Part shown: positions 1 to 64,000 of the stretch, piece after piece | Position numbering within the stretch: the first letter of the stretch is position 1 | Layout: each line of letters opens with the position of its first letter | NCBI RefSeq assembly: GCF_003668995.1 | Contig: NZ_CP033068.1 | Span: 4,774,001-4,838,000, forward strand | DNA length: 64,000 bases | Origin: Flavobacterium sp. 140616W15 | GTDB lineage: Bacteria; Bacteroidota; Bacteroidia; Flavobacteriales; Flavobacteriaceae | Reading direction: 5' to 3' | The notes under the pieces: model-generated | The model's input: only the letters and a program-made list of their open reading frames with translations | Database searches by the model: none | What the model was told of the DNA's origin: nothing | Made by a program: the position numbers and the translations under genes

Positions 1-2047
1 TAGCATTTACAGTAGTTGAAAGTAATTGACCTATCAAATCTCCTGAAATTGATTTTAAATCAGGAGTTAGTTCAGTGGCATTTAGATTTCCGTTAAGTTT
101 TATAGTCGAATTTAATTTACCATTGATGATTCCCGCAATAGGAGCAATTTTTTTCATCATGTCTAATTGCGTAAAAGTTTGCGCAATATCAACCTGATTA
201 AAGCCTAAATTCATATTAAAAGTAGGGACTTTTTCTTTTGTAGAAACAGCTCCATTTAGCCCAATAGTTCCACCAAAAATAGATGTTTTAAAGTTCTCTA
301 AAGTTGCTTTTTCATCTTTTACAATTATCTTTCCAGCAACATTGGTTAGTTTTAAATTGTCATACAAAACCGTATTTGCTTTTGCAGTCAAAGTACAATT
401 TAGGAAAGCGGGAATTTTCATTGCCTCGGCTGGTTTAGCTTTGGCTTTACTATCTGTTTCGGTTTTAGCAGGAGCAGGTTCTCCTGTAGTCATAAAGTCA
501 TCAACAGCTAATTGGTTTGAACTCATATTGAAATTTCCTCTTAACTCTTGTTTTTTAAACATAAAACCATAGAAGTTTTCAAGAACACCATTAATGCTAA
601 TATCACTTTTTCCAGTGGTAGCATCAAATTGTTTTAAGTTGATTGTACTTGGATTAAATTGAACCAAAGCAGTGCTAATATTCATTGATTTATTGTTCTC
701 ATCTGTATATTTAAATCCAGATAAGCTCATTGTACCAGCATTTTTTATGTTTTGATATTGGCTTTTTTCAACTGAAGCCATATCAAAATTAGTAGTTACA
801 TCAGCTTTTAAAATTCCAGCTAAGGGTTTGTCCATTTTTATTGGATATGCTTTAGAAAGATTAGCTAAGTTAATCGTTCCTTTTAAGGCAGCATCTACAA
901 TAGGGTTAACAGTAATGTTTTTGATATTTGCTTTAGCATTAAAAACATCTTGATCAATCTTGAACGAAAGTTTATCTAAATTTACATAAGTGTCATTTAA
1001 AATTCCAGTTTCGTTTATGATTTTAGTATCGATTACAATGTTCTGAACTGATTTAGGTAAGTTTGGATATTTAAATGAAGCATTGTTGGATGCAATTTCA
1101 ATATTGAATTTAGGAACAGTAGTGTCCGAAAATAAGCCTTTGGCAAATCCAGCAACAGAAAAATCTCCTGTAGTTTTTACACCATCCAATCCAGAAGAAT
1201 AGGCAGATGGAATTAACCCCAAAAAGTTAGTAAACGATGAGGTAGGAGTTTTAAACTTTAAATCATATTGTTGACCACCTTCAACCATTTGAATAAAACC
1301 ATCAAATTCTAATGGTAACTGATTAATCAACGCTTTGTTTTCTTTAAAGGTGTATTTGCTTTTTTCTAAATCAATACCTAAAACAGCATCAAGAGTTAGT
1401 GATACATTTTTCATGTAATTTATCTTGTCCATATCCAAAGATACTTTGGCAGTCGATTTTGTAGTTAAGTCCAGCTTCGAAGCTGTAAAATCACCTTTTC
1501 CTTCATGGTTCAAGCTATCAATAACCATTTTTATTTTGGAACCTTGGTCAAAATATCTAAAAGTAAAATTTTCAATTTTGTACCCTTGGATTTTTAAAGA
1601 AAGTGGTTTGCTAGCAGTTTCGTCTTTTTTAGATTCGTCTTTTTTTAGTGCAATGTCAAAATTTCCAACACCATTTTTATCGAATATAATATTGATTAAT
1701 CCATTTTTAGTATCAATTCCTTGAATGCTCAGAGGTTCATCTTTTCCTTTGAAAAGTTCTTTAATACTCATTTTTAAATTCAATTCTCCTAATGAAACTA
1801 AAGTATCACCTTCAAAAGGAGCTTTGTTTATAATCACTAGTTTTTCTATAGAAACATTGGCATTCGGGAAGTTTTTAAATAAACTCAAATCGGCATCGAC
1901 AAAACTAACTTTGGCATCAACGCTCTCATTGATGGCTTCGGATATTTTGGTTTTAATTTGGTCTTTAAAAAAAAACGGAATGGCAAATAAAGAAGCAATC
2001 AGTAAAACGATTACTATTCCTGCGATTTTCAGAACTTTCTTTAGCAT
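1..2047 (-). CDS. AsmA family protein (3' end outside window)
   Basis: The reverse strand is open from an ATG at 2047 to the window edge, giving 682 codons without a stop. The N-terminus (MLKKVLKIAGIVIVLL) is one hydrophobic segment at about residues 5-25, followed by a long, mostly beta-strand-like region with many short repeated 'linear amphipathic' stretches and a Lys/Ala/Pro-rich linker. This is the layout of AsmA/TamB-like envelope proteins, which anchor in the inner membrane and span the periplasm; family members are implicated in phospholipid transport to the outer membrane and in outer-membrane homeostasis. The C-terminal AsmA-like domain would lie beyond position 1. The product call rests on overall architecture and recalled similarity to Flavobacterium AsmA-like proteins of about 850-900 residues. 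The exact substrate is unknown. Confidence 0.8.
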   Translation of the reverse strand, partial: MLKKVLKIAGIVIVLLIASLFAIPFFFKDQIKTKISEAINESVDAKVSFVDADLSLFKNFPNANVSIEKLVIINKAPFEGDTLVSLGELNLKMSIKELFKGKDEPLSIQGIDTKNGLINIIFDKNGVGNFDIALKKDESKKDETASKPLSLKIQGYKIENFTFRYFDQGSKIKMVIDSLNHEGKGDFTASKLDLTTKSTAKVSLDMDKINYMKNVSLTLDAVLGIDLEKSKYTFKENKALINQLPLEFDGFIQMVEGGQQYDLKFKTPTSSFTNFLGLIPSAYSSGLDGVKTTGDFSVAGFAKGLFSDTTVPKFNIEIASNNASFKYPNLPKSVQNIVIDTKIINETGILNDTYVNLDKLSFKIDQDVFNAKANIKNITVNPIVDAALKGTINLANLSKAYPIKMDKPLAGILKADVTTNFDMASVEKSQYQNIKNAGTMSLSGFKYTDENNKSMNISTALVQFNPSTINLKQFDATTGKSDISINGVLENFYGFMFKKQELRGNFNMSSNQLAVDDFMTTGEPAPAKTETDSKAKAKPAEAMKIPAFLNCTLTAKANTVLYDNLKLTNVAGKIIVKDEKATLENFKTSIFGGTIGLNGAVSTKEKVPTFNMNLGFNQVDIAQTFTQLDMMKKIAPIAGIINGKLNSTIKLNGNLNATELTPDLKSISGDLIGQLLSTTVNA

Positions 2048-2542
2048 ATGTATAGTTATTTGAATTCAGTTATTACAAGCAATTTTTATGCCTGCTTATT
2101 GCAAAAATAAACTTTTATGAGTTATTCTTTTTGAATTTCCCTTATAAAAAGAAATTCAAGTATGCTCTTTTGTAAGTCTTGTATTAAGTTTAATCAAAAA
2201 AAAATAGCCTACAACATATCGAGGGGATGATATGAGTAAGCTATCCAAAAAAATAAACAGGGTTATTATCGTTATGAATTCTACTAGCTTAAAATGTCTT
2301 AAATGCTTGTATAACCTCCCTTGTAATATTTTGCTAAAGTAGCTACAAGATGCACTTATATGTGTTATCGCTAAATTAAACCTGAGTTAACTTTAATGAA
2401 TTTTATAAGTTAGGATTGTTGTTGGTATATGTTGAAAACTTTCCATCGCATTTTTCGAATCTCAAAGCAGGGTTAATAAATTAATTGATGGGAATCCGCA
2501 TAATTCGTGGTGAAAAAACTTCTATTGTTGCATAAAACAAAA
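2048..2542. other. intergenic stretch with no supported gene
   Basis: About 500 bases between the AsmA-like gene and the terminator behind sppA. A possible -7 box for the AsmA-like gene is the reverse complement of 2102-2109 (TATTTTTG), about 55 bases before its ATG, but no convincing TTG -33 element precedes it. A 36-codon plus-strand ORF at 2232-2342 with three cysteines is present but has no support beyond its open frame. I see no tRNA or repeat here. Confidence 0.5.
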
Positions 2543-2571
2543 AATCCGTTTAAGTCTGACTTAAACGGATT
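2543..2571 (-). terminator. rho-independent terminator behind sppA
   Basis: AATCCGTTTAAGTC (2543-2556) is a perfect inverted repeat of GACTTAAACGGATT (2558-2571); in practice a 12-bp stem with a 5-base loop. Read on the minus strand it is followed by a run of six T, about 20 bases past the sppA stop. Confidence 0.85.
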
Positions 2572-2592
2572 GTGATTGTAATGAAGTTATAT

Positions 2593-4356
2593 TTATTGAA
2601 TATTAATTTCGAATGGCATCATGGCTTGTACGCCTTTTTTATTTTGTAATCTTTTTACCTGTTCGATAATAAAATAATTTTCTTCACCTATTTCTTCTTT
2701 AATAAAATTCTCTTTTGATTTTGCAAAAGGCAAGTTTTGCAACATATCATTGAATTTCTTTTCGTATTCTGGATAGTTTTGTGTGCTGTAGTCTTTTATT
2801 TTGGCAAGAGTTGCAGCTTCAGCTATAGCGTCATTTAATCCACCAATTTTATCTACAAGACCAATTTTAAGGGCTTCAGAACCAGTCCAAACTCTTCCTT
2901 GTGCAATTGCATCAACTTGCTCAAAAGTCATTTTTCTTCCTTCGGCAACATGGGTTACAAAAGTTCTGTAAATATGTTCGACACTTTCTAAAGTTACAGC
3001 TTTGAAGTTCTCATCCAAAGGTACGAATGGACTATAGTTGGCAGCATTTGTATGAGTTTTTACTTGCTCAGTATTAATTCCTAGTTTGTTTGCTAAAGGA
3101 GTGAAATTTGGTAGTACTCCAAAAACTCCAATAGAACCAGTTATTGTATTGCTTTCAGCAAATATTTTATTAGCATTACAAGCAATATAATATCCTCCAG
3201 ATGCTGCATAATTCCCCATAGAAACAACAACAGGTTTTACTTTTTTAGTTAACTCTACTTCTCTCCAAATCAAATCTGAAGTTAAAGCACTTCCTCCAGG
3301 GCTATTAATTCGTAGTACAATTGCTTTTACATCTTTATTTTTGCGAGCTTCCTGTAAAGAACGACGCATAGATCCTTCACCAATAACTGTAACGTCACCT
3401 TCGCCACTTTGAATTTCTCCTTGAGCATAAATAATAGCTATTTGGTCACCCGAAGTGCTAGAACTAGTAGCAGTAGTAATGAAGTTTTGAGTGTAATCAG
3501 AAATAGAAATTTTATTATAGTCATCATCACCAGTTACCTTCAGGACTTTTTTAATAGCATCATGATATACATCTTCGTAAGCTATAACATCTACAAGGCG
3601 TTCTGCTTTTGCCATTTCAGGTGTTCTAGCTAAAAGACCGTTGGCGATTTCATTTAATCGATCAACAGGAATGTTACGACTTTTAGAAATGTCGGCAACA
3701 ACAGTATTCCAGATTGAGCTTAATAAAGCGCCAGTTTGTTCTCTGTTGGCATCACTCATTTTGTTTTCAAGAAATGGTTCAACAGCACTTTTATATTTTC
3801 CATGACGGATTACTTCCATATGAATACCTGACTTATCTTGAAAATCTTTGAAAAACATAATTTCAGAAGACAATCCTTTAAAATCTAAATCACCGACAGG
3901 ATTTAAGTAAATTGTATTTGCAACAGAATTTAAATAATATTCTTTTTGAGAATACCCATTAGAATACGCCATTACAAACTTTCCTGATTTTTTAAAACTT
4001 TCAAGAGCATTTCGTAAATCTTTACTTTGAGCCATTCCTAAAGAAGAGGCATCATTAAGAATAGAAATCCCTTTGATGTTATCATCAGTTTTTGCAACAT
4101 CTATGGCATTAATGATATCTGTTAGCCCAATACCTTTTTGCTCAGAAAAAATAGTTACCCAAGGGTCTTTATATTTTCCAGCATAATCATTTTGTATTTT
4201 TCTTAAATCAAGTTCAATTACAGAGTCACTTTTTACGGTAACAGCATTACTATCGCCTCCAAAAAGCGCTGCTAATAACATCATTCCAAAAAAGGACAGC
4301 ATGAAAAAAACAAAAATACCGATTACGGTAGCTATTACATTTCCTAAAAATTTCAT
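2593..4356 (-). CDS. sppA: signal peptide peptidase SppA, 67K type
   Basis: Encodes 587 residues, the length of long-form SppA, the membrane-bound serine protease that degrades cleaved signal peptides. There is an N-terminal membrane anchor (about residues 8-33), then two tandem S49 domains. The catalytic lysine is K189 in the YKSAVEPF motif of the first half, and the nucleophile is S386 in the YAASGGYY motif of the second half, matching the Lys/Ser dyad of the E. coli enzyme. The NSPGGS and TGSIGVFG segments typical of the family are also present. It starts at the ATG at 4356. The upstream XRE regulator gene is on the same strand 89 bases away, and a strong terminator follows the stop. Confidence 0.95.
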   Translation of the reverse strand: MKFLGNVIATVIGIFVFFMLSFFGMMLLAALFGGDSNAVTVKSDSVIELDLRKIQNDYAGKYKDPWVTIFSEQKGIGLTDIINAIDVAKTDDNIKGISILNDASSLGMAQSKDLRNALESFKKSGKFVMAYSNGYSQKEYYLNSVANTIYLNPVGDLDFKGLSSEIMFFKDFQDKSGIHMEVIRHGKYKSAVEPFLENKMSDANREQTGALLSSIWNTVVADISKSRNIPVDRLNEIANGLLARTPEMAKAERLVDVIAYEDVYHDAIKKVLKVTGDDDYNKISISDYTQNFITTATSSSTSGDQIAIIYAQGEIQSGEGDVTVIGEGSMRRSLQEARKNKDVKAIVLRINSPGGSALTSDLIWREVELTKKVKPVVVSMGNYAASGGYYIACNANKIFAESNTITGSIGVFGVLPNFTPLANKLGINTEQVKTHTNAANYSPFVPLDENFKAVTLESVEHIYRTFVTHVAEGRKMTFEQVDAIAQGRVWTGSEALKIGLVDKIGGLNDAIAEAATLAKIKDYSTQNYPEYEKKFNDMLQNLPFAKSKENFIKEEIGEENYFIIEQVKRLQNKKGVQAMMPFEINIQ

Positions 4357-4445
4357 AATTACATTTTTTTAATAAGTAGCTTAAAGTGCTGAATTGTTAC
4401 AAATCTTAAGATGAAATAGCCAATAATTGCATAGCTCTAGCTTGA

Positions 4446-4853
4446 TTAAGATGATTTATTGTTGTTTTGTTTTAAAAATAAAATAAGATCCTCTTTGTCT
4501 TTAAGACGGGATTCATATTGTTCTTTTACAAAGATAATTTTTTCTTTTAAAGTACTTACATGTTCTTTGAGTTCTAATACTAATTGTTCAGAATAATGTA
4601 GTGTCTGTGAAGATTGGATACTAATTTCTTCGTTGTAATCATTAAAAGTTAATGTTGTATTTTTATTTCTTAGTTGGTTTTTATCGACCTCTAATACTTT
4701 CGCAAGAATATCCCATTCATGCTCTTGTATTTTACTACTTCCTCTTTCTTTTCGATAATATTGAGGTTGAGAGATCTCCAAATATTCTGCCATTTGTTCT
4801 TGAGAGAAGCCTCTGCTTTCTCTAATCTGTCTTAATTTAATTCTCATACCCAT
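4446..4853 (-). CDS. XRE-family helix-turn-helix regulator with coiled-coil tail
   Basis: A 135-residue protein whose first 60 or so residues form a Cro/CI-type helix-turn-helix (LRQIRESRGFSQEQMAEYLE, then ISQPQYYRKERG), expected to bind DNA. The remaining part, from about residue 85, is rich in Glu, Lys and Leu and looks like a coiled coil that could mediate dimerisation. No metabolite-binding domain is visible. It is on the same strand as sppA but separated by 89 bases, and upstream lies a mixed region with an orphan ORF. The target genes are unknown. The HTH call is firm; the physiological role is not. Confidence 0.85.
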   Translation of the reverse strand: MGMRIKLRQIRESRGFSQEQMAEYLEISQPQYYRKERGSSKIQEHEWDILAKVLEVDKNQLRNKNTTLTFNDYNEEISIQSSQTLHYSEQLVLELKEHVSTLKEKIIFVKEQYESRLKDKEDLILFLKQNNNKSS

Positions 4854-5016
4854 TTTCTTTTAATATTAAATTTATTTATTATGCAGTTATTATGCGATTT
4901 TTAATAAGAAAGAATAAAATTATAAAATAAGTTTGAAAAATAGAACTATTCTTACTTTATTTTTAAAATCTTAACGTATAAGGATTATAATTAAGGAGGT
5001 GGTTTTTGTAGATTAG

Positions 5017-5199
5017 TTATTAATTAAAAATTTAAAACCAATTTTTAAGAATGTAGAAAATCAATTACCAGAAGGGTTTTTAGAAAAAGAAAACCAATTG
5101 CTTGAAAAATTTCAAGTTGAAGAATTAGAGAAGAGATACGAATTTGCTTGGATTGATGAAGTTGTTATAGGGCCATCAGAATCGGGAGCGACATTCTAG
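5017..5199 (+). other. orphan small ORF or 3' gene remnant, no clear start
   Basis: A plus-strand frame is open for 60 codons between TAG at 5014 and TAG at 5197. Its predicted peptide (including ENQLPEGFLEKENQLLEKF and a tail ending VVIGPSESGATF) is charged and protein-like rather than random AT-rich translation. No ATG, GTG or plausible TTG start lies near the beginning; an AAGGAGG at about 4994 leads into a frame that stops at once. A strong terminator follows 30 bases downstream on the same strand, suggesting the 3' end of a transcribed gene. I do not recognise the family. Confidence 0.3.
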
Positions 5200-5228
5200 C
5201 ATTTAGTGATTAATCACTTCAAATTTTG

Positions 5229-5257
5229 AAAGAAGCACATATTTTGAGTGCTTCTTT
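5229..5257 (+). terminator. terminator after the orphan ORF
   Basis: AAAGAAGCAC (5229-5238) pairs perfectly with GTGCTTCTTT (5248-5257), loop of 9 bases, followed by CTTTTT on the plus strand. The opposite strand lacks a T run, so the orientation is plus. Confidence 0.75.
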
Positions 5258-5286
5258 CTTTTTAGAATTTATAAAAAAGATTAAAT

Positions 5287-6474
5287 ATGAAGCAGATTTT
5301 TAAACTTTTATTTTTTTTATTCTTGCTATCTTTTCCATTGCAAGGCCAGGAAATAGTGCTTAACAAAGTTGTTGCAGATATCGATACAAAATTACCTTTG
5401 AAATCTGTAACTGTTTTTAATGACAAAGACAATTCGATAACAAACGAAGAAGGAGTGTTTGTTTTTGTTTCAAGTAAGAATGAAATAAATTTTAGTGCAA
5501 TAGGGTATAATGATATAAAAACCACATTTGATTTGCTTATAAGTAAGGACACAGTTTTTATGGAAAGAAAAGCAATTGTGTTGGATGAAGTTATAGTGAA
5601 CAATGCCAGTGCTTATATGAGAAAAGTGTATGATAATATCAATGTAAATTATCCTATAGAGCCTTATGGAGAGAATTTTTTTCTGAGATGTCTGTTAAAA
5701 AAGAATGAAGCAATTGTAAGATTACAGGATATTTCGGGGAAAGCATATAGAGAAAGACTGTTTAGAACTAAAGAAAAGAAGAATAGTGTTTATACGATTG
5801 AAATTGTAAATATGAGAAAAACAGGTATTTCGGAAACGAATGATGCTACGAATTTTCAATTCCAAAGTTTTAAACAAACACTCGATAGAACATCTGCGAT
5901 ATTGTTAAATGTAGAAGATAAATATTCTTTTACGGAAGTTATATCGACTGACTCAGACTATAGAAAAATTAATTTTATCGCAAAAGAGAAAACTGAAAAA
6001 GGACAGGTTGCTGATGGGTATTTCATTATAAATAGGAGAGACTATGCTATAAAAGAGGTATTTATAGATGAATATTCCGATGCAAATAGTGTTCCATATG
6101 TGGAGAAAGGTATTTATAAATGGAGAACTACATTTTTTCAATCCTTAGTGCAATATGCTAAAAATAATGAGAATAATAAATATTATGTAAGTAATGCTAA
6201 GATAAATGGGAATGTAGAGGTTTTAAAAAATAATTTAGAAGTAATAATTTATGATTTTACTACAGATTTATTTATCACGAATAGCTTTATAGCTGAAAAA
6301 GTAAAATCTAATTTTTCTGAAGATAAAGATATTTTTAAGGCAAAGTCTTCTTATTCCAAAGAATTTTGGGATAATCAAAATCAGTTGCCATTGACCAGTG
6401 AGTTAAATGCATTTTTAAAAAAAGTATCTGAGGATAAGAATAAGAAAGAATTTGAGGTTGTAGGGAATTTTTAA
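5287..6474 (+). CDS. exported protein with carboxypeptidase-regulatory-like domain
   Basis: A 395-residue protein starting at ATG 5287. Residues 1-20 form a signal peptide ending near the LQGQ cleavage site, typical of Flavobacterium exported proteins. Residues about 22-95 resemble the CarboxypepD_reg-like beta-sandwich found at the start of many Bacteroidota outer-membrane proteins (VVADIDTKLPLKSVTVFND, then an FSAIGY motif). The rest, rich in beta strands and Lys/Asn, matches the long uncharacterised C-terminal region of stand-alone proteins of this type. It probably acts in the periplasm or at the outer membrane; the substrate is unknown. No TonB-dependent transporter partner lies nearby. 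It starts 30 bases after the preceding terminator, so it is likely its own transcription unit. Confidence 0.75.
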   Translation: MKQIFKLLFFLFLLSFPLQGQEIVLNKVVADIDTKLPLKSVTVFNDKDNSITNEEGVFVFVSSKNEINFSAIGYNDIKTTFDLLISKDTVFMERKAIVLDEVIVNNASAYMRKVYDNINVNYPIEPYGENFFLRCLLKKNEAIVRLQDISGKAYRERLFRTKEKKNSVYTIEIVNMRKTGISETNDATNFQFQSFKQTLDRTSAILLNVEDKYSFTEVISTDSDYRKINFIAKEKTEKGQVADGYFIINRRDYAIKEVFIDEYSDANSVPYVEKGIYKWRTTFFQSLVQYAKNNENNKYYVSNAKINGNVEVLKNNLEVIIYDFTTDLFITNSFIAEKVKSNFSEDKDIFKAKSSYSKEFWDNQNQLPLTSELNAFLKKVSEDKNKKEFEVVGNF

Positions 6475-6486
6475 AATAGATACGAG

Positions 6487-6861
6487 ATGAGATTAAAATT
6501 TAATAATTACATACAAAACTTGTCTATTTTAGACAATTTTAAATTGGTAATTTTGGACACTATTTCTTAGCAACCAACCCTGAATATTATCAAAAGTATC
6601 CAGAGCTTTTTGCAAAAGTATTTGTTATTGTTTTATGGTTTAGTTTGTTATGGCTTTATATTGTTTTTTTTATACTTTGTTTTAATCAAAAATCCAGATT
6701 CAATTCTATATTTCCCACAAAATTCCTGGAATTTTATCAGGACTCTTTTAAAAACTAATTCAGAATTTTCATTAGCTGAATTGGGGGAATTATTTATACC
6801 AATATTGTTTTTTTTCCTAGTTTTTAAGTGGTTTAAAATGATTTTAATTAAAAACAAATAA
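6487..6861 (+). pseudogene. small two-helix membrane protein, broken by frameshifts
   Basis: From ATG 6487 the frame reads 27 codons (MRLKFNNYIQNLSILD...) and hits TAG at 6568. The neighbouring frame between about 6552 and 6680 is strongly protein-like (YFLATNPEYYQKYPELFAKV, then a membrane helix), and the original frame resumes with KNPDSILYFPQNSWNF and a second helix up to TAA at 6861. One extra T in the T run at 6551-6554, and one T fewer in the run near 6665-6671, would restore one protein of about 124 residues with two membrane segments. The exact repair points are inference. It follows the carboxypeptidase-regulatory-like gene by 12 bases and may have been co-transcribed with it. Family not recognised. 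Confidence 0.5.
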
Positions 6862-6922
6862 AGAAGAACAGTCCTAAAGATTCTTATTTTCTAAAATACT
6901 TTTAGTTAATTTGCATCTAATT

Positions 6923-8055
6923 ATGAAATCACAATATCAGGTCGTTTTATCCCTAGGAAGTAACCAAGGAAATAGGTTAGGAAATATAGAAAACTGTATT
7001 AATTTGATACATCAGGAAATTGGTACTGTTGTTCAAGTTTCGAAGTTATATGAGACGCCAGCTTGGGGTTTTGAAAGTGATGCATTTTATAATTGTGCCT
7101 TGGTTTTGCATACCAATGCATCGGCACAAAAAATATTAAGTCAAGTTTTAAAAGTAGAAAAGCAATTAGGACGTATTCGTTCAGAACAACAAGGATATCA
7201 ATCTCGACTTATAGATGTTGATGTGATTATTTATGAAGATGAAATTATCAATACCGATAAACTTCAGATTCCACATCCTTTGATGCAAAATCGAAATTTT
7301 GTCTTGATGCCCATTCAAGATCTAAATTTGAATTGGAAGCATCCAATTTTTCAAAAAACAATTCCAGAATTAATTGCAATAACACCCGACGATAGTATTT
7401 GTACGGTTGTTCAGGATTTGAAAAGTCCGTTGCAGGAAATTCCAATGCAACGATTTAATTATATTGCTTTTGAAGGAAATATTGGAGCTGGAAAAACAAC
7501 TTTGGTTCATAAAATAGCCGATGATTTTAATGCTAAAACAGTATTAGAACGTTTTGCAGATAATCCTTTTTTACCTAAATTCTATAAAGATCAAAATCGA
7601 TATGCTTTTCCGCTAGAAATGTCTTTTTGGCAGATCGTTATCAGCAATTATCAGATGATTTAGCGCAATTTGATTTATTTAAAGATTTTATCGTAGCCGA
7701 TTATCACATCTTTAAATCATTAATATTTGCCAAAATAACACTTGCTGAAGATGAATATCGCTTGTATCGAAACTTGTTCGATATTATCTATAAGGAAATG
7801 CCAAAGCCAGATTTGTATGTTTATTTATATCAAAATACAGAACGTTTATTACAGAACATAAAAAAGCGAGGCAGAAGCTACGAGCAGAACATTGAGGCTG
7901 AGTATTTGGATAAAATCAATAATGGATATTTAGAATACATTAAATCACAATCTGATCTGAATGTTCTAATTATTGATGTTTCAGATCGTGATTTTGTGAA
8001 AAAGCATGAAGACTATCTTTTTGTTTTAGAGGAAATTAAGAAAAAAATAGGATAA
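6923..8055 (+). pseudogene. folK: FolK-deoxynucleoside kinase fusion, apparent frameshift
   Basis: The first part (ATG 6923 on) is 6-hydroxymethyl-7,8-dihydropterin pyrophosphokinase of folate synthesis: LSLGSNQGNR near the start and RLIDVDVIIY in the middle. It continues into a deoxynucleoside kinase domain with P-loop GNIGAGKTT, a fusion typical of Flavobacteriia. The frame breaks at 7624-7628: TCTTTTTGGCAGAT gives a run-off ending at 7663, but one more T in this five-T run would continue as SFLADRYQQLSDD into the frame 7627-8055, which carries the rest of the kinase. Both halves look fully conserved, so this is either a sequencing error or a very recent mutation. A TTG at 6911 is an alternative start, but the ATG fits the family better. 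The stop codon directly abuts the convergent CHAP gene. Confidence 0.85.
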
Positions 8056-8649
8056 CTATTCTTTTCTTAACCAGCCCAAAATTCGGTCATTGCCAATTAT
8101 CCATTTGCCTTCTTTTTCAATTAAAGAAAAAACCTCTCTGGATTTGCTAAATGGACCAGGATTTTGCTGGATTATTTCAATCTCTTTATCAGTAACATTT
8201 GAAACAATGGCAACATGTCCAAATCGATTAAAAATAGTTCCACTATAAATTAAAAGATCATCAGCTTTTGGTTTGCTTTTGCTCGGATTCGTATATTGTA
8301 CCAAATCTCTTTTTTCGTTTCTCTGGCCATCTTTAAGATTTGAGTTAAAAAAGTCTTTGGCGTGACCATAACTGTCAGGCATTTTATGATTAAAATGTTC
8401 ATAATAATATCTCTTTACAAATTCTACACATTGGTATTTTAATCCAAGATTATAATTGTCTGCAGTAAGATTTCTATCGGTAACATTATTAACTCCGCCA
8501 TTGTAATAAACACTAACCCCATTTAAACTGTCTAGCGGTTGTCCTATGGAGTGTTCAGTATTAAAATTGAATTTTTTAAAGGCCCATATTCCTGAGAAAA
8601 GAAATATTGATAAACCAATTAAGAGATAAGTCCAACGCTTGAATTTCAT
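8056..8649 (-). CDS. membrane-anchored CHAP-domain amidohydrolase/peptidase
   Basis: A 197-residue protein. Residues about 8-24 form an N-terminal membrane anchor, so the catalytic part faces the periplasm. The CHAP fold is recognised from C74 in YQCVEFVKRYY and H145 in GHVAIVS, the expected Cys/His pair of NlpC/CHAP cysteine hydrolases. The sequence around the cysteine also resembles the amidase domain of glutathionylspermidine synthase. A role in peptidoglycan or amide-bond cleavage is likely; the substrate is not determined. It is 21 bases downstream of the TrmH-type methyltransferase gene on the same strand, so the two may be co-transcribed. Confidence 0.85.
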   Translation of the reverse strand: MKFKRWTYLLIGLSIFLFSGIWAFKKFNFNTEHSIGQPLDSLNGVSVYYNGGVNNVTDRNLTADNYNLGLKYQCVEFVKRYYYEHFNHKMPDSYGHAKDFFNSNLKDGQRNEKRDLVQYTNPSKSKPKADDLLIYSGTIFNRFGHVAIVSNVTDKEIEIIQQNPGPFSKSREVFSLIEKEGKWIIGNDRILGWLRKE

Positions 8650-8670
8650 TATGATAGAGCTAAAGTTGTT

Positions 8671-9207
8671 TTATTTTGGCCAATTCATTTTTTGGAATAA
8701 ATCCCAAACAACAATTCCAGCACTTACAGATATATTAAGAGAATGTTTGGTCCCTAATTGTGGAATTTCGATGCAACCATCGCAAATCGCAACAGCTTCC
8801 TGAGCAACACCATATACTTCATTTCCAAATACTAGAGCATATTTTTTGTCCTTCTCTACTTCAAAATCTTGTAGAAAAACAGCGCTTTCTACCTGTTCGA
8901 TAGCTAGAGTTGTAATGTTTTCTTTTTTAAGATTTTCAATTACTTCTAATACGTTCTCGTGATGTTCCCAAGTAACAGTTTCAGTGGCACCAAGTGCGGT
9001 TTTATGAATCTCTTTGTTCGGTGGAGTAGCAGTGATACCGCATAAAATTATTTTTTCTATCAAAAAAGCATCTGCAGTTCGAAACACAGAGCCTATATTA
9101 TGTAAGCTGCGAATGTCGTCTAAGACTAATATAAGAGGTGTTTTTTCTGATTTTTTAAAATCAGTAATAGATTTTCTTTCGAGTTCGCTGTTTTCGAGTT
9201 TTCTCAT
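8671..9207 (-). CDS. TrmH/SpoU-family RNA 2'-O-methyltransferase
   Basis: A 178-residue SPOUT protein that transfers methyl from S-adenosylmethionine to a ribose 2'-OH in tRNA or rRNA. The three family motifs are visible: NIGSVFRTADAF with the catalytic Arg near the N-terminus, LVFGNEVYGV in the middle, and IEIPQLGTKHSLNISVSAG near the C-terminus, which forms the knotted cofactor site. It is shorter than RlmB and lacks an N-terminal substrate-binding domain, as in TrmH-like or TrmL-like members. The RNA target cannot be assigned from sequence alone. It starts at ATG 9207. Confidence 0.9.
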   Translation of the reverse strand: MRKLENSELERKSITDFKKSEKTPLILVLDDIRSLHNIGSVFRTADAFLIEKIILCGITATPPNKEIHKTALGATETVTWEHHENVLEVIENLKKENITTLAIEQVESAVFLQDFEVEKDKKYALVFGNEVYGVAQEAVAICDGCIEIPQLGTKHSLNISVSAGIVVWDLFQKMNWPK

Positions 9208-9231
9208 AAATATTTAAATTCTAGTAATAAA

Positions 9232-9260
9232 AAAAGCTTCCAAATAGTAAGGAAGCTTTT
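9232..9260 (-). terminator. terminator behind the DUF1573 gene
   Basis: AAAAGCTTCC (9232-9241) pairs perfectly with GGAAGCTTTT (9251-9260), 9-base loop. On the minus strand a seven-T run follows, 28 bases past the DUF1573 stop. Confidence 0.85.
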
Positions 9261-9287
9261 CGTTTATTTTTGTGGTTGTTTTACGAT

Positions 9288-9710
9288 TTAGCTTTTTGGA
9301 GCTTCATTTGCCGCTAAAACAGTACCTTTAATAGTAAGTATTTTTGTAGGTTGTCCAGCTGCATTAGATGTAACTGTTACAGTTTTAGTAAAAGCACCTA
9401 CTCTGTCAGTAGCGTATTTTACACCAATAATACCTTTTCCACCTGGAGCGATAGGCTCTTTTGGAGAAGTTGGTACTGTACATCCACAAGATCCTTGTGT
9501 GTTAGTAATGATTAATGGTTTGTTTCCGTTGTTAGTAAATACAAATTCACGTTTTCCATCTGCATTTTGTGCAATTGTTCCGTAATCGATAACTTCATTA
9601 ACAAAAACCATCCCAGCACCATCAACTTTAGCAGTTTTAGCTTTAGCTTGGGCATTAGATGTAGCAACGCTTAATACTGTAAACATTACAAGTAGAATTA
9701 TTTTTTTCAT
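9288..9710 (-). CDS. DUF1573 exported protein
   Basis: A 140-residue protein with a signal peptide (residues 1-20, ending SNAQA) and one DUF1573 immunoglobulin-like domain. The hallmarks are IDYGTI, FTNNGNKPLIITN and the SCGCTVP cysteine motif, followed by GTKYATDRVG-like strand residues (here GVKYATDRVG). DUF1573 proteins are abundant in Bacteroidota, exported, and of unknown exact function. The gene stands alone between mutS (divergent) and the TrmH-type gene. A reverse-strand TAAATTTG at 9736-9743 is a candidate -7 box, though a -33 match is poor. Confidence 0.9.
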   Translation of the reverse strand: MKKIILLVMFTVLSVATSNAQAKAKTAKVDGAGMVFVNEVIDYGTIAQNADGKREFVFTNNGNKPLIITNTQGSCGCTVPTSPKEPIAPGGKGIIGVKYATDRVGAFTKTVTVTSNAAGQPTKILTIKGTVLAANEAPKS

Positions 9711-9868
9711 TTTCAGTTTAATTTTTAATTATTAACAAATTTATGGAAAATAATGAAAGTGTAACTTAAAATTGCCTTAAAAATATTTTAATTTTTTCAG
9801 GGATTCTTTATTCGCTTTAAAATTTATAAATTCGCTGTCATAATTTTTCATTTAAAAAACACAGTAAT

Positions 9869-12478
9869 TTGGCAGCGAAAGAGAAAGTGGTGAAAGAAAC
9901 ACCGTTAATGAAACAGTACAATGAAATCAAGAGAAAATATCCAGATGCATGTTTGCTATTTAGAGTTGGTGATTTTTACGAAACCTTTGGAGAAGATGCT
10001 GTTAGGGCTTCTAAAATCCTTGGTATAACATTAACAAAACGTGGAGCAGGTTCAGAAACAGAAACGGCTTTGGCAGGATTTCCGCATCATTCTATTAATA
10101 CGTATTTGCCAAAATTAGTAAAAGCGGGACTTCGTGTAGCAATCTGCGATCAGTTAGAAGACCCTAAAATGACTAAAACAATTGTTAAGAGAGGTGTTAC
10201 TGAGCTGGTAACTCCAGGTGTTTCTCTTAATGATGAGGTGTTGCAGTCTAAAACCAATAATTTTCTTGCGTCAATCTATTTTGCTAATAAAAATATAGGA
10301 GTTTCATTTTTGGATGTTTCTACTGGAGAATTTCTACTGGCTCAAGGAAACGCTGAATACATTGATAAGTTATTACAGAATTTTAGGCCAAGTGAGGTTC
10401 TGGTTCCAAAACATAATAAAAATGATTTCAAAGAAGCTTTTGGAGAGGATTTCCATAGTTTTTATTTAGAAGATTGGATTTACAAAGAGGATTATGCTTT
10501 AGAGATTTTAACGAAGCATTTTCAAACTGCTTCTTTAAAAGGTTTTGGAGTAGAAGAATTAAAAGAAGGAATTATTGCTTCGGGGGCTATTTTATATTAT
10601 CTGTCCGAAACACAACATAATAGAGTGCAGCATATAACAGCGATTCAGCGAATAGCCGAAGATGCTTATGTGTGGATGGATCGATTTACGATTCGAAATC
10701 TGGAATTGTATCACAGTTATAATCCAAATGCAGTTACACTTTTAGATGTTATAGATAGAACGCTTTCGCCAATGGGAGGACGTTTGTTAAAGCGTTGGCT
10801 GGCATTGCCTCTTAAAGATAGCGATAAGATTAAGAGTCGTCACGAAGTGGTGTCTTACTTAAAGGAAAATCAAGAGGTACTGCATGATATTCAGTATCAA
10901 ATTAAGCAAATATCAGATTTAGAGCGTTTGATTTCTAAAATTGCTGCAGGTAAAGTTTCTCCACGTGAGATAGTTTATCTGAAAGAATCGCTAGATGCAA
11001 TTATTCCTATAAAAGATCTTGCACTTAAAAGTTCACAAAAAGCAGTAAAAACAATAGGTGATAATTTACATAGTTGTGATTTATTGCGTGAAAAGATTAA
11101 AACAACTTTAAATCAAGATTCAGCACCAGTATCTATTAATAAAGGTAATGCTATTGCAAAAGGTATTAGCGAAGAGTTAGATGATTTACGAGCAATTTCT
11201 ACTTCAGGGAAAGAATTTTTAGAGGGGATTGAAAAAAGAGAGTCGGAGCGAACTGGAATTACTTCTCTAAAAATTTCTTTTAATAATGTTTTTGGATATT
11301 ATATCGAAGTTAGGAATACACATAAAGATAAAGTACCGTCAGAATGGATTCGTAAGCAAACTTTGGTAAATGCAGAACGTTATATTACCGAAGAGCTAAA
11401 AGAGTATGAAACTAAAATTTTAGGAGCCGAAGAAAAAATTCATAAAATAGAATTAGAGCTTTTCGAGGGATTGGTTTCTTGGATAACAACATATATTAAG
11501 CCAGTGCAAATGAATGCAAGCCTGGTAGCGCAACTAGATTGTTTGTGTTCGTTTACACAATTGGCAATCGAGAATAAATATGTTTGTCCGCAAATTGATG
11601 ATACTTTCGAATTAGAAATTAAGAATGGAAGACATCCTGTTATCGAGAAACAATTACCAGTTGGTGTGCCGTATATTGCTAATGATGTTTTCTTGGATAG
11701 AGAAACGCAGCAGTTAATTATGATTACAGGACCCAACATGTCTGGTAAGTCGGCTATTTTGCGTCAAACCGCTTTAATAGTACTACTGGCTCAAATGGGA
11801 AGTTTTGTTCCTGCAGATAGTGTTAGAATGGGGATGGTAGATAAAATATTCACTAGAGTAGGTGCTTCAGATAATATTTCGATGGGAGAATCGACTTTTA
11901 TGGTCGAGATGAACGAAACGGCTTCAATCTTGAATAATATTTCAGACAGAAGTTTGGTTTTACTAGATGAGATAGGAAGAGGGACTAGTACGTATGATGG
12001 AATATCGATTGCATGGGCTATTGCTGAATTCTTGCATGAACATCCGTCGAGACCAAAGACATTATTTGCTACGCATTATCACGAGTTAAATGAAATGACA
12101 GATTCGTTGCCTAGAATTCAGAATTATAATGTTGCAGTAAAAGAATTAAAGGATACGGTTCTTTTTGTTAGAAAGCTTGTAAAAGGAGGTAGTGCACATA
12201 GTTTTGGAATTCATGTTGCAAAAATGGCTGGAATGCCTCAGATTGTGATTTTGAAAGCACAAAAGCTTTTGAAGAAATTAGAGAAAGATCATTCAAGTGA
12301 TGCGTTAAATGGGATAAAGTCGGATAGTGATGAAATGCAGATGAGTTTCTTTAATCTAGACGATCCATTGTTGGAAGAGATTAAAGAAGAGATTTTAAAT
12401 CTTGATATTAATGCGATAACGCCAGTGGAGGCGCTTATGAAGCTTAATGAGATTAAAAGAATGATTACAAGAAAATAA
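9869..12478 (+). CDS. mutS: DNA mismatch repair protein MutS
   Basis: An 869-residue MutS, which recognises base mismatches and recruits MutL. The mismatch-binding motif is near the N-terminus (LFRVGDFYETFGEDA, with the Phe and Glu that contact the mismatch). The ATPase domain has Walker A GPNMSGKS at about residues 621-628, Walker B LVLLDEIGRGTST and the ATHYHEL histidine switch. The start is TTG at 9869 (reads MAAKEKVVKETPLMKQY); no ATG precedes it in frame, and the sequence before it is non-coding. The length is normal for MutS and the frame is intact, so this long gene shows none of the homopolymer breaks seen in its neighbours. Confidence 0.97.
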   Translation: MAAKEKVVKETPLMKQYNEIKRKYPDACLLFRVGDFYETFGEDAVRASKILGITLTKRGAGSETETALAGFPHHSINTYLPKLVKAGLRVAICDQLEDPKMTKTIVKRGVTELVTPGVSLNDEVLQSKTNNFLASIYFANKNIGVSFLDVSTGEFLLAQGNAEYIDKLLQNFRPSEVLVPKHNKNDFKEAFGEDFHSFYLEDWIYKEDYALEILTKHFQTASLKGFGVEELKEGIIASGAILYYLSETQHNRVQHITAIQRIAEDAYVWMDRFTIRNLELYHSYNPNAVTLLDVIDRTLSPMGGRLLKRWLALPLKDSDKIKSRHEVVSYLKENQEVLHDIQYQIKQISDLERLISKIAAGKVSPREIVYLKESLDAIIPIKDLALKSSQKAVKTIGDNLHSCDLLREKIKTTLNQDSAPVSINKGNAIAKGISEELDDLRAISTSGKEFLEGIEKRESERTGITSLKISFNNVFGYYIEVRNTHKDKVPSEWIRKQTLVNAERYITEELKEYETKILGAEEKIHKIELELFEGLVSWITTYIKPVQMNASLVAQLDCLCSFTQLAIENKYVCPQIDDTFELEIKNGRHPVIEKQLPVGVPYIANDVFLDRETQQLIMITGPNMSGKSAILRQTALIVLLAQMGSFVPADSVRMGMVDKIFTRVGASDNISMGESTFMVEMNETASILNNISDRSLVLLDEIGRGTSTYDGISIAWAIAEFLHEHPSRPKTLFATHYHELNEMTDSLPRIQNYNVAVKELKDTVLFVRKLVKGGSAHSFGIHVAKMAGMPQIVILKAQKLLKKLEKDHSSDALNGIKSDSDEMQMSFFNLDDPLLEEIKEEILNLDINAITPVEALMKLNEIKRMITRK

Positions 12479-12544
12479 TTTCATATTTAAAGTTTAGGAT
12501 ATCAGTTGATTATAAAATAAGTGAAATTTTTTTTTAAAAAATGC

Positions 12545-12574
12545 TTGTGTAACTCAATAAATGTCTTAAATTTG
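12545..12574 (+). promoter_or_regulatory. Bacteroidota-type promoter of the tRNA pair
   Basis: TTG at 12545-12547, 19 bases, then TAAATTTG at 12567-12574. This matches the Bacteroidota -33/-7 consensus exactly and lies about 55 bases before tRNA-Gly. Confidence 0.7.
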
Positions 12575-12628
12575 CACTCGCAATACGGCACAATTCAAGT
12601 ATTGTAGTTCTTAATTAGAATTTGAAAG

Positions 12629-12701
12629 GCGAAAATAGCTCAGTTGGTAGAGCGCGACCTTGCCAAGGTCGAGGTCGCGGGTTCGAGCCCCGTTTTTCGC
12701 T
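12629..12701 (+). tRNA. tRNA-Gly (anticodon GCC)
   Basis: A 73-base cloverleaf. The acceptor arm GCGAAAA pairs with TTTTCGC (12694-12700). The D arm has AGCTCAGTTGGTAGAGC, the anticodon loop is TTGCCAA giving GCC, and the T arm is GCGGG-TTCGAGC-CCCGT. No CCA is encoded. Confidence 0.95.
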
Positions 12702-12715
12702 CAACACCATATAAT

Positions 12716-12801
12716 GCTCGGATGGTGAAATTGGTAGACACGCTGGACTTAAAATCCAGTGAACAGCAATGTTCGTGCGGGTTCAAGTCCCGCTCTGAGT
12801 A
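12716..12801 (+). tRNA. tRNA-Leu (anticodon TAA)
   Basis: An 86-base class II tRNA with a long variable arm (GAACAGCAATGTTC). The acceptor arm GCTCGGA pairs with TCTGAGT (with G-T pairs). The anticodon stem CTGGA/TCCAG encloses loop CTTAAAA, giving TAA. The T loop is TTCAAGT. It is 14 bases behind tRNA-Gly and shares its promoter and terminator. Confidence 0.95.
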
Positions 12802-12805
12802 CAAG

Positions 12806-12834
12806 AAACCTCTTCTTTTTGAAGGGGTTTTTTT
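12806..12834 (+). terminator. terminator of the tRNA operon
   Basis: AAACCTCTTC (12806-12815) pairs with GAAGGGGTTT (12821-12830) around a five-T loop, followed by further T bases. It lies directly after tRNA-Leu. Confidence 0.85.
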
Positions 12835-12947
12835 ATTTTACAAAAGTCTGTAATTGTAGATGAGCTTGTAGTACTTGATCTTGGACTTTGAAAAAATCTT
12901 TAGTTGATTCTAGAATCGGCAATCTAAAAAAAAATCTAAAAAAATAA

Positions 12948-13294
12948 ATGGGGGCTTTCGTAATAAGTAAGAGGTTTAATGATGAGTATAAATTTGTGTT
13001 TACTTCCAGAAAGGGGAAGGTTATCTTTACAAGTCTTAGTTATGAGCTTAAATTTGAGTGTGAAGAAGAGATTGAGAAGTTTAAGGGTAGTATAGACTCG
13101 GCTAAATTTTTGAAGTTTAAATCGTCTGGAGGAAAGTATTTTTTAAGTTGGTTTTTAATGATAATCATTTTGCAACAAGTAGAAAATATACGACCGAGTT
13201 GCTTCTTCAAAAAGGAATAAAAGAAATTGTTACTTATGGTTCTAAAGCTGAGGTTTTGGATTTCTCTGTAAATGATTTTGTTTTTGAAGATTAG
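12948..13294 (+). pseudogene. DUF1508 (YegP-like) protein, apparent frameshift
   Basis: ATG 12948 opens MGAFVISKRFNDEYKFVF, the start of a DUF1508/YegP-like protein built of two short repeats. The frame derails after the six-T run at 13139-13144. With one more T the reading continues GGKYFFKLVFNDNH and then the second repeat (ATSRKYTTE, GIKEIVTYGS), ending at TAG 13292-13294 for about 115 residues. As written, the frame stops at 13220. The restored protein is complete and family-like, so a sequencing error is at least as likely as true inactivation. The function of DUF1508 is unknown. Confidence 0.8.
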
Positions 13295-13311
13295 GTGGTG
13301 GGATTGAAATG

Positions 13312-13357
13312 AAAAAAGAGAGCGCATTTTGACTTGTCAAAATGCGCTCTCTTTTTT
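13312..13357. terminator. long bidirectional terminator hairpin
   Basis: A perfect 22-bp inverted repeat: 13312-13333 against 13336-13357, core GAGAGCGCATTTTGAC, two-base loop, with A and T runs at the ends. It lies 17 bases after the repaired DUF1508 stop and can work for either strand. Confidence 0.85.
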
Positions 13358-13393
13358 TTGCTTAAAATATAAGCTAGAGTTTGATTCAATAAA

Positions 13394-13421
13394 AAAGCCA
13401 TCTCGCTATGCGGATGGCTTT
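13394..13421 (-). terminator. terminator of the Ala-rich lipoprotein gene
   Basis: AAAGCCATC (13394-13402) pairs with GATGGCTTT (13413-13421), with an inner CGC/GCG stem; on the minus strand a T run follows. Confidence 0.8.
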
Positions 13422-13446
13422 AAAAATTTTAGAATTTAAGTTCTAA

Positions 13447-13674
13447 TTATTTTTTTGCAGCTTCAGTTGCAGTTTTTGCAGCTTCAGTAGCAGTAGCAGC
13501 AGCAGAATCAACTACAACAGCAGCAGAATCAACTACAGCAGCAGCAGAATCAACAACAACAGCAGCAGAATCAACTACAGCAGCAGCGTCGTCAGCAGGT
13601 GCAGCGTCAGCTTTTTTACAAGATACAACAGTTAAAACAGCAACAACAGCTAAACTTAAAAATACTTTTTTCAT
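13447..13674 (-). CDS. small Ala/Val-rich repeat lipoprotein
   Basis: A 75-residue protein. Residues 1-19 are a lipoprotein signal with lipobox LTVVSC, so C19 would be lipidated. The mature part is low-complexity: four copies of a seven-residue unit (VVDSAAV or VVDSAAA, residues 33-60), then two copies of TATEAAK (61-74). It contains no aromatic residue after the signal. Such Ala-rich periodic sequences can form amphipathic helices like those of Lpp-type murein lipoproteins, but that comparison is inference only. It has its own promoter-like -7 box and terminator, so it is probably a highly expressed single-gene unit. Function unknown. Confidence 0.75.
   Translation of the reverse strand: MKKVFLSLAVVAVLTVVSCKKADAAPADDAAAVVDSAAVVVDSAAAVVDSAAVVVDSAAATATEAAKTATEAAKK
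13453..13578 (-). repeat. 21-bp tandem repeats in the lipoprotein gene
   Basis: Four 21-bp units at 13495-13578 encode VVDSAA(V/A), and two further 21-bp units at 13453-13494 encode TATEAAK. Unit length is a multiple of three, so copy-number change would keep the frame. Confidence 0.8.
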
Positions 13675-13711
13675 CTTACTTTATTATAAAAGGTTAATTA
13701 TTAATTCGTGG

Positions 13712-13719
13712 CAAAGATA
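13712..13719 (-). promoter_or_regulatory. -7 box of the Ala-rich lipoprotein gene
   Basis: The reverse strand reads TATCTTTG, an exact TAnnTTTG match, 38 bases before the ATG at 13674. The -33 region is only T-rich, without a clear TTG. Confidence 0.5.
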
Positions 13720-14045
13720 TAAATTTTTTAATATGTAAAATATTTTTTTATTTTTTTTTAAAATATTCTTCAATGCCTACGTTTATCTTATTATCAATTA
13801 ACGTGCCAAAAACGTTAAAAGGCTTTTTTGTATGGTAAATTAGTGTTTAATTAAATGTTTTTTTGAGGGGAGTGCTCGGTAATGCTAGTAAACACGGTGT
13901 TTTTTAATTTTTTTATTGAATCTACCGTATTAAAAAAGAGTTGGAGTTAGTTGTGTGAAATTAAAATTATAAATCGATTTTCATTGCTGAACAATAAAAA
14001 ATTATGATTTGGATAACATATTTTATGGTAAATTAGGGAGTGAGA
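13720..14045. other. AT-rich intergenic stretch, nothing recognised
   Basis: About 330 bases between the lipoprotein promoter and the 3' end of waaA. It is very AT-rich and contains two copies of TATGGTAAATTAG (near 13830 and 14024). I see no gene or stable RNA. Confidence 0.4.
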
Positions 14046-15272
14046 TTAAATTGCACTCATAATTGTGTCTGTTGCTCCCTTTTTATTTTGGACATAAGAC
14101 TTGCAAATTAAGCCTTTTTCATTGAGGTAATTTTGATTCGAAATGAGGCTGTTAAATGCAGTTTCTAATTCTGTTGCATTGGCAATAGAAATACAACCTC
14201 CTAATTGAACAAGTTCAGTAGCTTCGGCAAAATGAGAGTAATTTGGACCGATTACAATAGGAAGACCAAAAGTTGCTGGTTCAAGAATATTGTGAACGCC
14301 AGGGTTTCCAAAACCACCACCTACATATGCAATTGTTGCATAACTGTATATCTTGGTTAATATTCCAACAGTATCAATGATGAATACGTCATAATCTGCT
14401 AAGTTTTTGCCTTCTTTTTCAGAAAATAAGATTGTTTTTTTAGTAATAGATTGCTGTAGCGTAGTAATTTGTTCTGGTTTGATATTATGAGGAGCAATAA
14501 TAAATTTCACTTGCTCTTGAGTGGTATTGATATATTCGGTTAATAAAACTTCATCCTTTGGCCATGAGCTACCAATAACAATAGTAGTCGAGCTGTTTTT
14601 AAATTCAGCGATAAAATCTAGAGTATTGTTGCGTTCTAAAATAGCAACCACACGGTCAAATCTAGTATCGCCTGAGATAATTACGTTTTTGTAACCAATA
14701 GATTCGATTTTATTTTTGGAGCTTTCGTTTTGAACAAAAAAGAAAGTAAATGCATCAAGTGCTTTTTTGTAAAAACTACCGTACCATTTAAAGAATATTT
14801 GATTGTCTCTGAATATTCCAGAAACTAAATAGGTAGGCGTGTTGTTCTTTTTTAATTCGTTAAGGTAGTTTAGCCAGAATTCATATTTAATAAAGAAAAC
14901 CATTTCTGGATGTGCTAATTTTAAAAACTGTTTGGAATTTTGCTTTGTATCTAATGGTAAATAAAGAGTTACATCAGCAACAGTATTGTTTTTTCTAACT
15001 TCATAACCTGAAGGAGAAAAAAAAGTAACAATGATTTTATGTGAAGGGTATTTTTCTTTAATTTTTTCAATAACAGGTAAGCCTTGTTCGTATTCGCCTA
15101 GTGAAGCAGCGTGAAACCAAATTGTTTTATCAGTGGGCTTTATCTTTTCATGTAGGGTTGTGAAAACGCTTTTTCTGCCATCTACAAAAAGTTTGATTTT
15201 ACGGCTAAAAAGTGCCACTATTTTTAATAAAAAGCTTACAATAATTACGATTAGATTGTATAAGAAAAGCAT
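14046..15272 (-). CDS. waaA: 3-deoxy-D-manno-octulosonic acid (Kdo) transferase
   Basis: A GT30 glycosyltransferase that adds Kdo to lipid A precursors at the inner membrane. From ATG 15272 (MLFLYNLIVIIVSFLLK) it has 408 residues; an upstream TTG at 15308 is possible, but the ATG places the N-terminal membrane anchor at the very start as in the family. Diagnostic segments are FHAASLGEYEQG with the catalytic Glu, SGDTRFDRV in the middle, and the donor-binding GGGFGNPGVHNILEP near the C-terminus. It is divergent from the DegT aminotransferase and galE, which fits an envelope-polysaccharide neighbourhood. Confidence 0.93.
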   Translation of the reverse strand: MLFLYNLIVIIVSFLLKIVALFSRKIKLFVDGRKSVFTTLHEKIKPTDKTIWFHAASLGEYEQGLPVIEKIKEKYPSHKIIVTFFSPSGYEVRKNNTVADVTLYLPLDTKQNSKQFLKLAHPEMVFFIKYEFWLNYLNELKKNNTPTYLVSGIFRDNQIFFKWYGSFYKKALDAFTFFFVQNESSKNKIESIGYKNVIISGDTRFDRVVAILERNNTLDFIAEFKNSSTTIVIGSSWPKDEVLLTEYINTTQEQVKFIIAPHNIKPEQITTLQQSITKKTILFSEKEGKNLADYDVFIIDTVGILTKIYSYATIAYVGGGFGNPGVHNILEPATFGLPIVIGPNYSHFAEATELVQLGGCISIANATELETAFNSLISNQNYLNEKGLICKSYVQNKKGATDTIMSAI

Positions 15273-15437
15273 AGTTGGATATTTGGGGCTAAAATACGTT
15301 TCTTTCAATTATTTTCATTGGTTTAAACTCATTAAATAACTATTTTTGTTCCTCGTTTTCGGAAGTATTATTTTGAAAGTCAATTAAAATTGAACTTTCT
15401 TTATTCGAGAATGCAAACTTTAAATTAGAATATCACA

Positions 15438-16568
15438 ATGAAAAAAATTCAAATGGTTGACTTAAAAAGTCAATATGATAAAATAAAAGTAGCTGTAAAT
15501 GCTTCAATTCAAGACGTTTTAGATACGAATACATATATTAATGGACCATTGGTTCATCAGTTTCAAAAAAATCTCGAAACGTATTTAGGAGTAAAACATG
15601 TTATTCCTTGTGCAAACGGTACTGATGCATTGCAAATTGCAATGATGGGATTGGATTTAAAACCAGGGGATGAGGTTATTACTGCCGACTTTACCTTTGC
15701 AGCTACTGTAGAAGTGATTGCTTTGTTGCAATTAACACCGGTTTTAGTAGATGTTGAAATGGATAGTATGAATATTTCTATCGATGCAATTAAAAAAGCT
15801 ATAACTCCAAAAACTAAAGCAATTGTTCCGGTACATTTGTTTGGTCGTGCTGCTAATATGGATGCAATTATGGAACTTGCAGCAGCGCACAATTTGTATG
15901 TGATCGAAGATAATGCACAAGCAATAGGAGCTGATTATATTTCTAAATCTGGAGCAAAAACTAAAGTAGGAGTGATGGGGCATGTAGCTGCAACTTCATT
16001 TTTCCCATCTAAAAACTTAGGTTGTTATGGAGATGGTGGTGCTATTTTTACCAATGATGATGCTTTGGCGCATACGATTCGTGGAATTGTAAATCACGGA
16101 ATGTATGAGCGTTATCATCATGATGTTGTGGGGGTAAACTCACGTTTAGATAGTATTCAGGCAGGGGTTTTGAATGTGAAACTTCCGTTATTAAATGAGT
16201 ATAATAAAGCACGTCGTGAAGCTGCGGCTAAGTATAATGCTGCGTTAGCAGGACATGCTAATATTATTACACCTTCATTTAATCCTGACGAAAATGATCA
16301 CGTTTTTCATCAATATACATTGCGAATTATAAATGCAGATAGAAACGGATTGTTACAACACTTACAGGATAAAGGAATTCCTTGTGCAATTTATTATCCA
16401 ATTCCGTTGCATTCGCAAAAAGCATATGTTGATGTTCGTTATAAAGAAGAATATTTCCCAGTAACCAATCAATTGGTGCAGGAAGTGCTTTCATTGCCAA
16501 TGCATACAGAGCTTGATGATGAGCAAATTAAATTTATTACGGATAGTGTAATTGAGTTTTTGAAATAA
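15438..16568 (+). CDS. DegT/DnrJ/EryC1/StrS family sugar aminotransferase
   Basis: A 376-residue PLP-dependent enzyme of the family that makes amino-sugars for surface polysaccharides. The Schiff-base lysine is K192 in SFFPSKNLGCYGDGG, and the cofactor-contacting IEDNAQAIGA and substrate-loop SRLDSIQAG segments are present. The length is normal. The 36-base gap to galE and the same strand suggest one operon devoted to nucleotide-sugar metabolism. The exact sugar cannot be read from the sequence; WecE-, DesV- or perosamine-synthase-like substrates are all possible. Confidence 0.88.
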   Translation: MKKIQMVDLKSQYDKIKVAVNASIQDVLDTNTYINGPLVHQFQKNLETYLGVKHVIPCANGTDALQIAMMGLDLKPGDEVITADFTFAATVEVIALLQLTPVLVDVEMDSMNISIDAIKKAITPKTKAIVPVHLFGRAANMDAIMELAAAHNLYVIEDNAQAIGADYISKSGAKTKVGVMGHVAATSFFPSKNLGCYGDGGAIFTNDDALAHTIRGIVNHGMYERYHHDVVGVNSRLDSIQAGVLNVKLPLLNEYNKARREAAAKYNAALAGHANIITPSFNPDENDHVFHQYTLRIINADRNGLLQHLQDKGIPCAIYYPIPLHSQKAYVDVRYKEEYFPVTNQLVQEVLSLPMHTELDDEQIKFITDSVIEFLK

Positions 16569-16604
16569 ACCAAATCAAATAAATAGCCAAAAAACAACCA
16601 AGAA

Positions 16605-17627
16605 ATGAAAGTATTAGTAACAGGAGGATTAGGATTTATCGGATCACATACCGTAGTCGAATTGCAAAATGAAGGCTTTGAAGTGGTGATAATCGATAAC
16701 CTTTCTAATTCCTCAGAAGATGTTTTAAAAGGAATCGTAGCCATCACAGGTAAAACTCCATTATTCGAGAAATTAGATTTAAGAGAAAAAACGGCAGTAC
16801 AAAATTTCTTTAAAAAATATAATGATGTTACTGGAGTAATTCATTTTGCGGCTTCAAAAGCTGTGGGTGAAAGTGTCGAAAATCCACTTCTGTACTACGA
16901 AAATAATATCAGTAGTTTGGTGTATCTTTTACAAGAACTACAGCAAAAACCAGAAGCTAGTTTTATATTTAGCTCTTCTTGTACAGTTTACGGTCAAGCC
17001 AAAAATATGCCAATTACAGAAGATGCTCCTGTGCAACAGCCGATGTCTCCATACGGGAATACCAAAAAAATAGGAGAAGAAATTATTAGAGATACTGCGA
17101 AAGCAACTAATATTAATGCTATTTTATTGCGTTATTTTAATCCAGTTGGAGCACATCCGTCAACAGAAATAGGAGAATTGCCAATTGGGGTTCCTCAAAA
17201 TTTAGTTCCTTTTATTACACAAACTGGAATTGGATTGCGTAAGGAATTATCTGTTTATGGAGATGATTATCCTACAGCCGATGGAACTTGTGTACGGGAT
17301 TATATTCATGTGGTCGATTTAGCAAAAGCGCATGTCGTAGCACTGCAAAGATTATTGAATAAAAAAAATCTGGAAAAAGTAGAAACATTTAATCTGGGTA
17401 CAGGAAAAGGAAGTTCTGTTCTTGAGGTGATTACGAGTTTTGAAAAGGTAAGTGATAAAAAATTACCATATAAAATTGTAGCACGAAGAGAAGGTGATAT
17501 TACCGAGGCCTATGCAAATACAACCAAAGCTAATGATGTGCTGGGGTGGAAAGCCCAATCAACGCTTGATGAAGCGATGAAGAGCGCTTGGAAATGGGAA
17601 GAAAAGATAAGAAACAAAGTTTCTTAG
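16605..17627 (+). CDS. galE: UDP-glucose 4-epimerase
   Basis: A 340-residue extended short-chain dehydrogenase that interconverts UDP-glucose and UDP-galactose using bound NAD. The Rossmann motif GGLGFIGSH starts at residue 7; the catalytic pair is Y150 and K154 in SPYGNTKK, with Ser in SSSCTVYG (123-130). RYFNPVGAHP and the C-terminal EAYANTTKA stretch are typical GalE signatures. It follows the aminotransferase gene by 36 bases and is followed by a strong terminator, so the two genes probably form one transcript. Confidence 0.95.
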   Translation: MKVLVTGGLGFIGSHTVVELQNEGFEVVIIDNLSNSSEDVLKGIVAITGKTPLFEKLDLREKTAVQNFFKKYNDVTGVIHFAASKAVGESVENPLLYYENNISSLVYLLQELQQKPEASFIFSSSCTVYGQAKNMPITEDAPVQQPMSPYGNTKKIGEEIIRDTAKATNINAILLRYFNPVGAHPSTEIGELPIGVPQNLVPFITQTGIGLRKELSVYGDDYPTADGTCVRDYIHVVDLAKAHVVALQRLLNKKNLEKVETFNLGTGKGSSVLEVITSFEKVSDKKLPYKIVARREGDITEAYANTTKANDVLGWKAQSTLDEAMKSAWKWEEKIRNKVS

Positions 17628-17650
17628 TTTAAAATAGATAGTATTTTAAA

Positions 17651-17682
17651 AATCCCAAATTATAGCATTATAATTTGGGATT
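17651..17682 (+). terminator. terminator behind galE
   Basis: AATCCCAAATTATA (17651-17664) pairs perfectly with TATAATTTGGGATT (17669-17682), followed by a run of T. The long-frame start of the next gene at 17675 lies inside this hairpin, which argues for the later ATG at 17711. Confidence 0.9.
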
Positions 17683-17710
17683 TTTTTATTTAAAATGGAT
17701 AGTATTAGCG

Positions 17711-18616
17711 ATGCAACAAAAGCCAGATTATAAATTATACCTCTGCATGGCGACAGTAGGGATTGTGTGGGGAACGACTTTTTTAGGAATCAGGGTTGCG
17801 GTAGAAACTATTCCGCCGTGGTTTGTAACTTCTATTCGTCAGGGTTTAGCAGGATTAATAGCGATGACTATTTTACTGTTTAAAAAAGAATTAAAATGGA
17901 TTGGTTGGGAGAATTTTAAACACCAATTAATTCCAGCTTTATTAATGATTGTTATTGCAAATGGTTTTACTACTGTCGCCGAACAAACTTTACCAAGTGG
18001 GTTAGCATCTATAATGAGTGCTTTGTCGCCTGTACTAATCTTTATAGGTAGTGTTTTGTTTGGATTGCAAAAACCAAGTTTAAAAGGTATTATAGGAGTT
18101 ATAATTGGTTTCACAGGAGTTGTTTTTATTTTTAAAGATGGATTGGGTTCATTTTTAGATTCTAATTATCAACACGGACTTATATTTATGAGTTTAGCAA
18201 TTTCAGGTTGGGCAGCAGGAACAATTTATACAAAGACCCATACTCATAAGTCGAATAATATTACACTGAATTTATTTTATCAGTTTACAATTGCTACTTT
18301 GGTTCAGTTGGTTTTAGCATTTATTTTTTCTCCAAATCCAGATGTAAGTTTATGGAGCGCGAGAAGTATTTTTGCGTCTTTATATTTATCTGTTTTTGGG
18401 TCGATACTTGCTTTTTTCTCTTATCATTATGCTTTAAAACGAGTAACGGCTATACAGGTTTCTATTTTGTCTTACTTCAACACTATAATTGCGGTTTTTC
18501 TGGGTTGGTTGCTGTTAGACGAAGTAATTACTGTCGATTTTATTATTGCAACAGCACTTATTATATCAGGAGTTTTTATTATCAATTATAAAAAGAAAGA
18601 AAAAAAGATTGCGTAA
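17711..18616 (+). CDS. EamA/DMT-family transporter
   Basis: A polytopic membrane protein of 301 residues from ATG 17711 (MQQKPDYKLYLCMATVG). Ten hydrophobic segments in two related five-helix halves are visible, the layout of the drug/metabolite transporter superfamily. WGTTFLGIRVAVETIPPW and SYFNTIIAVFLGWLLLDE are typical EamA segments at the first helix and near the end of the second half. Members export amino acids, metabolites or drugs; the substrate is not evident. The gene lies between two similar terminators and is likely transcribed alone. Confidence 0.88.
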   Translation: MQQKPDYKLYLCMATVGIVWGTTFLGIRVAVETIPPWFVTSIRQGLAGLIAMTILLFKKELKWIGWENFKHQLIPALLMIVIANGFTTVAEQTLPSGLASIMSALSPVLIFIGSVLFGLQKPSLKGIIGVIIGFTGVVFIFKDGLGSFLDSNYQHGLIFMSLAISGWAAGTIYTKTHTHKSNNITLNLFYQFTIATLVQLVLAFIFSPNPDVSLWSARSIFASLYLSVFGSILAFFSYHYALKRVTAIQVSILSYFNTIIAVFLGWLLLDEVITVDFIIATALIISGVFIINYKKKEKKIA

Positions 18617-18637
18617 AATCTTATTTCTAATTGTATG

Positions 18638-18672
18638 GAAATCTCAAATTATCATCTTGATAGTTTGAGATT
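18638..18672 (+). terminator. terminator behind the EamA gene
   Basis: AAATCTCAAATTATCA (18638-18653) pairs with TGATAGTTTGAGATTT (18657-18672) with one wobble pair and a three-base loop, followed by TTT. Confidence 0.85.
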
Positions 18673-18721
18673 TTTTGTTTGGTGTAAAATGTTGTAAATT
18701 GGGCTGTTAAATAAATTCGTC

Positions 18722-18907
18722 ATGAATGCTAAAAAAGAAAATTCTAAAATAAATAAAGTAGAAGAACCTTCGGTTACTTATGAAGCTTCTCCAGCTAAAT
18801 TTAAGGGAATTGATAGGGCTACTTTTGATTTTGATGAAGAGATGAAAAAGGGATTTACACCTGAGGAGGCAAAAGCCCAGTCTATTAAACGAATACGTCA
18901 ATGGTGA
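18722..18907 (+). CDS. small charged protein of unknown function
   Basis: A 61-residue cytoplasmic-looking protein from ATG 18722. It has a lysine-rich start, then FKGIDRATFDFDEEMKKGF and a C-terminal helix-like EEAKAQSIKRIRQW. No signal peptide, membrane segment or metal motif is visible. Size and charge would suit an antitoxin or a small regulator, but no toxin-like partner is adjacent: the EamA gene lies upstream behind a terminator and the GlpQ-like gene is 116 bases downstream. I do not recognise a family. Confidence 0.6.
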   Translation: MNAKKENSKINKVEEPSVTYEASPAKFKGIDRATFDFDEEMKKGFTPEEAKAQSIKRIRQW

Positions 18908-19023
18908 GGAATAATTTTGAATATTTTGATAGTTTTTTTTAAGTAAAAAAGCATAACTGATGCTTAACTCAGTACTAATATAAATTGATGTAAAATTGTA
19001 TTTATTTGCTAAAAATATAAACT

Positions 19024-20223
19024 ATGAATTCATTTCAAATTTTTAAAAGTACAATTTTCTTAAGCGGTGTAATTTTGTTATTGGCTTGTAATATGAATGA
19101 TGGTAATCAAATTCTCGGAAAAGGGAAATATCCTACTTTAATTGGAGCAAATCCCATTGTGATTGCTCATCGTGGTGCATCAGGTTATTTACCAGAACAT
19201 ACTATTGAGGGATATACTAAAGCTATTGAAATGGGAGCTGATTTTATAGAGCCAGATTTAGTAATGACGAAAGATGGGCAACTTGTAGTGCGCCATGAAC
19301 CAATGTTGTCTGGAACAACAAACGTATCAGAAGTTCCGGCTTTTGCTTCTAAAAAAACGACTAAGAATATTGATGGCGCAATGATAACCGATTGGTTTGT
19401 TTCTGATTTTACTTTAGCAGAAATTAAACAATTAAAAGCAAAACAAGCTTTTGCGGAGCGTTCACAAGAATATAATAATAAATATGCGATTCCAACATTT
19501 GTAGAAGTAATTGCTTTGGCAAAACAAAAATCGAAACTACTAGGTCGTGTAGTAGGGATTTATCCAGAAACAAAACATCCCTCTTTTCATGAGGCTTTGG
19601 GTTTAAAAATTACCGATAAATTATTAGAAATGTTAGCTGTCGAGGGATGGAATAATGTTTCGTCTCCAGTTTATATTCAGTCATTTGAAGTTTCTAATTT
19701 GCAATACATAAGAACTAAATCAAGTGTGAAAACAATTCAGTTGTTAGGTTGTTACGATGTAGCTCTAAATGGAGATTTAGTTTTTGCAGTTCCAGACGGA
19801 GGAATGATTTCTGATGGAAAACCATATGATTGGCACTTAAAAGGCGATACTAGAGATTACGGATTTTTTAGAACTCAGGAAGGTTTAGATTTTGTTAAAA
19901 CCTATGCAACAGGAATTGGTCCGTGGAAGCCATTTATTATTCCGTATAAAGGAGTAGATGCCAATAATGATGGAAAAGCAGACGATATTAATGGAGACGG
20001 AAAAGTTGATGATGCCGATAAAGTAGCGTTGCCACCAACGACTTTAATCTCAGATGCACATAAAAAAGGATTACAAGTGCATGCTTATACGTTCAGAAAT
20101 GAAGGAAAGCGATTGTTGAGTGGCTATAAAAATAATCCAACTTTAGAATATCAGGCTTTTTATAAATTAGGGCTGGATGGCGTGTTTTCCGATTTTACAG
20201 ATACAGCGGTTCAAGCAAGATAA
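19024..20223 (+). CDS. glpQ: glycerophosphodiester phosphodiesterase lipoprotein
   Basis: A 399-residue protein starting with a lipoprotein signal (VILLLAC, lipidated Cys at about residue 22). The body is a GDPD TIM barrel: VIAHRGASGYLPEHT carries the catalytic His and Arg, followed by GADFIEPDLVMTKDGQLVVRHE with metal-binding Glu/Asp and the second catalytic His. An extra loop at about residues 318-338 (DANNDGKADDINGDGKVDD) has two EF-hand-like calcium loops, an insertion seen in periplasmic GlpQ relatives. It should hydrolyse glycerophosphodiesters to glycerol-3-phosphate outside the cytoplasm. No glycerol-3-phosphate transporter gene is adjacent. Confidence 0.92.
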   Translation: MNSFQIFKSTIFLSGVILLLACNMNDGNQILGKGKYPTLIGANPIVIAHRGASGYLPEHTIEGYTKAIEMGADFIEPDLVMTKDGQLVVRHEPMLSGTTNVSEVPAFASKKTTKNIDGAMITDWFVSDFTLAEIKQLKAKQAFAERSQEYNNKYAIPTFVEVIALAKQKSKLLGRVVGIYPETKHPSFHEALGLKITDKLLEMLAVEGWNNVSSPVYIQSFEVSNLQYIRTKSSVKTIQLLGCYDVALNGDLVFAVPDGGMISDGKPYDWHLKGDTRDYGFFRTQEGLDFVKTYATGIGPWKPFIIPYKGVDANNDGKADDINGDGKVDDADKVALPPTTLISDAHKKGLQVHAYTFRNEGKRLLSGYKNNPTLEYQAFYKLGLDGVFSDFTDTAVQAR

Positions 20224-20241
20224 TTTTGCTTTAAGTAATAG

Positions 20242-20277
20242 AAATCCCATACTATCAAATTTGATGGTTTGGGATTT
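20242..20277 (+). terminator. terminator behind the glpQ-like gene
   Basis: The arms 20242-20259 and 20260-20277 form an 18-bp stem with one mismatch, outer part AAATCCCA/TTGGGATTT, followed by a T run. Confidence 0.85.
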
Positions 20278-20298
20278 TTTTTTGTTTTACAGCTTTGT

Positions 20299-20820
20299 TT
20301 ACTGTGGATCGAAAGTTTGAGGGATTTTCCTGTCCTCTTTTTCTTTGTCAAAAGTCCAAGATGTAATCCACCATCTACCTTCGTTGTAATAAAGTTGTAT
20401 GCTATTAATTCCTCTTCGGGCAACAGGACCATTTTTTGCTAATCTAGTTTCATAAGTGCTCCAAACGTGGGCGATATTCCCAAATACGCGAACTTCTCTA
20501 TTTACTTCATTTTCATAAAAGGCAGTTTTTGCAACCATAGTATCGGTTTCTTTATGAAAATCTTTAAGAGGCATTGTGGTTTGTTGCGTTTTGCCAGCAG
20601 TATTTTCTAGCGGAAAAGAATAAATCGCATTTGGGTCATGAAGTGAAAGGTCACGTTCCCATTGTCGTTTTTCTCCAGCTTCTCCCGAAACGGCTTCGTA
20701 AGTAGCTTTTATAATTCCGTTAATAGTAGCTACATCCTCCTTTAAAGGATATTTTTGTGCATTTGAAATTTGTGTAGACATAATAATAGTTAATATGATT
20801 TTTAAAATTACTTTCATCAT
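20299..20820 (-). CDS. exported NTF2-like (SnoaL/DUF4440-type) protein
   Basis: A 173-residue protein with a signal peptide (residues 1-21, ending SNAQ). The remainder has the pattern of the NTF2-like cone fold: an N-terminal helix (INGIIKATYEAVSGE), then FHKETDTMV, a strand with HVWSTYE and the terminal GRWWITSWTFD strand. Proteins of this fold are enzymes or ligand binders of varied function, so no reaction is assigned. The gene is convergent with the glpQ-like gene and lies downstream of the orphan LytTR gene on the same strand with a 113-base gap. Confidence 0.75.
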   Translation of the reverse strand: MMKVILKIILTIIMSTQISNAQKYPLKEDVATINGIIKATYEAVSGEAGEKRQWERDLSLHDPNAIYSFPLENTAGKTQQTTMPLKDFHKETDTMVAKTAFYENEVNREVRVFGNIAHVWSTYETRLAKNGPVARRGINSIQLYYNEGRWWITSWTFDKEKEDRKIPQTFDPQ

Positions 20821-20933
20821 TACTGAATTGTTTAATATTCAGGCAAATGAAAACAAAGTATAAAGCACATGAAACTATTTTATACAAACGTGTGTAAATA
20901 CTACACACACTGTTTGTTTTTTTATGTGGGCGG

Positions 20934-21260
20934 TTATAATATAAATTTATCCAGAGCGGTAGTAAGGCATTCTTTGTAGGTTTTGCCAATGGTAATTTTA
21001 TTTCCTTTGGCCATAATATGATTGTCTTCGATACTATCAATATTGGTTAAATTAACTATCGAAGAATTGTGAACTCTCATAAATTCATTGGGTAATACAT
21101 CTATTAAATCTTTCAGGGATTTGTAATAAGTGTATTTTGTATTATCTACAGTTATTATTTGTACATAATTACCTAAACCAGTAATGACAGCAATAGTATC
21201 AAAGTATAATTTGATTATCTTTTTATCGGTTTTAATGAAGGTAAATTTTTCAGATGTCAT
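20934..21260 (-). CDS. stand-alone LytTR DNA-binding protein
   Basis: A 108-residue protein that consists only of a LytTR DNA-binding domain: IAVITGLGNYVQIITVDN, then YKSLKDLIDVLPNEFMRVHNSSIVN and the terminal GNKITIGKTYKE strand. There is no receiver domain, so it is not a conventional response regulator. Such minimal LytTR proteins occur in Bacteroidota and can be regulated by membrane partners, but no LytTR-associated membrane protein is adjacent here. It lies 24 bases downstream of the DUF4919 gene on the same strand and may be co-transcribed with it. Confidence 0.85.
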   Translation of the reverse strand: MTSEKFTFIKTDKKIIKLYFDTIAVITGLGNYVQIITVDNTKYTYYKSLKDLIDVLPNEFMRVHNSSIVNLTNIDSIEDNHIMAKGNKITIGKTYKECLTTALDKFIL

Positions 21261-21284
21261 TGTTAGTTTTTGGTTTTTACGGTT

Positions 21285-21956
21285 TTAAAATTTAAAACTG
21301 TTTAAACATGGACTTACATCGAAATAAAATCCTTTTATTTTATATTCATTTTCTTTTAAGTCAAGAAAATCATAATGTTCAATTAAGCTTTGACTTCCTC
21401 CAAACTCAAAGCCTAAAGCATTTAGTAGGGCGTATTCATTAGACGTGTTGATAACATAGAAAGCTGTTTCTTTAGTTACGCCGTCTCCAGAGCTTAAAAT
21501 GGTTTCAAATATAATGTTAGTTTTTATGATATTATTTTCGAGCTCTTTTTTACGTTCTAATTTGTCTAAGCAATAAGATTTATAATTTCTTGTTCTTATG
21601 TCAAATGGATTTTCTGATAAAATTAAATTACAAAGTTCAGTTGCTTTTTCGTATTCTTTTTGGGTAAGGTTTTCTTTTTTCTGAAAGTCTTCTAGTTTTT
21701 CGGAATGTTTAGACTTAAAATATGGAGCATATTCTTTTTGAAAAGTATAGCCATAATAGTAATGTCTTTTTTCTTCAAGGGTCATTGTCGAGTCTGCAGC
21801 TTCAAACTTTAATTGTAATTTTGGATAATATAAAGTTGATTTTTTGTCTTTAATAGTGTTCTCAATTTTTTTATAATCAGGAGCTTCAAATTTAAATTCT
21901 TGAGAAAAAATAGTAAAGCAATTAAAAAGTAGAACTAATAGAATTATTCTTTTCAT
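21285..21956 (-). CDS. DUF4919 exported protein
   Basis: From ATG 21956 (MKRIILLVLLFN) the protein has 223 residues with a signal peptide ending at FSQ. An upstream TTG at 22010 lies inside the fabD terminator and is unlikely to be used. The conserved stretch TLYYPKLQLKFEAADSTMT followed by HYYYGYTFQKEYAPY is characteristic of DUF4919, an exported Bacteroidota family without known function, and helical repeats follow (KATELCNLILSENPFDIRTR). The gene is 24 bases before the orphan LytTR gene. Confidence 0.8.
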   Translation of the reverse strand: MKRIILLVLLFNCFTIFSQEFKFEAPDYKKIENTIKDKKSTLYYPKLQLKFEAADSTMTLEEKRHYYYGYTFQKEYAPYFKSKHSEKLEDFQKKENLTQKEYEKATELCNLILSENPFDIRTRNYKSYCLDKLERKKELENNIIKTNIIFETILSSGDGVTKETAFYVINTSNEYALLNALGFEFGGSQSLIEHYDFLDLKENEYKIKGFYFDVSPCLNSFKF

Positions 21957-21995
21957 CGGGAGAGGGTTCAATGTGTGAAACAAAAATATTAAAAA

Positions 21996-22025
21996 AATCC
22001 CCACAAACATATGCCTGTGAGGATT
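21996..22025 (-). terminator. terminator behind fabD
   Basis: AATCCCCACA (21996-22005) pairs with TGTGAGGATT (22016-22025); on the minus strand a seven-T run follows. Confidence 0.8.
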
Positions 22026-22099
22026 CTATTTGTATTGACAATTTTTAGACTGAAAAATTGAAAACTGTGATTGATCTTGATAGCTATCAAGATAAAAAA

Positions 22100-22975
22100 T
22101 TATGCATTTGCAGTAACAGCTTCTTTATCAATTTTACCGATTAAACCAGCTAAAACTTTTCCTGGGCCTACTTCTGTGAATAAAGTAGCACCATCAGCAA
22201 TCATTTGCTGTACAGATTGAGTCCATTTTACAGGAGCTGTAAGCTGAATGATTAAATTCTTTTTTATTTCGTTTGCATCAGAAATGGCACTTGCAGTTAC
22301 GTTTTGATATACTGGACAAATAGGAGTAGAGAAAGTTGTTGCTTCAATCGCAGCAGCTAATTCCTCTCTTGCAGGCTCCATCATTGGTGAGTGAAAAGCA
22401 CCACCAACAGGAAGTATTAAAGCACGTTTAGCGCCAGCGGTTTTCATTGCTTCACAAGCTTTTTCAACAGCAGTTGTTTCGCCCGAAATTACTAATTGTC
22501 CAGGACAGTTATAATTTGCAGCAACTACAATTCCGTCTATTGAAGCGCAAACTTCTTCAACAACATTATCTGCTAATCCTAAAACTGCAGCCATTGTAGA
22601 TGGAGTGATTTCGCATGCTTTTTGCATTGCCAAAGCACGTTGAGAAACTAATTTTAATCCATCTTCAAAAGATAGAGTTCCATTTGCAACCAAAGCAGAA
22701 AATTCTCCTAATGAGTGTCCTGCTACCATTTCTGGTTTGAAATCTTCTCCCAAAGTTTTAGCTAAAATAACCGAATGTAAAAACACTGCAGGTTGAGTTA
22801 CTTTGGTTTCTTTTAGTTCCTCGGCAGTACCTTCGAACATGATATCTGTAATTCTAAAACCTAATATTTCGTTAGCTTTCTCGAATAATTCTTTGGCTAA
22901 AGCCGAATTCTCATATAAGTCTTTACCCATTCCTGTAAACTGTGCTCCTTGACCTGGAAATACGTATGCTTTCAT
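22100..22975 (-). CDS. fabD: malonyl-CoA:ACP transacylase
   Basis: A 291-residue cytoplasmic enzyme that moves malonyl from CoA to acyl carrier protein, priming fatty acid elongation. The start MKAYVFPGQGAQFTGMG is diagnostic. The nucleophile is S88 in GHSLGEFSALVANG and the catalytic His is H195 in GGAFHSPMM; QRALAMQ carries the malonyl-binding Arg. The length is normal. It is transcribed alone, with a candidate promoter upstream and a terminator downstream, and is not clustered with other fab genes in this window. Confidence 0.97.
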   Translation of the reverse strand: MKAYVFPGQGAQFTGMGKDLYENSALAKELFEKANEILGFRITDIMFEGTAEELKETKVTQPAVFLHSVILAKTLGEDFKPEMVAGHSLGEFSALVANGTLSFEDGLKLVSQRALAMQKACEITPSTMAAVLGLADNVVEEVCASIDGIVVAANYNCPGQLVISGETTAVEKACEAMKTAGAKRALILPVGGAFHSPMMEPAREELAAAIEATTFSTPICPVYQNVTASAISDANEIKKNLIIQLTAPVKWTQSVQQMIADGATLFTEVGPGKVLAGLIGKIDKEAVTANA

Positions 22976-23083
22976 TTGTTTTAATTTAAAAATTTAGTGA
23001 TTCTAAAATTGAAAAATTAGTTTCAATTGAAACCCACATTAGAAAAATTTTTCCGATAAAATAAAAAGTGGGTTCCTGACCGC

Positions 23084-23116
23084 CAAAATTAAAACACTTT
23101 TTTGGAAGAAAGGCAA
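23084..23116 (-). promoter_or_regulatory. candidate fabD promoter
   Basis: On the minus strand TTG (23116-23114), 22 bases, then TAATTTTG (23091-23084). The -7 box is an exact match; the spacing is slightly long. Confidence 0.45.
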
Positions 23117-23129
23117 AAATAGTATTTTT

Positions 23130-23492
23130 TTAGCTTGAATAATTCTTAAACATATAAATCCATAGCAATCTCGAAAGTCGGATATTAAAAAAAGAAAAAG
23201 CAATGATTACTACAGCGATAATTGGAATAATTCTTAAATCGAAATTTTTTTCAAAGAAAAACTGAGCAATGCAGTAAGTAGCAATACCTTGTGCAACGGT
23301 TAGTCCATAACTCATGTACATGGCGCCAAAAAAGAAACCAGGTTCTTTCTCGAATTTAAAACCGCATTCACTACATTCTTTGTGCATTTTTGGAAATTTG
23401 AAGGTGAAAAATATATTTTTCTCATCAAGAATTTTTCCTTTGTGACAATTAGGACATTCATTTCGTAAAACGTGGGTGATCATATATGACAT
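23130..23492 (-). CDS. DUF983 zinc-ribbon membrane protein
   Basis: From ATG 23492 (MSYMITHVLRNECPNCHKG) the protein has 120 residues. The N-terminal part has two CxxC pairs (CPNC and CSEC) likely to bind zinc, and the C-terminal half has two membrane segments (GAMYMSYGLTVAQGIATYC and IIPIIAVVIIAFSFF). This is the DUF983 layout, a family of unknown function common in Bacteroidota and Alphaproteobacteria. The frame stays open upstream to 23678, but that part overlaps the divergent AraC gene and is not family-like, so the inner ATG is preferred. Confidence 0.85.
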   Translation of the reverse strand: MSYMITHVLRNECPNCHKGKILDEKNIFFTFKFPKMHKECSECGFKFEKEPGFFFGAMYMSYGLTVAQGIATYCIAQFFFEKNFDLRIIPIIAVVIIAFSFFNIRLSRLLWIYMFKNYSS

Positions 23493-23591
23493 AATTGATT
23501 CATTTTTTATTATATACAAAGATACTTTGCTAGTTTTCAATTCAATTTTTATATCTTCGCTTATTATAGCACAATAAAGACATTTGTAGCC

Positions 23592-24455
23592 GTGAAAAAA
23601 TACCCAATTTATAGTGTTGCCAATTTTAGTTGTAATGATACTAGAAGTGATTTTTATGTAAATTCTTTTACTGAACATTTAAAAACACATAGTTTTGTCG
23701 AAAAACCACATCGCCATGACTCTTATTTAATGGTTTTTTTTACAGCTGGTTCAGGAATTCATGAGATTGATTTTGATAGATTTGATATAAAAGAGGGAAG
23801 TTTGTTTTTGCTTCAGCCTGGGCAGATTCATTTTTGGAGTCTGTCACAAGACGTAGAAGGATTTGTGGTAATCTTTTCTCAGGAAATGTACAATCTGTAT
23901 TTTGGTCAAAAAAAAATCAATGATTATGCTTTTTACAGTTCAATAAATAATAAGCCACAAGTTTATTTCGATGCGAAAGCGACAAAAGGAATTACGCCTT
24001 ATTTTGAATTGCTAATGCGAGAAAGTAAGCAAAAAAACAAATATCAATTGGATAAGATGCTCAACCTATTAGACTCCATCCATATTGAAATCGCAAGAAA
24101 ATATAATGATTCTGAGATCCATGAGGTTCATTCGTATAATGTTAAAATAAAAAAGTTTGAAGCGCTTTTGGAATTGCATTACAAGACAAATAAATCGCCT
24201 TCATTTTACGCACAACAATTGCATATTACTTTAAAGCATCTCAATAGAATATGTAATGATATCTTGAAAAAAACTGCAACAGAAGTAATTACAGATCGTG
24301 TTGTTTTGGAAATAAAAAGAATGTTAATCGATAAGCAACTAGCTGTAAATGAAATTGCAGAAGAAGTTGGCTATGATGATTATTCTTATTTCTCTCGAGT
24401 TTTCAAAAAATACACTAATATGTCACCAACAGAGTTTAGGAATTTGAAGAAATGA
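23592..24455 (+). CDS. AraC-family transcriptional regulator with cupin sensor
   Basis: A 287-residue regulator starting at GTG 23592 (MKKYPIYSVANF). The N-terminal half is a cupin-like sensor: VEKPHRHDSYLMVFFTAGSG with the paired His typical of AraC arabinose-binding-like domains, then LLQPGQIHFW. The C-terminal 100 residues contain two helix-turn-helix motifs ending with the signature DYSYFSRVFKKYTNMSPTEFR. It is divergent from the DUF983 gene with about 100 bases between starts. The inducer and targets are unknown; autoregulation or control of the DUF983 gene is possible from the layout. Confidence 0.92.
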   Translation: MKKYPIYSVANFSCNDTRSDFYVNSFTEHLKTHSFVEKPHRHDSYLMVFFTAGSGIHEIDFDRFDIKEGSLFLLQPGQIHFWSLSQDVEGFVVIFSQEMYNLYFGQKKINDYAFYSSINNKPQVYFDAKATKGITPYFELLMRESKQKNKYQLDKMLNLLDSIHIEIARKYNDSEIHEVHSYNVKIKKFEALLELHYKTNKSPSFYAQQLHITLKHLNRICNDILKKTATEVITDRVVLEIKRMLIDKQLAVNEIAEEVGYDDYSYFSRVFKKYTNMSPTEFRNLKK

Positions 24456-24745
24456 GTTTTTGTGAGAGGTGAGAAGCAAGATGAGAGAAGTAAGATTGGA
24501 ATTGAAAACTAATTGCCCGGCTGTGGTGAGTCGAAGCCTCGTAATAGGAGTAGCTGACCGAATTGCAATCGTAAATCTCATGGTAAATAGAACGCAGATT
24601 AAACAAGTTCACAAAAGTAAAGACACAGATAAAAACAGATTTTTTAACAATAATAAGTAATGGTTGTTAGTGTCATGTTTGTAGAGGTGCACAGTAATGC
24701 GTCTTCATAATATAATTCCACAACTTTGGGAGGCAAAAAAAACAA
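24456..24745. other. intergenic region with dispersed-repeat debris
   Basis: About 290 bases without a supported gene. A 63-codon frame at 24469-24660 has no family-like sequence and covers repeat-like DNA. 24584-24655 (ACGCAGATTAAACAAGTTC, then ACACAGATAAAAACAGATTT) and the hairpin-like piece at 24681-24704 resemble Flavobacterium intergenic repeats. Confidence 0.5.
24681..24704. repeat. short palindromic intergenic repeat, copy 1
   Basis: GTAGAGGTGCACAGTAATGC followed by GTCT resembles an imperfect hairpin of the AGACGCAC/GTGCGTCT type. A related copy is at 34347-34374. Confidence 0.45.
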
Positions 24746-24775
24746 AACCCCATACTTCTTTCAAAGTACAGGGCT
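24746..24775 (-). terminator. terminator behind the YceI gene
   Basis: AACCCCATACT (24746-24756) pairs with AGTACAGGGCT (24765-24775) using some G-T pairs; on the minus strand it is followed by a T-rich tract. Confidence 0.7.
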
Positions 24776-24812
24776 TCTAACCAAATTAAAAGCTAAATTT
24801 ATGATAGGATAA

Positions 24813-25343
24813 TTATTGTTTTGCAAATTGTAGTTCAATGTTCAAGCGAACATCATCGCTTACTAATACGCCACCAGCTTCTATAGCAGAATTCCAGTTT
24901 AATCCCCAATCTTTACGATTGATTTTTCCTGTAATATTCAAGCCGATTTTTGTGTTTCCCCAAGGATCAGTCATGATTCCACTAAATTCTACTGGAAATT
25001 TTACTTCTTTTTCAACACCTCTAATGTTTAATTTACCAGTAAGTTCATAGTTTCCATCATCTATTTTTGTAAAAGAACTTGATTTGAAAGTCATTTTTGG
25101 GCTGTTTTCAATGTCAAAGAAATCGGCACTTCTTAAGTGATTGTCTCTGTCTGTGTTTCCAGTATCGATAGATTTGATATCTGCAGAAAAATTAATCGTT
25201 GCATTCTCGAAGTTATTCTCGTCGCTAATAATAGTTGCTTCGTATTCGTTAAATTTACCTGAAACATTAGTAAACATCATGTGTTTAACTTTAAAACCAA
25301 TTTCTGAGTGAGTTGGGTCAATTGACCATTTTGTAGTTGCCAT
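24813..25343 (-). CDS. YceI-family lipocalin-like protein
   Basis: A 176-residue protein of the YceI family, an eight-stranded barrel that binds isoprenoid-type lipids. It opens WSIDPTHSEIGFKVKHMMF, the standard N-terminal signature, and contains GNTDRDNHLRSADFFD and the C-terminal WGLNWNSAIEAGGVLVSDDV. No signal peptide is visible, so this copy is likely cytoplasmic, unlike E. coli YceI. The neighbouring YjdI-like and pirin genes suggest a stress- or redox-related neighbourhood, though each seems to have its own signals. The ligand is unknown. Confidence 0.93.
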   Translation of the reverse strand: MATTKWSIDPTHSEIGFKVKHMMFTNVSGKFNEYEATIISDENNFENATINFSADIKSIDTGNTDRDNHLRSADFFDIENSPKMTFKSSSFTKIDDGNYELTGKLNIRGVEKEVKFPVEFSGIMTDPWGNTKIGLNITGKINRKDWGLNWNSAIEAGGVLVSDDVRLNIELQFAKQ

Positions 25344-25452
25344 AATTTTTTTGTTTTTATTTAAATAATAATAATTTCATTTTGATAGTACAAAGTTACT
25401 TCGGGAGTATCGTAATCGCACTTAACCTAGATTAAGAAATGACTTTTGTTAT

Positions 25453-25683
25453 TTAGCTTTTGTTATTCAAGTAAAATGTCAAAGCTCCTGAAGGGCATTT
25501 TTTTACTGTCTCTATAATTTTGTCAGTATTCGAATTTTCAGGCTGTATCCATGGTTTTTCTTTGGGATGAAAGACATCAGGATTGTTTTTGACGCAATTT
25601 GCAGAATGAATGCATTTTCCAGATTGCCATACTATGGTTACTTCACCATTGGTATATTCTTTTATTAGGTCGTTTGGATTCAT
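25453..25683 (-). CDS. YjdI-like [Fe-S] mono-cluster protein
   Basis: From ATG 25683 (MNPNDLIKEYTNGEVTIVW) a 76-residue protein of the divergent 4Fe-4S mono-cluster family that includes E. coli YjdI. The cysteines are in GKCIHSANCVKN and KKCPSGAL, with the conserved DVFHPKEKPWIQP segment between them. An upstream frame extension to 25725 is not family-like. It may serve as a small electron carrier; the partner is not known. In many genomes such proteins are fused to or next to CDGSH or acetyltransferase genes, which are not found here. Confidence 0.88.
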   Translation of the reverse strand: MNPNDLIKEYTNGEVTIVWQSGKCIHSANCVKNNPDVFHPKEKPWIQPENSNTDKIIETVKKCPSGALTFYLNNKS

Positions 25684-25780
25684 TATAGGAAGTTTTTGCG
25701 GTTTATTTTGTTTCTGATAGATCAATTAGTCTCATAAAGTTAATCTTTCTTTTGAGTTGTTAGAATGATAATAGAAGAAA

Positions 25781-25821
25781 AATGGGGCTAATAATTTGAA
25801 TTTTAAATTATTAGCCCCATT
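25781..25821 (-). terminator. terminator behind the pirin gene
   Basis: AATGGGGCTAATAATTT (25781-25797) pairs perfectly with AAATTATTAGCCCCATT (25805-25821); on the minus strand a five-T run follows. Confidence 0.85.
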
Positions 25822-25848
25822 GGGAAGATTTGTTTATTATGGTTTGAA

Positions 25849-26565
25849 TTAATAATTCATCGGAATTTCCATTAATAGAAACTCAGTGTCTGTGTTTGCT
25901 TTGATACTTACAGTTTTAAAATCTGTAATTCCAATAGCATCACGAGTGTTTAATTCTTGATCATTTATTGTTACATTTCCTTTTAAGATAAATGCATACA
26001 AGCCATTTCCTTCTTTTTTGATTGAATACTCTGTTGTAGTACCTGCATCAAAATTCCCCATGTGAAACCAAGCATCCTGATGAATCCAAACGCCATCATC
26101 ATCTGGATTTGGAGATAGTACTTGTTGTAATTTATTATGTCTATCTTCTGTGTTTAAAGAAATTTGCTGGTAGCGAGGGGTAACATTACGTTTGTTTGGA
26201 AACAACCAAATTTGTAATAATTTAGTTTGTTTATCTGCATTTGGATTGAATTCGCTATGTTGAATTCCTGTTCCTGCACTCATTACCTGAATATCTCCAT
26301 GTTTGATGATTTCGGTATTCCCCATACTGTCCTTATGTGCTAAATCACCTTCAAGCGGGATGGTAATAATTTCCATATTATCGTGAGGATGTGTACCAAA
26401 GCCCATTCCTGCTGCAATAGTATCATCGTTTAAAACACGAAGCGCTCCAAATTGTATGCGTTCCGAATCGTAATAAGCAGCAAAACTAAAACTGTGGTAA
26501 GCATTTAGCCAGCCGTGATTAGCATTTCCTCTTGTTTCTGCTTTGTGAATTACTATATTTTCCAT
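25849..26565 (-). CDS. pirin family protein
   Basis: A 238-residue bicupin protein. The N-terminal cupin has the pirin metal site: GTHPHDNMEIIT (two His) and GTGIQHSEFN (His and Glu), and the start GNANHGWLNAYHSFSFAAYY is typical of the YhhW/pirin-like group. YhhW has quercetin 2,3-dioxygenase activity in vitro, but the physiological role of bacterial pirins is mostly unknown. The gene starts at ATG 26565 and ends before a strong terminator. It lies upstream of the repeat-rich gap next to the RamB-like regulator. Confidence 0.93.
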   Translation of the reverse strand: MENIVIHKAETRGNANHGWLNAYHSFSFAAYYDSERIQFGALRVLNDDTIAAGMGFGTHPHDNMEIITIPLEGDLAHKDSMGNTEIIKHGDIQVMSAGTGIQHSEFNPNADKQTKLLQIWLFPNKRNVTPRYQQISLNTEDRHNKLQQVLSPNPDDDGVWIHQDAWFHMGNFDAGTTTEYSIKKEGNGLYAFILKGNVTINDQELNTRDAIGITDFKTVSIKANTDTEFLLMEIPMNY

Positions 26566-26765
26566 GATTGTGTGTGTTAATTGTTATTTGATAGTGCAAA
26601 TTTACAACCAAAGGAAAGGGAAAGCACTTAACCTAGATTAAGAAGTGATTTTTTAAGGTTCTTGTTTTTTAGGTTAAAAGTTGCAAAGGTTCAGAGGAAA
26701 ATAGGCTCTGAGTTGCTGAGGTTCTAAGTTACTAAGGTTGTGTTTGAGATAATTATAACGTAACC

Positions 26766-26800
26766 ACAATCTTGTCCTTCTGAGCGGAGTCGAAGAATCA
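26766..26800 (+). repeat. dispersed intergenic repeat, copy 1 (direct)
   Basis: Begins ACAATCTTGTCCTTCTGAGC and ends GGAGTCGAAGAATCA. It differs from copy 2 at three positions over 35 bases. Confidence 0.8.
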
Positions 26801-26882
26801 CCGTCCCTAATTCGACAATGTAGGGAGGTTTTGTATTAGAAAATAAATAGAGTATTTACTCTATTTTATAGCTAATCTAATC

Positions 26883-26917
26883 ACAATCTTGTCATTCTGA
26901 GCGGGGTCGAAGAATTA
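26883..26917 (+). repeat. dispersed intergenic repeat, copy 2 (direct)
   Basis: Begins ACAATCTTGTCATTCTGAGC and ends GGGGTCGAAGAATTA, the same element as at 26766-26800, 117 bases downstream. Confidence 0.8.
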
Positions 26918-26955
26918 TTGCTGTTTAGAAATGTATTGTGTTCGTTTCTCGTGGA

Positions 26956-26985
26956 GGTTCTTCGTGCCTCAGAAAGACAAGATTG
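26956..26985 (-). repeat. dispersed intergenic repeat, copy 3 (inverted)
   Basis: The reverse complement reads CAATCTTGTCTTTCTGAGGC then ACGAAGAACC, a diverged copy in opposite orientation. Copies 2 and 3 could form a long hairpin of about 100 bases. Confidence 0.7.
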
Positions 26986-27023
26986 ACTACAAAGCTTGTC
27001 TAATGATCTATAAATCTATAAAA

Positions 27024-28505
27024 CTAGCTATACTTTGCAATATATTGTTGTACAACTAAATCGGTGTTCTCGTGTCGTTTTTTGCTTTCTAATTGTTTAG
27101 GAGGAGAAGCTCGCTCCATACAATTTTTAACAGCACAGGTTTCGCAAGTAACGCCAACAATTTGTTTTATGATTGGTTTAGCTTCTATAAACTTGAATTT
27201 CTTTTTCATGGTTGGAGTAATTAAAATTCCAACCGAAATACTTCGCATACAATTTTCTACAAAGGGATCTTTGGTAGCTGATGAAAAAACCAAATATTCG
27301 TTTCCGCTATTTTCATAACTTGAAATTTGAGCGTCAAAAAAATGAGCTTTGTTTTGTTTGATAGCTTCGTCAATTGTCTTAATAGAAACCCATCGGCGGC
27401 AATAATGCTCATTCATCTCATTGGCATGAGGTTCTTGTTGATTGGTAATATGGAGTTCTTTTTTTATCTGATATGTGCCAGAGCCTATTTGGTGTGACAT
27501 TCTCAGAAAGAATAAGTTCTTTAGATGAAAATCTTTTGGTAAAAGATTGGTTAATCTTTGGTAAAAAGATTCAGGAGAAACATTAAATTTTTCGATTAAT
27601 GCAACAAACTCTTCCGGTTTTGGATTCTCTTTGGTTAAAAAAAGATTGATATCATCTATTAATAGTTTTCTTGGTAATAGAAGGGCACCGGCAAAATAAG
27701 AAGCGTAAAAATTATGCAAGACCTGATCAAAATTGTCAAATTTTATCCAGCTGAATGTTAATAATCTATCGGTTATTTCTAAATAGTTGTATGCTATTTC
27801 TTTGGCTAATATAAAGGCTCTTTGAGGATCATCTATTTCTTTGGAAAGTAATAGTGTTTTGCTTTTTGGAACATAAATAGATCGTAAATCACCCAAAGCT
27901 TCCTGGTCCTTAAAGAGAAGATCTTTAATGGTATAGCCATATTCTTCTTTTAGGATAGCACTCAATTCTAGTGTCGAAATTTGATTCTCAAGATTAATCT
28001 GAAATGATTTAGAGAAAGCGATTACTTTGTTTTCTAGGTCTTCAAAGTAATTGATGTGTGCTTCCTGATAAGAGCGCAATGATGCTAAGAAAAAACTCTC
28101 TCGGCTTAAATTATAATGTTGAGCAATTTCTATTATGGTACTAATAAAGGCATTGACTTTTGCAGGAGCATTAGCAATAATATCAATTAAATCATTTTCA
28201 TGGATGCCAAAAAGTTCTAACGGAATTTCTTTTAGAATACCAGATTTTAAAATTTCGCCTATCGGTGCCAAGTTGTTATCTAGTTTCAAAGAAACCATTT
28301 GATCGTAACTAATGTCAAGATTTTCGCACAAGAGTAAAATCTTATCAGTCTTTGGATATTTCTTTCCTTTTTCTATTTCGTTCAAATAAGATTTGGAAAG
28401 ATTCGTGAGTTTGGCTAAGCCAAATAACGAAAGGTTTTTTTGAGTTCGGACTTGCTTGAGTTTTAGCCCAAAAATAAGCTTGATGTAGTCTTTTTCGATA
28501 TCCAT
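27024..28505 (-). CDS. RamB-like XRE regulator (DUF955/DUF2083 type)
   Basis: From ATG 28505 (MDIEKDYIKLIFGLKLKQVR) 493 residues. The N-terminal XRE helix-turn-helix (LSLFGLAKLTNLSKSYLNEIE) is followed by a long region resembling the IrrE/DUF955 and DUF2083 domains of short-chain fatty acid regulators such as actinobacterial RamB. The C-terminus has a cysteine cluster, GVTCETCAVKNCMERASPP (C-x2-C-x4-C), a likely Fe-S or ligand site. RamB controls acetate and glyoxylate genes in Corynebacterium and mycobacteria, and here the gene is divergent from aceB-aceA, so control of the glyoxylate shunt is a good inference. A TTG at 28541 is an alternative start. Confidence 0.85.
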   Translation of the reverse strand: MDIEKDYIKLIFGLKLKQVRTQKNLSLFGLAKLTNLSKSYLNEIEKGKKYPKTDKILLLCENLDISYDQMVSLKLDNNLAPIGEILKSGILKEIPLELFGIHENDLIDIIANAPAKVNAFISTIIEIAQHYNLSRESFFLASLRSYQEAHINYFEDLENKVIAFSKSFQINLENQISTLELSAILKEEYGYTIKDLLFKDQEALGDLRSIYVPKSKTLLLSKEIDDPQRAFILAKEIAYNYLEITDRLLTFSWIKFDNFDQVLHNFYASYFAGALLLPRKLLIDDINLFLTKENPKPEEFVALIEKFNVSPESFYQRLTNLLPKDFHLKNLFFLRMSHQIGSGTYQIKKELHITNQQEPHANEMNEHYCRRWVSIKTIDEAIKQNKAHFFDAQISSYENSGNEYLVFSSATKDPFVENCMRSISVGILITPTMKKKFKFIEAKPIIKQIVGVTCETCAVKNCMERASPPKQLESKKRHENTDLVVQQYIAKYS

Positions 28506-28560
28506 AATATCAAATGTAACCAATAAAAAAATAATCGCCAAAAAAATATTTTTAATATTT

Positions 28561-28574
28561 AGCGAACGTTCGCT
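28561..28574. promoter_or_regulatory. candidate operator palindrome between regulator and aceB
   Basis: AGCGAACGTTCGCT is a perfect 14-bp palindrome in the 119-base divergent gap, 56 bases from the regulator ATG and 51 bases from the aceB ATG. Its last base begins the TTG of the proposed aceB -33 element, as expected for a regulator site. Confidence 0.55.
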
Positions 28575-28604
28575 TGTTTTGTGTTGAACTTTTTTATAAC
28601 ATTG
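28574..28604 (+). promoter_or_regulatory. candidate aceB promoter
   Basis: TTG at 28574-28576, 20 bases, then TAACATTG at 28597-28604, one mismatch from TAnnTTTG, 21 bases before the ATG. Confidence 0.45.
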
Positions 28605-28624
28605 TAGTGTAAAACGAATTAGCT

Positions 28625-30226
28625 ATGAAAAATCAATTAGAAACTACAGAGTCGGCAATGGAATTTTTAGCCGAAAAAAACAATTCTTATGCAGCTATCT
28701 GGACAGATGAGGCGATTGCATTTATTACAGAATTGCATTTAAAATTTGATTCTGAACGAAAATTATTGTTGGCACAAAGAGGACAACAACAAGTTTTATT
28801 TGATAAAGGTGTCATGCCAGTTTTTCCATCCGAAACGAAATTGGTCAGAGAAGATACTTGGACGGCTGGAGCTATTCCGAAAGATTTATTAGACAGAAGA
28901 GTAGAAATTACAGGACCAGTGGATAGAAAAATGATTATCAACGCCTTGAATTCTGGAGCAAAGACTTTTATGGCTGATTTTGAAGACAGTACATCACCAA
29001 CTTGGGCTAATCTAATGAGTGGACAGGTGAATTTAATTGATGCTGTTAATAAAACAATCAGTTTAACAGATGCTGTTAAAAATAAGACATATCAGTTAAA
29101 TGAAAATATAGCAACCTTAATTGTTCGCCCAAGAGGATTACATCTTACAGAAAAGCATGTTTTGGTAGAAGGTCAGGTAGTTTCGGGATCATTGGTTGAT
29201 TTTGGCTTATATGTTTTTCATAATCATAAAAAATTACTTGAAAACGGAACAGCTCCATATTTCTATATTCCAAAATTAGAGCATTATTTAGAAGCGCGCT
29301 GGTGGAACAATGTTATCGAGTTTACTCAGAATTATTTAAGAATACCTCAGGGAACGATTAAAGTTACCGTGCTCATTGAAACAATAACTGCAAGTTTTCA
29401 GTTGGATGAAATTATATTCGAACTAAAAGAGCACATCGTTGGATTGAATTGTGGCAGATGGGATTATATATTTTCATACATAAAAAAATTCCACAAACAT
29501 CCTTCGTTTTTGGTTCCAGACAGAGATCAGGTAAATATGACTTCGCCTTTTATGAAAGCGTATTCTAATTTGGTGATTCAGAGATGTCACAAAAGAGGAA
29601 TCCATGCGATTGGCGGAATGGCTGCACAAATTCCGATAAAGAATAATGATGAGGCTAATGCTATCGCTTTCGCGAAAGTAAAAACGGATAAAGAGCGTGA
29701 AGTACGTAATGGTCACGACGGAACTTGGGTAGCGCATCCAGATTTGGTTTCATTAGCAAAAGCTGTATTTGATGCAGCAATGCCAACACCAAACCAGATT
29801 CATGTAGCAAGACCACATCTTACTATTACTGAACAAGATTTGCTTGAAGTACCGATTGGGACTATAACTGAAGAAGGAGTTCGAAAAAATATTAATGTAG
29901 GAGTTTTGTATTTGGCTTCATGGCTTAACGGGCAAGGTGCGGCGGCGATACATAATTTAATGGAAGATGCGGCTACAGCAGAGATCTCGAGATCGCAATT
30001 GTGGCAATGGTTATATAATAAAGTGGTTTTGGATAATGGGAAACAGTTGAATCTGGCATATTATCACAAATTAGCTTTAGATGAATTCAGTAAAATTAAA
30101 AAGGAATTGGGCGAAGAAGATTATGAAAAACGCTGGTTTCCTCTGGCTGAAAAAGTACTGGAAAGATTAGTTGTAACGCTCGACTTTGAAAACTTTCTTA
30201 CCATTCCGTGTTATAAATATTTATAA
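28625..30226 (+). CDS. aceB: malate synthase A
   Basis: A 533-residue enzyme that condenses glyoxylate and acetyl-CoA to malate, the second step of the glyoxylate shunt. Family motifs are IVRPRGLHL with the catalytic Arg, TVLIETITASF with the metal-binding Glu, LNCGRWDYIFSYIK, and VRNGHDGTWVAHPDL with the metal ligand Asp region. The length matches the A form, not the longer G form. It is followed after 33 bases by aceA in the same orientation, so the two form an operon that would allow growth on acetate or fatty acids. Confidence 0.97.
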   Translation: MKNQLETTESAMEFLAEKNNSYAAIWTDEAIAFITELHLKFDSERKLLLAQRGQQQVLFDKGVMPVFPSETKLVREDTWTAGAIPKDLLDRRVEITGPVDRKMIINALNSGAKTFMADFEDSTSPTWANLMSGQVNLIDAVNKTISLTDAVKNKTYQLNENIATLIVRPRGLHLTEKHVLVEGQVVSGSLVDFGLYVFHNHKKLLENGTAPYFYIPKLEHYLEARWWNNVIEFTQNYLRIPQGTIKVTVLIETITASFQLDEIIFELKEHIVGLNCGRWDYIFSYIKKFHKHPSFLVPDRDQVNMTSPFMKAYSNLVIQRCHKRGIHAIGGMAAQIPIKNNDEANAIAFAKVKTDKEREVRNGHDGTWVAHPDLVSLAKAVFDAAMPTPNQIHVARPHLTITEQDLLEVPIGTITEEGVRKNINVGVLYLASWLNGQGAAAIHNLMEDAATAEISRSQLWQWLYNKVVLDNGKQLNLAYYHKLALDEFSKIKKELGEEDYEKRWFPLAEKVLERLVVTLDFENFLTIPCYKYL

Positions 30227-30259
30227 AAATTGCTTACTAACAACCCAAATAACGATACG

Positions 30260-31540
30260 ATGAAAACAACAGAAGACAGAATTCAGGAATTGATCAACGA
30301 TTGGTTAACAAACCCAAGATGGGCAGGAGTAGAACGACCTTACACAGCAACTGAAGTGGTTACTTTACAAGGTTCTTACGAAATAGAACATTCTATTGCC
30401 AAAATGGGAGCTCAAAAATTATGGAAAAAACTTAAAAGTCAGGATTTTGTAGCAGGATTAGGAGCCTTAACAGGTAATCAGGCAATACAAGAAGTTGATG
30501 CGGGTTTAGAAGCTATTTATTTGAGTGGATGGCAAGTCGCTGCTGATGCGAATTTGGCTGGCGAAATGTATCCTGATCAATCTCTTTATCCTGTAAATAG
30601 TGTGCCTATGGTGGTTAAGAAGATAAATAATGCTTTATTAAGAGCAGATCAGATTCAGGTTGTTAATGGAGTTGAAGATAAAAAAGATTATTTAGTACCT
30701 ATTGTTGCCGATGCCGAAGCTGGTTTTGGAGGAAACCTAAATGCATTCGAACTAATGAAATCTATGATTGAGTCTGGAGCTTCTGGAGTTCATTTTGAAG
30801 ATCAATTGAGTTCTGCTAAAAAGTGCGGACATCTTGGAGGGAAAGTTTTAGTGCCAACTCAAGAAGCTATTAATAAATTGGTAGCGGCAAGATTAGCAGC
30901 AGATGTTATGGGAACACCAACGCTTATTGTAGCAAGAACAGATGCTGATGCAGCAAATTTATTAACAAGTGATGTAGATCCTAGAGATGCGCCGTTTATT
31001 ACAGGCGAAAAAACGAATGAAGGTTTCTTTTATGTAAATAGCGGTATCGATCAAGGAATTGCTAGGGGATTGAGTTATGCGCCTTATGCTGATTTAATCT
31101 GGATGGAAACTAGCAATCCAGATTTGGTATATGCTAAAAAGTTTGCTGATGCTATGCGTGAACAATTTCCCGATAAAATGTTGGCTTATAACTGTTCTCC
31201 ATCATTTAATTGGGCCGCTAAATTATCTGTTGCTGAGATGGAAACTTTTAGGGAAGACCTAGCTGCAATGGGGTATAAATTCCAATTCATCACTTTAGCT
31301 GGTTTCCACGCTTTAAATACAAGTATGTTTGAGTTGTCTAAAGCATATAAAGAAAGAGGAATGGCTGGATATTCTGAATTGCAAGAGAAAGAATTTGCTT
31401 TGCAAAGTAGCGGATTTAGAGCTGTAAAACATCAGGCTTTTGTAGGAACTTCTTATTTCGATGCAGTACAAAATACAGTAACGATAGGGAAATCAACTAC
31501 CACAGCAATGAAACATTCTACTGAAGTAGAACAGTTTTAA
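30260..31540 (+). CDS. aceA: isocitrate lyase
   Basis: A 426-residue enzyme that splits isocitrate into succinate and glyoxylate. The catalytic cysteine lies in [14 protein letters not shown], and [29 protein letters not shown] and the C-terminal [10 protein letters not shown] are family hallmarks. The start is ATG 30260 ([15 protein letters not shown]); an in-frame TTG at 30230, three bases after the aceB stop, is less likely because the extension is not family-like. It is the second gene of the aceBA operon and ends before a long inverted repeat that may terminate the transcript. Confidence 0.97.
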
Positions 31541-31579
31541 TTCAGTAAAATCAGTTTAACATTGAACGGATTTTAAAAT

Positions 31580-31647
31580 TTAAACCATTAAGATATTAAG
31601 AAAAATTAAGCTTTGGACTTAATAAAACTTAATGTCTTAATGGTTAA
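31580..31647. repeat. long imperfect inverted repeat between aceA and crp-like gene
   Basis: The left arm at 31580-31610 contains CCATTAAGATATTAAG and the right arm at 31618-31647 contains CTTAATGTCTTAATGG; the arms pair over about 28 bases with few mismatches. It lies between two convergent genes and may act as a bidirectional terminator. The CATTAAG motif also looks like a repeated intergenic element. Confidence 0.7.
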
Positions 31648-31654
31648 GTAAAAA

Positions 31655-32230
31655 CTATTTCTTTAAAAGTCTTGCTTTCATTTTGCTAAAAAACTCGGGT
31701 GTAACTCCGATGAAAGAAGCTATTTGTTTTTGAGGTACTTTCTGGATTAGTGTTGGATATTTGGTACAGAATTTTTCAAAGCGTTCTTCGGCAGATAAAC
31801 TTAAGTTATCCATTAAACGTTGCTGATTAGCAACTAATGAATTCTCGGTTAAAATCCTGAAAAAGCGTTCTAATTTTGGAATATCAAAATATAATTGTTC
31901 TTGGTTTTCTTTGCTAAGTACTACTACTTCAGAATCTTCTATAGTTTCGATAAATAGCTGACCTGGTTTTTGTGTAATCAAGCTATACATATCGCTAATC
32001 CACCAGCCTTCACACGAAAAACTTAGTACATGTTCAACAATATTGTCATTGATGTTAAAGCTTCGAATAATTCCTGAGTTTATAAAATAAGATTCTTTGC
32101 AAACATCTCCTGCATTCAGCAAAATAGTTTTGGCTTTATAAAAGCGAGTTTCTGTTTTTGATAAAAAATGTGCCTCTTCTTCAGGTGTTAGCGAAACGTG
32201 TTTGGCAATGTTCTCTAGAATTAAAGCCAT
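31655..32230 (-). CDS. Crp/Fnr-family transcriptional regulator
   Basis: A 191-residue regulator. The first 120 residues form a cyclic-nucleotide-binding-type beta roll (FYKAKTILLNAGDVCKESYF, then IETIEDSEVVVLSKEN), and the C-terminal end carries the winged helix (KVPQKQIASFIGVTPEFFSKMKARLL). It lacks the cysteine pattern of Fnr. Regulators of this short type are common in Flavobacterium and their ligands are mostly unknown. The ATG overlaps the stop of the DUF6370 gene (TAATG), so translation is probably coupled and the gene is the last of the purT-DUF6370-regulator operon. Confidence 0.9.
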   Translation of the reverse strand: MALILENIAKHVSLTPEEEAHFLSKTETRFYKAKTILLNAGDVCKESYFINSGIIRSFNINDNIVEHVLSFSCEGWWISDMYSLITQKPGQLFIETIEDSEVVVLSKENQEQLYFDIPKLERFFRILTENSLVANQQRLMDNLSLSAEERFEKFCTKYPTLIQKVPQKQIASFIGVTPEFFSKMKARLLKK

Positions 32231-32547
32231 TATTTTTCTTTTATCAATGTAAATGAAGTCACTTTGTAACGGTTGTTTTCTATTTTTCCAGTAACAGCTG
32301 CTTTACGGATTGCATTACAAAAACCATCTTTTGCATGAGCATCTCCATGTTCGTCAATTTTAGTTCCGTCTACAAAATAGGGTTTTCCATCAATACGAAT
32401 AGCTAAATCACAACTGTTACCTTTCATTCCAAATTGGCATTCACCACAGGCTGCTTCTACAATTTGAGGTTTTTCGGTAGTTTTTTTGTCTTGTGCATTG
32501 ATTGTAATGCTCATGAATAGAAATGCTAAGAATACTATTTTTTTCAT
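32230..32547 (-). CDS. DUF6370 exported cysteine protein
   Basis: A 105-residue protein with a signal peptide (residues 1-18, ending INAQ). The mature part carries the pattern EAACGECQFGMKGNSCDLAI, then a Cys in KDGFCNAIR, giving four cysteines. This corresponds to DUF6370, a small exported family of unknown function in Bacteroidota; metal binding is plausible given the cysteines. It begins two bases after purT and overlaps the Crp/Fnr-type gene, so it is embedded in a tight operon. Confidence 0.8.
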   Translation of the reverse strand: MKKIVFLAFLFMSITINAQDKKTTEKPQIVEAACGECQFGMKGNSCDLAIRIDGKPYFVDGTKIDEHGDAHAKDGFCNAIRKAAVTGKIENNRYKVTSFTLIKEK

Positions 32548-32549
32548 CT

Positions 32550-33710
32550 TTATAAATTTACGGTTATTAATTGTGCAGTTTTTTTTGCTCTTTCTACCAC
32601 TTCTTCAATAGGAGTTTCTAATAGGTCATGTGATAAAATGACTCCCATACGGCGATAAGGTCTTGAAGTTGGTTTCCCAAAGATACGGAAGTCAGTTTTA
32701 GGTAATGCAGCTACTTTTTCTATTCCGGTATAAGTTGGGCTGTTTGACTCTCCTGAGGCTAGAATTACAGCACTTGCAGCTGCTTTTTCTAATGTGATTT
32801 CAAAAATTGGTAAACTTAAGATCGCTCGTAAATGCAATTCAAATTCGTTGAAGTTTTGTGTTCCTGCTAAAGTTACCATTCCGGTATCGTGTGGACGAGG
32901 AGAAAGTTCGGAGAAATAAACACCTTCATTAGTTAGAAAAAATTCTACTCCAAAAAGACCTGCTCCTCCTAAAGCTTCTGTGATTTTTTCTGCCATGTCT
33001 TGAGCTTCGTACAAATCTTTATCAGAAATTCTAGCAGGTTGCCAGCTTTCTTGATAATCGCCACGTTCTTGGCGGTGGCCAATTGGAGCACAAAAAAGTG
33101 TTGGATTGTTATTTTGTGTAATCGTTAAAAGGGTAATTTCTGAATTGAAATTTACAAAAGCTTCCACAATTACTTCGATAACGTCTCCACGAGAGCCTGC
33201 TACAGCATAATCCCAAGATTTCAGGATGTCATCTTGATTTTTTATGGTTGATTGTCCTTTTCCAGAAGATGACATTAGTGGTTTTACTACACACGGCATT
33301 CCTACTTCCTGTACGGCTTTTTGTAGTTCTTCGGCTGAGGTTGCGTATTGGTATTTGGCGGTTTTAAGTCCGAGTTCTTTAGCAGCCAAATCTCGAATTG
33401 CTTTACGATTCATAGTGAAGTTTGCTGCTTTTGCAGAAGGAACAACCGTGATACCTTGTTTCTCGTAATCGTAAAAACGTTCGGTACGAATGGCTTCTAT
33501 TTCGGGAACTATAAAATCTGGTTTGTGTTTTGCAACAATGCGATCAAGTGCTTCGCCATCGAGCATATTAATGACTTCAAAGCCATGAGCAACTTGCATT
33601 GCTGGTGCATTCTCGTAATTATCAACAGCAATTATGGTTTGTCCGATTCGTTGTGCAGCGATGGTAAATTCTTTGCCTAATTCGCCTGAACCTAGAAGTA
33701 GTATTTTCAT
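32550..33710 (-). CDS. purT: formate-dependent GAR transformylase 2
   Basis: A 386-residue ATP-grasp enzyme of purine synthesis that formylates glycinamide ribonucleotide using formate and ATP. It opens [21 protein letters not shown] and carries [15 protein letters not shown] of the ATP-binding domain, [28 protein letters not shown] of the grasp site, and [11 protein letters not shown] near the C-terminus. The length is standard. It is followed after two bases by the DUF6370 gene and preceded by a small membrane-protein gene, five bases away on the same strand. Confidence 0.96.
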
Positions 33711-33715
33711 TGTGT

Positions 33716-34195
33716 TTAATTTAATGTTTGAGGGTCTTGACTTAGTTTTACAATTATCAAACTACTAATAAAAGTCATTATCATTAATAAAAAGGATAAA
33801 AATAATATCATTAGTATCGAAAAAACAATTTGATCGTAGATCTGAGAATGTAATACAACTGAAATTCCATTAACAAATTGTCCGATTATATAAAGTGTAA
33901 AAAGTGCTATAATGATTTTTAAGCATACAGCAAATGAGAATTGTGAACAAGCCTGAAAGTATGTTATTTGATTTAATGAATGACTTATTTTTTTACCAGA
34001 ACTCCAGAATAGAAAGATTAGGTATAATGGAAATAGTACGCCCCAAAAGATAGGATTCCAAAAAACACCAAAATCAGATATTTTGATGCAAAGGTCAACA
34101 AAATAGCTTTCTGAAAATATTAATAACGGAAATATAGCACACACACAAAAGCCAGCAATAATCGAATGTTTTGTTATGCTATTGTTTAATGCCAT
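33716..34195 (-). CDS. four-helix membrane protein of unknown function
   Basis: A 159-residue protein with four strongly hydrophobic segments at about residues 10-28, 44-65, 87-110 and 122-148, separated by short loops. I do not recognise a family. It is five bases upstream of purT on the same strand, so it is likely the first gene of the purT-DUF6370-regulator operon, but nothing in the sequence links it to purine synthesis. Confidence 0.6.
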
Positions 34196-34621
34196 TTGGA
34201 TTTAGTTTTGAGAGTAAAGATAAAAAAATGGAATTTATTCTCACGTAGATTTTGCAGATTCGGCAGATTTAATTGTTGGCTGTAGGTGATACTGTGTAGA
34301 GATAGATTTGTTTTGTATGTGTTTTAATTATTGACAATCAATGAGTGTATAGGCGCACCGCAGAGCGTCTACGTAATCAGAATCTAATAATTTATTTTTG
34401 GGATTGTGTTGATTTGCCCGTAAAGATTTCATGTGGATTTTGTAGATTCGATTATTGGTTGTATTGATTTAACCGCAAAGTTCGCAAAGATTTACACGAA
34501 GGATATAAAATTTTTATGGTGTAATTTTTTGTTAATAATTATACTTATAGCTGATTTAAAACTTGTTTTAAAGCGATACTATATTTATATATTTGCCAGC
34601 TTATAAATAAAACCCCCAAAA
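34196..34621. other. repeat-rich intergenic region
   Basis: A 426-base gap filled with motifs typical of Flavobacterium intergenic repeats: CACGTAGATTTTGCAGATTC near 34242, a palindrome-like piece at 34347-34374, and CCGCAAAGTTCGCAAAGATT near 34472. I see no gene. The promoter of the following exported protein must be near its end, but no clear box was found. Confidence 0.55.
34347..34374. repeat. short palindromic intergenic repeat, copy 2
   Basis: TATAGGCGCACCGCAGAGCG then TCTAC resembles an imperfect hairpin and is similar to the piece at 24681-24704. Confidence 0.45.
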
Positions 34622-35410
34622 ATGAAATTTAAATTTTTTTTAGTGATGAGTGTCTTACTCATTACAGCTGTTGCAAATTGTCAGATCGTTATTTATAGAT
34701 TTGGACTGGGCCAGCAGAAAGCTGAAGCTGTAATTTTTAAAAAAGACAAGCAAACAGTTAGTGGTATACTTCATTTTCCTGATTTTGAAGATAAGAAAGT
34801 GAAAATTAAAGTAGGAGATACTAATGAAAAATATACGGCTAGTGAAATAGATTCAATTCAGATTTTTGATGCAGAGAAAAAGTTGTCGTATACTTTCTTA
34901 TGGACGAAAACAAAAGAATATAAAAAGAAAGGTACAGATTTTAAGGTTATTAAAGAAAGATGGTTGTGTAAAACGATTAGTGGAAAAGTATCTTTGTATT
35001 TAGGTGGTGAAGAATATGGAATAAAAGAAGTTAAGGTAAAGGATGAAGAGACAAAAGAAAAGATAAAAGAATCTAAAATGGAAGTGGTTAGCAAACAGGT
35101 TAATCATTATATGAAAAGGAATAATGAGGATTATCCTATATTGGTTTCTGTAAGTTCGAATGGAGCTTCTATTGGTTATAATGCTTTTTTTAGGCAGTTT
35201 GGTGTTTATTATTTTAGTGATAATCCGGATATAGCTAAAAAAATCGAAGAGAAGGAATATAAATATGATGACATTGAAAAAGTTGTCAATTTGTATAATG
35301 CGAAACATGCGAAGAAACGTGAACCGAAAACAGAACAAAAAGCGGATCAAAAAAACACGAAACCAAAGGCGGTAACAAAGCCAGTACCAAAAAACACGAA
35401 GAAAAAATAA
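34622..35410 (+). CDS. exported lysine-rich protein of unknown function
   Basis: A 262-residue protein with a signal peptide (residues 1-21, ending ANCQ). The central part alternates short beta strands and charged loops (VSGILHFPDFEDKKVKIKV), and the last 35 residues are a Lys/Pro/Thr tail. No catalytic or metal motif is visible. It probably resides in the periplasm or on the cell surface; the basic tail could bind a polyanion or nucleic acid, which is inference. It is convergent with the U32 gene across a shared terminator. Confidence 0.6.
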   Translation: MKFKFFLVMSVLLITAVANCQIVIYRFGLGQQKAEAVIFKKDKQTVSGILHFPDFEDKKVKIKVGDTNEKYTASEIDSIQIFDAEKKLSYTFLWTKTKEYKKKGTDFKVIKERWLCKTISGKVSLYLGGEEYGIKEVKVKDEETKEKIKESKMEVVSKQVNHYMKRNNEDYPILVSVSSNGASIGYNAFFRQFGVYYFSDNPDIAKKIEEKEYKYDDIEKVVNLYNAKHAKKREPKTEQKADQKNTKPKAVTKPVPKNTKKK

Positions 35411-35413
35411 ATA

Positions 35414-35450
35414 AAAAAAAGCGATACTTGGTAAAAGTATCGCTTTTTTT
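35414..35450. terminator. bidirectional terminator
   Basis: A 16-bp perfect stem: 35414-35429 (AAAAAAAGCGATACTT) against 35435-35450, T-rich on both strands. It lies between convergent genes whose stops are 4 bases away on each side. Confidence 0.9.
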
Positions 35451-35454
35451 AGTT

Positions 35455-37329
35455 TTAATGAAAATGATCTTCTTCGATTTCAAATTCGGCATCTTTCTCC
35501 CAAATTTCCATTTCGCAAGGTTTGCAGTTGAATTTCAGTTTGTATTCAAGTTCACCTTGTTTTAATACCAATGGTTCTTTTACTTTAACACCCATTATGT
35601 CTTTTTGGTGTATTGGGCATTTTTTTAATTCGTATTTAATACAATATTTGGTTGTCATTACGCGTGATTTTCCTGGATCCCATTGCAATTCAAATGCTTT
35701 TTCGATTTCGGTTACACCATGACGTTCGTAAAATTTACGTGCCGTTTTGTTTGAAACATTGTACATAAAGTCCAATTTGGTTTCTGGGTATGGATGTGAT
35801 GTTTTTACCAATTGGTGTTCTTCACGCTTATAATTTGCTAAACGAATTTCAGTTAATTGATCGTAAACTGTTCTTCTCATTTCGTTGATTTTTGAAATAG
35901 GAAGGAACCAGTTTTGGGTAAACATTACATTGATTTCATCGGCTGTATAAGGTGTAAAACCTGTTTTTGCCAATTGTGTTTTGATGTTTTCTTCTATTGA
36001 TTCGCCAGTTTTAGTTTGTTCTTTTGAATGTTCTAAAGTAACAACGCTTACATTTCCGTCTTCGTCGGTTGCGATTAATTCAAAACCAGTTTCGTTTTCA
36101 GTAAGTAGTAAAGTGGTGCTTAGTTTACGAACAGCACTGTCTTCTCTTTCTACAATTTTGATGAAAGCAGCGTCGTTATTACGGTAAATAAAAGTTCCGT
36201 CTTTTACTTCTTTTAAAACGTTTGGATATATTTTTCCGTTTTCGGCTTTGTTTACATAAATTCCATCGGCTTCATTGTTTTCGTTGATGAAACAAAGTCC
36301 ATCACCGTTGTTTAACAATTCGCCATTTTCGATTTCGTAAGCGTTTCCGACAGTTCGGATTAGTTTACCAATATATTGTCCTTTTGATTTTGGGCTTTCC
36401 CAAGATCCAATACTATGATTTCTATCGTTTACAAAATAATCGGTGTAACCACGATTAAACGTTCTGTTTAAAGAAGAATCAAAAGTATAGGTACACTTTC
36501 CTGAAGAAGCTTTGATGTATTTGTCATTTCCTTTTGCTTCTAGAAAACTGTCTAGTTTTTGACGTAAAAAAGACACATTGTTTTTTACGTAAACTACATC
36601 TTTTAATCTTCCTTCGATTTTAAAAGAAACGATTCCTGCTTCAATTAAGTTCGGAATTTGATCTGATATATCTAAATCTTTAATCGATAGTAAGTGACTA
36701 TTTTTGATTAATGTTTCTCCGTTTCCGTCGATTAAGTTATAAGGCAAACGACAGTTTTGAGCGCAAGATCCACGATTGGCACTACGTTCTCCGTTTGCCA
36801 CACTCATATAGCAGTTTCCGCTAAATGATACACATAGAGCTCCAGTTACGAAAAACTCTAGTTCAACATCAGCTTCGTCATATATCGTTTTGATTTGATG
36901 TAAGTTTAATTCGCGGGCTAATACCACACGTTTTATTCCTGCATCTTTTAAGAATTTAATTTTATCAGCATCACGATTGTTAGCTTGTGTACTAGCATGA
37001 AGTACGATAGGAGGTAGCTCCATCTCCATGATAGCCATATCCTGAATGATTAATGCATCTACACCAATATCGTATAACTCATAGATCATTTGGCGACAAG
37101 TCTCAAGTTCATTATCGTACAAAATGGTATTCATTACCACAAAAACCTGAGCGTTAAATAAGTGGGCGTATTTTACTAAAGCAGCAACATCTTCAAGAGA
37201 GTTATTTGCATTAGAACGTGCTCCAAATTGTGGTGCACCAATATAAACTGCATCGGCTCCACTATTTATAGCTGCCATTCCTCCAATTAAATCTTTAGCC
37301 GGAGCTAATATTTCGATTTTCTTCTTCAT
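35455..37329 (-). CDS. peptidase U32-family (RlhA/TrhP-type) protein
   Basis: A 624-residue protein of the U32 family. The N-terminal TIM-barrel part opens KIEILAPAKDLIGGMAAINSGADAVYIG; the conserved cysteine stretch CYMSVANGERSANRGSCAQNC is present, and further cysteines occur at the C-terminus (CKPCEMEIW). E. coli members once called collagenases (RlhA, TrhP) are needed for hydroxylation of rRNA or tRNA, probably with an Fe-S cluster. This copy is likely an RNA-hydroxylation protein too, but which RNA it modifies is open. It starts at ATG 37329 and ends at the shared terminator. Confidence 0.88.
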   Translation of the reverse strand: MKKKIEILAPAKDLIGGMAAINSGADAVYIGAPQFGARSNANNSLEDVAALVKYAHLFNAQVFVVMNTILYDNELETCRQMIYELYDIGVDALIIQDMAIMEMELPPIVLHASTQANNRDADKIKFLKDAGIKRVVLARELNLHQIKTIYDEADVELEFFVTGALCVSFSGNCYMSVANGERSANRGSCAQNCRLPYNLIDGNGETLIKNSHLLSIKDLDISDQIPNLIEAGIVSFKIEGRLKDVVYVKNNVSFLRQKLDSFLEAKGNDKYIKASSGKCTYTFDSSLNRTFNRGYTDYFVNDRNHSIGSWESPKSKGQYIGKLIRTVGNAYEIENGELLNNGDGLCFINENNEADGIYVNKAENGKIYPNVLKEVKDGTFIYRNNDAAFIKIVEREDSAVRKLSTTLLLTENETGFELIATDEDGNVSVVTLEHSKEQTKTGESIEENIKTQLAKTGFTPYTADEINVMFTQNWFLPISKINEMRRTVYDQLTEIRLANYKREEHQLVKTSHPYPETKLDFMYNVSNKTARKFYERHGVTEIEKAFELQWDPGKSRVMTTKYCIKYELKKCPIHQKDIMGVKVKEPLVLKQGELEYKLKFNCKPCEMEIWEKDAEFEIEEDHFH

Positions 37330-37470
37330 TTTTAAGACTTTAACATTCTATGGTATTCACGGAAAAAAGTTTGCAAATGTCTTATAAATTATTTGAGATT
37401 GCTAGTGCTGAGGTGACTTTTTTTCGAAATAGTTAAGTAATAGCGGTTGATGATGGTTTATGTTTTTAAT

Positions 37471-37929
37471 TTATTGATGTAAATTCTTGAAAATGTCCCT
37501 TTCCTTTTCATAAAAATAAAATTTAACTCCAGTTTGTCTTACTTCTATGTCAAAATCTCGTTTGATTGAAAAACTTGGTTCAAAAGCTACTGCAAATAAA
37601 ATTTCAATAGCTAATAATGCCCCTGTAATTATGTAAATGAATATTAGTAAACTTCTTTTTATTTTAATTTCAGATATAAATCTATTTATCAAAAATAATA
37701 TTGCTGATAAGACGGTAAAATAAAAAAGAAAATCAATTAAAAATTCCATTATAAAATATTGTTCTGCTAAAGAAGTATGAAATGCAGGTGATTTATAGAT
37801 TAAGGGGAATCCATACATAACAGCATCTGATCCATCGACAATATCAACTATCCACCATTTTGTAAAAAGAATAAATATGATGATTGTTAATGGTAATGTT
37901 AGATTTAATATTGCTTTTTTGTTTACCAT
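37471..37929 (-). CDS. small membrane protein of unknown function
   Basis: A 152-residue protein with hydrophobic segments at about residues 8-26, 62-85 and 94-115, and a charged C-terminus with FYFYEKERDIF. No family is recognised. It lies 38 bases downstream of the barrel-like gene on the same strand and could be co-transcribed with it. Confidence 0.55.
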   Translation of the reverse strand: MVNKKAILNLTLPLTIIIFILFTKWWIVDIVDGSDAVMYGFPLIYKSPAFHTSLAEQYFIMEFLIDFLFYFTVLSAILFLINRFISEIKIKRSLLIFIYIITGALLAIEILFAVAFEPSFSIKRDFDIEVRQTGVKFYFYEKERDIFKNLHQ

Positions 37930-37967
37930 TTTTTTAATTCAAATTTTTATTTGAGATTATCTTTGTA

Positions 37968-38561
37968 TTAATCTATTGGAAAAGTATATCCTAGAGCAAA
38001 TACCCCCGTAGATTGTTTAGCCGTTGGGTGAAAGTAGCCAGAAATACCAATTTCTAGACTTTTATGTCTGCCTACAGCTAATCCGATACTAAATGGGATA
38101 TGTAATAAAATAGTACTTTTATTAAAATTAACGTTGGGTGTAAACGTTTCGAATTTACCTATTGAAGCTCCAATACCACCTTCAATGAATGGGGCTACCC
38201 AAGGTATAGGTGCACAAATACGGACTTTACCTCCCATTAAAAAGGCATTCGTCGTAACTTTATATAGCGGTTGATTTTGCACGTTTTGATTTTTATCAAC
38301 AGATTCAAAAATTGCACCCGCGTATGCTCGTAAACTATACCATGATTTTATTCCTACAATATACTCACCTTGAAGGTATAGTCCTCCTCCCATAACATCT
38401 AATTCATCTTGACTTCCATAGTTCTCGATGTAATAAGAGCTGCTTGATCCATAACCGATTGATGCTTTGATGTAATTGCCAGTTGTTTGCGATTTTGCCC
38501 GATTTGATGAAAATGTTATAAAAATGATAATGATAAATGTTTTTCGGAATAGAGAGGTCAT
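37968..38561 (-). CDS. outer-membrane beta-barrel-like exported protein
   Basis: From ATG 38561 (MTSLFRKTFIIIIFITFSS) a 197-residue protein with a signal peptide. The mature part consists of alternating strands with Gly and aromatic residues (NYIKASIGYGSSSSYYIENY, SWYSLRAYAGAIF) and ends in a hydrophobic strand (VFALGYTFPID), the pattern of small porin-like barrels of the OmpW/OMP_b-brl type. Function unknown. The frame extends upstream to 38585, but the inner ATG gives a better signal peptide. Confidence 0.7.
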   Translation of the reverse strand: MTSLFRKTFIIIIFITFSSNRAKSQTTGNYIKASIGYGSSSSYYIENYGSQDELDVMGGGLYLQGEYIVGIKSWYSLRAYAGAIFESVDKNQNVQNQPLYKVTTNAFLMGGKVRICAPIPWVAPFIEGGIGASIGKFETFTPNVNFNKSTILLHIPFSIGLAVGRHKSLEIGISGYFHPTAKQSTGVFALGYTFPID

Positions 38562-38821
38562 AATTGGATAATTTTTGGTTTGCAATGTTTTGTTAAGACT
38601 AATGTCTGTAACTAATTACTATTGAGTTTTTTTAAGTGCTACAAAGTTTTTTTGGCTAAAATACTAATAAAATAATCTAAAAAGCAATGCTTGCTTGAAA
38701 AGGGATGTCAGAAATTTAGAATTCATGATTTTAGATATGTTATGTTTTATGCTTTTTGTTTTGTAACCTAATGAGTTATAATGTCGTCAGAATAAACATC
38801 AATCATTAAATTAACAATCAA

Positions 38822-39880
38822 ATGAAATTAGTTCTTAGAATTTTTACAGTGATATTTTTAATATCTCATTCTGTTGTTTTTTCTCAAACTTTAGAGAATC
38901 GAATAGATAAATTGTTGAACGAAAACTTTAAGTTAGAAGCGCCTGGTGGAGTTTTTTTAGTTGCGAAAGGGGGTAAAGCAATATATAGGAAAGCTTTTGG
39001 TATGGCTAACTTAGAATTGAATGTTAAAATGCAACCAGATTTTGTTTTTGAAATTGGTTCAATGACTAAGCAATTTACAGCTGTTTCAATTTTGATGTTA
39101 GTTGAAAAGGGTAAGCTTAAATTGGATGATGAAATCACAAAGTTTATTCCTGATTATCCAACTAACGGGAATGGTATTACAATACATCATTTACTAACAC
39201 ATACTTCAGGAATTAAGGATTTTACAAGTATGAAATCAATTAAAAATATCGCTCGAAGTGATTTGTCACCTAAAGAATTAGTTGATTTTTTTAAGAATGA
39301 ACCAGTAGATTTTAAACCTGGGGAACAATTTAAATATTGCAATTCAGGTTACGTTTTGTTAGGATATATTATTGAGATTGCATCGGGTCAGACGTATCAA
39401 GAGTTTGTTAATCATAATATCTTTGAGAAGTTAGGAATGACTGATACTTATTATGCAAGCCATGAGAGAATAATAAAAAACAGAGTTTTTGGTTATCGAG
39501 ATAAAGAGGGGTATATAAATGCTACTTATATCAGTTTTTCTATTCCTTATGCTTCAGGTTCGATAATGTCAAATGTAGATGATATGTTAAAATGGCAAAA
39601 TGCCATTGATGCTAATGTGCTGCTTAATCCTATTTCTACTAAAAAAGTGTTCACCAATTATAAATTAAATAATGGTGCTAATATTGATTACGGATATGGA
39701 TGGCATATAAAAGAGTTGAATGGAAAACTTGTGCGTGAGCATGGAGGTAGTATTTTTGGTTTTAAAGCTATGGGAGTTTATGAGCCAACTGAGCAGATTT
39801 ATGTAATAGGTTTGAGTAATTGTGATTGCAATTCCCCAACCGCATTTACAAGAAACATAACATCCTTATTGATTAATTAG
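38822..39880 (+). CDS. exported serine hydrolase of the beta-lactamase/PBP class C family
   Basis: A 352-residue protein with a signal peptide (residues 1-21, ending FSQ). The active-site SxxK is S80-M-T-K83 in FEIGSMTKQFTA, the YxN motif is in FKYCNSGYVLLGY, and a late HGG motif is in REHGGSIFGF, replacing the KTG box. Family members include esterases, D-amino-acid peptidases and class C beta-lactamases, so resistance should not be inferred. It is related to the serine hydrolase part of the 45.6-47.3 kb gene but lacks the TPR tail. It stands alone and ends at a strong terminator. Confidence 0.9.
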   Translation: MKLVLRIFTVIFLISHSVVFSQTLENRIDKLLNENFKLEAPGGVFLVAKGGKAIYRKAFGMANLELNVKMQPDFVFEIGSMTKQFTAVSILMLVEKGKLKLDDEITKFIPDYPTNGNGITIHHLLTHTSGIKDFTSMKSIKNIARSDLSPKELVDFFKNEPVDFKPGEQFKYCNSGYVLLGYIIEIASGQTYQEFVNHNIFEKLGMTDTYYASHERIIKNRVFGYRDKEGYINATYISFSIPYASGSIMSNVDDMLKWQNAIDANVLLNPISTKKVFTNYKLNNGANIDYGYGWHIKELNGKLVREHGGSIFGFKAMGVYEPTEQIYVIGLSNCDCNSPTAFTRNITSLLIN

Positions 39881-39890
39881 AAGAATAAAA

Positions 39891-39920
39891 AAAGCCTCAA
39901 GAAAATTTCCTTGAGGCTTT
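39891..39920. terminator. bidirectional terminator
   Basis: AAAGCCTCAA (39891-39900) pairs with TTGAGGCTTT (39911-39920), between the convergent serine hydrolase and aminotransferase genes. Confidence 0.85.
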
Positions 39921-39943
39921 AATTTGTATAATTTGAATCTTGA

Positions 39944-41134
39944 TTAAGCTGTTAAAGCTTCTTTGATTCTGCGTAAAGCTTCTTTTAATATGTCTTCGCT
40001 TGTTGCGTAAGAAAAACGTATGCAGTTTGGATTTCCAAAAGCGTCACCTGTTACAGTTGCTACGTTAGCTTCTCCTAAAAGATACATTGATAAATCGTTT
40101 GCATCTTTAATTTCTGTTCCTCTAAGAGTTTTTCCGAAGAAAGAAGAAACGTCTGGAAATACATAAAATGCTCCTTCTGGAACGTTGATTTTTACACCTG
40201 GAATTTCTTTTAATAATCCAACTACTAAATCTCTACGTGTATGGAAAGCTTGTACCATGTGGTTTAATACACTTGGGTCAGCATCTACAGCAGTAATTGT
40301 AGCGCGTTGTGCTACAGAATTTGCTCCAGAAGTAACTTGTCCTTGAATTTTGGTACATGCTTTTGCAATGAATTCAGGGGCTCCGATGTAACCAATTCTA
40401 TATCCTGTCATAGCGAATGCTTTTGCAACTCCATTTACAGTGATTGTTTTTTCTAACATTCCCGGAATTGAACCGATGCTACAGAAAGTTCCTGAAAAAT
40501 TAATGTGCTCATAAATTTCGTCAGCAACAACGTATATGTTTGGATATTTTTCTAAAACTTTTGCTAGAGCTGTTAATTCCTCTCTACTATAAACCGATCC
40601 AGAAGGATTACAAGGAGAGCTGAACCACATCATTTTTGTTTTTGGTGTGATAGCAGCTTCTAATTGCTCAGGTGTGATTTTAAAATCAGTATCTACAGAT
40701 GTTGGAACTTCAACAGGAACTCCTCCAGAAAGTTTTACGATTTCAAAATAAGAAACCCAGTAAGGTGCAGGTAAAATAACCTCGTCACCATCATTAAGCA
40801 TTACTTGTGCAATATTGTATAAAGATTGTTTTGCACCTGTAGAAACTACAATTTGTGAAGGTTTATAATCTAATCCGTTATCTCTTTTGAATTTTTTGCA
40901 GATAGCTTCTCTCAATTCTAAGTATCCTTCTACTGGAGAGTATGTGCTATAATTTTCGTCAACAGCTTTTTTAACTGCTTCTTTAATGAAATCAGGTGTA
41001 TTAAAATCAGGCTCCCCTAAACTTAAACTGATAATGTCTTTTCCTTGGGCTTTTAATTCGCGTGCCAAAGCAGCCATTGCTAAAGTTTGTGATGTCGCAA
41101 GGTTGTTGATTCTGTCTGAAAGAATATGGTTCAT
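39944..41134 (-). CDS. class I aspartate-type aminotransferase
   Basis: A 396-residue PLP enzyme of fold type I. The Schiff-base lysine is K238 in VNGVAKAFAMTGYRIGY, the cofactor-binding Asp and Tyr are in VADEIYEH, and a Gly-rich phosphate site is in STGAKQSLYN. The C-terminal Arg in NCIRFSYA binds the substrate carboxylate. This is the AspB/AspC-like subgroup that acts on aspartate and possibly other amino acids; the precise substrate is not settled. It starts at ATG 41134 and stands alone. Confidence 0.93.
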   Translation of the reverse strand: MNHILSDRINNLATSQTLAMAALARELKAQGKDIISLSLGEPDFNTPDFIKEAVKKAVDENYSTYSPVEGYLELREAICKKFKRDNGLDYKPSQIVVSTGAKQSLYNIAQVMLNDGDEVILPAPYWVSYFEIVKLSGGVPVEVPTSVDTDFKITPEQLEAAITPKTKMMWFSSPCNPSGSVYSREELTALAKVLEKYPNIYVVADEIYEHINFSGTFCSIGSIPGMLEKTITVNGVAKAFAMTGYRIGYIGAPEFIAKACTKIQGQVTSGANSVAQRATITAVDADPSVLNHMVQAFHTRRDLVVGLLKEIPGVKINVPEGAFYVFPDVSSFFGKTLRGTEIKDANDLSMYLLGEANVATVTGDAFGNPNCIRFSYATSEDILKEALRRIKEALTA

Positions 41135-41205
41135 TATAAAATTTTTGAATGTCCTTAATTTTAACTTTAATTAAGGAGGGTTAATTATTAATAGTTTTTT
41201 TTAGT

Positions 41206-42303
41206 TTAAGCAGATAATCCAGGTTTCATTCCTAAGTCGCGTAAATGTTTAAAGTGAGCAACAATAGCACTTCCCATTGTTTTGTATTCGTAATAAGGTA
41301 AGTTGCACTCATTTGCAGTCTCTTTTACAATTTTTGCAATTTTCCCATAATGAATGTGACATATGTTTGGGAAAATATGATGCTCGATTTGGTGATTTAA
41401 TCCACCAGTGTACCAATTTACAATAGCATTTTTAGGAGCAAAATTGGTTGTAGTAAATAATTGGTGTATTGCCCAAGTGTTGTCCATTTCTCCTAATTCA
41501 TTTGGAGATGGATTTGTAGTTTCTTCCACAACGTGTGCCAATTGAAACACGATGCTTAAAATTAATCCAGCTGTATAATGCATTACAAAGAATCCGATAA
41601 GTACTTTCCACCATGTAATTCCAATCAAGATTGGTAAAACAATCCAAATTGATACATATATGATTTTAGTTATAATTAGTGTTGTCCAAAGAATTTTTGG
41701 GTTTTTTGGTTCACCATAAGATAATTTTCTTTTTAAGTAGTTACGCATTTGCTTAAAATCAGTCGTAATGGCCCAATTAAATGTCAATAAGCCATATAAG
41801 AAAACAGAATAATAATGTTGAAAACGGTGAAACTTATGCCATTCTGCGTGTTTTGTAAAACGTATAATTCTTCCAGCATCAAGATCCTCATCATGTCCAG
41901 GGATATTTGTATAAGTATGGTGTAAAACATTATGTTGTACTTGCCAGTTGTAAACGTTTCCTGCCAGGACATAAATTGTTCCTCCCATGAATTTATTAAT
42001 CCAGTTTTTATTAGAAAAAGAACCATGATTTCCATCATGCATTACATTCATTCCAATACCTGCCATTCCGATACCAATTACAATTGATAAAAGGAGCATT
42101 ACCCAAAACGGCATGTCAAGTGTAAGGATTAAAAAATAAGGAGTTAAAAAAACAGCAAAAAGAATAACAGCTTTTAAGTGTAATTTCCAGTTTCCAGTTT
42201 TCTGAATGTTATTCTCTTTAAAGTAATTGTTTACCCGAGAGTTAAGTGTTCTGAAAAACTTCAGATTGTCTTGTCTTGCAAATGTAGGAGCAGTGTTATT
42301 CAT
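41206..42303 (-). CDS. membrane fatty acid (acyl) desaturase
   Basis: A 365-residue integral membrane protein with the three histidine boxes of di-iron desaturases: HDGNH at 89-93, HNVLHH at 124-129 and HQIEHH at 304-309. The HxxHH third box is of the front-end/linoleoyl-CoA desaturase-like type, although no cytochrome b5 domain is fused. Two pairs of membrane helices flank the boxes. It would introduce double bases-type unsaturation (C=C bonds) into acyl chains to tune membrane fluidity; regiospecificity is unknown. It is divergent from rsmG, with a good -7 box upstream. Confidence 0.92.
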   Translation of the reverse strand: MNNTAPTFARQDNLKFFRTLNSRVNNYFKENNIQKTGNWKLHLKAVILFAVFLTPYFLILTLDMPFWVMLLLSIVIGIGMAGIGMNVMHDGNHGSFSNKNWINKFMGGTIYVLAGNVYNWQVQHNVLHHTYTNIPGHDEDLDAGRIIRFTKHAEWHKFHRFQHYYSVFLYGLLTFNWAITTDFKQMRNYLKRKLSYGEPKNPKILWTTLIITKIIYVSIWIVLPILIGITWWKVLIGFFVMHYTAGLILSIVFQLAHVVEETTNPSPNELGEMDNTWAIHQLFTTTNFAPKNAIVNWYTGGLNHQIEHHIFPNICHIHYGKIAKIVKETANECNLPYYEYKTMGSAIVAHFKHLRDLGMKPGLSA

Positions 42304-42322
42304 AATGAAATTAAATAGTTTT

Positions 42323-42330
42323 CAAAGATA
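42323..42330 (-). promoter_or_regulatory. -7 box of the desaturase gene
   Basis: The reverse strand reads TATCTTTG, an exact TAnnTTTG match, 19 bases before the ATG at 42303. Confidence 0.5.
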
Positions 42331-42386
42331 ATTATTATAAATTTTCAATTTACAAAATTGAGTTAAATATTTCAATCGTAAAGTAG

Positions 42387-42394
42387 TACTTTTG
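42387..42394 (+). promoter_or_regulatory. -7 box of rsmG
   Basis: TACTTTTG, an exact TAnnTTTG match, 16 bases before the rsmG ATG. The -33 region has only TTA at 42363. Confidence 0.5.
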
Positions 42395-42410
42395 TTAAAA
42401 AAATAGAACA

Positions 42411-43040
42411 ATGGATGAGATATTGAAATATTTTCCTGATTTGACCGATCTTCAAATCGAACAATTTCAAAAATTAGACTTTTTATATCACGATTGGAAT
42501 GAAAAAATCAATGTTATTTCTAGGAAAGACATAGATTCATTATACACAAAACATATTTTACATTCGTTAGGGATTGCAAAAATCATGAAATTTGAACCAG
42601 GAACTTATGTTCTTGATGTGGGTACTGGTGGTGGATTTCCGGGAATTCCTTTAGCGATACTTTTTCCTGAAACTCGTTTTTATTTGATTGATGTTATCGC
42701 AAAAAAAATAAAAGTGGTTCAAGGAGTTGTTGATGCTCTAGATTTAAAGAATGTTAAAGCTGAACAGCTTCGTGCTGAAAATGTGAAAGGCGATTTCGAT
42801 TTTATTGTAAGTCGTGCTGTAACTAACATGCCTGATTTTGTTTCTTGGATTAAAGATAAAATCAAGAAAAAACACAAACACGAACTTAAAAACGGAATTT
42901 TATACCTTAAAGGTGGAGATTTAACTGAAGAGTTGAAAGATTTTCCTAAGGCAACAGAATATAATTTAACCGATTTCTTTGAAGATGAATTCTTTGAAAC
43001 AAAAAAAGTAGTTCATCTGCCTTTGAAGTTTACAGTTTAA
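42411..43040 (+). CDS. rsmG: 16S rRNA (guanine-527-N7)-methyltransferase
   Basis: A 209-residue SAM-dependent methyltransferase (GidB family) that methylates G527 of 16S rRNA. The cofactor-binding loop is VLDVGTGGGFPGIPLAI, followed by LIDVIAKKIKVVQ and the catalytic-core stretch FDFIVSRAVTNMPDF. KINVISRKDIDSLYTKHILHS near the N-terminus is diagnostic. Loss of RsmG gives low-level streptomycin resistance in other bacteria (known from the family). It is monocistronic, with its own -7 box and terminator. Confidence 0.96.
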   Translation: MDEILKYFPDLTDLQIEQFQKLDFLYHDWNEKINVISRKDIDSLYTKHILHSLGIAKIMKFEPGTYVLDVGTGGGFPGIPLAILFPETRFYLIDVIAKKIKVVQGVVDALDLKNVKAEQLRAENVKGDFDFIVSRAVTNMPDFVSWIKDKIKKKHKHELKNGILYLKGGDLTEELKDFPKATEYNLTDFFEDEFFETKKVVHLPLKFTV

Positions 43041-43062
43041 GATTTATCAAAATGCGATTTAT

Positions 43063-43091
43063 AAAGCCCTGTCTAGATTAGATGGGGTTTT
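43063..43091 (+). terminator. terminator behind rsmG
   Basis: The 13-base arms 43063-43075 (AAAGCCCTGTCTA) and 43079-43091 (TAGATGGGGTTTT) pair, with G-T wobbles, and run into T bases. Confidence 0.8.
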
Positions 43092-43138
43092 TGCTTTTTA
43101 GATTGTTTTACTAAGTTTTGAATACAAGTATAAAGTAC

Positions 43139-43229
43139 AAACACGAATCACACCAATCTTAATAGGTTGACTTTGTTAGAGGAATTAATTTTACAAATGA
43201 ATTAGTGTGAATTGGCGTCATTCGTGTTT
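43139..43229. repeat. gene-less inverted-repeat element related to the 59.5-60.0 kb cassette
   Basis: The left end AAACACGAATCACACCAAT (43139-43157) and the reverse complement of the right end (43211-43229, AAACACGAATGACGCCAAT) match at 17 of 19 bases. The AACACGAAT core is shared with the repeats around the GxxExxY gene. It fills much of the gap between rsmG and the phosphatase promoter. Confidence 0.65.
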
Positions 43230-43290
43230 AAATGGATTTAGAAAATTTATGATTAGGCGACAAGTTTGGTATGATAACAGAAAGATAATT

Positions 43291-43319
43291 TTGTTAGTTG
43301 GTGTATTTTTTTATCTTTG
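43291..43319 (+). promoter_or_regulatory. promoter of the alkaline phosphatase gene
   Basis: TTG at 43291-43293, 18 bases, then TATCTTTG at 43312-43319, 22 bases before the ATG. It fits the Bacteroidota consensus. Confidence 0.65.
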
Positions 43320-43341
43320 AAATACTTACATAAACAAAGTA

Positions 43342-44760
43342 ATGATGGATAGAAGGAAGTTTTTTAGAAATGGCTCTTTATTTACAATTGGAGCAGCAGT
43401 TATGAGTCCTTTTCAGGGTTCGGCTAATATTTTAGATTTAGAATCGGTTAATAAAAATAAGAAAGCAAAAAATATTATTCTCTTAGTTAGTGATGGGATG
43501 AGTACTGGGACATTAAATATGGCCGATTTGTATTTGAACAGAAAAACTGGAAAAGGATCCAATTGGATACAGTTATATAAAGACAATCGAGTTTCGAGAG
43601 CATTGATGGATACTGCTTCGGCTAGTTCTATTGTAACCGATTCATCGGCAGCCAGCTCTTCATGGGGTGGTGGTTTTAGAGTAAATAATGGAGTCCTTAA
43701 TGTTAGCCCTCAAGGAGAACCACATTTGCCTATTTGGCAAAAGTTCAAGAAGGCAGGAAAAATGGCTGGTTGCGTAACTACAGTTCCAATAACTCATGCT
43801 ACTCCTGCTGGTTTTTGTGTTAATAGTAAAAGCAGAAATGCTCAGGATGATATTGCAGAACAATATTTAGATCTTGGTTTTGATGTTATGATGGGTGGAG
43901 GTTCAAACTATTTTAACTCTAGTGTAAGAAAAGATAAAAAGGATATGTATGCTGCTTTTAGCGCAAAAGGATATCAGGTGGTAAAAACGCGTTCTGAAAT
44001 GGAAGCAGCTTCTAACGCTAAGCCTATTTTAGGGGTGTTTTCAGAAGATGGTCTTCCGTATTATGTAGATAGAAATAGCGATAAAACCTTGAAAGAAACG
44101 GTTCCGAGTTTAGCCGAAATGGCTCAGAAAGCTATTAATAGAATGAAAGACCATAAAAATGGTTTTGTTTTGCAAATAGAAAGTGGAAAGGTTGATTGGG
44201 CTGCACACGGAAATGATATTGCAGGTTTGATTAATGATCAAATTGAATTTGATGAAGCAGTGAAAATTGCAATTGATTTTGCTGAAAAAGACAAGGAAAC
44301 GTTGGTTATTATTACTACAGACCACGGGAATGCTAATCCCGGGATTATTTATGGTAAATACGCTAATGAGAATTTTGATAGTGTTCAGAAATATACGCAG
44401 ACTAATGAATGGATTTTAAATCAGATTAAACCTGATTCTTCAATTTCACAAGTAAAAGAAATTATTGAAAAGGCAAATGGACATTCGGTATCAGATGATG
44501 ATGCAAAAACAGTTTTGAGTTATTATGATGGCTTACATAAAGAAGACGGATTGTATAACTACAAAAAATTACCATATAAAGCTTTTGCAGAAATGCAGGG
44601 TAAAATAAACTCTGTTGGTTGGATTAGTATGGATCACTCTGCTGATTATGTTGAATTGGCTATGTTTGGTCCAGGAAGTGAACTTTTAAAACCTTTTGTA
44701 AAAAATACAGATTTGCATTATTTAATGTTGCAAGCGGCAGAAGTAGAAAATAAGTTTTAA
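43342..44760 (+). CDS. Tat-exported alkaline phosphatase (PhoA-type fold)
   Basis: A 472-residue protein opening with a twin-arginine signal (MDRRKFFRNGSLFTIGAAV), so it is probably exported folded with its metals. The alkaline phosphatase fold is shown by VSDGMSTG with metal ligand D51, the nucleophile serine S101 in IVTDSSAAS, HATPAGF in the middle, ESGKVDWAAHGND and ITTDHGNANPG with late metal ligands, and a final His near DHSADYVELA. It should release phosphate from organic monoesters in the periplasm. A second in-frame ATG follows the first directly. It has its own promoter and terminator; no Pho box was searched for. Confidence 0.92.
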   Translation: MMDRRKFFRNGSLFTIGAAVMSPFQGSANILDLESVNKNKKAKNIILLVSDGMSTGTLNMADLYLNRKTGKGSNWIQLYKDNRVSRALMDTASASSIVTDSSAASSSWGGGFRVNNGVLNVSPQGEPHLPIWQKFKKAGKMAGCVTTVPITHATPAGFCVNSKSRNAQDDIAEQYLDLGFDVMMGGGSNYFNSSVRKDKKDMYAAFSAKGYQVVKTRSEMEAASNAKPILGVFSEDGLPYYVDRNSDKTLKETVPSLAEMAQKAINRMKDHKNGFVLQIESGKVDWAAHGNDIAGLINDQIEFDEAVKIAIDFAEKDKETLVIITTDHGNANPGIIYGKYANENFDSVQKYTQTNEWILNQIKPDSSISQVKEIIEKANGHSVSDDDAKTVLSYYDGLHKEDGLYNYKKLPYKAFAEMQGKINSVGWISMDHSADYVELAMFGPGSELLKPFVKNTDLHYLMLQAAEVENKF

Positions 44761-44780
44761 TTTATTTGATTTGATAAAAA

Positions 44781-44826
44781 ATAAACCCCACAGGTTTCAG
44801 AATCATCTGAAGTTTGTGGGGTTTTA
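44781..44826. terminator. bidirectional terminator (CCCCACA type)
   Basis: An imperfect stem between 44781-44801 (AAACCCCACAGG core) and 44806-44826 (TGTGGGGTTTTAT end), between the convergent phosphatase and LytTR regulator genes. It closely resembles the hairpin at 52054-52097. Confidence 0.8.
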
Positions 44827-44828
44827 TA

Positions 44829-45527
44829 TTATTTGATAGTTTTTAAATAAGTTAGCCAGTTTTCTTTATAACTGCTTCCTATTGGGATTTCTACATTATT
44901 TATTTCGACTTCATTTTTAGAATAAGCTGTTAGTTTTTTTGTTTGAATAATAAAAGAACGGTGAACTCGGACAAAATTTGAATCTAATAATTTTTCGAAG
45001 GCAGAGATGTTCTGTTTAAGATGATGTGATTTATCGTTTTCAAGATGTATTGTGATATAATCTTTTAGACTTTCGATATATAAGATTTCTCCAAGAATTA
45101 TTTTGATATTCTTACTTCCACTAGATACAAAAATATGATTTTCAGCAACTATTTTGTCTTCTTTTTTGGGAGTTTGTAATTGTTTGAATTTTTCTATTGA
45201 AACAAAAAAACGATCAAAAGTAATTGGTTTTAAAAGATAATCTATAACATTGAGTTCGTATCCTTCGATAGCATATTCTCGGTAAGCGGTTGTGAAAATT
45301 ACTTTAGGTGGATTTTTTAGTTTCTTCAAAAAATCATTTCCTTTTAATAATGGCATTTCAATATCTAGAAATAATAAATCGACTGTATTTGTTTCTAAAA
45401 AAGTATAGGCTTTTAATGCGTTTTCAAATGAATCGATTAGTTCGAAATTCTCAAAATTAGATAGATGCGATGCGATTAACTCTCTGGCCAATGGTTCATC
45501 GTCGACGATAATGCATTTATATTTCAT
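44829..45527 (-). CDS. LytTR response regulator
   Basis: A 232-residue LytR/AlgR-type regulator. The receiver domain has acidic pair DD at 9-10, the phospho-accepting D55 in LLFLDIEMPLLKG, and a conserved Thr/Lys pair (FTTAYREYA, LLKP). The C-terminal LytTR DNA-binding domain shows IFVSSGSKNIKI, ESLKDYITIHLEN and FVRVHRSFIIQ. It is the last gene of a four-gene same-strand cluster and the natural partner of the LytS-like kinase at 48.6-49.6 kb, although two hydrolase genes separate them. Confidence 0.93.
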   Translation of the reverse strand: MKYKCIIVDDEPLARELIASHLSNFENFELIDSFENALKAYTFLETNTVDLLFLDIEMPLLKGNDFLKKLKNPPKVIFTTAYREYAIEGYELNVIDYLLKPITFDRFFVSIEKFKQLQTPKKEDKIVAENHIFVSSGSKNIKIILGEILYIESLKDYITIHLENDKSHHLKQNISAFEKLLDSNFVRVHRSFIIQTKKLTAYSKNEVEINNVEIPIGSSYKENWLTYLKTIK

Positions 45528-45601
45528 TTGAAAAAGTTTTTTTGTTTTTCTTTATATGTTAAAACCGCAGTAAGATGTTCGTTTTTTATAAACGGTTAAT
45601 T

Positions 45602-47323
45602 TTAGTTCACTTTTTGTGCAACCACTTCACTTCCCATATTTAATGTAAGACTATCAATTTCTCCGTTTGCATTTTTGTTAAATGTAAATTGAGCTGTTAT
45701 TATTTTACTGTAAAATCTATTTTCTGATATAGGAAATACTGTTGTTATAGCTTCTCCAGTTCCCTGAATAAACAGTTGTTCCTCTTTTGAAGTAACAGTG
45801 AAGAAATAATTTTTATTCAACTGATATTTGCCTTCATAAGTTTTAAGAATTCCTGACGGAACTGTGATTTCTCGAGTCAGTTTATCAGTAGCAATTCCTA
45901 ATTTAGTTAGAACTTTAATGGCATTAGAATTATTTGGATCCAGTTCGGCTGATTTTTTATAATTTTCTACAGCTTTTATTGTATCGTTTATAGCCAGGTA
46001 AACTTCACCTAAACTATCGTACGTATTTGAAGATTTTGGATTTAATTCGAGATTAAATTTAAAAAGAGATAATGCATCGTTTGTTTTCTTCTCCCTTAAA
46101 TATTTATATCCTAATTCATTAATACCATCACCGTTAAGAGCAAATTCATTTGGTTTTTCTTTTATAGCTTTTCTTGTGATTTCTATAGCTGTTTCGACAG
46201 AATTATTATCTATGGCTTCTTTAAGTTTAGAAAAAACTGGAATTTTTGGAAGCATATAGGGACTTGAAGATAGGATGTTATCGATAGCAAGATTTATTTC
46301 ATTAAATGCAATCGCATCACCATAATTAGTTAGTAAAATATAAGAATTATTTTTAGTTAAATCTCTCTTTATAAAAGTGCGGTATCCAAACTGCCTTCCT
46401 GAATGTTCTACTGATTTTTGTTGTTTGTCTTTGCTTATTCGCCATCCAAACCCATAATTTGATACAGAACCATTCTTTAAAGTTGCTGGGGTAAAAGCCT
46501 CGTCTATTGTTTTCTTTGATACAAGCTTTTCAGTATACAGTGATTGTTCCCACAAAAATAAATCATCTACATTTGAAAATATACTAGTAGAACCTGTGTG
46601 CGAAATTTTATAATCATCTATTTCTCCAATCCTGTTATAACCAATGGCTCTATTTTTTATTTTAAATCCTGGATCATTACAGACAGATGTATTTTTCATC
46701 TTCAACGGATCAAAGATGTTTTTTTTCATAAATGTAGTTAATGATACACCTGAAACTTTTTCTATAATTAATGCCAATATTACATAACCTCCGTTATTGT
46801 AAGCATATTTTTCGCCTGGCTTAAAACTTAATTGATTTCTATTTATTAATATTTTAAATATTTCAAAATTTGTCAAATTGTCTTTGTCAGAGAACTCATA
46901 ATAGTTTAGTAAACCCGATGTGTGATTTAATAAATTTCGTATAGTAATATCATTTGCATAAGCAGGAAATTCTGGAAAATACTTTATGAGTTTATCATCA
47001 TAAGAAAGTTTGTTCTTCTCTTTTAAAATCATAATTCCCATTGCAGTAAATTGCTTAGAAACCGAAGCAAGATCAAAACATGACTCGGGTGTTAATAGCT
47101 GTTTGGTTTCATTATTTGCGTAACCAAAAGCGTTGCGATAAATTACTTTTCCGTTTTCAGAAACTAGAATAGTTCCGTTAAAAATACCATTTGCATGGTA
47201 ATGTTTCATTAACTTGTCTAGTGCGTCCGATTTAGTTTGTGCACTACCATAGAAAGGGAGCACTTGTATAATAAAACTTAAAATGATTACTTTTAATAAA
47301 GAATGATTTGATTTTTTTTTCAT
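45602..47323 (-). CDS. exported serine hydrolase with C-terminal TPR region
   Basis: A 573-residue protein with a signal peptide (residues 1-29, ending GSAQ). The class C beta-lactamase-like domain has S87-V-S-K90 in FDLASVSKQFTA, the YxN motif in YAYNNGGYV, and EHSGRQFGYR in place of KTG. Residues about 395-475 are tetratricopeptide repeats (AFNSLISN-free; TYDSLGEVYLAINDTIKAV, then YKKSAELDPNNSNAI), and the last 90 residues form a small beta-rich domain (ILKTYEGKYQLNKNYFFTV) like the DUF3471-type end of such enzymes. It probably acts on an ester or peptide in the periplasm. The upstream gene (31 bases) carries a similar TPR tail. Confidence 0.88.
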   Translation of the reverse strand: MKKKSNHSLLKVIILSFIIQVLPFYGSAQTKSDALDKLMKHYHANGIFNGTILVSENGKVIYRNAFGYANNETKQLLTPESCFDLASVSKQFTAMGIMILKEKNKLSYDDKLIKYFPEFPAYANDITIRNLLNHTSGLLNYYEFSDKDNLTNFEIFKILINRNQLSFKPGEKYAYNNGGYVILALIIEKVSGVSLTTFMKKNIFDPLKMKNTSVCNDPGFKIKNRAIGYNRIGEIDDYKISHTGSTSIFSNVDDLFLWEQSLYTEKLVSKKTIDEAFTPATLKNGSVSNYGFGWRISKDKQQKSVEHSGRQFGYRTFIKRDLTKNNSYILLTNYGDAIAFNEINLAIDNILSSSPYMLPKIPVFSKLKEAIDNNSVETAIEITRKAIKEKPNEFALNGDGINELGYKYLREKKTNDALSLFKFNLELNPKSSNTYDSLGEVYLAINDTIKAVENYKKSAELDPNNSNAIKVLTKLGIATDKLTREITVPSGILKTYEGKYQLNKNYFFTVTSKEEQLFIQGTGEAITTVFPISENRFYSKIITAQFTFNKNANGEIDSLTLNMGSEVVAQKVN

Positions 47324-47353
47324 GTTATTCTAATGTTGATTTTTTTAAGTAAT

Positions 47354-48520
47354 CTAGTCTATTTCTTTTGCTAAACGTTCTAAAACTTCTTTTCCGTTTT
47401 TATTCTCAGGATTGAGAGCAATAGATTTTTTATACATTGCAATAGCTTCTTCTTTTTTGTTCATTTTCAACAAAGCTTCACCATAGCTATCATAAGCGTT
47501 TGAGCTTGTAGGATTCAATAATACATTAAGTTTAAATACTTCGGATGCTTTTTCATTTTCATTTTTGTGTAATAATTCATATCCCCAATTATTTAAATCA
47601 TCTTCTGAATTATTGTATGCTAATTGCTCTTTCTTCCCTTCGTTAAAAGATTGAATTGCGTATTGTAAAGTGCGCTCTTGAATTTCAGTTTTTTGTTTAG
47701 AACCATTGGCATACATTTTAGCAATTGTAGTTATTACTAATTGAGGATTGTCTATCCAGATCGCGTGGCCACAACCATAAGCAGTTATACTGGTAACATT
47801 AGAATTCTTTGTTGCATATTTTTTATGACACTCTTTCCAACGTTCAATTTCTTCAGGTATCTTTAAGAAAGGAATTTCGTTGACAAAATCAATAACAGGG
47901 ATGTTTTTAGGAATAGAGAACTTACTCATTGTCTTTACAGTTTCTACGATAGTTGCTGACATATAATAAATCCCTTTGTTGTTTTTTTTCCATTGAGGTA
48001 TAAGCTTGTCTTGAGTAGCAAGTACTTTTTGAATGTAGCCATCTTCATAATAGTTGTGATTAACGTCAATTAAAACAACCCCTTTAACTAGTTTAGGATG
48101 TCTTGCTGCATAAAGAGTAGAGAGATAACCACCATAAGAATGCGAGACCAACATGATTTCTTTGTCATAGCCAAGTTTTTTTAAGCCAATTTCTAAGTCT
48201 TCTACACTGCTTATAATTCCGTGTTTCAAATCATCGGTTTGTAGAGTATCAATAGTACTTGTACCAAAACCAGCTCTGTCATATGTTATTAAAGTTGCAT
48301 CTGTTAATTCGGAAATAGGTTTTAGAATCGAATTCCAAACAGAACCATCGTTCCCGCCACCTGCATCAAAAAGAATAGGTGTACCTTTTCCTTTCACTAT
48401 TTTAAAATGAATACGGTGCTTACCGACATCAACCAAAGTATCAATTGTTTTAGATTGACTATTTGCAGTAATAAAATAGAGAATAAAAAAAAGACTAACA
48501 ATGAAGGACTGTTTTTTCAT
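47354..48520 (-). CDS. exported alpha/beta hydrolase with C-terminal TPR region
   Basis: A 388-residue protein with a signal peptide (residues 1-21, ending ANSQ). The alpha/beta hydrolase core has FDAGGGNDGSVWN near the oxyanion site, YDRAGFGTS, the nucleophile S128 in LVSHSYGGYLS, and the late His in GCGHAIWID. Residues about 300-385 are TPR-like (AYDSYGEALLKMNKKEEAI, then YKKSIALNPENKNGK), very similar to the tail of the next gene. It lies 46 bases downstream of the LytS-like kinase and 30 upstream of the serine hydrolase. The substrate is unknown; shared tails suggest the two hydrolases work on related substrates or a common partner. Confidence 0.88.
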   Translation of the reverse strand: MKKQSFIVSLFFILYFITANSQSKTIDTLVDVGKHRIHFKIVKGKGTPILFDAGGGNDGSVWNSILKPISELTDATLITYDRAGFGTSTIDTLQTDDLKHGIISSVEDLEIGLKKLGYDKEIMLVSHSYGGYLSTLYAARHPKLVKGVVLIDVNHNYYEDGYIQKVLATQDKLIPQWKKNNKGIYYMSATIVETVKTMSKFSIPKNIPVIDFVNEIPFLKIPEEIERWKECHKKYATKNSNVTSITAYGCGHAIWIDNPQLVITTIAKMYANGSKQKTEIQERTLQYAIQSFNEGKKEQLAYNNSEDDLNNWGYELLHKNENEKASEVFKLNVLLNPTSSNAYDSYGEALLKMNKKEEAIAMYKKSIALNPENKNGKEVLERLAKEID

Positions 48521-48566
48521 AAAATTTGTAATGATTAGTTTTTGGTGATAAGTTGATTCAAGAATG

Positions 48567-49619
48567 TTAAAGAGTAAGAAAAAGTTTAACGGTATATATG
48601 TTTTGTGTTTCTTCTATTTCTAATTGATGTTTTTTTGGATACAATAAATCCAATTGTTTTCGAACGTTTTTTAATCCAATTTTTGATTTGTCTGAAATTA
48701 CTGCAGTATCATTTTGAGGTTTTGTGTTCTCAATACTAAAAATTATTTGTCCTTTTTTACTCTCTAAATTCAGTTTAATATTAGCTTTTTCAGTCTCATT
48801 AATAACACCATGTTTAAATGCATTTTCTATAAATGTCAATATAATAAGTGGTGAAATTTTATTGCTTTCCTGGATGTCTTTGGTAAACGAAATATTTAAT
48901 CTGTTTTCGTTATAACGTAGTTTTTCTAAGGCAATATAGTTATCGATTAAAGCAATTTCTTTTTCAATAGAAACATAATCTTCGTTGCATCGATACAATA
49001 CAAAGTCTAAAATTTCAGATAATTTAGCAATTACTTCGGGTGCTTTGTCATCTTTTTTCAGCGTTAGTGTATATAAATTATTTAGGGTATTGAAAAGGAA
49101 ATGAGGATTCAGTTGATTCTTCAATACTTTTAATTCCATTGATTTTTTTTCTTCCTCCAACTTTAAAAGGCGTTGCTGCTTGCGATTAAAACTTATAAAA
49201 CCCAAAATAATAATAGGATAAGTGATGAAAGAAAATTCTCTAAAGATTAATTTAAAAGAAGTTAATCTTTCGGGAACCGACATTTTATGCCCAAGCCAAT
49301 CATCAAAGAATCCAGGGAATTTAGGTTCTAAATAATAGTATTTAAAGATCATTAAAAGAGCAAAAACAAAATAGAGCCAACTTGTAGCAAAAAGTATAAA
49401 AAGTAAATATTTTTTTTTGTTAAGGGTTTGAGGGATAATCCAATAAATTAATCCGTAAGCGGCAGTTGCTTGCGCTAAAATTTTCCACGCATAAACAAAC
49501 GTAAAGTCATAATAAGAATCATTATCAGACTTTCCGTTGACGTATAGTAGCAAAAATGAAATCCAATAGATACAATGGAAGAGGATTCTTTTTAGGTCGA
49601 TATTTTTTAAAAAATGCAT
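48567..49619 (-). CDS. LytS-like sensor histidine kinase
   Basis: A 350-residue membrane kinase. Four membrane segments fill the first 145 residues (for example IYWISFLLLY, YLLFILFATSWLYFVFALLM and FITYPIIILGF), followed by a short coiled coil and the His_kinase domain: the phospho-accepting H173 in KNQLNPHFLFNTLNNLY, then the N box LTFIENAFKHGV and the G box SKIGLKNVRKQLDLLYP. No separate extracytoplasmic sensor domain exists, so the membrane part likely senses. It is the first gene of the cluster that ends with the LytTR response regulator. Confidence 0.93.
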   Translation of the reverse strand: MHFLKNIDLKRILFHCIYWISFLLLYVNGKSDNDSYYDFTFVYAWKILAQATAAYGLIYWIIPQTLNKKKYLLFILFATSWLYFVFALLMIFKYYYLEPKFPGFFDDWLGHKMSVPERLTSFKLIFREFSFITYPIIILGFISFNRKQQRLLKLEEEKKSMELKVLKNQLNPHFLFNTLNNLYTLTLKKDDKAPEVIAKLSEILDFVLYRCNEDYVSIEKEIALIDNYIALEKLRYNENRLNISFTKDIQESNKISPLIILTFIENAFKHGVINETEKANIKLNLESKKGQIIFSIENTKPQNDTAVISDKSKIGLKNVRKQLDLLYPKKHQLEIEETQNIYTVKLFLTL

Positions 49620-49929
49620 TATAATGTTTTAAGAGGGAACAAGATAATAAAATATAGAAGTCTGCTTTGTTCTTAGCTTTAAATAAAGCATTATCACTCC
49701 TAAAAACAGTGTTTGAGCATACGAATGAGATATTTTTTCAGTATCGATTATTTGAATGCTAAAACTGGGTTTTCAATTGCGCACTAAATAACAAATTGGC
49801 GCTGTAATTATATTCGCTTTAAATATATAAATCATGATAAAACTGATTCTTTTATTCGCATTATTTTTAGTAAATGAGCTAAAAAGTATACTTTTTTAAA
49901 CAATCCAAAAACACTTAAACTTAAACAAA
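49620..49929. other. divergent intergenic region, no gene recognised
   Basis: A 310-base gap between the divergent kinase and beta-propeller genes. It is AT-rich, contains AACTGGGTTTTC near 49764, and a 21-codon ORF at 49834-49899 with a hydrophobic peptide but no other support. Promoters for both genes should lie here; no box with both elements was found. Confidence 0.45.
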
Positions 49930-51018
49930 ATGAAGACAATGATTAAAAATGCAATTGGTATTCTGATTCTTATGAATGCCGTAAATTTATTTTCACAAGA
50001 AGACAAGCAAGAAATAACTTATAGCGAAGTTTCGAAAATGATTAAACCAACTTTGTTTGCCGATTTAGGTGAAACGTGTCAAACTCCCGATGGGATGGCT
50101 CTGGATAAAAAAGGTAATCTGTATTTATCTATCACTAATCCGATGACTTTTGAAAAGCATGGAAGTAAAATTTTGACTTTTGATAAAAATGACAAACCTG
50201 TAACATGGTTTGATAAACTCCCCGTGCATCCTGTAACAAAGAAGGTACATCCTATGGGAATGGAATTTGGTCCTGATGGAAATTTATATATAATGGATAA
50301 TCAGTTTTTTGCTGATAAAGAAAATTTCTCTAGATTGTTAAGGGTTGTAGTTGAGAATGGAAAACCTAAATATGCTGAGGTATTAGCAGAAGGTTTCAAT
50401 TTTGGTGAAGCAGTAAGATGGTATAAAGATAGAGTTTATATAACCGATGCTCTTTTTGAGAATAGGAGAGAAAGTGGGATTTATAGCTTCTCTCTGAAAG
50501 AATTAAATTCGGGTAAAATAACTTTAGATAAAAATACGAAACCTAATTATTTAGTAACAACATTTACTCTTAAACCCGAAGTAACAAAACGAACCATTGG
50601 TATTGACGGTATTGCTTTTGATAAAAAAGGGAATCTGTATGCAGGAAATTTTGGAGATGGTGTAATTACAAAACTTGAATTTACAAAAGAGGGTAAGCTT
50701 AAATCTAAAAAAGTAGTTTTTGACTCGGATAAATTAAAATGTTGTGATGGATTTTTTTATGATGAAAAAAGGAATTCTATTTTTATTGCCAATTACGATA
50801 ATAATAGCGTTCATCAGTTAGATTTAAATACAAATACAATTCATCTAATTTGGGAAAATGGTAATGCTGATGGTTCTGATGGACAATTAGATAACCCTTG
50901 TGAAACGATAATTTATAAAGGGAAATTGTTGGTTGTAAACTACGATACTTTTAAAGGAGAGAAGAATACTGAAATAGATTCTTTTCACACGATTTCTAGT
51001 TTTGAATTAGGAAAATAG
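49930..51018 (+). CDS. exported SMP-30/gluconolactonase-like beta-propeller
   Basis: A 362-residue protein with a signal peptide (residues 1-22, ending FSQ). The body has repeated blade motifs such as TPDGMALDKKGNLYLSITN, GMEFGPDGNLYIMDN and GIAFDKKGNLYAGNFGDG, spaced as in six-bladed SMP-30/gluconolactonase/LRE propellers. A CC pair occurs in KLKCCDGFFYDE and another Cys in DNPCETII. The fold often binds a divalent metal and hydrolyses lactones, but the reaction here is unknown. It is divergent from the kinase cluster and could be one of its targets, by position only. Confidence 0.85.
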   Translation: MKTMIKNAIGILILMNAVNLFSQEDKQEITYSEVSKMIKPTLFADLGETCQTPDGMALDKKGNLYLSITNPMTFEKHGSKILTFDKNDKPVTWFDKLPVHPVTKKVHPMGMEFGPDGNLYIMDNQFFADKENFSRLLRVVVENGKPKYAEVLAEGFNFGEAVRWYKDRVYITDALFENRRESGIYSFSLKELNSGKITLDKNTKPNYLVTTFTLKPEVTKRTIGIDGIAFDKKGNLYAGNFGDGVITKLEFTKEGKLKSKKVVFDSDKLKCCDGFFYDEKRNSIFIANYDNNSVHQLDLNTNTIHLIWENGNADGSDGQLDNPCETIIYKGKLLVVNYDTFKGEKNTEIDSFHTISSFELGK

Positions 51019-51039
51019 ACTTGATTCATTATCATAAGT

Positions 51040-51076
51040 AAAACACAAGTCTCAAATTATTAGAAACTTGTGTTTT
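51040..51076. terminator. terminator behind the beta-propeller gene
   Basis: AAAACACAAGT (51040-51050) pairs with ACTTGTGTTTT (51066-51076), 15-base loop, between two convergent genes. Confidence 0.7.
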
Positions 51077-51095
51077 CTTATATAAAATGTTGATT

Positions 51096-51824
51096 TTAGT
51101 TGTTTTCACTTGGAAAACATAAGAAAGGATTTATCTCGTAATCCAGCCTTGCAACAAAAGTCTTAATTGCAATCTCTGAAGATTTTATGGTGTATTTGTA
51201 AAATGGATCAAAGAAAAAATCACGGCATATTACAGGTTCAGCAGAAGGATTATATACATCGTTATTACTATCCAAATCATCATAAGCATATCGACATGGG
51301 AATAAAAGGTTAAGCTCTTTTAAGGTGCTTTTAAGCCATTTGTTAAATATTTTTTTCTTAGGTGAGATGTGACGAGCAAGTAGAGCTAGACCAACAATTT
51401 CACTTTGAAGGTAATACGATCCTTTGCGACGTAGTACATCTATCATTCTCACATTCATAAGTGCAACCCATAGCGGGCCGTCTATAGGTCCAGATGCAGG
51501 CACATTCATATTGAGGTCAAATACTAATGGCTTTGTGTATTCAGGATTTGATACTGCACACCACAGTGCTTCAATACGTTGTTTCATTTCTTGTGATGCT
51601 TCGGTGTGATTTTTATAACGCCAGTATATCCATTCGAGTAAAGCAGCTGTTAGTCCTAAAGAAGCTTTATGGCTAATGCCTGTTAAGGCGAGTTCTAGTT
51701 TGTCGTGATTTTCAGCAGGATCGATAAGTTTTTCCATTATTTTTCCATTCCATTTAAAATCAATTGGATGATTGATGCTTTTGGCTTCGCGAATTATTTT
51801 TGGCGCTTTTTCTATACTTTTCAT
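51096..51824 (-). CDS. protein of unknown function (242 residues)
   Basis: A soluble, mostly helical protein starting at ATG 51824 (MKSIEKAPKIIREAKSINHP). It has no signal peptide or membrane segment and contains two Cys (ALWCAVSNPEYT, FPCRYAYDD) and the distinctive segments ALTGISHKASLGLTAALLEW and NVPASGPIDGPLW. I do not recognise a family. It lies alone between two terminators, in opposite orientation to the beta-propeller gene. Its independent unit and lack of recognisable relatives make it an accessory-gene candidate. Confidence 0.7.
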   Translation of the reverse strand: MKSIEKAPKIIREAKSINHPIDFKWNGKIMEKLIDPAENHDKLELALTGISHKASLGLTAALLEWIYWRYKNHTEASQEMKQRIEALWCAVSNPEYTKPLVFDLNMNVPASGPIDGPLWVALMNVRMIDVLRRKGSYYLQSEIVGLALLARHISPKKKIFNKWLKSTLKELNLLFPCRYAYDDLDSNNDVYNPSAEPVICRDFFFDPFYKYTIKSSEIAIKTFVARLDYEINPFLCFPSENN

Positions 51825-52053
51825 AATTACTTTATTTAATTTTTACATACGAATATTTGTTTTTTATTTCTCAAGGCTATGTTACTTGATCAAGAATATT
51901 CAAATTTACATTTGTACTTAATTTTAACTATGTCATGATAAGTTTTAAAAATAGCATAATAGGGTATTTTATCGCTTGTATGTTTTTGAAAATCAATAAA
52001 AAGCGAAAAATATTACAAATAAAAATGAATTTGTGAAAAAAACTTTATAAAAG

Positions 52054-52097
52054 AAAACCCCACAAGTTTCAAAAATATTTGAAGCTTGTGGGGTTTT
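52054..52097 (-). terminator. terminator behind pruA (CCCCACA type)
   Basis: AAAACCCCACAAGTTTCAAA (52054-52073) pairs with the arm at 52078-52097 over 20 bases with one mismatch; T-rich on both strands, 20 bases past the pruA stop. Confidence 0.85.
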
Positions 52098-52117
52098 ATG
52101 TTCTTAAACTTTGGAGA

Positions 52118-53746
52118 CTATTCTCCTAAAAAAGGATATCTATAATCTTCTGGAGTTACAAACGTTTCTTTTATTGTTCTTGGTGAAGCCCAACGCAATA
52201 AGTTTAATGCAGAACCTGCTTTGTCATTTGTTCCTGATGCTCTTGCACCACCAAATGGTTGCATTCCTACAACAGCTCCTGTTGGTTTGTCATTAATATA
52301 GAAGTTACCTGCTGCATTTTGTAATTTTGTAGTAGCTACTTCAATAGCGTAACGATCTTGACTAAATACAGCTCCAGTAAGAGCATATTCAGAAGTAGTA
52401 TCAACTAATTCTAAAGTCTCTTCCCATTTTGCATCTTCATATACATAAATAGTAATTACTGGTCCGAATAATTCGGTTTCCATTGTAGTATATTTAGGGT
52501 TTGTAGTTACAATAATAGTTGGTTCAATAAAGTATCCAACAGATTTGTCGTAATTTCCACCAACGATTATTTCTGCATCAGCGTCTTTTTTAGCTTGGTC
52601 AATAAAACTTGCTAACTTGTCAAAAGATCCTTCGTGAATAACAGCAGTAATAAAATTACCAAAATCTTCTGGTGAACCCATTTTCATAGATTTCACGTCA
52701 GTAATTAATTGTTCTTTTATTGTTGGCCATAAACTTTGTGGGATGTAAGCTCTTGAAGCTGCAGAACATTTTTGTCCTTGAAATTCAAATGCTCCACGTA
52801 CAATTCCAGTTGATACTTGTTTAGCGTTAGCACTTGGATGTGCAATGATAAAATCTTTACCACCTGTTTCACCTACGATTCTTGGGTAAGTTTTGTAATT
52901 GTGAATGTTTGCACCAATTTTTGCCCAAATATCTTTAAATACATGAGTTGAACCTGTAAAGTGAACTCCTGCAAAATCACGACTTGCTAATACTGTATCA
53001 GTAATCATTAATGCATCACCAAAAACAACATTTATTACACCGTCTGGAACTCCAGCTTCTTTAAATACGTCGATGATAATTTTAGTTGAGAATACTTGGC
53101 TATCACTTGGTTTCCAGATAACAACATTCCCCATCATTGCAGCACTTGCAGGAAGATTTGCAGCAATAGCAGTAAAGTTAAAAGGAGTAATTGCATATAC
53201 AAAACCTTCTAGAGGTCTGTATTCAAGACGGTTCCAAGTTGTAGAATCAGATTTTGGCTGATCTGCATAAATTTGGGTCATGAACTCAACATTGTAACGT
53301 AAGAAATCAATTAATTCACATGAAGCATCAATTTCAGCTTGGTGAATGTTTTTTGATTGTCCGATCATTGTAGCAGCATTTATTCTAGCTCTGTAAGGGC
53401 CAGCAATAAGTTCAGCAGCTTTTAAGAAAATAGCAGCACGTTGTTCCCATGCCATATTAGCCCATGCGTCTTTTGCTTCAAGCGCATTAGCAATTGCTTT
53501 TTCGATATGTGTTTTTTCGGCTAAGTGGTAGGTACCTACTACATGTTTGTGATCATGAGGAGCCGTAATATTTCTAGTGTTTCCAGTTTTAATTTCTTCA
53601 CTTCCAATATATAACGGAACATCAATTTTAGAGTTCCACATTGTAGTGTAAGCTGCTTGTACTGCTGCTTTTTCTGGTGAGTTTGGAGCATATCCTTTTA
53701 CGGGTTCGTTTACCGCTTTAGGTACATGAAAAAATCCTTTTAGCAT
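52118..53746 (-). CDS. pruA: L-glutamate gamma-semialdehyde dehydrogenase
   Basis: From ATG 53746 (MLKGFFHVPKAVNEPVKGYA) a 542-residue aldehyde dehydrogenase that oxidises glutamate semialdehyde to glutamate with NAD, the second step of proline breakdown. The catalytic cysteine is in FQGQKCSAASRAY, the general-base Glu in VGETGGKDF, and the NAD-binding FTGSTHVFKDIW precedes them. PFGGARASGTNDKAGS near the C-terminus is diagnostic for the PruA1 subgroup. The frame stays open upstream to 53794, but that extension is not family-like. No prodh (PutA-type) gene is in the window. Confidence 0.95.
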   Translation of the reverse strand: MLKGFFHVPKAVNEPVKGYAPNSPEKAAVQAAYTTMWNSKIDVPLYIGSEEIKTGNTRNITAPHDHKHVVGTYHLAEKTHIEKAIANALEAKDAWANMAWEQRAAIFLKAAELIAGPYRARINAATMIGQSKNIHQAEIDASCELIDFLRYNVEFMTQIYADQPKSDSTTWNRLEYRPLEGFVYAITPFNFTAIAANLPASAAMMGNVVIWKPSDSQVFSTKIIIDVFKEAGVPDGVINVVFGDALMITDTVLASRDFAGVHFTGSTHVFKDIWAKIGANIHNYKTYPRIVGETGGKDFIIAHPSANAKQVSTGIVRGAFEFQGQKCSAASRAYIPQSLWPTIKEQLITDVKSMKMGSPEDFGNFITAVIHEGSFDKLASFIDQAKKDADAEIIVGGNYDKSVGYFIEPTIIVTTNPKYTTMETELFGPVITIYVYEDAKWEETLELVDTTSEYALTGAVFSQDRYAIEVATTKLQNAAGNFYINDKPTGAVVGMQPFGGARASGTNDKAGSALNLLRWASPRTIKETFVTPEDYRYPFLGE

Positions 53747-53819
53747 ATTGTTTAAAATTAGATAATTAGACAAATTAACAGTTGGATAATTCATTTTATA
53801 CGAATTATCTAACGCTCTA

Positions 53820-53827
53820 CAAAAGTA
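53820..53827 (-). promoter_or_regulatory. -7 box of pruA
   Basis: The reverse strand reads TACTTTTG, an exact TAnnTTTG match, 73 bases before the ATG; no good TTG precedes it at the right spacing. Confidence 0.4.
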
Positions 53828-53897
53828 CGAAGGTTAAATTAATAATCTGATAATTTTGTTATAAGTTAACTATAAAATATTTAGATGCAATAAGAAT

Positions 53898-54284
53898 TTA
53901 GTTCAAAGCAAAAGGAGCACACATTCTAAAATTAGGTACTATAACTTTGAAAATTTTTGTAGTAGTAAAATTTACCATATTAAAATATCCTTTCATCGCT
54001 CCATAAGGAGATGATAAAAGACATCCTGAACTATAGGTATGGAATTCACCAGGTTTTAAAACTGGTTTTTTTCCAATTACGCCTTCACCATCAACTATTT
54101 CGATATCGTTAAGCGAATCGAAAATTTCCCAATGGCGAGAAGTAAGTTGTACCGAATCTTTGCTATGGTTCTCAATAGTAACTACATAGCTAAAGGCAAA
54201 ATGAATCTTGTAGTTCTTGAAGTAAGTACCTTCAAAACTAGTTAAAACGGATATTTTTATGCCTCTTGTTATTTGAGAAACCAT
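53898..54284 (-). CDS. apaG: ApaG protein
   Basis: A 128-residue single-domain protein with the ApaG fibronectin-like fold: AFSYVVTIENHSKDSVQLTSRHW, then the Gly-rich VDGEGVIGKKPVLKPGEF and SSPYGAMKGYF. ApaG was linked to Co2+ and Mg2+ phenotypes in Salmonella; its molecular role is unclear. It starts at ATG 54284 and lies 80 bases downstream of the Plug-like gene on the same strand, possibly in the same transcript. Confidence 0.95.
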   Translation of the reverse strand: MVSQITRGIKISVLTSFEGTYFKNYKIHFAFSYVVTIENHSKDSVQLTSRHWEIFDSLNDIEIVDGEGVIGKKPVLKPGEFHTYSSGCLLSSPYGAMKGYFNMVNFTTTKIFKVIVPNFRMCAPFALN

Positions 54285-54364
54285 ACTAAAGTGTTATATA
54301 TGTGCGTAATAGAAGCAAATTTACAAAAAAAAATGATTTAAAAGAATCATTTGCTAAATGTTTT

Positions 54365-55618
54365 TTAGTTAATGATATTCAGTGAGTTAGCGGATCCTTT
54401 TCCGATTACATGATCATAACGGTCACTATTCTCACGATAATAAACCAGTATGGTGTATTCATTCTCGGTTTGATAAAAATTACCATCAATTGCATTTTCA
54501 AAATCGATCACCCCTTTTTTATCAGCTATTTGATATTGATAATTAGTAAATCCTTGTTTTATCATTATTGCTTTTTCATAGACTCCTTTTTCTGTATTGT
54601 AGTCCATTTTATTCTCAGGAGTTAAGCTGTAATTATCAAACATTCCATTAACATAAATGTCTTTATTGAGTCGGAAAGCAGGTGCCGAAAGGGTGAAGTA
54701 AACCCAAGCATAATCAGCTTCGATCTCATTATTTGTTGCGTTTATATTTTTTACAAGAAAGTTACCATTTATGTCTGGATAGTTGGTGTAAGGAAAGTTT
54801 CCTCGCGCTTGGTTAGTATATAGATAAGAATTGTATATGTCTTTGCTTGAATCAACTCTTCCCACATTGTTACCTGCGTTGCGAATGTCTTTATTTTCAA
54901 AATATAGAAATTCGTTTCCTGCCCAAAATTGAGTTTCATCATTGTATTTATATATTAAGTCATTCCCGATGGTATATTGTGGCGGAATGTTTTTTATTGC
55001 AGTATTGAAATTGCCATTTTGTAATAAAAGAACTTTTACATTTTGTAAAGGAGTTTGAAAGTTAAGAGAGCTAGATTTTATAGAAAAATCTAAATTATGC
55101 TTATGTTCAATATTGTTTACTGTTCGGCTTCTTTTTACCTGTGCAGGTACAGTAACTAAATTTTCGTACACAATAAACTTTCTAGAAAAAACCACTTCTT
55201 TATCTTCATTCAGAATTTTGAGAATGTAATTACCTGTAATCAATATATGAGTGAATTGATTAGGGAAAGAGAGTTTATAGTGTGAGTATATTTGTAGTGT
55301 GTTGAATGAGTTAATGTAATTAGTGATCCTCTGGCCATCAAATCCTTGTAGATATTCTGTTTTTGGAATATTTGAAGGAATCCAATTATAGTCACAGTGC
55401 GTTATTTCGTAGTAATAATCGGCTTCATTACCAAAAAGGTCATCAAATTGCAATTGAATCTCACTTCCTAATTCGAATATTGGAACAATATTTTGTCCGC
55501 TTTGTACAAAAGAAACAGTCTTTATATTATAGGGAGGGGCAATTTCAGATTGTACTTGGGCTTTTGCCGAAGTAAAAATAAGAAGGAGAACTAATTTTCG
55601 GAAGATAGATTTTAGCAT
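54365..55618 (-). CDS. DUF5103 / type IX secretion Plug-type protein
   Basis: A 417-residue exported protein (signal peptide residues 1-20, ending AKAQ). It opens EIAPPYNIKTVSFVQSGQ and carries LQFDDLFGNEADYYYEITHCDYNW and QGFDGQRITNYINSFNTL, recalled as DUF5103 signatures. In Flavobacterium johnsoniae a DUF5103 protein is the Plug that closes the SprA translocon of the type IX secretion system from the periplasmic side. This protein is therefore a likely T9SS component, although no other T9SS gene is in the window. It starts at ATG 55618, 63 bases downstream of the SNF2 gene stop. Confidence 0.85.
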   Translation of the reverse strand: MLKSIFRKLVLLLIFTSAKAQVQSEIAPPYNIKTVSFVQSGQNIVPIFELGSEIQLQFDDLFGNEADYYYEITHCDYNWIPSNIPKTEYLQGFDGQRITNYINSFNTLQIYSHYKLSFPNQFTHILITGNYILKILNEDKEVVFSRKFIVYENLVTVPAQVKRSRTVNNIEHKHNLDFSIKSSSLNFQTPLQNVKVLLLQNGNFNTAIKNIPPQYTIGNDLIYKYNDETQFWAGNEFLYFENKDIRNAGNNVGRVDSSKDIYNSYLYTNQARGNFPYTNYPDINGNFLVKNINATNNEIEADYAWVYFTLSAPAFRLNKDIYVNGMFDNYSLTPENKMDYNTEKGVYEKAIMIKQGFTNYQYQIADKKGVIDFENAIDGNFYQTENEYTILVYYRENSDRYDHVIGKGSANSLNIIN

Positions 55619-55681
55619 AATATATTACGTTGCAAAAATGTAAATATAGGAATTTTATATAACGAAAAATGGGCCTATTTG

Positions 55682-58591
55682 TTAAGAACCTAATATATAT
55701 TCTAAATTAATTTCGATTTCGTCGTTAATATAGCTTTCTTCTAATAGTGAATCTGATAGTAGTTTTTTGTTTTCTTGCAGTTTAATTATTTTTTCTTCAA
55801 CCGTATTTTTTGAAATAAATCGAATGACATTTACTTTATTTAATTGTCCAATTCTATGAGCTCTACCTACTCCTTGTTTTTCAGCAAAAGGATTCCACCA
55901 TGGATCTAAGAATAAAACATAAGAAGCTTTGGTGATATTTAAACCAACGCCACCTGCTTTGAGTGAAATAAAAAATAACAAAGGATTTTCATTTTCCTGA
56001 AACAGATTTACTTGCTGTTCTCTTTTCTTAGCAGGAGTTTCACCTGTTATCTCGCAAAAATCTATTTTGTTCTCTTTACACCAAGTTGTATAAAAACTCA
56101 AATTGGTAACAAATGAACTAAAAATGATGGTTTTTTGTTTCCCTTTTACTAAAGTTTCTAGATAGTTTGTAACTGCATTATATTTCCCAGAATCAATTTC
56201 TGATTCCTGATCTACCATTTTAGGATGATTACTCAGTTGTCTTAACTTCATCAACGTATTGATGATGCTAATTTTGTCTGGACCGGAGCCATCTGTTTTT
56301 AATAAAAAATTACGAGCTTTTGATTTTTCTTTTTCATATAATTTCTCCTGTTCAGGATCCATGTCGCAATAATAAATCTGCTCTGTTAATTCTGGTAAGT
56401 CTTTTAATACCTGTTCTTTGGTTCTTCTTAAAATGTAAGGCTGAATAAGATTTTTTAGCTCAGTTAAACTATCTTCATCTTGCTTTTTCTCAATCGGGAT
56501 TTTGAAATTTTCCGCAAAGAAATTATAACTACCCAAAATATCAGGATTTATAAATTGCATTTGCGACCACAAATCGTCTAATGAGTTTTCGATAGGTGTA
56601 CCACTTAGAGCTATTTTATGTTCTGTGTTTATTTTATTAATCGCTTTAAAAATTTTAGAATTTTTATTTTTGATGTATTGACTTTCGTCCAAAATTAAAT
56701 AGCGAAAATTATACTTTTCTAAAATTGCAATATCACGGTGAATGATGCTGTAACTAGTGAAAATCAAATCGGATGATTCTAATCTACTCGCTAATAGTTT
56801 TCTGTCGTTACCAACATACTGCATTTTTGAAAAATGCGGTGTGAATTTCTGAGATTCATTATACCAGTTAAAAACCAATGAAGAAGGTAGAACAATCAAG
56901 GTTTTTAAAGGATCTCTTTCAATAACGGTTTCGTTTTGAAACAAATCAAAATTGGTGGTTTTGGTTGTAAATCCTAGCTGTTCCTGAACGGCAACTAATA
57001 CAGCCAAAGTTTGTAACGTTTTTCCAAGTCCCATATCGTCAGCCAGACAAGCCCCTAAATTGGAGTTAAAATGACTCAAAAGCCATTTGACACCATCAAT
57101 TTGATAGGGTCTTAAAGTAGCTTTTAACAAATCAGAAGAGGCGTATTCAGCTTTAAGAATAGGGTTTACATCGTTTTTGATTTCCGGAATTGCATCCAAA
57201 GCCGCAAAATTACTTTTACGCAAAAGAAGATTTCCATTTTCTGTTCTGGCTAATTTTGCCAGCGAGCTATATTTACTGAGCCATTCTAATGGAATCAAAA
57301 AATAGTTTCCGTCAGGCAATAAAAAGAGCCTTTCTTTGCTTTTTATATTCGGAATAATTTCACTAAAATTGATAGTGAAATTTCCAATTGTAAGGATTAT
57401 TTTGATGTCAAACCAATCTTCTTTTGTTTCTCCTTTTGAAGCCGAAATGGTATGACTTTCTGTGATGATTTCTTTGCTTTCCAGTTGAAGTTTTTCAATT
57501 GTAAAACCTAAACTTTCTAGCTCTTCTTTCCGATTAATAACCAATTGAATATTAGTATAAGGATCATGAGCTTCAGTGTCAGTGTTCCATCCAAACAATT
57601 CATTTTTAATTTTTATGAAACCAATTTCAAGTAGTTTTTCGGTATATAAAACTTCGTCAGGACTTCGTTTAAACTGAATTATTTTTGGTTCATTAGCAAT
57701 GCTGAAATCAACAAATGTATGTGTGTTTTTAGTTTTATTGGCATCAAATAAATAGCCATTATAGTCGAAATAAAGGTTGAGATAGTAGCAGTTTTTAAAG
57801 AAATCATAAACGGGTTGAATCGTACAAGAAATAATTTTATCACGAAGTTCAATTTCAAAACCAGTTGCTCCAATGTCAGTTTTTTTAGCTATTTCAGGAA
57901 TGAAATTTTTAAAATAATCATCAACTAATCTTGAAGGGATTTCGATTGATTTTTTCTTTAAAAAAGGGGTGAGCTTTTTAGAATTCAACTCCTTTAGTTG
58001 TCCTAGTTTTTTATCAATAATTAACCAGCTTGGTTCGTCTAATAGTATGTCGACACTACTATTCATGGGTGAAAAAGTAGTGTTGTTTTCTTTTAAAGAT
58101 AGGGTATATGTAATTCCTTCTGAGTGTTTGTCAAATTGAATTTGAGGTTCAAAATCTAGAGGTTCGATACTAATTCGGGAGCGATAAAAATCCTTTTCAA
58201 CTCCCATGTTAATTGATAAAGGAAATTGTTCTTTTACAATTAGCGTGTAAAAGGTGTTTAGATTTAGTTGTAAATGCTGGCGAATTGCAAAATCAATTTT
58301 GGAATCTTTTTGTAAATCCGTAATTATTTTTGCTGATTTGATTTTTGCACTAAATTTCTTGAAAATAAATTCAGGCTTTAATGCTTCACAAGCAGTTAGT
58401 ATTTTTTGTGTATTTGAGTCTAAATCTTCGAAAACAATTCCGAAACTTTCTAGAACGCCTGTTGTTGCTTTTTTGTTTAAATATCTAATTTCATCGGTGT
58501 TTTCAATGATATAAGCGGTTGGGATATAAGTATTCAGATTTTTTTCAAAACTGATGTCAAAACAAAATTGAAATAATTTAGAAGGTTGCAA
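55682..58591 (-). CDS. SNF2-family DEAD/DEAH-box helicase
   Basis: A 969-residue ATP-dependent DNA translocase. The C-terminal half carries the helicase core: motif I DDMGLGKT at about residues 516-523, motif II DESQ at about 634, SGTPIENSLDDLW (III), and motif VI near WWNPFAEKQGVGRAHRIGQ. The N-terminal 450 residues are a long region found in bacterial SNF2 proteins of the HepA/YwqA type but of unknown function. Such enzymes act with RNA polymerase recycling or DNA repair; the specific role here is unknown. The frame is intact along 2.9 kb. No restriction-modification or DISARM-type partner is adjacent, so a defence role is not supported. Confidence 0.93.
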   Translation of the reverse strand: MQPSKLFQFCFDISFEKNLNTYIPTAYIIENTDEIRYLNKKATTGVLESFGIVFEDLDSNTQKILTACEALKPEFIFKKFSAKIKSAKIITDLQKDSKIDFAIRQHLQLNLNTFYTLIVKEQFPLSINMGVEKDFYRSRISIEPLDFEPQIQFDKHSEGITYTLSLKENNTTFSPMNSSVDILLDEPSWLIIDKKLGQLKELNSKKLTPFLKKKSIEIPSRLVDDYFKNFIPEIAKKTDIGATGFEIELRDKIISCTIQPVYDFFKNCYYLNLYFDYNGYLFDANKTKNTHTFVDFSIANEPKIIQFKRSPDEVLYTEKLLEIGFIKIKNELFGWNTDTEAHDPYTNIQLVINRKEELESLGFTIEKLQLESKEIITESHTISASKGETKEDWFDIKIILTIGNFTINFSEIIPNIKSKERLFLLPDGNYFLIPLEWLSKYSSLAKLARTENGNLLLRKSNFAALDAIPEIKNDVNPILKAEYASSDLLKATLRPYQIDGVKWLLSHFNSNLGACLADDMGLGKTLQTLAVLVAVQEQLGFTTKTTNFDLFQNETVIERDPLKTLIVLPSSLVFNWYNESQKFTPHFSKMQYVGNDRKLLASRLESSDLIFTSYSIIHRDIAILEKYNFRYLILDESQYIKNKNSKIFKAINKINTEHKIALSGTPIENSLDDLWSQMQFINPDILGSYNFFAENFKIPIEKKQDEDSLTELKNLIQPYILRRTKEQVLKDLPELTEQIYYCDMDPEQEKLYEKEKSKARNFLLKTDGSGPDKISIINTLMKLRQLSNHPKMVDQESEIDSGKYNAVTNYLETLVKGKQKTIIFSSFVTNLSFYTTWCKENKIDFCEITGETPAKKREQQVNLFQENENPLLFFISLKAGGVGLNITKASYVLFLDPWWNPFAEKQGVGRAHRIGQLNKVNVIRFISKNTVEEKIIKLQENKKLLSDSLLEESYINDEIEINLEYILGS

Positions 58592-58637
58592 GATTGTAGG
58601 TTTGGTTTGGTTGTAATTTGAGGACTTGTATAAAATT

Positions 58638-58675
58638 AAAAAGTTTTCAAATTATTGCTATTTTGAAAACTTTTT
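58638..58675 (-). terminator. terminator behind the methyltransferase gene
   Basis: Perfect 14-bp stem AAAAAGTTTTCAAA (58638-58651) against TTTGAAAACTTTTT (58662-58675); T-rich on the minus strand. Confidence 0.8.
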
Positions 58676-58708
58676 AAATGTGATTGTATCACTTGAAGAA
58701 AAGACTAT

Positions 58709-59482
58709 TTAGTTTTCCTGTTTAAAGCAAAGCGGGATAATTTCTCCTTTGGCTAAACAATATTTTTCGACTAGCTCTGGAGCTATTTTATTGGTGTAAT
58801 CCTCTTCGATTACGATAAAGCCAATGCTTCTTAATTTATCAAAATAATCACGGCCATAAATACGTACATGATCATATTGTCCGAATATCTTAGCACGTTC
58901 TTTTTGGTCTGTAATAGTGTCATCTGCAAAAGTAACTGCTCTAGATAAATCTTGTGGGATTTGTAAAACTGCCATTCCTCCAGGTTTTAAAACACGAAAC
59001 AATTCCTGCATCGCTTTGGTGTCATCCGGAATGTGTTCTAAAACATGATTACATAAGATAACGTCATATTCATTATCCTTAAAAGGTAAATTGCATATAT
59101 CTGCTTTAACATCTGCTAAAGGTGAAAATAAGTCAGTTGTTGTGTAATCAAGATTTTTTTGCTTGCGAAATAGTTTGTAAAAAGCTTGTTCGGGAGCAAA
59201 GTGCAATACTTTTTTTGGTGCTGTAAAGAAATCAGTTTGATCGTTCAGGTATAGCCATAACAAACGGTGTCTTTCTAAAGATAGAGTACTTGGTGAAAGT
59301 ACATTGTTACGTTGTTTTCCGTATCCGTAAGGCAAAAAACTTTTAAAACTTCTCCCATCAATAGGATCAGTAAATTTATCTCCTTTTAATGAAAAGGCTA
59401 AAATAGGACGTGCCACATAACTCAAACGAATTAATAATGGACGTGGAATGGTATTAAGAACTAGTTTGAAAAGTTTCTTCAC
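58709..59482 (-). CDS. class I SAM-dependent methyltransferase
   Basis: From GTG 59482 (MKKLFKLVLNTIPRPLLIRL) a 257-residue protein. The methyltransferase core shows KKVLHFAPEQAFYKLFRK, TTDLFSPLADVKADICNLPF, VILCNHVLEHIPDDTKAMQELFRVLKPGG and GRDYFDKL, a Methyltransf_11-type domain; the first motif departs from the usual ExGxG. The upstream frame reaches 59521 but runs through the CACGAATT repeat, so that start is spurious. Substrate unknown; small molecule or sugar methylation fits the type. The promoter is separated from the coding region only by the inverted-repeat cassette. Confidence 0.85.
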   Translation of the reverse strand: MKKLFKLVLNTIPRPLLIRLSYVARPILAFSLKGDKFTDPIDGRSFKSFLPYGYGKQRNNVLSPSTLSLERHRLLWLYLNDQTDFFTAPKKVLHFAPEQAFYKLFRKQKNLDYTTTDLFSPLADVKADICNLPFKDNEYDVILCNHVLEHIPDDTKAMQELFRVLKPGGMAVLQIPQDLSRAVTFADDTITDQKERAKIFGQYDHVRIYGRDYFDKLRSIGFIVIEEDYTNKIAPELVEKYCLAKGEIIPLCFKQEN

Positions 59483-59497
59483 TGTTAAATAGATTTG

Positions 59498-59516
59498 AAC
59501 ACGAATTTCACGAATT
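59498..59516. repeat. left inverted repeat of the GxxExxY cassette
   Basis: AACACGAATTTCACGAATT, the exact reverse complement of 59978-59996. The CACGAATT unit is repeated twice inside and a third time just beyond (near 59519). Confidence 0.9.
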
Positions 59517-59563
59517 GGCACGAATTAATGTGATGGTGAAATTTCACGAACCTTTGATTGGGA

Positions 59564-59940
59564 TTAAAGTATTATTCTTTTATATTTAAGGCTATCTTCT
59601 CCAAAATTGACTAGTAATCCTAATTTATTTTGAGAAGCCGCTAGGTAATTTAATGTTTGTCTGATTTCACTCGTCGTTAGTGCTGTAATTGCTTTTAGCT
59701 CTAAAATAATTTCATTGAAAAAACAAAATCTGCAAAATAATAACTTGGCAGTATGATTTCCTTATAAGCGATATTATATTTTAATTCTCGATCATAAGGA
59801 ATTTGATTTTTTTGAAACTCATATTCTAAAGCATCACCATAAACTTTTTCACTGTGTCCTTTGCCTAAAATTTTATGGACTTCCATACAGATTCCTATTA
59901 TTTTATAAGACTCTTCTTTTAGATATAATTCATTCATCAT
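59564..59940 (-). pseudogene. GxxExxY protein gene, apparent frameshift
   Basis: From ATG 59940 (MMNELYLKEESYKIIG) the protein reads EVHKILGKGHSEKVYGDALE, the GxxExxY signature (GKGHSEKVY), then ELKYNIAYKEIILPSYYFADFV. The frame breaks in the six-base A run at 59718-59723 (six T on the coding strand). One more T gives VFFNEIILELKAITALTTSE, NYLAASQNKLGLLVNFG and a stop at 59564, about 125 residues, the usual family size. The D and ExK residues after the break fit a PD-(D/E)XK-like nuclease fold suggested for the family. Function unknown; members are often found in non-coding or intervening-sequence contexts. The gene is enclosed by the inverted repeats. Confidence 0.85.
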
Positions 59941-59977
59941 TATCAGTGAAATTTTTAACAAAAGCTTTATTCGTGAA

Positions 59978-59996
59978 AATTCGTGAAATTCGTGTT
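59978..59996. repeat. right inverted repeat of the GxxExxY cassette
   Basis: AATTCGTGAAATTCGTGTT, perfect inverse of 59498-59516. It overlaps the map stop codon (59995-59997) by two bases, and a third ATTCGTG unit lies at 59969-59975. Confidence 0.9.
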
Positions 59997-60813
59997 ATAA
60001 TATCAAAGGCACTTTTCTGAATTCATCTTCTTCGTTGCTCTCGATTCCTAGTGCTTTATAGATGTACTGGAAAGTGGATAAGATTTCTGGTTTACCATCG
60101 ATTAAAGCTACATCATGTTCAAAATGCGCACTTGGTTTACCGTCAGCTGTTGTAATTGTCCAGCCATCTTTATGTTGTTTTATGTTTCTTGTTCCCAGGT
60201 TAATCATTGGTTCAATAGCAACAACCATTCCTTCTACAAAAAGTTTTCCTCTTCCTTTTTTACCATAATTTGGCATTTCAGGATCTTCGTGCATTTTTTG
60301 CCCAAGTCCATGTCCAACAAGTTCACGAACAACTCCGTATCCATGTGCTTCGGTATATTTTTGTATTGCACTTCCAACATCTTCTACACGGTTTCCTGCT
60401 TTAAATTCACGGATTCCAACATATAAAGATTCTTTGGTAACTTGTAGTAATTTTTTAACTTCTGGAGCAACTTCTCCTATTTCAAAGCTATAGGCATGAT
60501 CTCCATGATAGCCGTTTTTGTATGCACCACAGTCTACCGAGATAACATCACCGCTTTTTAAAGGAGTGTTATTTGGAATACCGTGAACAACTTGTGAATT
60601 TGGACTCATACAAAGTGAGTTTGGGAAGTCATATAAACCTAAAAAGCTTGGAACTGCACCGTGATCACGAATGAATTCTTCGGCTAGTTTATCAAGATAT
60701 AATGTGGTAACTCCTTCTTTTATCTCAGAAGCAATCATTCCTAATGTTTTTGATACGATTAAGGCACTTTCGCGCATTAATTCTATTTCTTCACGTGATT
60801 TTACAATAATCAT
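59995..60813 (-). CDS. map: type I methionine aminopeptidase
   Basis: A 272-residue enzyme that removes the initiator methionine from new proteins. The pita-bread fold metal ligands are in VISVDCGAYKNGYHGDHA (two Asp), GHGLGQKMHEDPEMPNYG (His and Glu region), and the C-terminal FEHDVALID. The start is ATG 60813 (MIIVKSREEIELMRESALI). The reverse-strand TACTTTTG at 60834-60841 may be its -7 box. Its stop codon abuts the right inverted repeat of the GxxExxY cassette. Confidence 0.96.
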   Translation of the reverse strand: MIIVKSREEIELMRESALIVSKTLGMIASEIKEGVTTLYLDKLAEEFIRDHGAVPSFLGLYDFPNSLCMSPNSQVVHGIPNNTPLKSGDVISVDCGAYKNGYHGDHAYSFEIGEVAPEVKKLLQVTKESLYVGIREFKAGNRVEDVGSAIQKYTEAHGYGVVRELVGHGLGQKMHEDPEMPNYGKKGRGKLFVEGMVVAIEPMINLGTRNIKQHKDGWTITTADGKPSAHFEHDVALIDGKPEILSTFQYIYKALGIESNEEDEFRKVPLIL

Positions 60814-61012
60814 AATTTCGGATTTTCAGTTGGCAAAAGTACAATTTTAATATTATTTTCTTTAAATAGCTTTTGTATTTAATTATATCATTTATAATTA
60901 GATTTAATAGCAGTCTATAAATATATAGAAAGTTTGTAAAATTATCTTATTAAAATGAAAACAGTTGTTGAAACAATTGAATAAATTAGCTTATTAATTA
61001 ATCCTTCCTATT

Positions 61013-62257
61013 ATGAAAAGCATTAATAACCAAGATGGAATAAGCAAATCGGTTGGTTTGATAAAGATGAAAAGATTTGCGTTGGGTGTATTGGGTGTAG
61101 CTGTAGTTCTTTTTCTAATTTCAATTTACTTTAAAATAGGATGGCTCAAAGCTTTTAGCGAAGCGGCTATGGTTGGTGGAATTGCAGATTGGTTTGCGAT
61201 AGTAGCTTTATTCAGGCATCCTTTGGGTTTGCCAATTCCACATACGGCTTTGATACCTAATAATAAAGATACTATTGGTCAAAATTTAGGAACTTTTGTT
61301 TCAGATGAGTTCTTGATAAAAGATAAATTAGAAGCGAAAATCGAGCAGTTTAATTTTGCTGAAAAAGCAGCTAATTGGCTTTCTGAAAAAAACAATGCAA
61401 ATACAATTGCTTGTTTGATTATTGAAGATGTAATTCCTGGTATTTTAAAAACGATTGTTGATGAGGATGTTCAGAAGTTTGTTCAAGTAAAATTTGAAGC
61501 TAAATTACAAGAAATAAACTTTGGAGAATGGATTGCGATTGGATTGGAGTCTTTGAGCAAAAGTGAAAAGCAAGAGCAATTAATTTCTAATGTGCTAAAA
61601 ATACTTACTGAAGAATTGCAGAATAATAGAGATGTGATTCGTGAAAAAGTAAATGAATCTACACCTTGGTATACGCTCGGAGTAGCAGATAAAAAAATTG
61701 CAGACGGTATTTTTAATGGACTCTACGAGTTTATAGATGAAGCAAAACATACGGATAGTGGTATTCGAAGAAAAATAAATACTTATGTTCTTAATTTTAT
61801 TTCTGAATTGAATAATTCACCAGAGTTGCAACAAAAAGTAAATGATTTAGTGATTGAGTTTGCTCATAAAAAAGAAGTGATAGAATATATTAGCGCTATA
61901 TGGAGTCAGATAAAAGATGCAATTGCTACCGATTTAGAAAAGAAAGATGATTCTAAAATAAAAAACAGAATTATTAGTATGATTCAGAATTTCGGAATCA
62001 GTATAAAAAGTGATCCGGTAATGTTGGGCAAAATAAATGATTTTGTAAAAATAGATTTGCTAGGTATTCTTCTGAAAAATAAACAAATGATTGGTGATCT
62101 GATAGCTTCGTCAGTAAAGAGCTGGGATAAGGAAGAAATTTCTAATAAGCTAGAATTAGAAATAGGCAAAGATCTTCAATTTATACGTATTAATGGAACT
62201 GTGGTAGGAGGGTTTGTAGGTCTTTTAATTTATTTTGTAGAGCATATTATTACTTAA
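61013..62257 (+). CDS. DUF445 membrane protein
   Basis: A 414-residue protein with a membrane segment at about residues 21-42, the DUF445 signature FSEAAMVGGIADWFAIVALFRHPLGLPIPHTALIPNNKD just behind it, a long helical middle (EELQNNRDVIREKVNES, IRRKINTYVLNFISELN), and a final membrane helix (GFVGLLIYFVEHI). DUF445 proteins, including YheB/YjiN-like members, are inner-membrane proteins of unknown function. It starts at ATG 61013 and its stop runs directly into the terminator stem that was later split by the IS3 insertion. Confidence 0.88.
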   Translation: MKSINNQDGISKSVGLIKMKRFALGVLGVAVVLFLISIYFKIGWLKAFSEAAMVGGIADWFAIVALFRHPLGLPIPHTALIPNNKDTIGQNLGTFVSDEFLIKDKLEAKIEQFNFAEKAANWLSEKNNANTIACLIIEDVIPGILKTIVDEDVQKFVQVKFEAKLQEINFGEWIAIGLESLSKSEKQEQLISNVLKILTEELQNNRDVIREKVNESTPWYTLGVADKKIADGIFNGLYEFIDEAKHTDSGIRRKINTYVLNFISELNNSPELQQKVNDLVIEFAHKKEVIEYISAIWSQIKDAIATDLEKKDDSKIKNRIISMIQNFGISIKSDPVMLGKINDFVKIDLLGILLKNKQMIGDLIASSVKSWDKEEISNKLELEIGKDLQFIRINGTVVGGFVGLLIYFVEHIIT

Positions 62258-62270
62258 AAAAAGAGACAAG
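62258..62270. terminator. left half of a terminator split by the IS3 element
   Basis: AAAAAGAGACAAG here and CTTGTCTCTTTTT at 63723-63735 are perfect 13-base inverted repeats. Removing the IS3 element and one target copy places them eight bases apart as a strong hairpin behind the DUF445 and TolC-type genes. Confidence 0.85.
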
Positions 62271-62274
62271 CCGT

Positions 62275-62277
62275 AAG
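62275..62277. repeat. target-site duplication, left copy
   Basis: AAG immediately before the left end of the IS3 element; the matching copy is at 63719-63721. Three bases is a usual IS3-family duplication length. Confidence 0.75.
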
Positions 62278-62311
62278 TAGACTGCACCCAAAAGTTTAGA
62301 CAAATTTATAA

Positions 62312-63145
62312 TTAATTTTGATAATGATGAGCTCGATATTGTATCGGGCTCATTCCTTTTAAATTCAGTTTGATTCTTTCATTATTGTAATATTTTATAT
62401 ATTCTATAATTTCCTTTTTTAGATGATTTATGTCTTTAAATTTCATAATATAAAATAGTTCTGATTTTAATATGCCAAAGAAATTTTCTATAACTGCATT
62501 GTCTAAGCAGTTTCCTTTTCTTGACATACTCTGCACTAATCCTTTCTCCTTCAAAAGCTGATGATATCGCTTCATTTGATACTGCCAGCCTTGATCGGAG
62601 TGTAATATTAAATTAGTATCATTTGATATTCTTCGAAAAGACTTTTTAAGCATATTGGTGATTTGATTAAAATTTGGTCTTTCAGATAAATCATAACTTA
62701 TTATTTCCCCATTGAAAAGATCAATTATAGGTGATAAGTACAATTTATTACCTGAGATATTAAACTCAGTTACATCGGTAGCCCATTTTTGATTGGGTTT
62801 ATCAGCCTTAAAATTGCGCTGCAATATATTAGGAGCTATCTTTCCTTGTTCTCCTTTATATGATCTGTACTTCTTGATTCTGATTAAACTTTTTAATCCT
62901 AAAATTTTCATCAATCGCAACACTGTCTTGTGATTAATTAAAATTCCTTTTTGCCTGATTAATAAAGTAATACGCCTGTAACCTAATCTACCCTTATGAT
63001 GATTGTAAATCTGTTTAATCAAATCTTTAACATCTTTGTATTTATCAATTACTTGACTTCTTTTTTCATAGTAATAATAAGTACTTCTAACCATGTTCGT
63101 ACAATTTAGCAAGAGGTCTAAATCATATTTATGCCTTAGTTCCAT
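62312..63145 (-). CDS. IS3-family transposase OrfB (DDE integrase)
   Basis: A 277-residue integrase-like transposase. The N-terminal helix-turn-helix region (GRLGYRRITLLIRQKGILIN) is followed by the rve domain: WATDVTEF with the first Asp, HSDQGWQY with the second Asp, and NCLDNAVIENFFGILKSELFY with the Glu, giving the DDE triad. It ends YYNNERIKLNLKGMSPIQYR, typical of IS3. Its ATG overlaps the orfA stop as TAATG on the minus strand. It catalyses strand transfer, either as OrfB or as an OrfAB fusion made by frameshifting; no clear A6G slip site was found, though AAAACAAAAGG precedes the stop. Confidence 0.93.
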   Translation of the reverse strand: MELRHKYDLDLLLNCTNMVRSTYYYYEKRSQVIDKYKDVKDLIKQIYNHHKGRLGYRRITLLIRQKGILINHKTVLRLMKILGLKSLIRIKKYRSYKGEQGKIAPNILQRNFKADKPNQKWATDVTEFNISGNKLYLSPIIDLFNGEIISYDLSERPNFNQITNMLKKSFRRISNDTNLILHSDQGWQYQMKRYHQLLKEKGLVQSMSRKGNCLDNAVIENFFGILKSELFYIMKFKDINHLKKEIIEYIKYYNNERIKLNLKGMSPIQYRAHHYQN

Positions 63146-63675
63146 TATGGTTTGAGCCTTTTGTTTTGATTGGCTTGTTCGGCTTGAACTAAGGCGTTGA
63201 ACTTTTTTAAAATTTCGTTCTCAGCTCGTAAATACTCCAGTTCCTTTAAAAGTTCTTCTTCCCTAGTTAAGGGTTTGTCTGTTTTTCTCTGTTTTCTCTT
63301 AAAATTCATAGATCTGGGTCTTCCTTTAGGTTTAGATGATAATCCCTCTAAACCAAAGTTAGCAAAATCTCTTTTCCATCTGATAATAATTGAGTCTGAG
63401 GGAATGTTAAATTTTAAACGAGCTTCCCTTAGTGATAATAAATCCTTATCTATTGATAGTAATACTTTTTGTTTAAAATCAATGGAATAGACACGATTCT
63501 TCCGTGGTAACAATCCGATTGTTCCATATGCTCTGTAAAAGCTAACCCATCTACGAATATTTGACTCACTAATACTCTTTTCATTAGATACCGCTTCACT
63601 GGAGTATCCTTTCTCGATAACTAACCTTACACATTCAAGTTTGAATGCGTAATCATACTTGACTTTTCTTTCCAT
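63145..63675 (-). CDS. IS3-family transposase OrfA (helix-turn-helix)
   Basis: A 176-residue DNA-binding protein of the IS3/IS150 type, with two helix-turn-helix regions (VRLVIEKGYSSEAVSNEKSI and ARLKFNIPSDSIIIRWKRDF) and a C-terminal leucine-zipper-like coiled coil (TREEELLKELEYLRAENEIL) used for dimerisation. The start is ATG 63675, about 45 bases inside the right end. It overlaps orfB by translation coupling. Confidence 0.92.
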   Translation of the reverse strand: MERKVKYDYAFKLECVRLVIEKGYSSEAVSNEKSISESNIRRWVSFYRAYGTIGLLPRKNRVYSIDFKQKVLLSIDKDLLSLREARLKFNIPSDSIIIRWKRDFANFGLEGLSSKPKGRPRSMNFKRKQRKTDKPLTREEELLKELEYLRAENEILKKFNALVQAEQANQNKRLKP

Positions 63676-63718
63676 AAAAATGCCCCCAAATAGTGTCTAA
63701 CTTTTTGGGGGCAGTCTA

Positions 63719-63721
63719 AAG
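63719..63721. repeat. target-site duplication, right copy
   Basis: AAG directly after the right end of the IS3 element, matching 62275-62277. Confidence 0.75.
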
Positions 63722-63722
63722 A

Positions 63723-63735
63723 CTTGTCTCTTTTT
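63723..63735. terminator. right half of the terminator split by the IS3 element
   Basis: CTTGTCTCTTTTT, the inverse of 62258-62270, ending 20 bases after the stop of the TolC-type gene on the other strand. Confidence 0.85.
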
Positions 63736-63755
63736 AGAATATTTTGAGTTTTGTT

Positions 63756-64000
63756 TTAATCTGGGTTTGCCATGATTTTAAAAAGTTCTGAATTAGAGAT
63801 ATAGAATCGATTTTCTAAAGCGATAGCGGCAAGCTTAGCACTCACTAAATTATTTTCTCGTGTATTAATCAAGAATAAAGAGCTCTCTCCAAATGAAAAT
63901 AATCGTTCTTCTGAGTTGAGCATTGTAATGTTATTTTCGACCAAATCTTTGGCAAGTTTCTTCTGTTTTTGCAGTGAAGTGATTTCTATTTTTTGCGCAT
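63756..64000 (-). CDS. TolC-family outer-membrane efflux protein (C-terminal end only)
   Basis: The minus strand is open from the window edge to the stop at 63756, about 81 residues. KIEITSLQKQKKLAKDLVEN, then NSEERLFSFGESSLFLINTREN, and a final short tail match the last coiled-coil helix of TolC-like outer-membrane channels, where the NSEERLF(S)FGESSLF pattern is typical of Bacteroidota members. The rest of the gene lies beyond 64000, so partners such as RND or ABC transporters cannot be seen. Confidence 0.75.
   Translation of the reverse strand, partial: AQKIEITSLQKQKKLAKDLVENNITMLNSEERLFSFGESSLFLINTRENNLVSAKLAAIALENRFYISNSELFKIMANPD

Follow-up and report, generated by a model that had tools for sequence, protein, structure and literature searches.

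Inverted arms of iterated units around GxxExxY genes suggest a little-noticed kind of repeat-spreading system in Flavobacterium and other bacteria

Results

The gene unit between map and a methyltransferase gene

The window (the whole 64,000-nucleotide stretch of Flavobacterium sp. 140616W15 DNA that was analysed) contains a GxxExxY gene flanked by inverted repeats. Its upstream neighbour is map, encoding methionine aminopeptidase (59995..60813, − strand), and its downstream neighbour is a methyltransferase gene (58709..59482, − strand). The sequence AACACGAATTTCACGAATT at 59498-59516 has its exact reverse complement at 59978-59996, confirming the perfect 19-bp inverted repeat of the original prediction, and the three repeat units that had been described on each side were also found. 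The left arm (59498..59529, + strand) consists of three tandem CACGAATT-type units of approximately 9 bp, its first 19 bp forming the perfect repeat; the right arm (59966..59996, − strand) contains three tandem units that are the inverse of the left arm, and its perfect part at 59978-59996 overlaps the map stop codon. In an inverted-repeat search the two arms came out as a single repeat of 52 nt (59493-59544 / 59950-60001) that is 77% complementary. The unit had been expected to fill the whole gap between its neighbours, which holds at the map side but probably leaves approximately 15 bp between the left arm and the methyltransferase. The methyltransferase frame in the ORF list begins within the left arm, and comparison with relatives indicates that the GTG at 59482 is more likely to be the true start.

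The GxxExxY gene (TIGR04256 / PF13366 PDDEXK_3; − strand) has outer limits, read from the sequence, of 59564..59940. A single gene does lie between the arms, as predicted, but its frame is broken near the middle: the family model gave two overlapping pieces with stops inside, both over the cut-off, and the ORF list gives an open frame of just 86 aa. Intact copies are present in relatives at the same map/methyltransferase site. The window contains a decayed copy of the gene with intact arms. Rfam at the gathering threshold gave two tRNAs only in the window, and two adjoining ORFs at 62312-63675 have the appearance of an IS3-type transposase pair from reading of the frames.

Scattered gene-less elements

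The genome-wide search for the 19-mer that had been proposed as a check returned, when as many as 2 mismatches were allowed, 26 occurrences over 4.94 Mb and none for the reversed control, showing that the repeat is not confined to the window. Four of the 26 sites are contained in an ORF of at least 100 aa, and one of these (L006) is the over-long methyltransferase frame. Across the whole genome seven convergent pairs of the 19-mer were found without a gene, with spans of 83-102 bp, and six of the seven, folded as single-stranded DNA, gave z values of -4.7 to -9.8 relative to shuffles. These pairs are inverted, hairpin-forming and extragenic doublets, as REPINs are. One gene-less element of the window type (85 bp; inverted arms CACGAATCACACCAAT / CACGAATGACGCCAAT) lies in the window itself at 43142..43226. 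Unpaired CGCAAAG-type tandem units that resemble the arms of other GxxExxY clades were observed at 34474-34500 of the window, and in another genome CGCAAATT arms recur at a 192-bp step in a tandem array like a BIME (G005:C10:46202-46836).

Arms around GxxExxY genes

Five GxxExxY genes were identified in this genome by profile search, and four are surrounded by inverted arms of four different sequences: CACGAATT in the window, CACAGATT at L061, GCGGAT at L064 and ATTAAG at L063, where a direct repeat outscores the inverted one (25 vs 18). The fifth gene, L062, had no inverted arms over the threshold; a CGCAGATT palindrome adjoins it.

The association between repeats and GxxExxY genes that was to be looked for in other genomes was found around most of the genes tested. 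Inverted arms were over the threshold, set at the 99th percentile of 2989 random control intervals, a few of which have very strong pairs (up to 400, in L105), for 50 of 61 genes, compared with 16 of 61 in direct orientation. This set comprised 60 of the 65 matches of at least 100 bits (four of G003 and G019:C113 were left out) and the broken gene of the window. Across the phylum Bacteroidota, where the family occurs in at least 50 of 99 genomes among the matches listed, inverted arms were found at 24 of 40 loci and direct ones at 11, the loci being hand-picked among the matches listed, one per genome. The tandem double loci L136 and L148 were treated as single blocks in this set and dropped from the synteny pair comparison below. 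At a score of at least 14.5, inverted arms surround 73 of 96 Bacteroidota GxxExxY genes (5 of 101 loci were dropped) vs 26 of 1033 neighbouring ORFs, leaving about a quarter of the genes (23/96) with no inverted pair over the threshold. This neighbouring-ORF rate, together with the 26 vs 0 matches in the genome, rules out a chance inverted repeat. In the window clade, represented by 80 loci kept of 106, 74 were over the threshold and two CACNRATT units were present in an arm in 74; four of these loci (L161, L176, L190 and L215) are the same genes as L100, L110, L071 and L094 of the 61-gene set.

Seven plasmid records and one viral contig also carry the gene. Arms were clear in Gemmatirosa, Sphingomonas, Bernardetia, Bacteroides and the viral contig, and at the other three of the eight loci (Treponema, Fusobacteria and Prevotella) they were not above control. 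Armed plasmid loci beyond Bacteroidota belong to Gemmatimonadota (Gemmatirosa) and Pseudomonadota (Sphingomonas). The direct and inverted scores of Gemmatirosa are alike because a full palindrome lies on each side. CACGAATT arms are also present in a contig under the label Candidatus Scalindua; the labels of such assemblies are unsafe, and loci L205, L209, L212 and L219 are labelled Rhizobium, Candidatus Nitrotoga or Bifidobacterium, labels that are probably wrong because the loci carry the Flavobacterium-type map/GxxExxY/methyltransferase site.

Tandem units were found in 137 of 150 armed loci vs 544 of 3000 shuffles. The period of the upstream arm was 9 bp in 87 arms, 10 bp in 19 and 8 bp in 11, a figure dominated by the window clade. 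Two C-R-C-N-N-A-K units were present in 113 of the 150 armed loci, and in 40 of 76 outside the window clade. Two GxxExxY genes were seen near each other at G121:C4:68683-69764, G059:C1:1593381-1594196 and G005:C24:134333-136200.

Relation of the arms to protein clade and gene presence

Protein identity and arm similarity were correlated over 55 loci (Spearman 0.35, maximum of 2000 permutations 0.13), the broken gene of the window having been dropped from the protein-arm comparisons. Among pairs without detectable synteny, judged by nucleotide BLAST, which may miss it between distant genomes, similar arms were found in 8/24 pairs at 70-80% protein identity, 14/127 at 60-70%, 18/566 at 50-60%, 10/1202 at 40-50% and 11/2478 at 30-40%, the pairs sharing loci and so not being independent. 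Since similar arms also occur in these pairs, shared location does not explain the match between arm and protein. Seven window-clade loci have no map or methyltransferase neighbour; six of them were over the threshold with a CACNRATT unit and L234 fell slightly short of it. Orthologous GxxExxY genes at another site, whose neighbours look like a sigma-54 regulator and a miaB-like gene (named by inspection), have different arms, GCCACAGATT in L061 and L068 and GCCACGAATT in L288, L289 and L279, the L288 protein being 64-68% identical to those of L061 and L068.

Extra arm copies, summed over 53 arms, numbered 28 in 3.98 Mb of own-genome loci vs 84 in 52.2 Mb of other-genome loci, an own extra copy being present for 16 of the 53. 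The abundance of the cognate repeat follows the gene in three of four families, in counts to which the gene unit's own arms contribute. The CACGAATT 19-mer had a median of 10 matches in 11 genomes with a clade gene and 2 in 50 without (p 0.0004), with a total of 410 matches vs 7 for the reversed control. This comparison is not clean, since G161 had 46 matches without a clade gene, which among the matches listed are mostly of the related GCCACGAATT form. CGCGGAT gave 9, 64, 16 and 8 matches in four genomes with the gene and 22 in total in the other 15, and CGCAAATT gave 47 and 14 in two genomes with the gene and 48 in total in the other 17. The ATATAAG (ACCATATAAG) family goes the opposite way, with 116 (G008), 66 (G004), 29 (G005) and 29 (G006) copies in genomes without an intact cognate gene, and 85, 9 (G012), 5 (G003) and 4 (G017) in genomes with one.

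The GxxExxY protein

The four other paralogues of the genome are over the curated cut-off of PF13366 / TIGR04256. The original prediction had given GxxExxY proteins a nuclease-like fold, and this agrees with the structural model and its fold matches, which show the alpha/beta nuclease core of the PD-(D/E)XK superfamily with its E-D-ExK residues. In the window clade these residues are almost invariant (E22 78/78, D62 77/78, E72 78/78 and K74 78/78). GxxExxY is thus predicted to be a compact PD-(D/E)XK nuclease with putative catalytic activity. The nearest solved fold is 4ic1 (SSO0001, a Cas4); GxxExxY L161, of Flavobacterium chungbukense, is shorter, at 124 aa. A search of the PDB by sequence gave no relative and one chance match with an E value of 0.55. 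All eight GxxExxY proteins scanned match PF13366 and none matches PF01797, the Y1 / HUH domain that characterises RAYTs. An apparent fusion of GxxExxY in an 883-aa open frame was noted at G055:C9:91044-91385, G083:C1:72354-72692 and G067:C22:338277-338615.

A role as a defence system was rejected, PADLOC yielding only weak Cas4 similarity. Phage or plasmid cargo was also rejected, as one query protein, searched against 50,697 phage and 72,556 plasmid records, matched none of the former and 8 of the latter, and one locus was found among the scanned viral contigs. A search of the open-access literature gave nothing on GxxExxY with repeats, the mentions concerning other matters, and nothing relevant on PDDEXK_3, on dispersed repeats of Flavobacterium or on REPINs in flavobacteria.

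Gain, loss and inheritance of the unit

The gene unit has map and the methyltransferase gene as neighbours in 73 of 80 relatives (in L231 the methyltransferase is 4.4 kb away). Comparison of this interval between relatives, as had been proposed, revealed empty as well as filled sites. In 29 readable genomes of the genus, with site states assigned by hand, the interval contains a window-clade unit in nine, another clade's unit, with CACAAAG-type arms, in seven, deleted remnants of the other clade in two, another hairpin or gene in two, and is empty in nine; alignment showed that in five of the nine empty sites the map stop overlaps the start of the next gene. A different hairpin, of the CCTGCAAGGTTTT / AAAACCTTGCAGG type, fills the interval at L242 (G151). 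In G156 an apparent leftover arm of the other clade adjoins the window-clade unit.

A tree of the two flanking genes covered 28 genomes, a number that excludes G012 as well as G166, in which no map gene could be located. On this tree a minimum of 12 changes in site state was required. Presence of the window clade alone required six, and well-supported branches force five of these. The states are nevertheless clustered on the tree, as few changes being obtained in 0 of 200 shuffles. At one intergenic site, 7 of the 28 loci aligned have a separate 55-57-bp CGCAAAG element, which in several of them lies between ATATAAG-type arms. Its junction is not clean because the sites without the element hold other hairpins, and neither here nor between empty and filled map/methyltransferase sites was a target-site duplication or clean junction resolved. 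A further palindromic family (TGTCATTTCGACTGAAAGGAGAAATCAC) occupies the intergenic site of this element in L170, L177 and L179.

Gene distances followed those of the flanks over 72 loci (r 0.82, compared with 0.87 for flank against flank), and the gene tree, built from a short gene, had 19 of 69 splits in common with the flank tree. In a few pairs the genes are far closer than their flanks, such as L163/L164 (0% vs 4-6%), and 8 of 80 window-clade copies contain a stop or frameshift. Because of the 73/80 conserved context and a divergence largely in step with the flanks, the gene unit is mostly vertically inherited, with repeated gain or loss. The fixed neighbours and the correlation of 0.82, which speaks against the unit with the gene having moved often, disfavour a freely hopping cassette; what is scattered through the genome are the short gene-less copies.

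Discussion

Nunvar et al. (2010, PMC2817692) characterise RAYTs by, among other features, a gene flanked by inverted repeats, coevolution of gene and repeat, and abundance of the cognate repeat, while REPINs are described by Bertels and Rainey (2011, PMC3116915) as inverted REP doublets that form hairpins. The GxxExxY units resemble what these sources describe in having one small nuclease gene with an inverted repeat on either side, cognate doublets that form hairpins and are scattered over the genome, and a gene and repeat that co-vary, different paralogues having different repeats. Flanking by inverted arms is a majority property and not a constant one (50/61, 24/40, 74/80 and 73/96), and the coevolution is seen in the comparisons of arm and protein. 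The resemblance to REP elements drawn in the original prediction was apt: the repeat is dispersed, most of the GxxExxY genes tested are armed, the arms track the protein clade, and the map/methyltransferase site is empty in some relatives. There are notable differences. The GxxExxY enzyme is a predicted PD-(D/E)XK nuclease, while that of RAYTs is a Y1 HUH transposase. A GxxExxY arm is built of tandem units of approximately 9 bp, while REPs have a GT(A/G)G head and a palindrome; the arms lack this head and read AACACGAATT... and similar. A further difference from REP/RAYT lies in the repeat counts, which are of the order of ten to a hundred per genome when 2 mismatches are allowed.

MITEs are short non-autonomous elements of DDE insertion sequences with terminal inverted repeats. 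The gene-less elements share the short, non-autonomous form with terminal inverted repeats (a definition drawn in part from PMC2817692). They differ in that the gene enclosed by matching arms is one for a predicted PD-(D/E)XK nuclease instead of a DDE transposase, and in that no target-site duplication was resolved. PD-(D/E)XK homing endonucleases are small nuclease genes at a recurrent insertion site. GxxExxY genes are likewise small and recur at one site, but they lie between two genes, with no intron or intein as far as seen, and have dispersed gene-less copies.

Inverted flanking repeats and coevolution are found for most genes and the enzyme is unrelated, so the system works like REP/RAYT but is no RAYT. 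We consider it probable, with some reserve, that GxxExxY supplies the enzymatic component of a two-part repeat system, one that operates in the manner of REP/RAYT with a different enzyme. Each GxxExxY protein would recognise a short unit of its own, two to four copies of which follow one another at steps of approximately 9 bp in inverted arms. The protein may bind the arm units and cut at the palindromic element, perhaps when this is extruded as a hairpin during replication, and repair or copying could then place the element elsewhere or fill an empty site. The gene would mostly stay in one place and be inherited vertically, the short elements being its non-autonomous, dispersing products. We infer that the protein mobilises the repeats. 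Several results tell against this reading: 23 of 96 genes, one of the five in this genome (L062) and three of the eight plasmid or viral loci had no inverted arms over the threshold; direct repeats also exceeded it, in 16 of 61 and 11 of 40 cases; the ATATAAG family is abundant in genomes that lack an intact cognate gene and scarce in some that have one; the CACGAATT counts are not clean; neither a target-site duplication nor a clean junction was resolved; and the distances of the gene follow those of its flanks.

The nuclease might instead act as a homing-type element that cuts sites without the unit, into which repair copies it from a donor so that it recurs at one place, the dispersed palindromes being cut sites or by-products. 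Such a process would fit the varying occupation of the map/methyltransferase site (this clade, another clade or empty), which required at least 12 changes over 28 genomes, as well as the apparent leftover arm beside the unit in G156, the pairs such as L163/L164 and the 19 of 69 shared splits of the short gene. The overall agreement of gene and flank distances speaks against it, and it would leave unexplained that the same arms occur as gene-less pairs scattered over unrelated loci, making this reading unlikely. It is a little less likely again that GxxExxY is a repeat-processing or maintenance nuclease, which binds or trims palindromes (for example at replication) and is kept for that purpose while something else spreads the repeats. 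A mostly fixed site, conserved catalytic residues and the scarcity of phage (0/50,697) and plasmid (8/72,556) record matches to the one query protein are consistent with this; it accounts poorly for a gene that is itself flanked by arms, for the stops or frameshifts in 8 of 80 clade copies, and for fixed-site orthologues with different arms (L061/L068 vs L288/L289/L279).

It is very improbable that the palindromes are moved by another enzyme, such as a RAYT or the transposase of an insertion sequence, with GxxExxY genes trapped between two copies by chance. The genome does have one Y1_Tnp (RAYT-like) gene, L293, but around it the inverted-arm score is 10, short of the threshold, which disfavours repeats driven by a RAYT, and chance capture would produce neither the 73/96 vs 26/1033 difference nor arms specific to a clade. 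Palindromes of the TTGGCTTTAGCCAA type, unlike the GxxExxY arms, lie downstream of L293. The hairpin-forming ends near the gene might also be transcription terminators or regulatory sites and not mobile DNA, an explanation that we regard as barely credible, as gene-less copies are scattered, their presence varies between relatives, and tandem units of clade-specific sequence are not the design of a terminator.

The preferred reading, of GxxExxY as the enzyme of a REP/RAYT-like system, suggests a little-noticed kind of repeat-spreading system. The evidence leans slightly towards GxxExxY being a second, independent bacterial class of this kind beside REP/RAYT, in which restriction-fold nucleases act on their own iterated-unit palindromes; such a class would account for many short, dispersed repeats in Bacteroidota that lack an explanation and would extend to at least two more phyla. 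No known function was found for the GxxExxY annotation, and the pairing with clade-specific repeats provides a direct hypothesis for the family, and also one for how a class of short repeats arose. Each armed paralogue names its own predicted target, so binding and cutting are directly testable. If the hypothesis is true, the REP/RAYT design has evolved twice, with unrelated enzymes.
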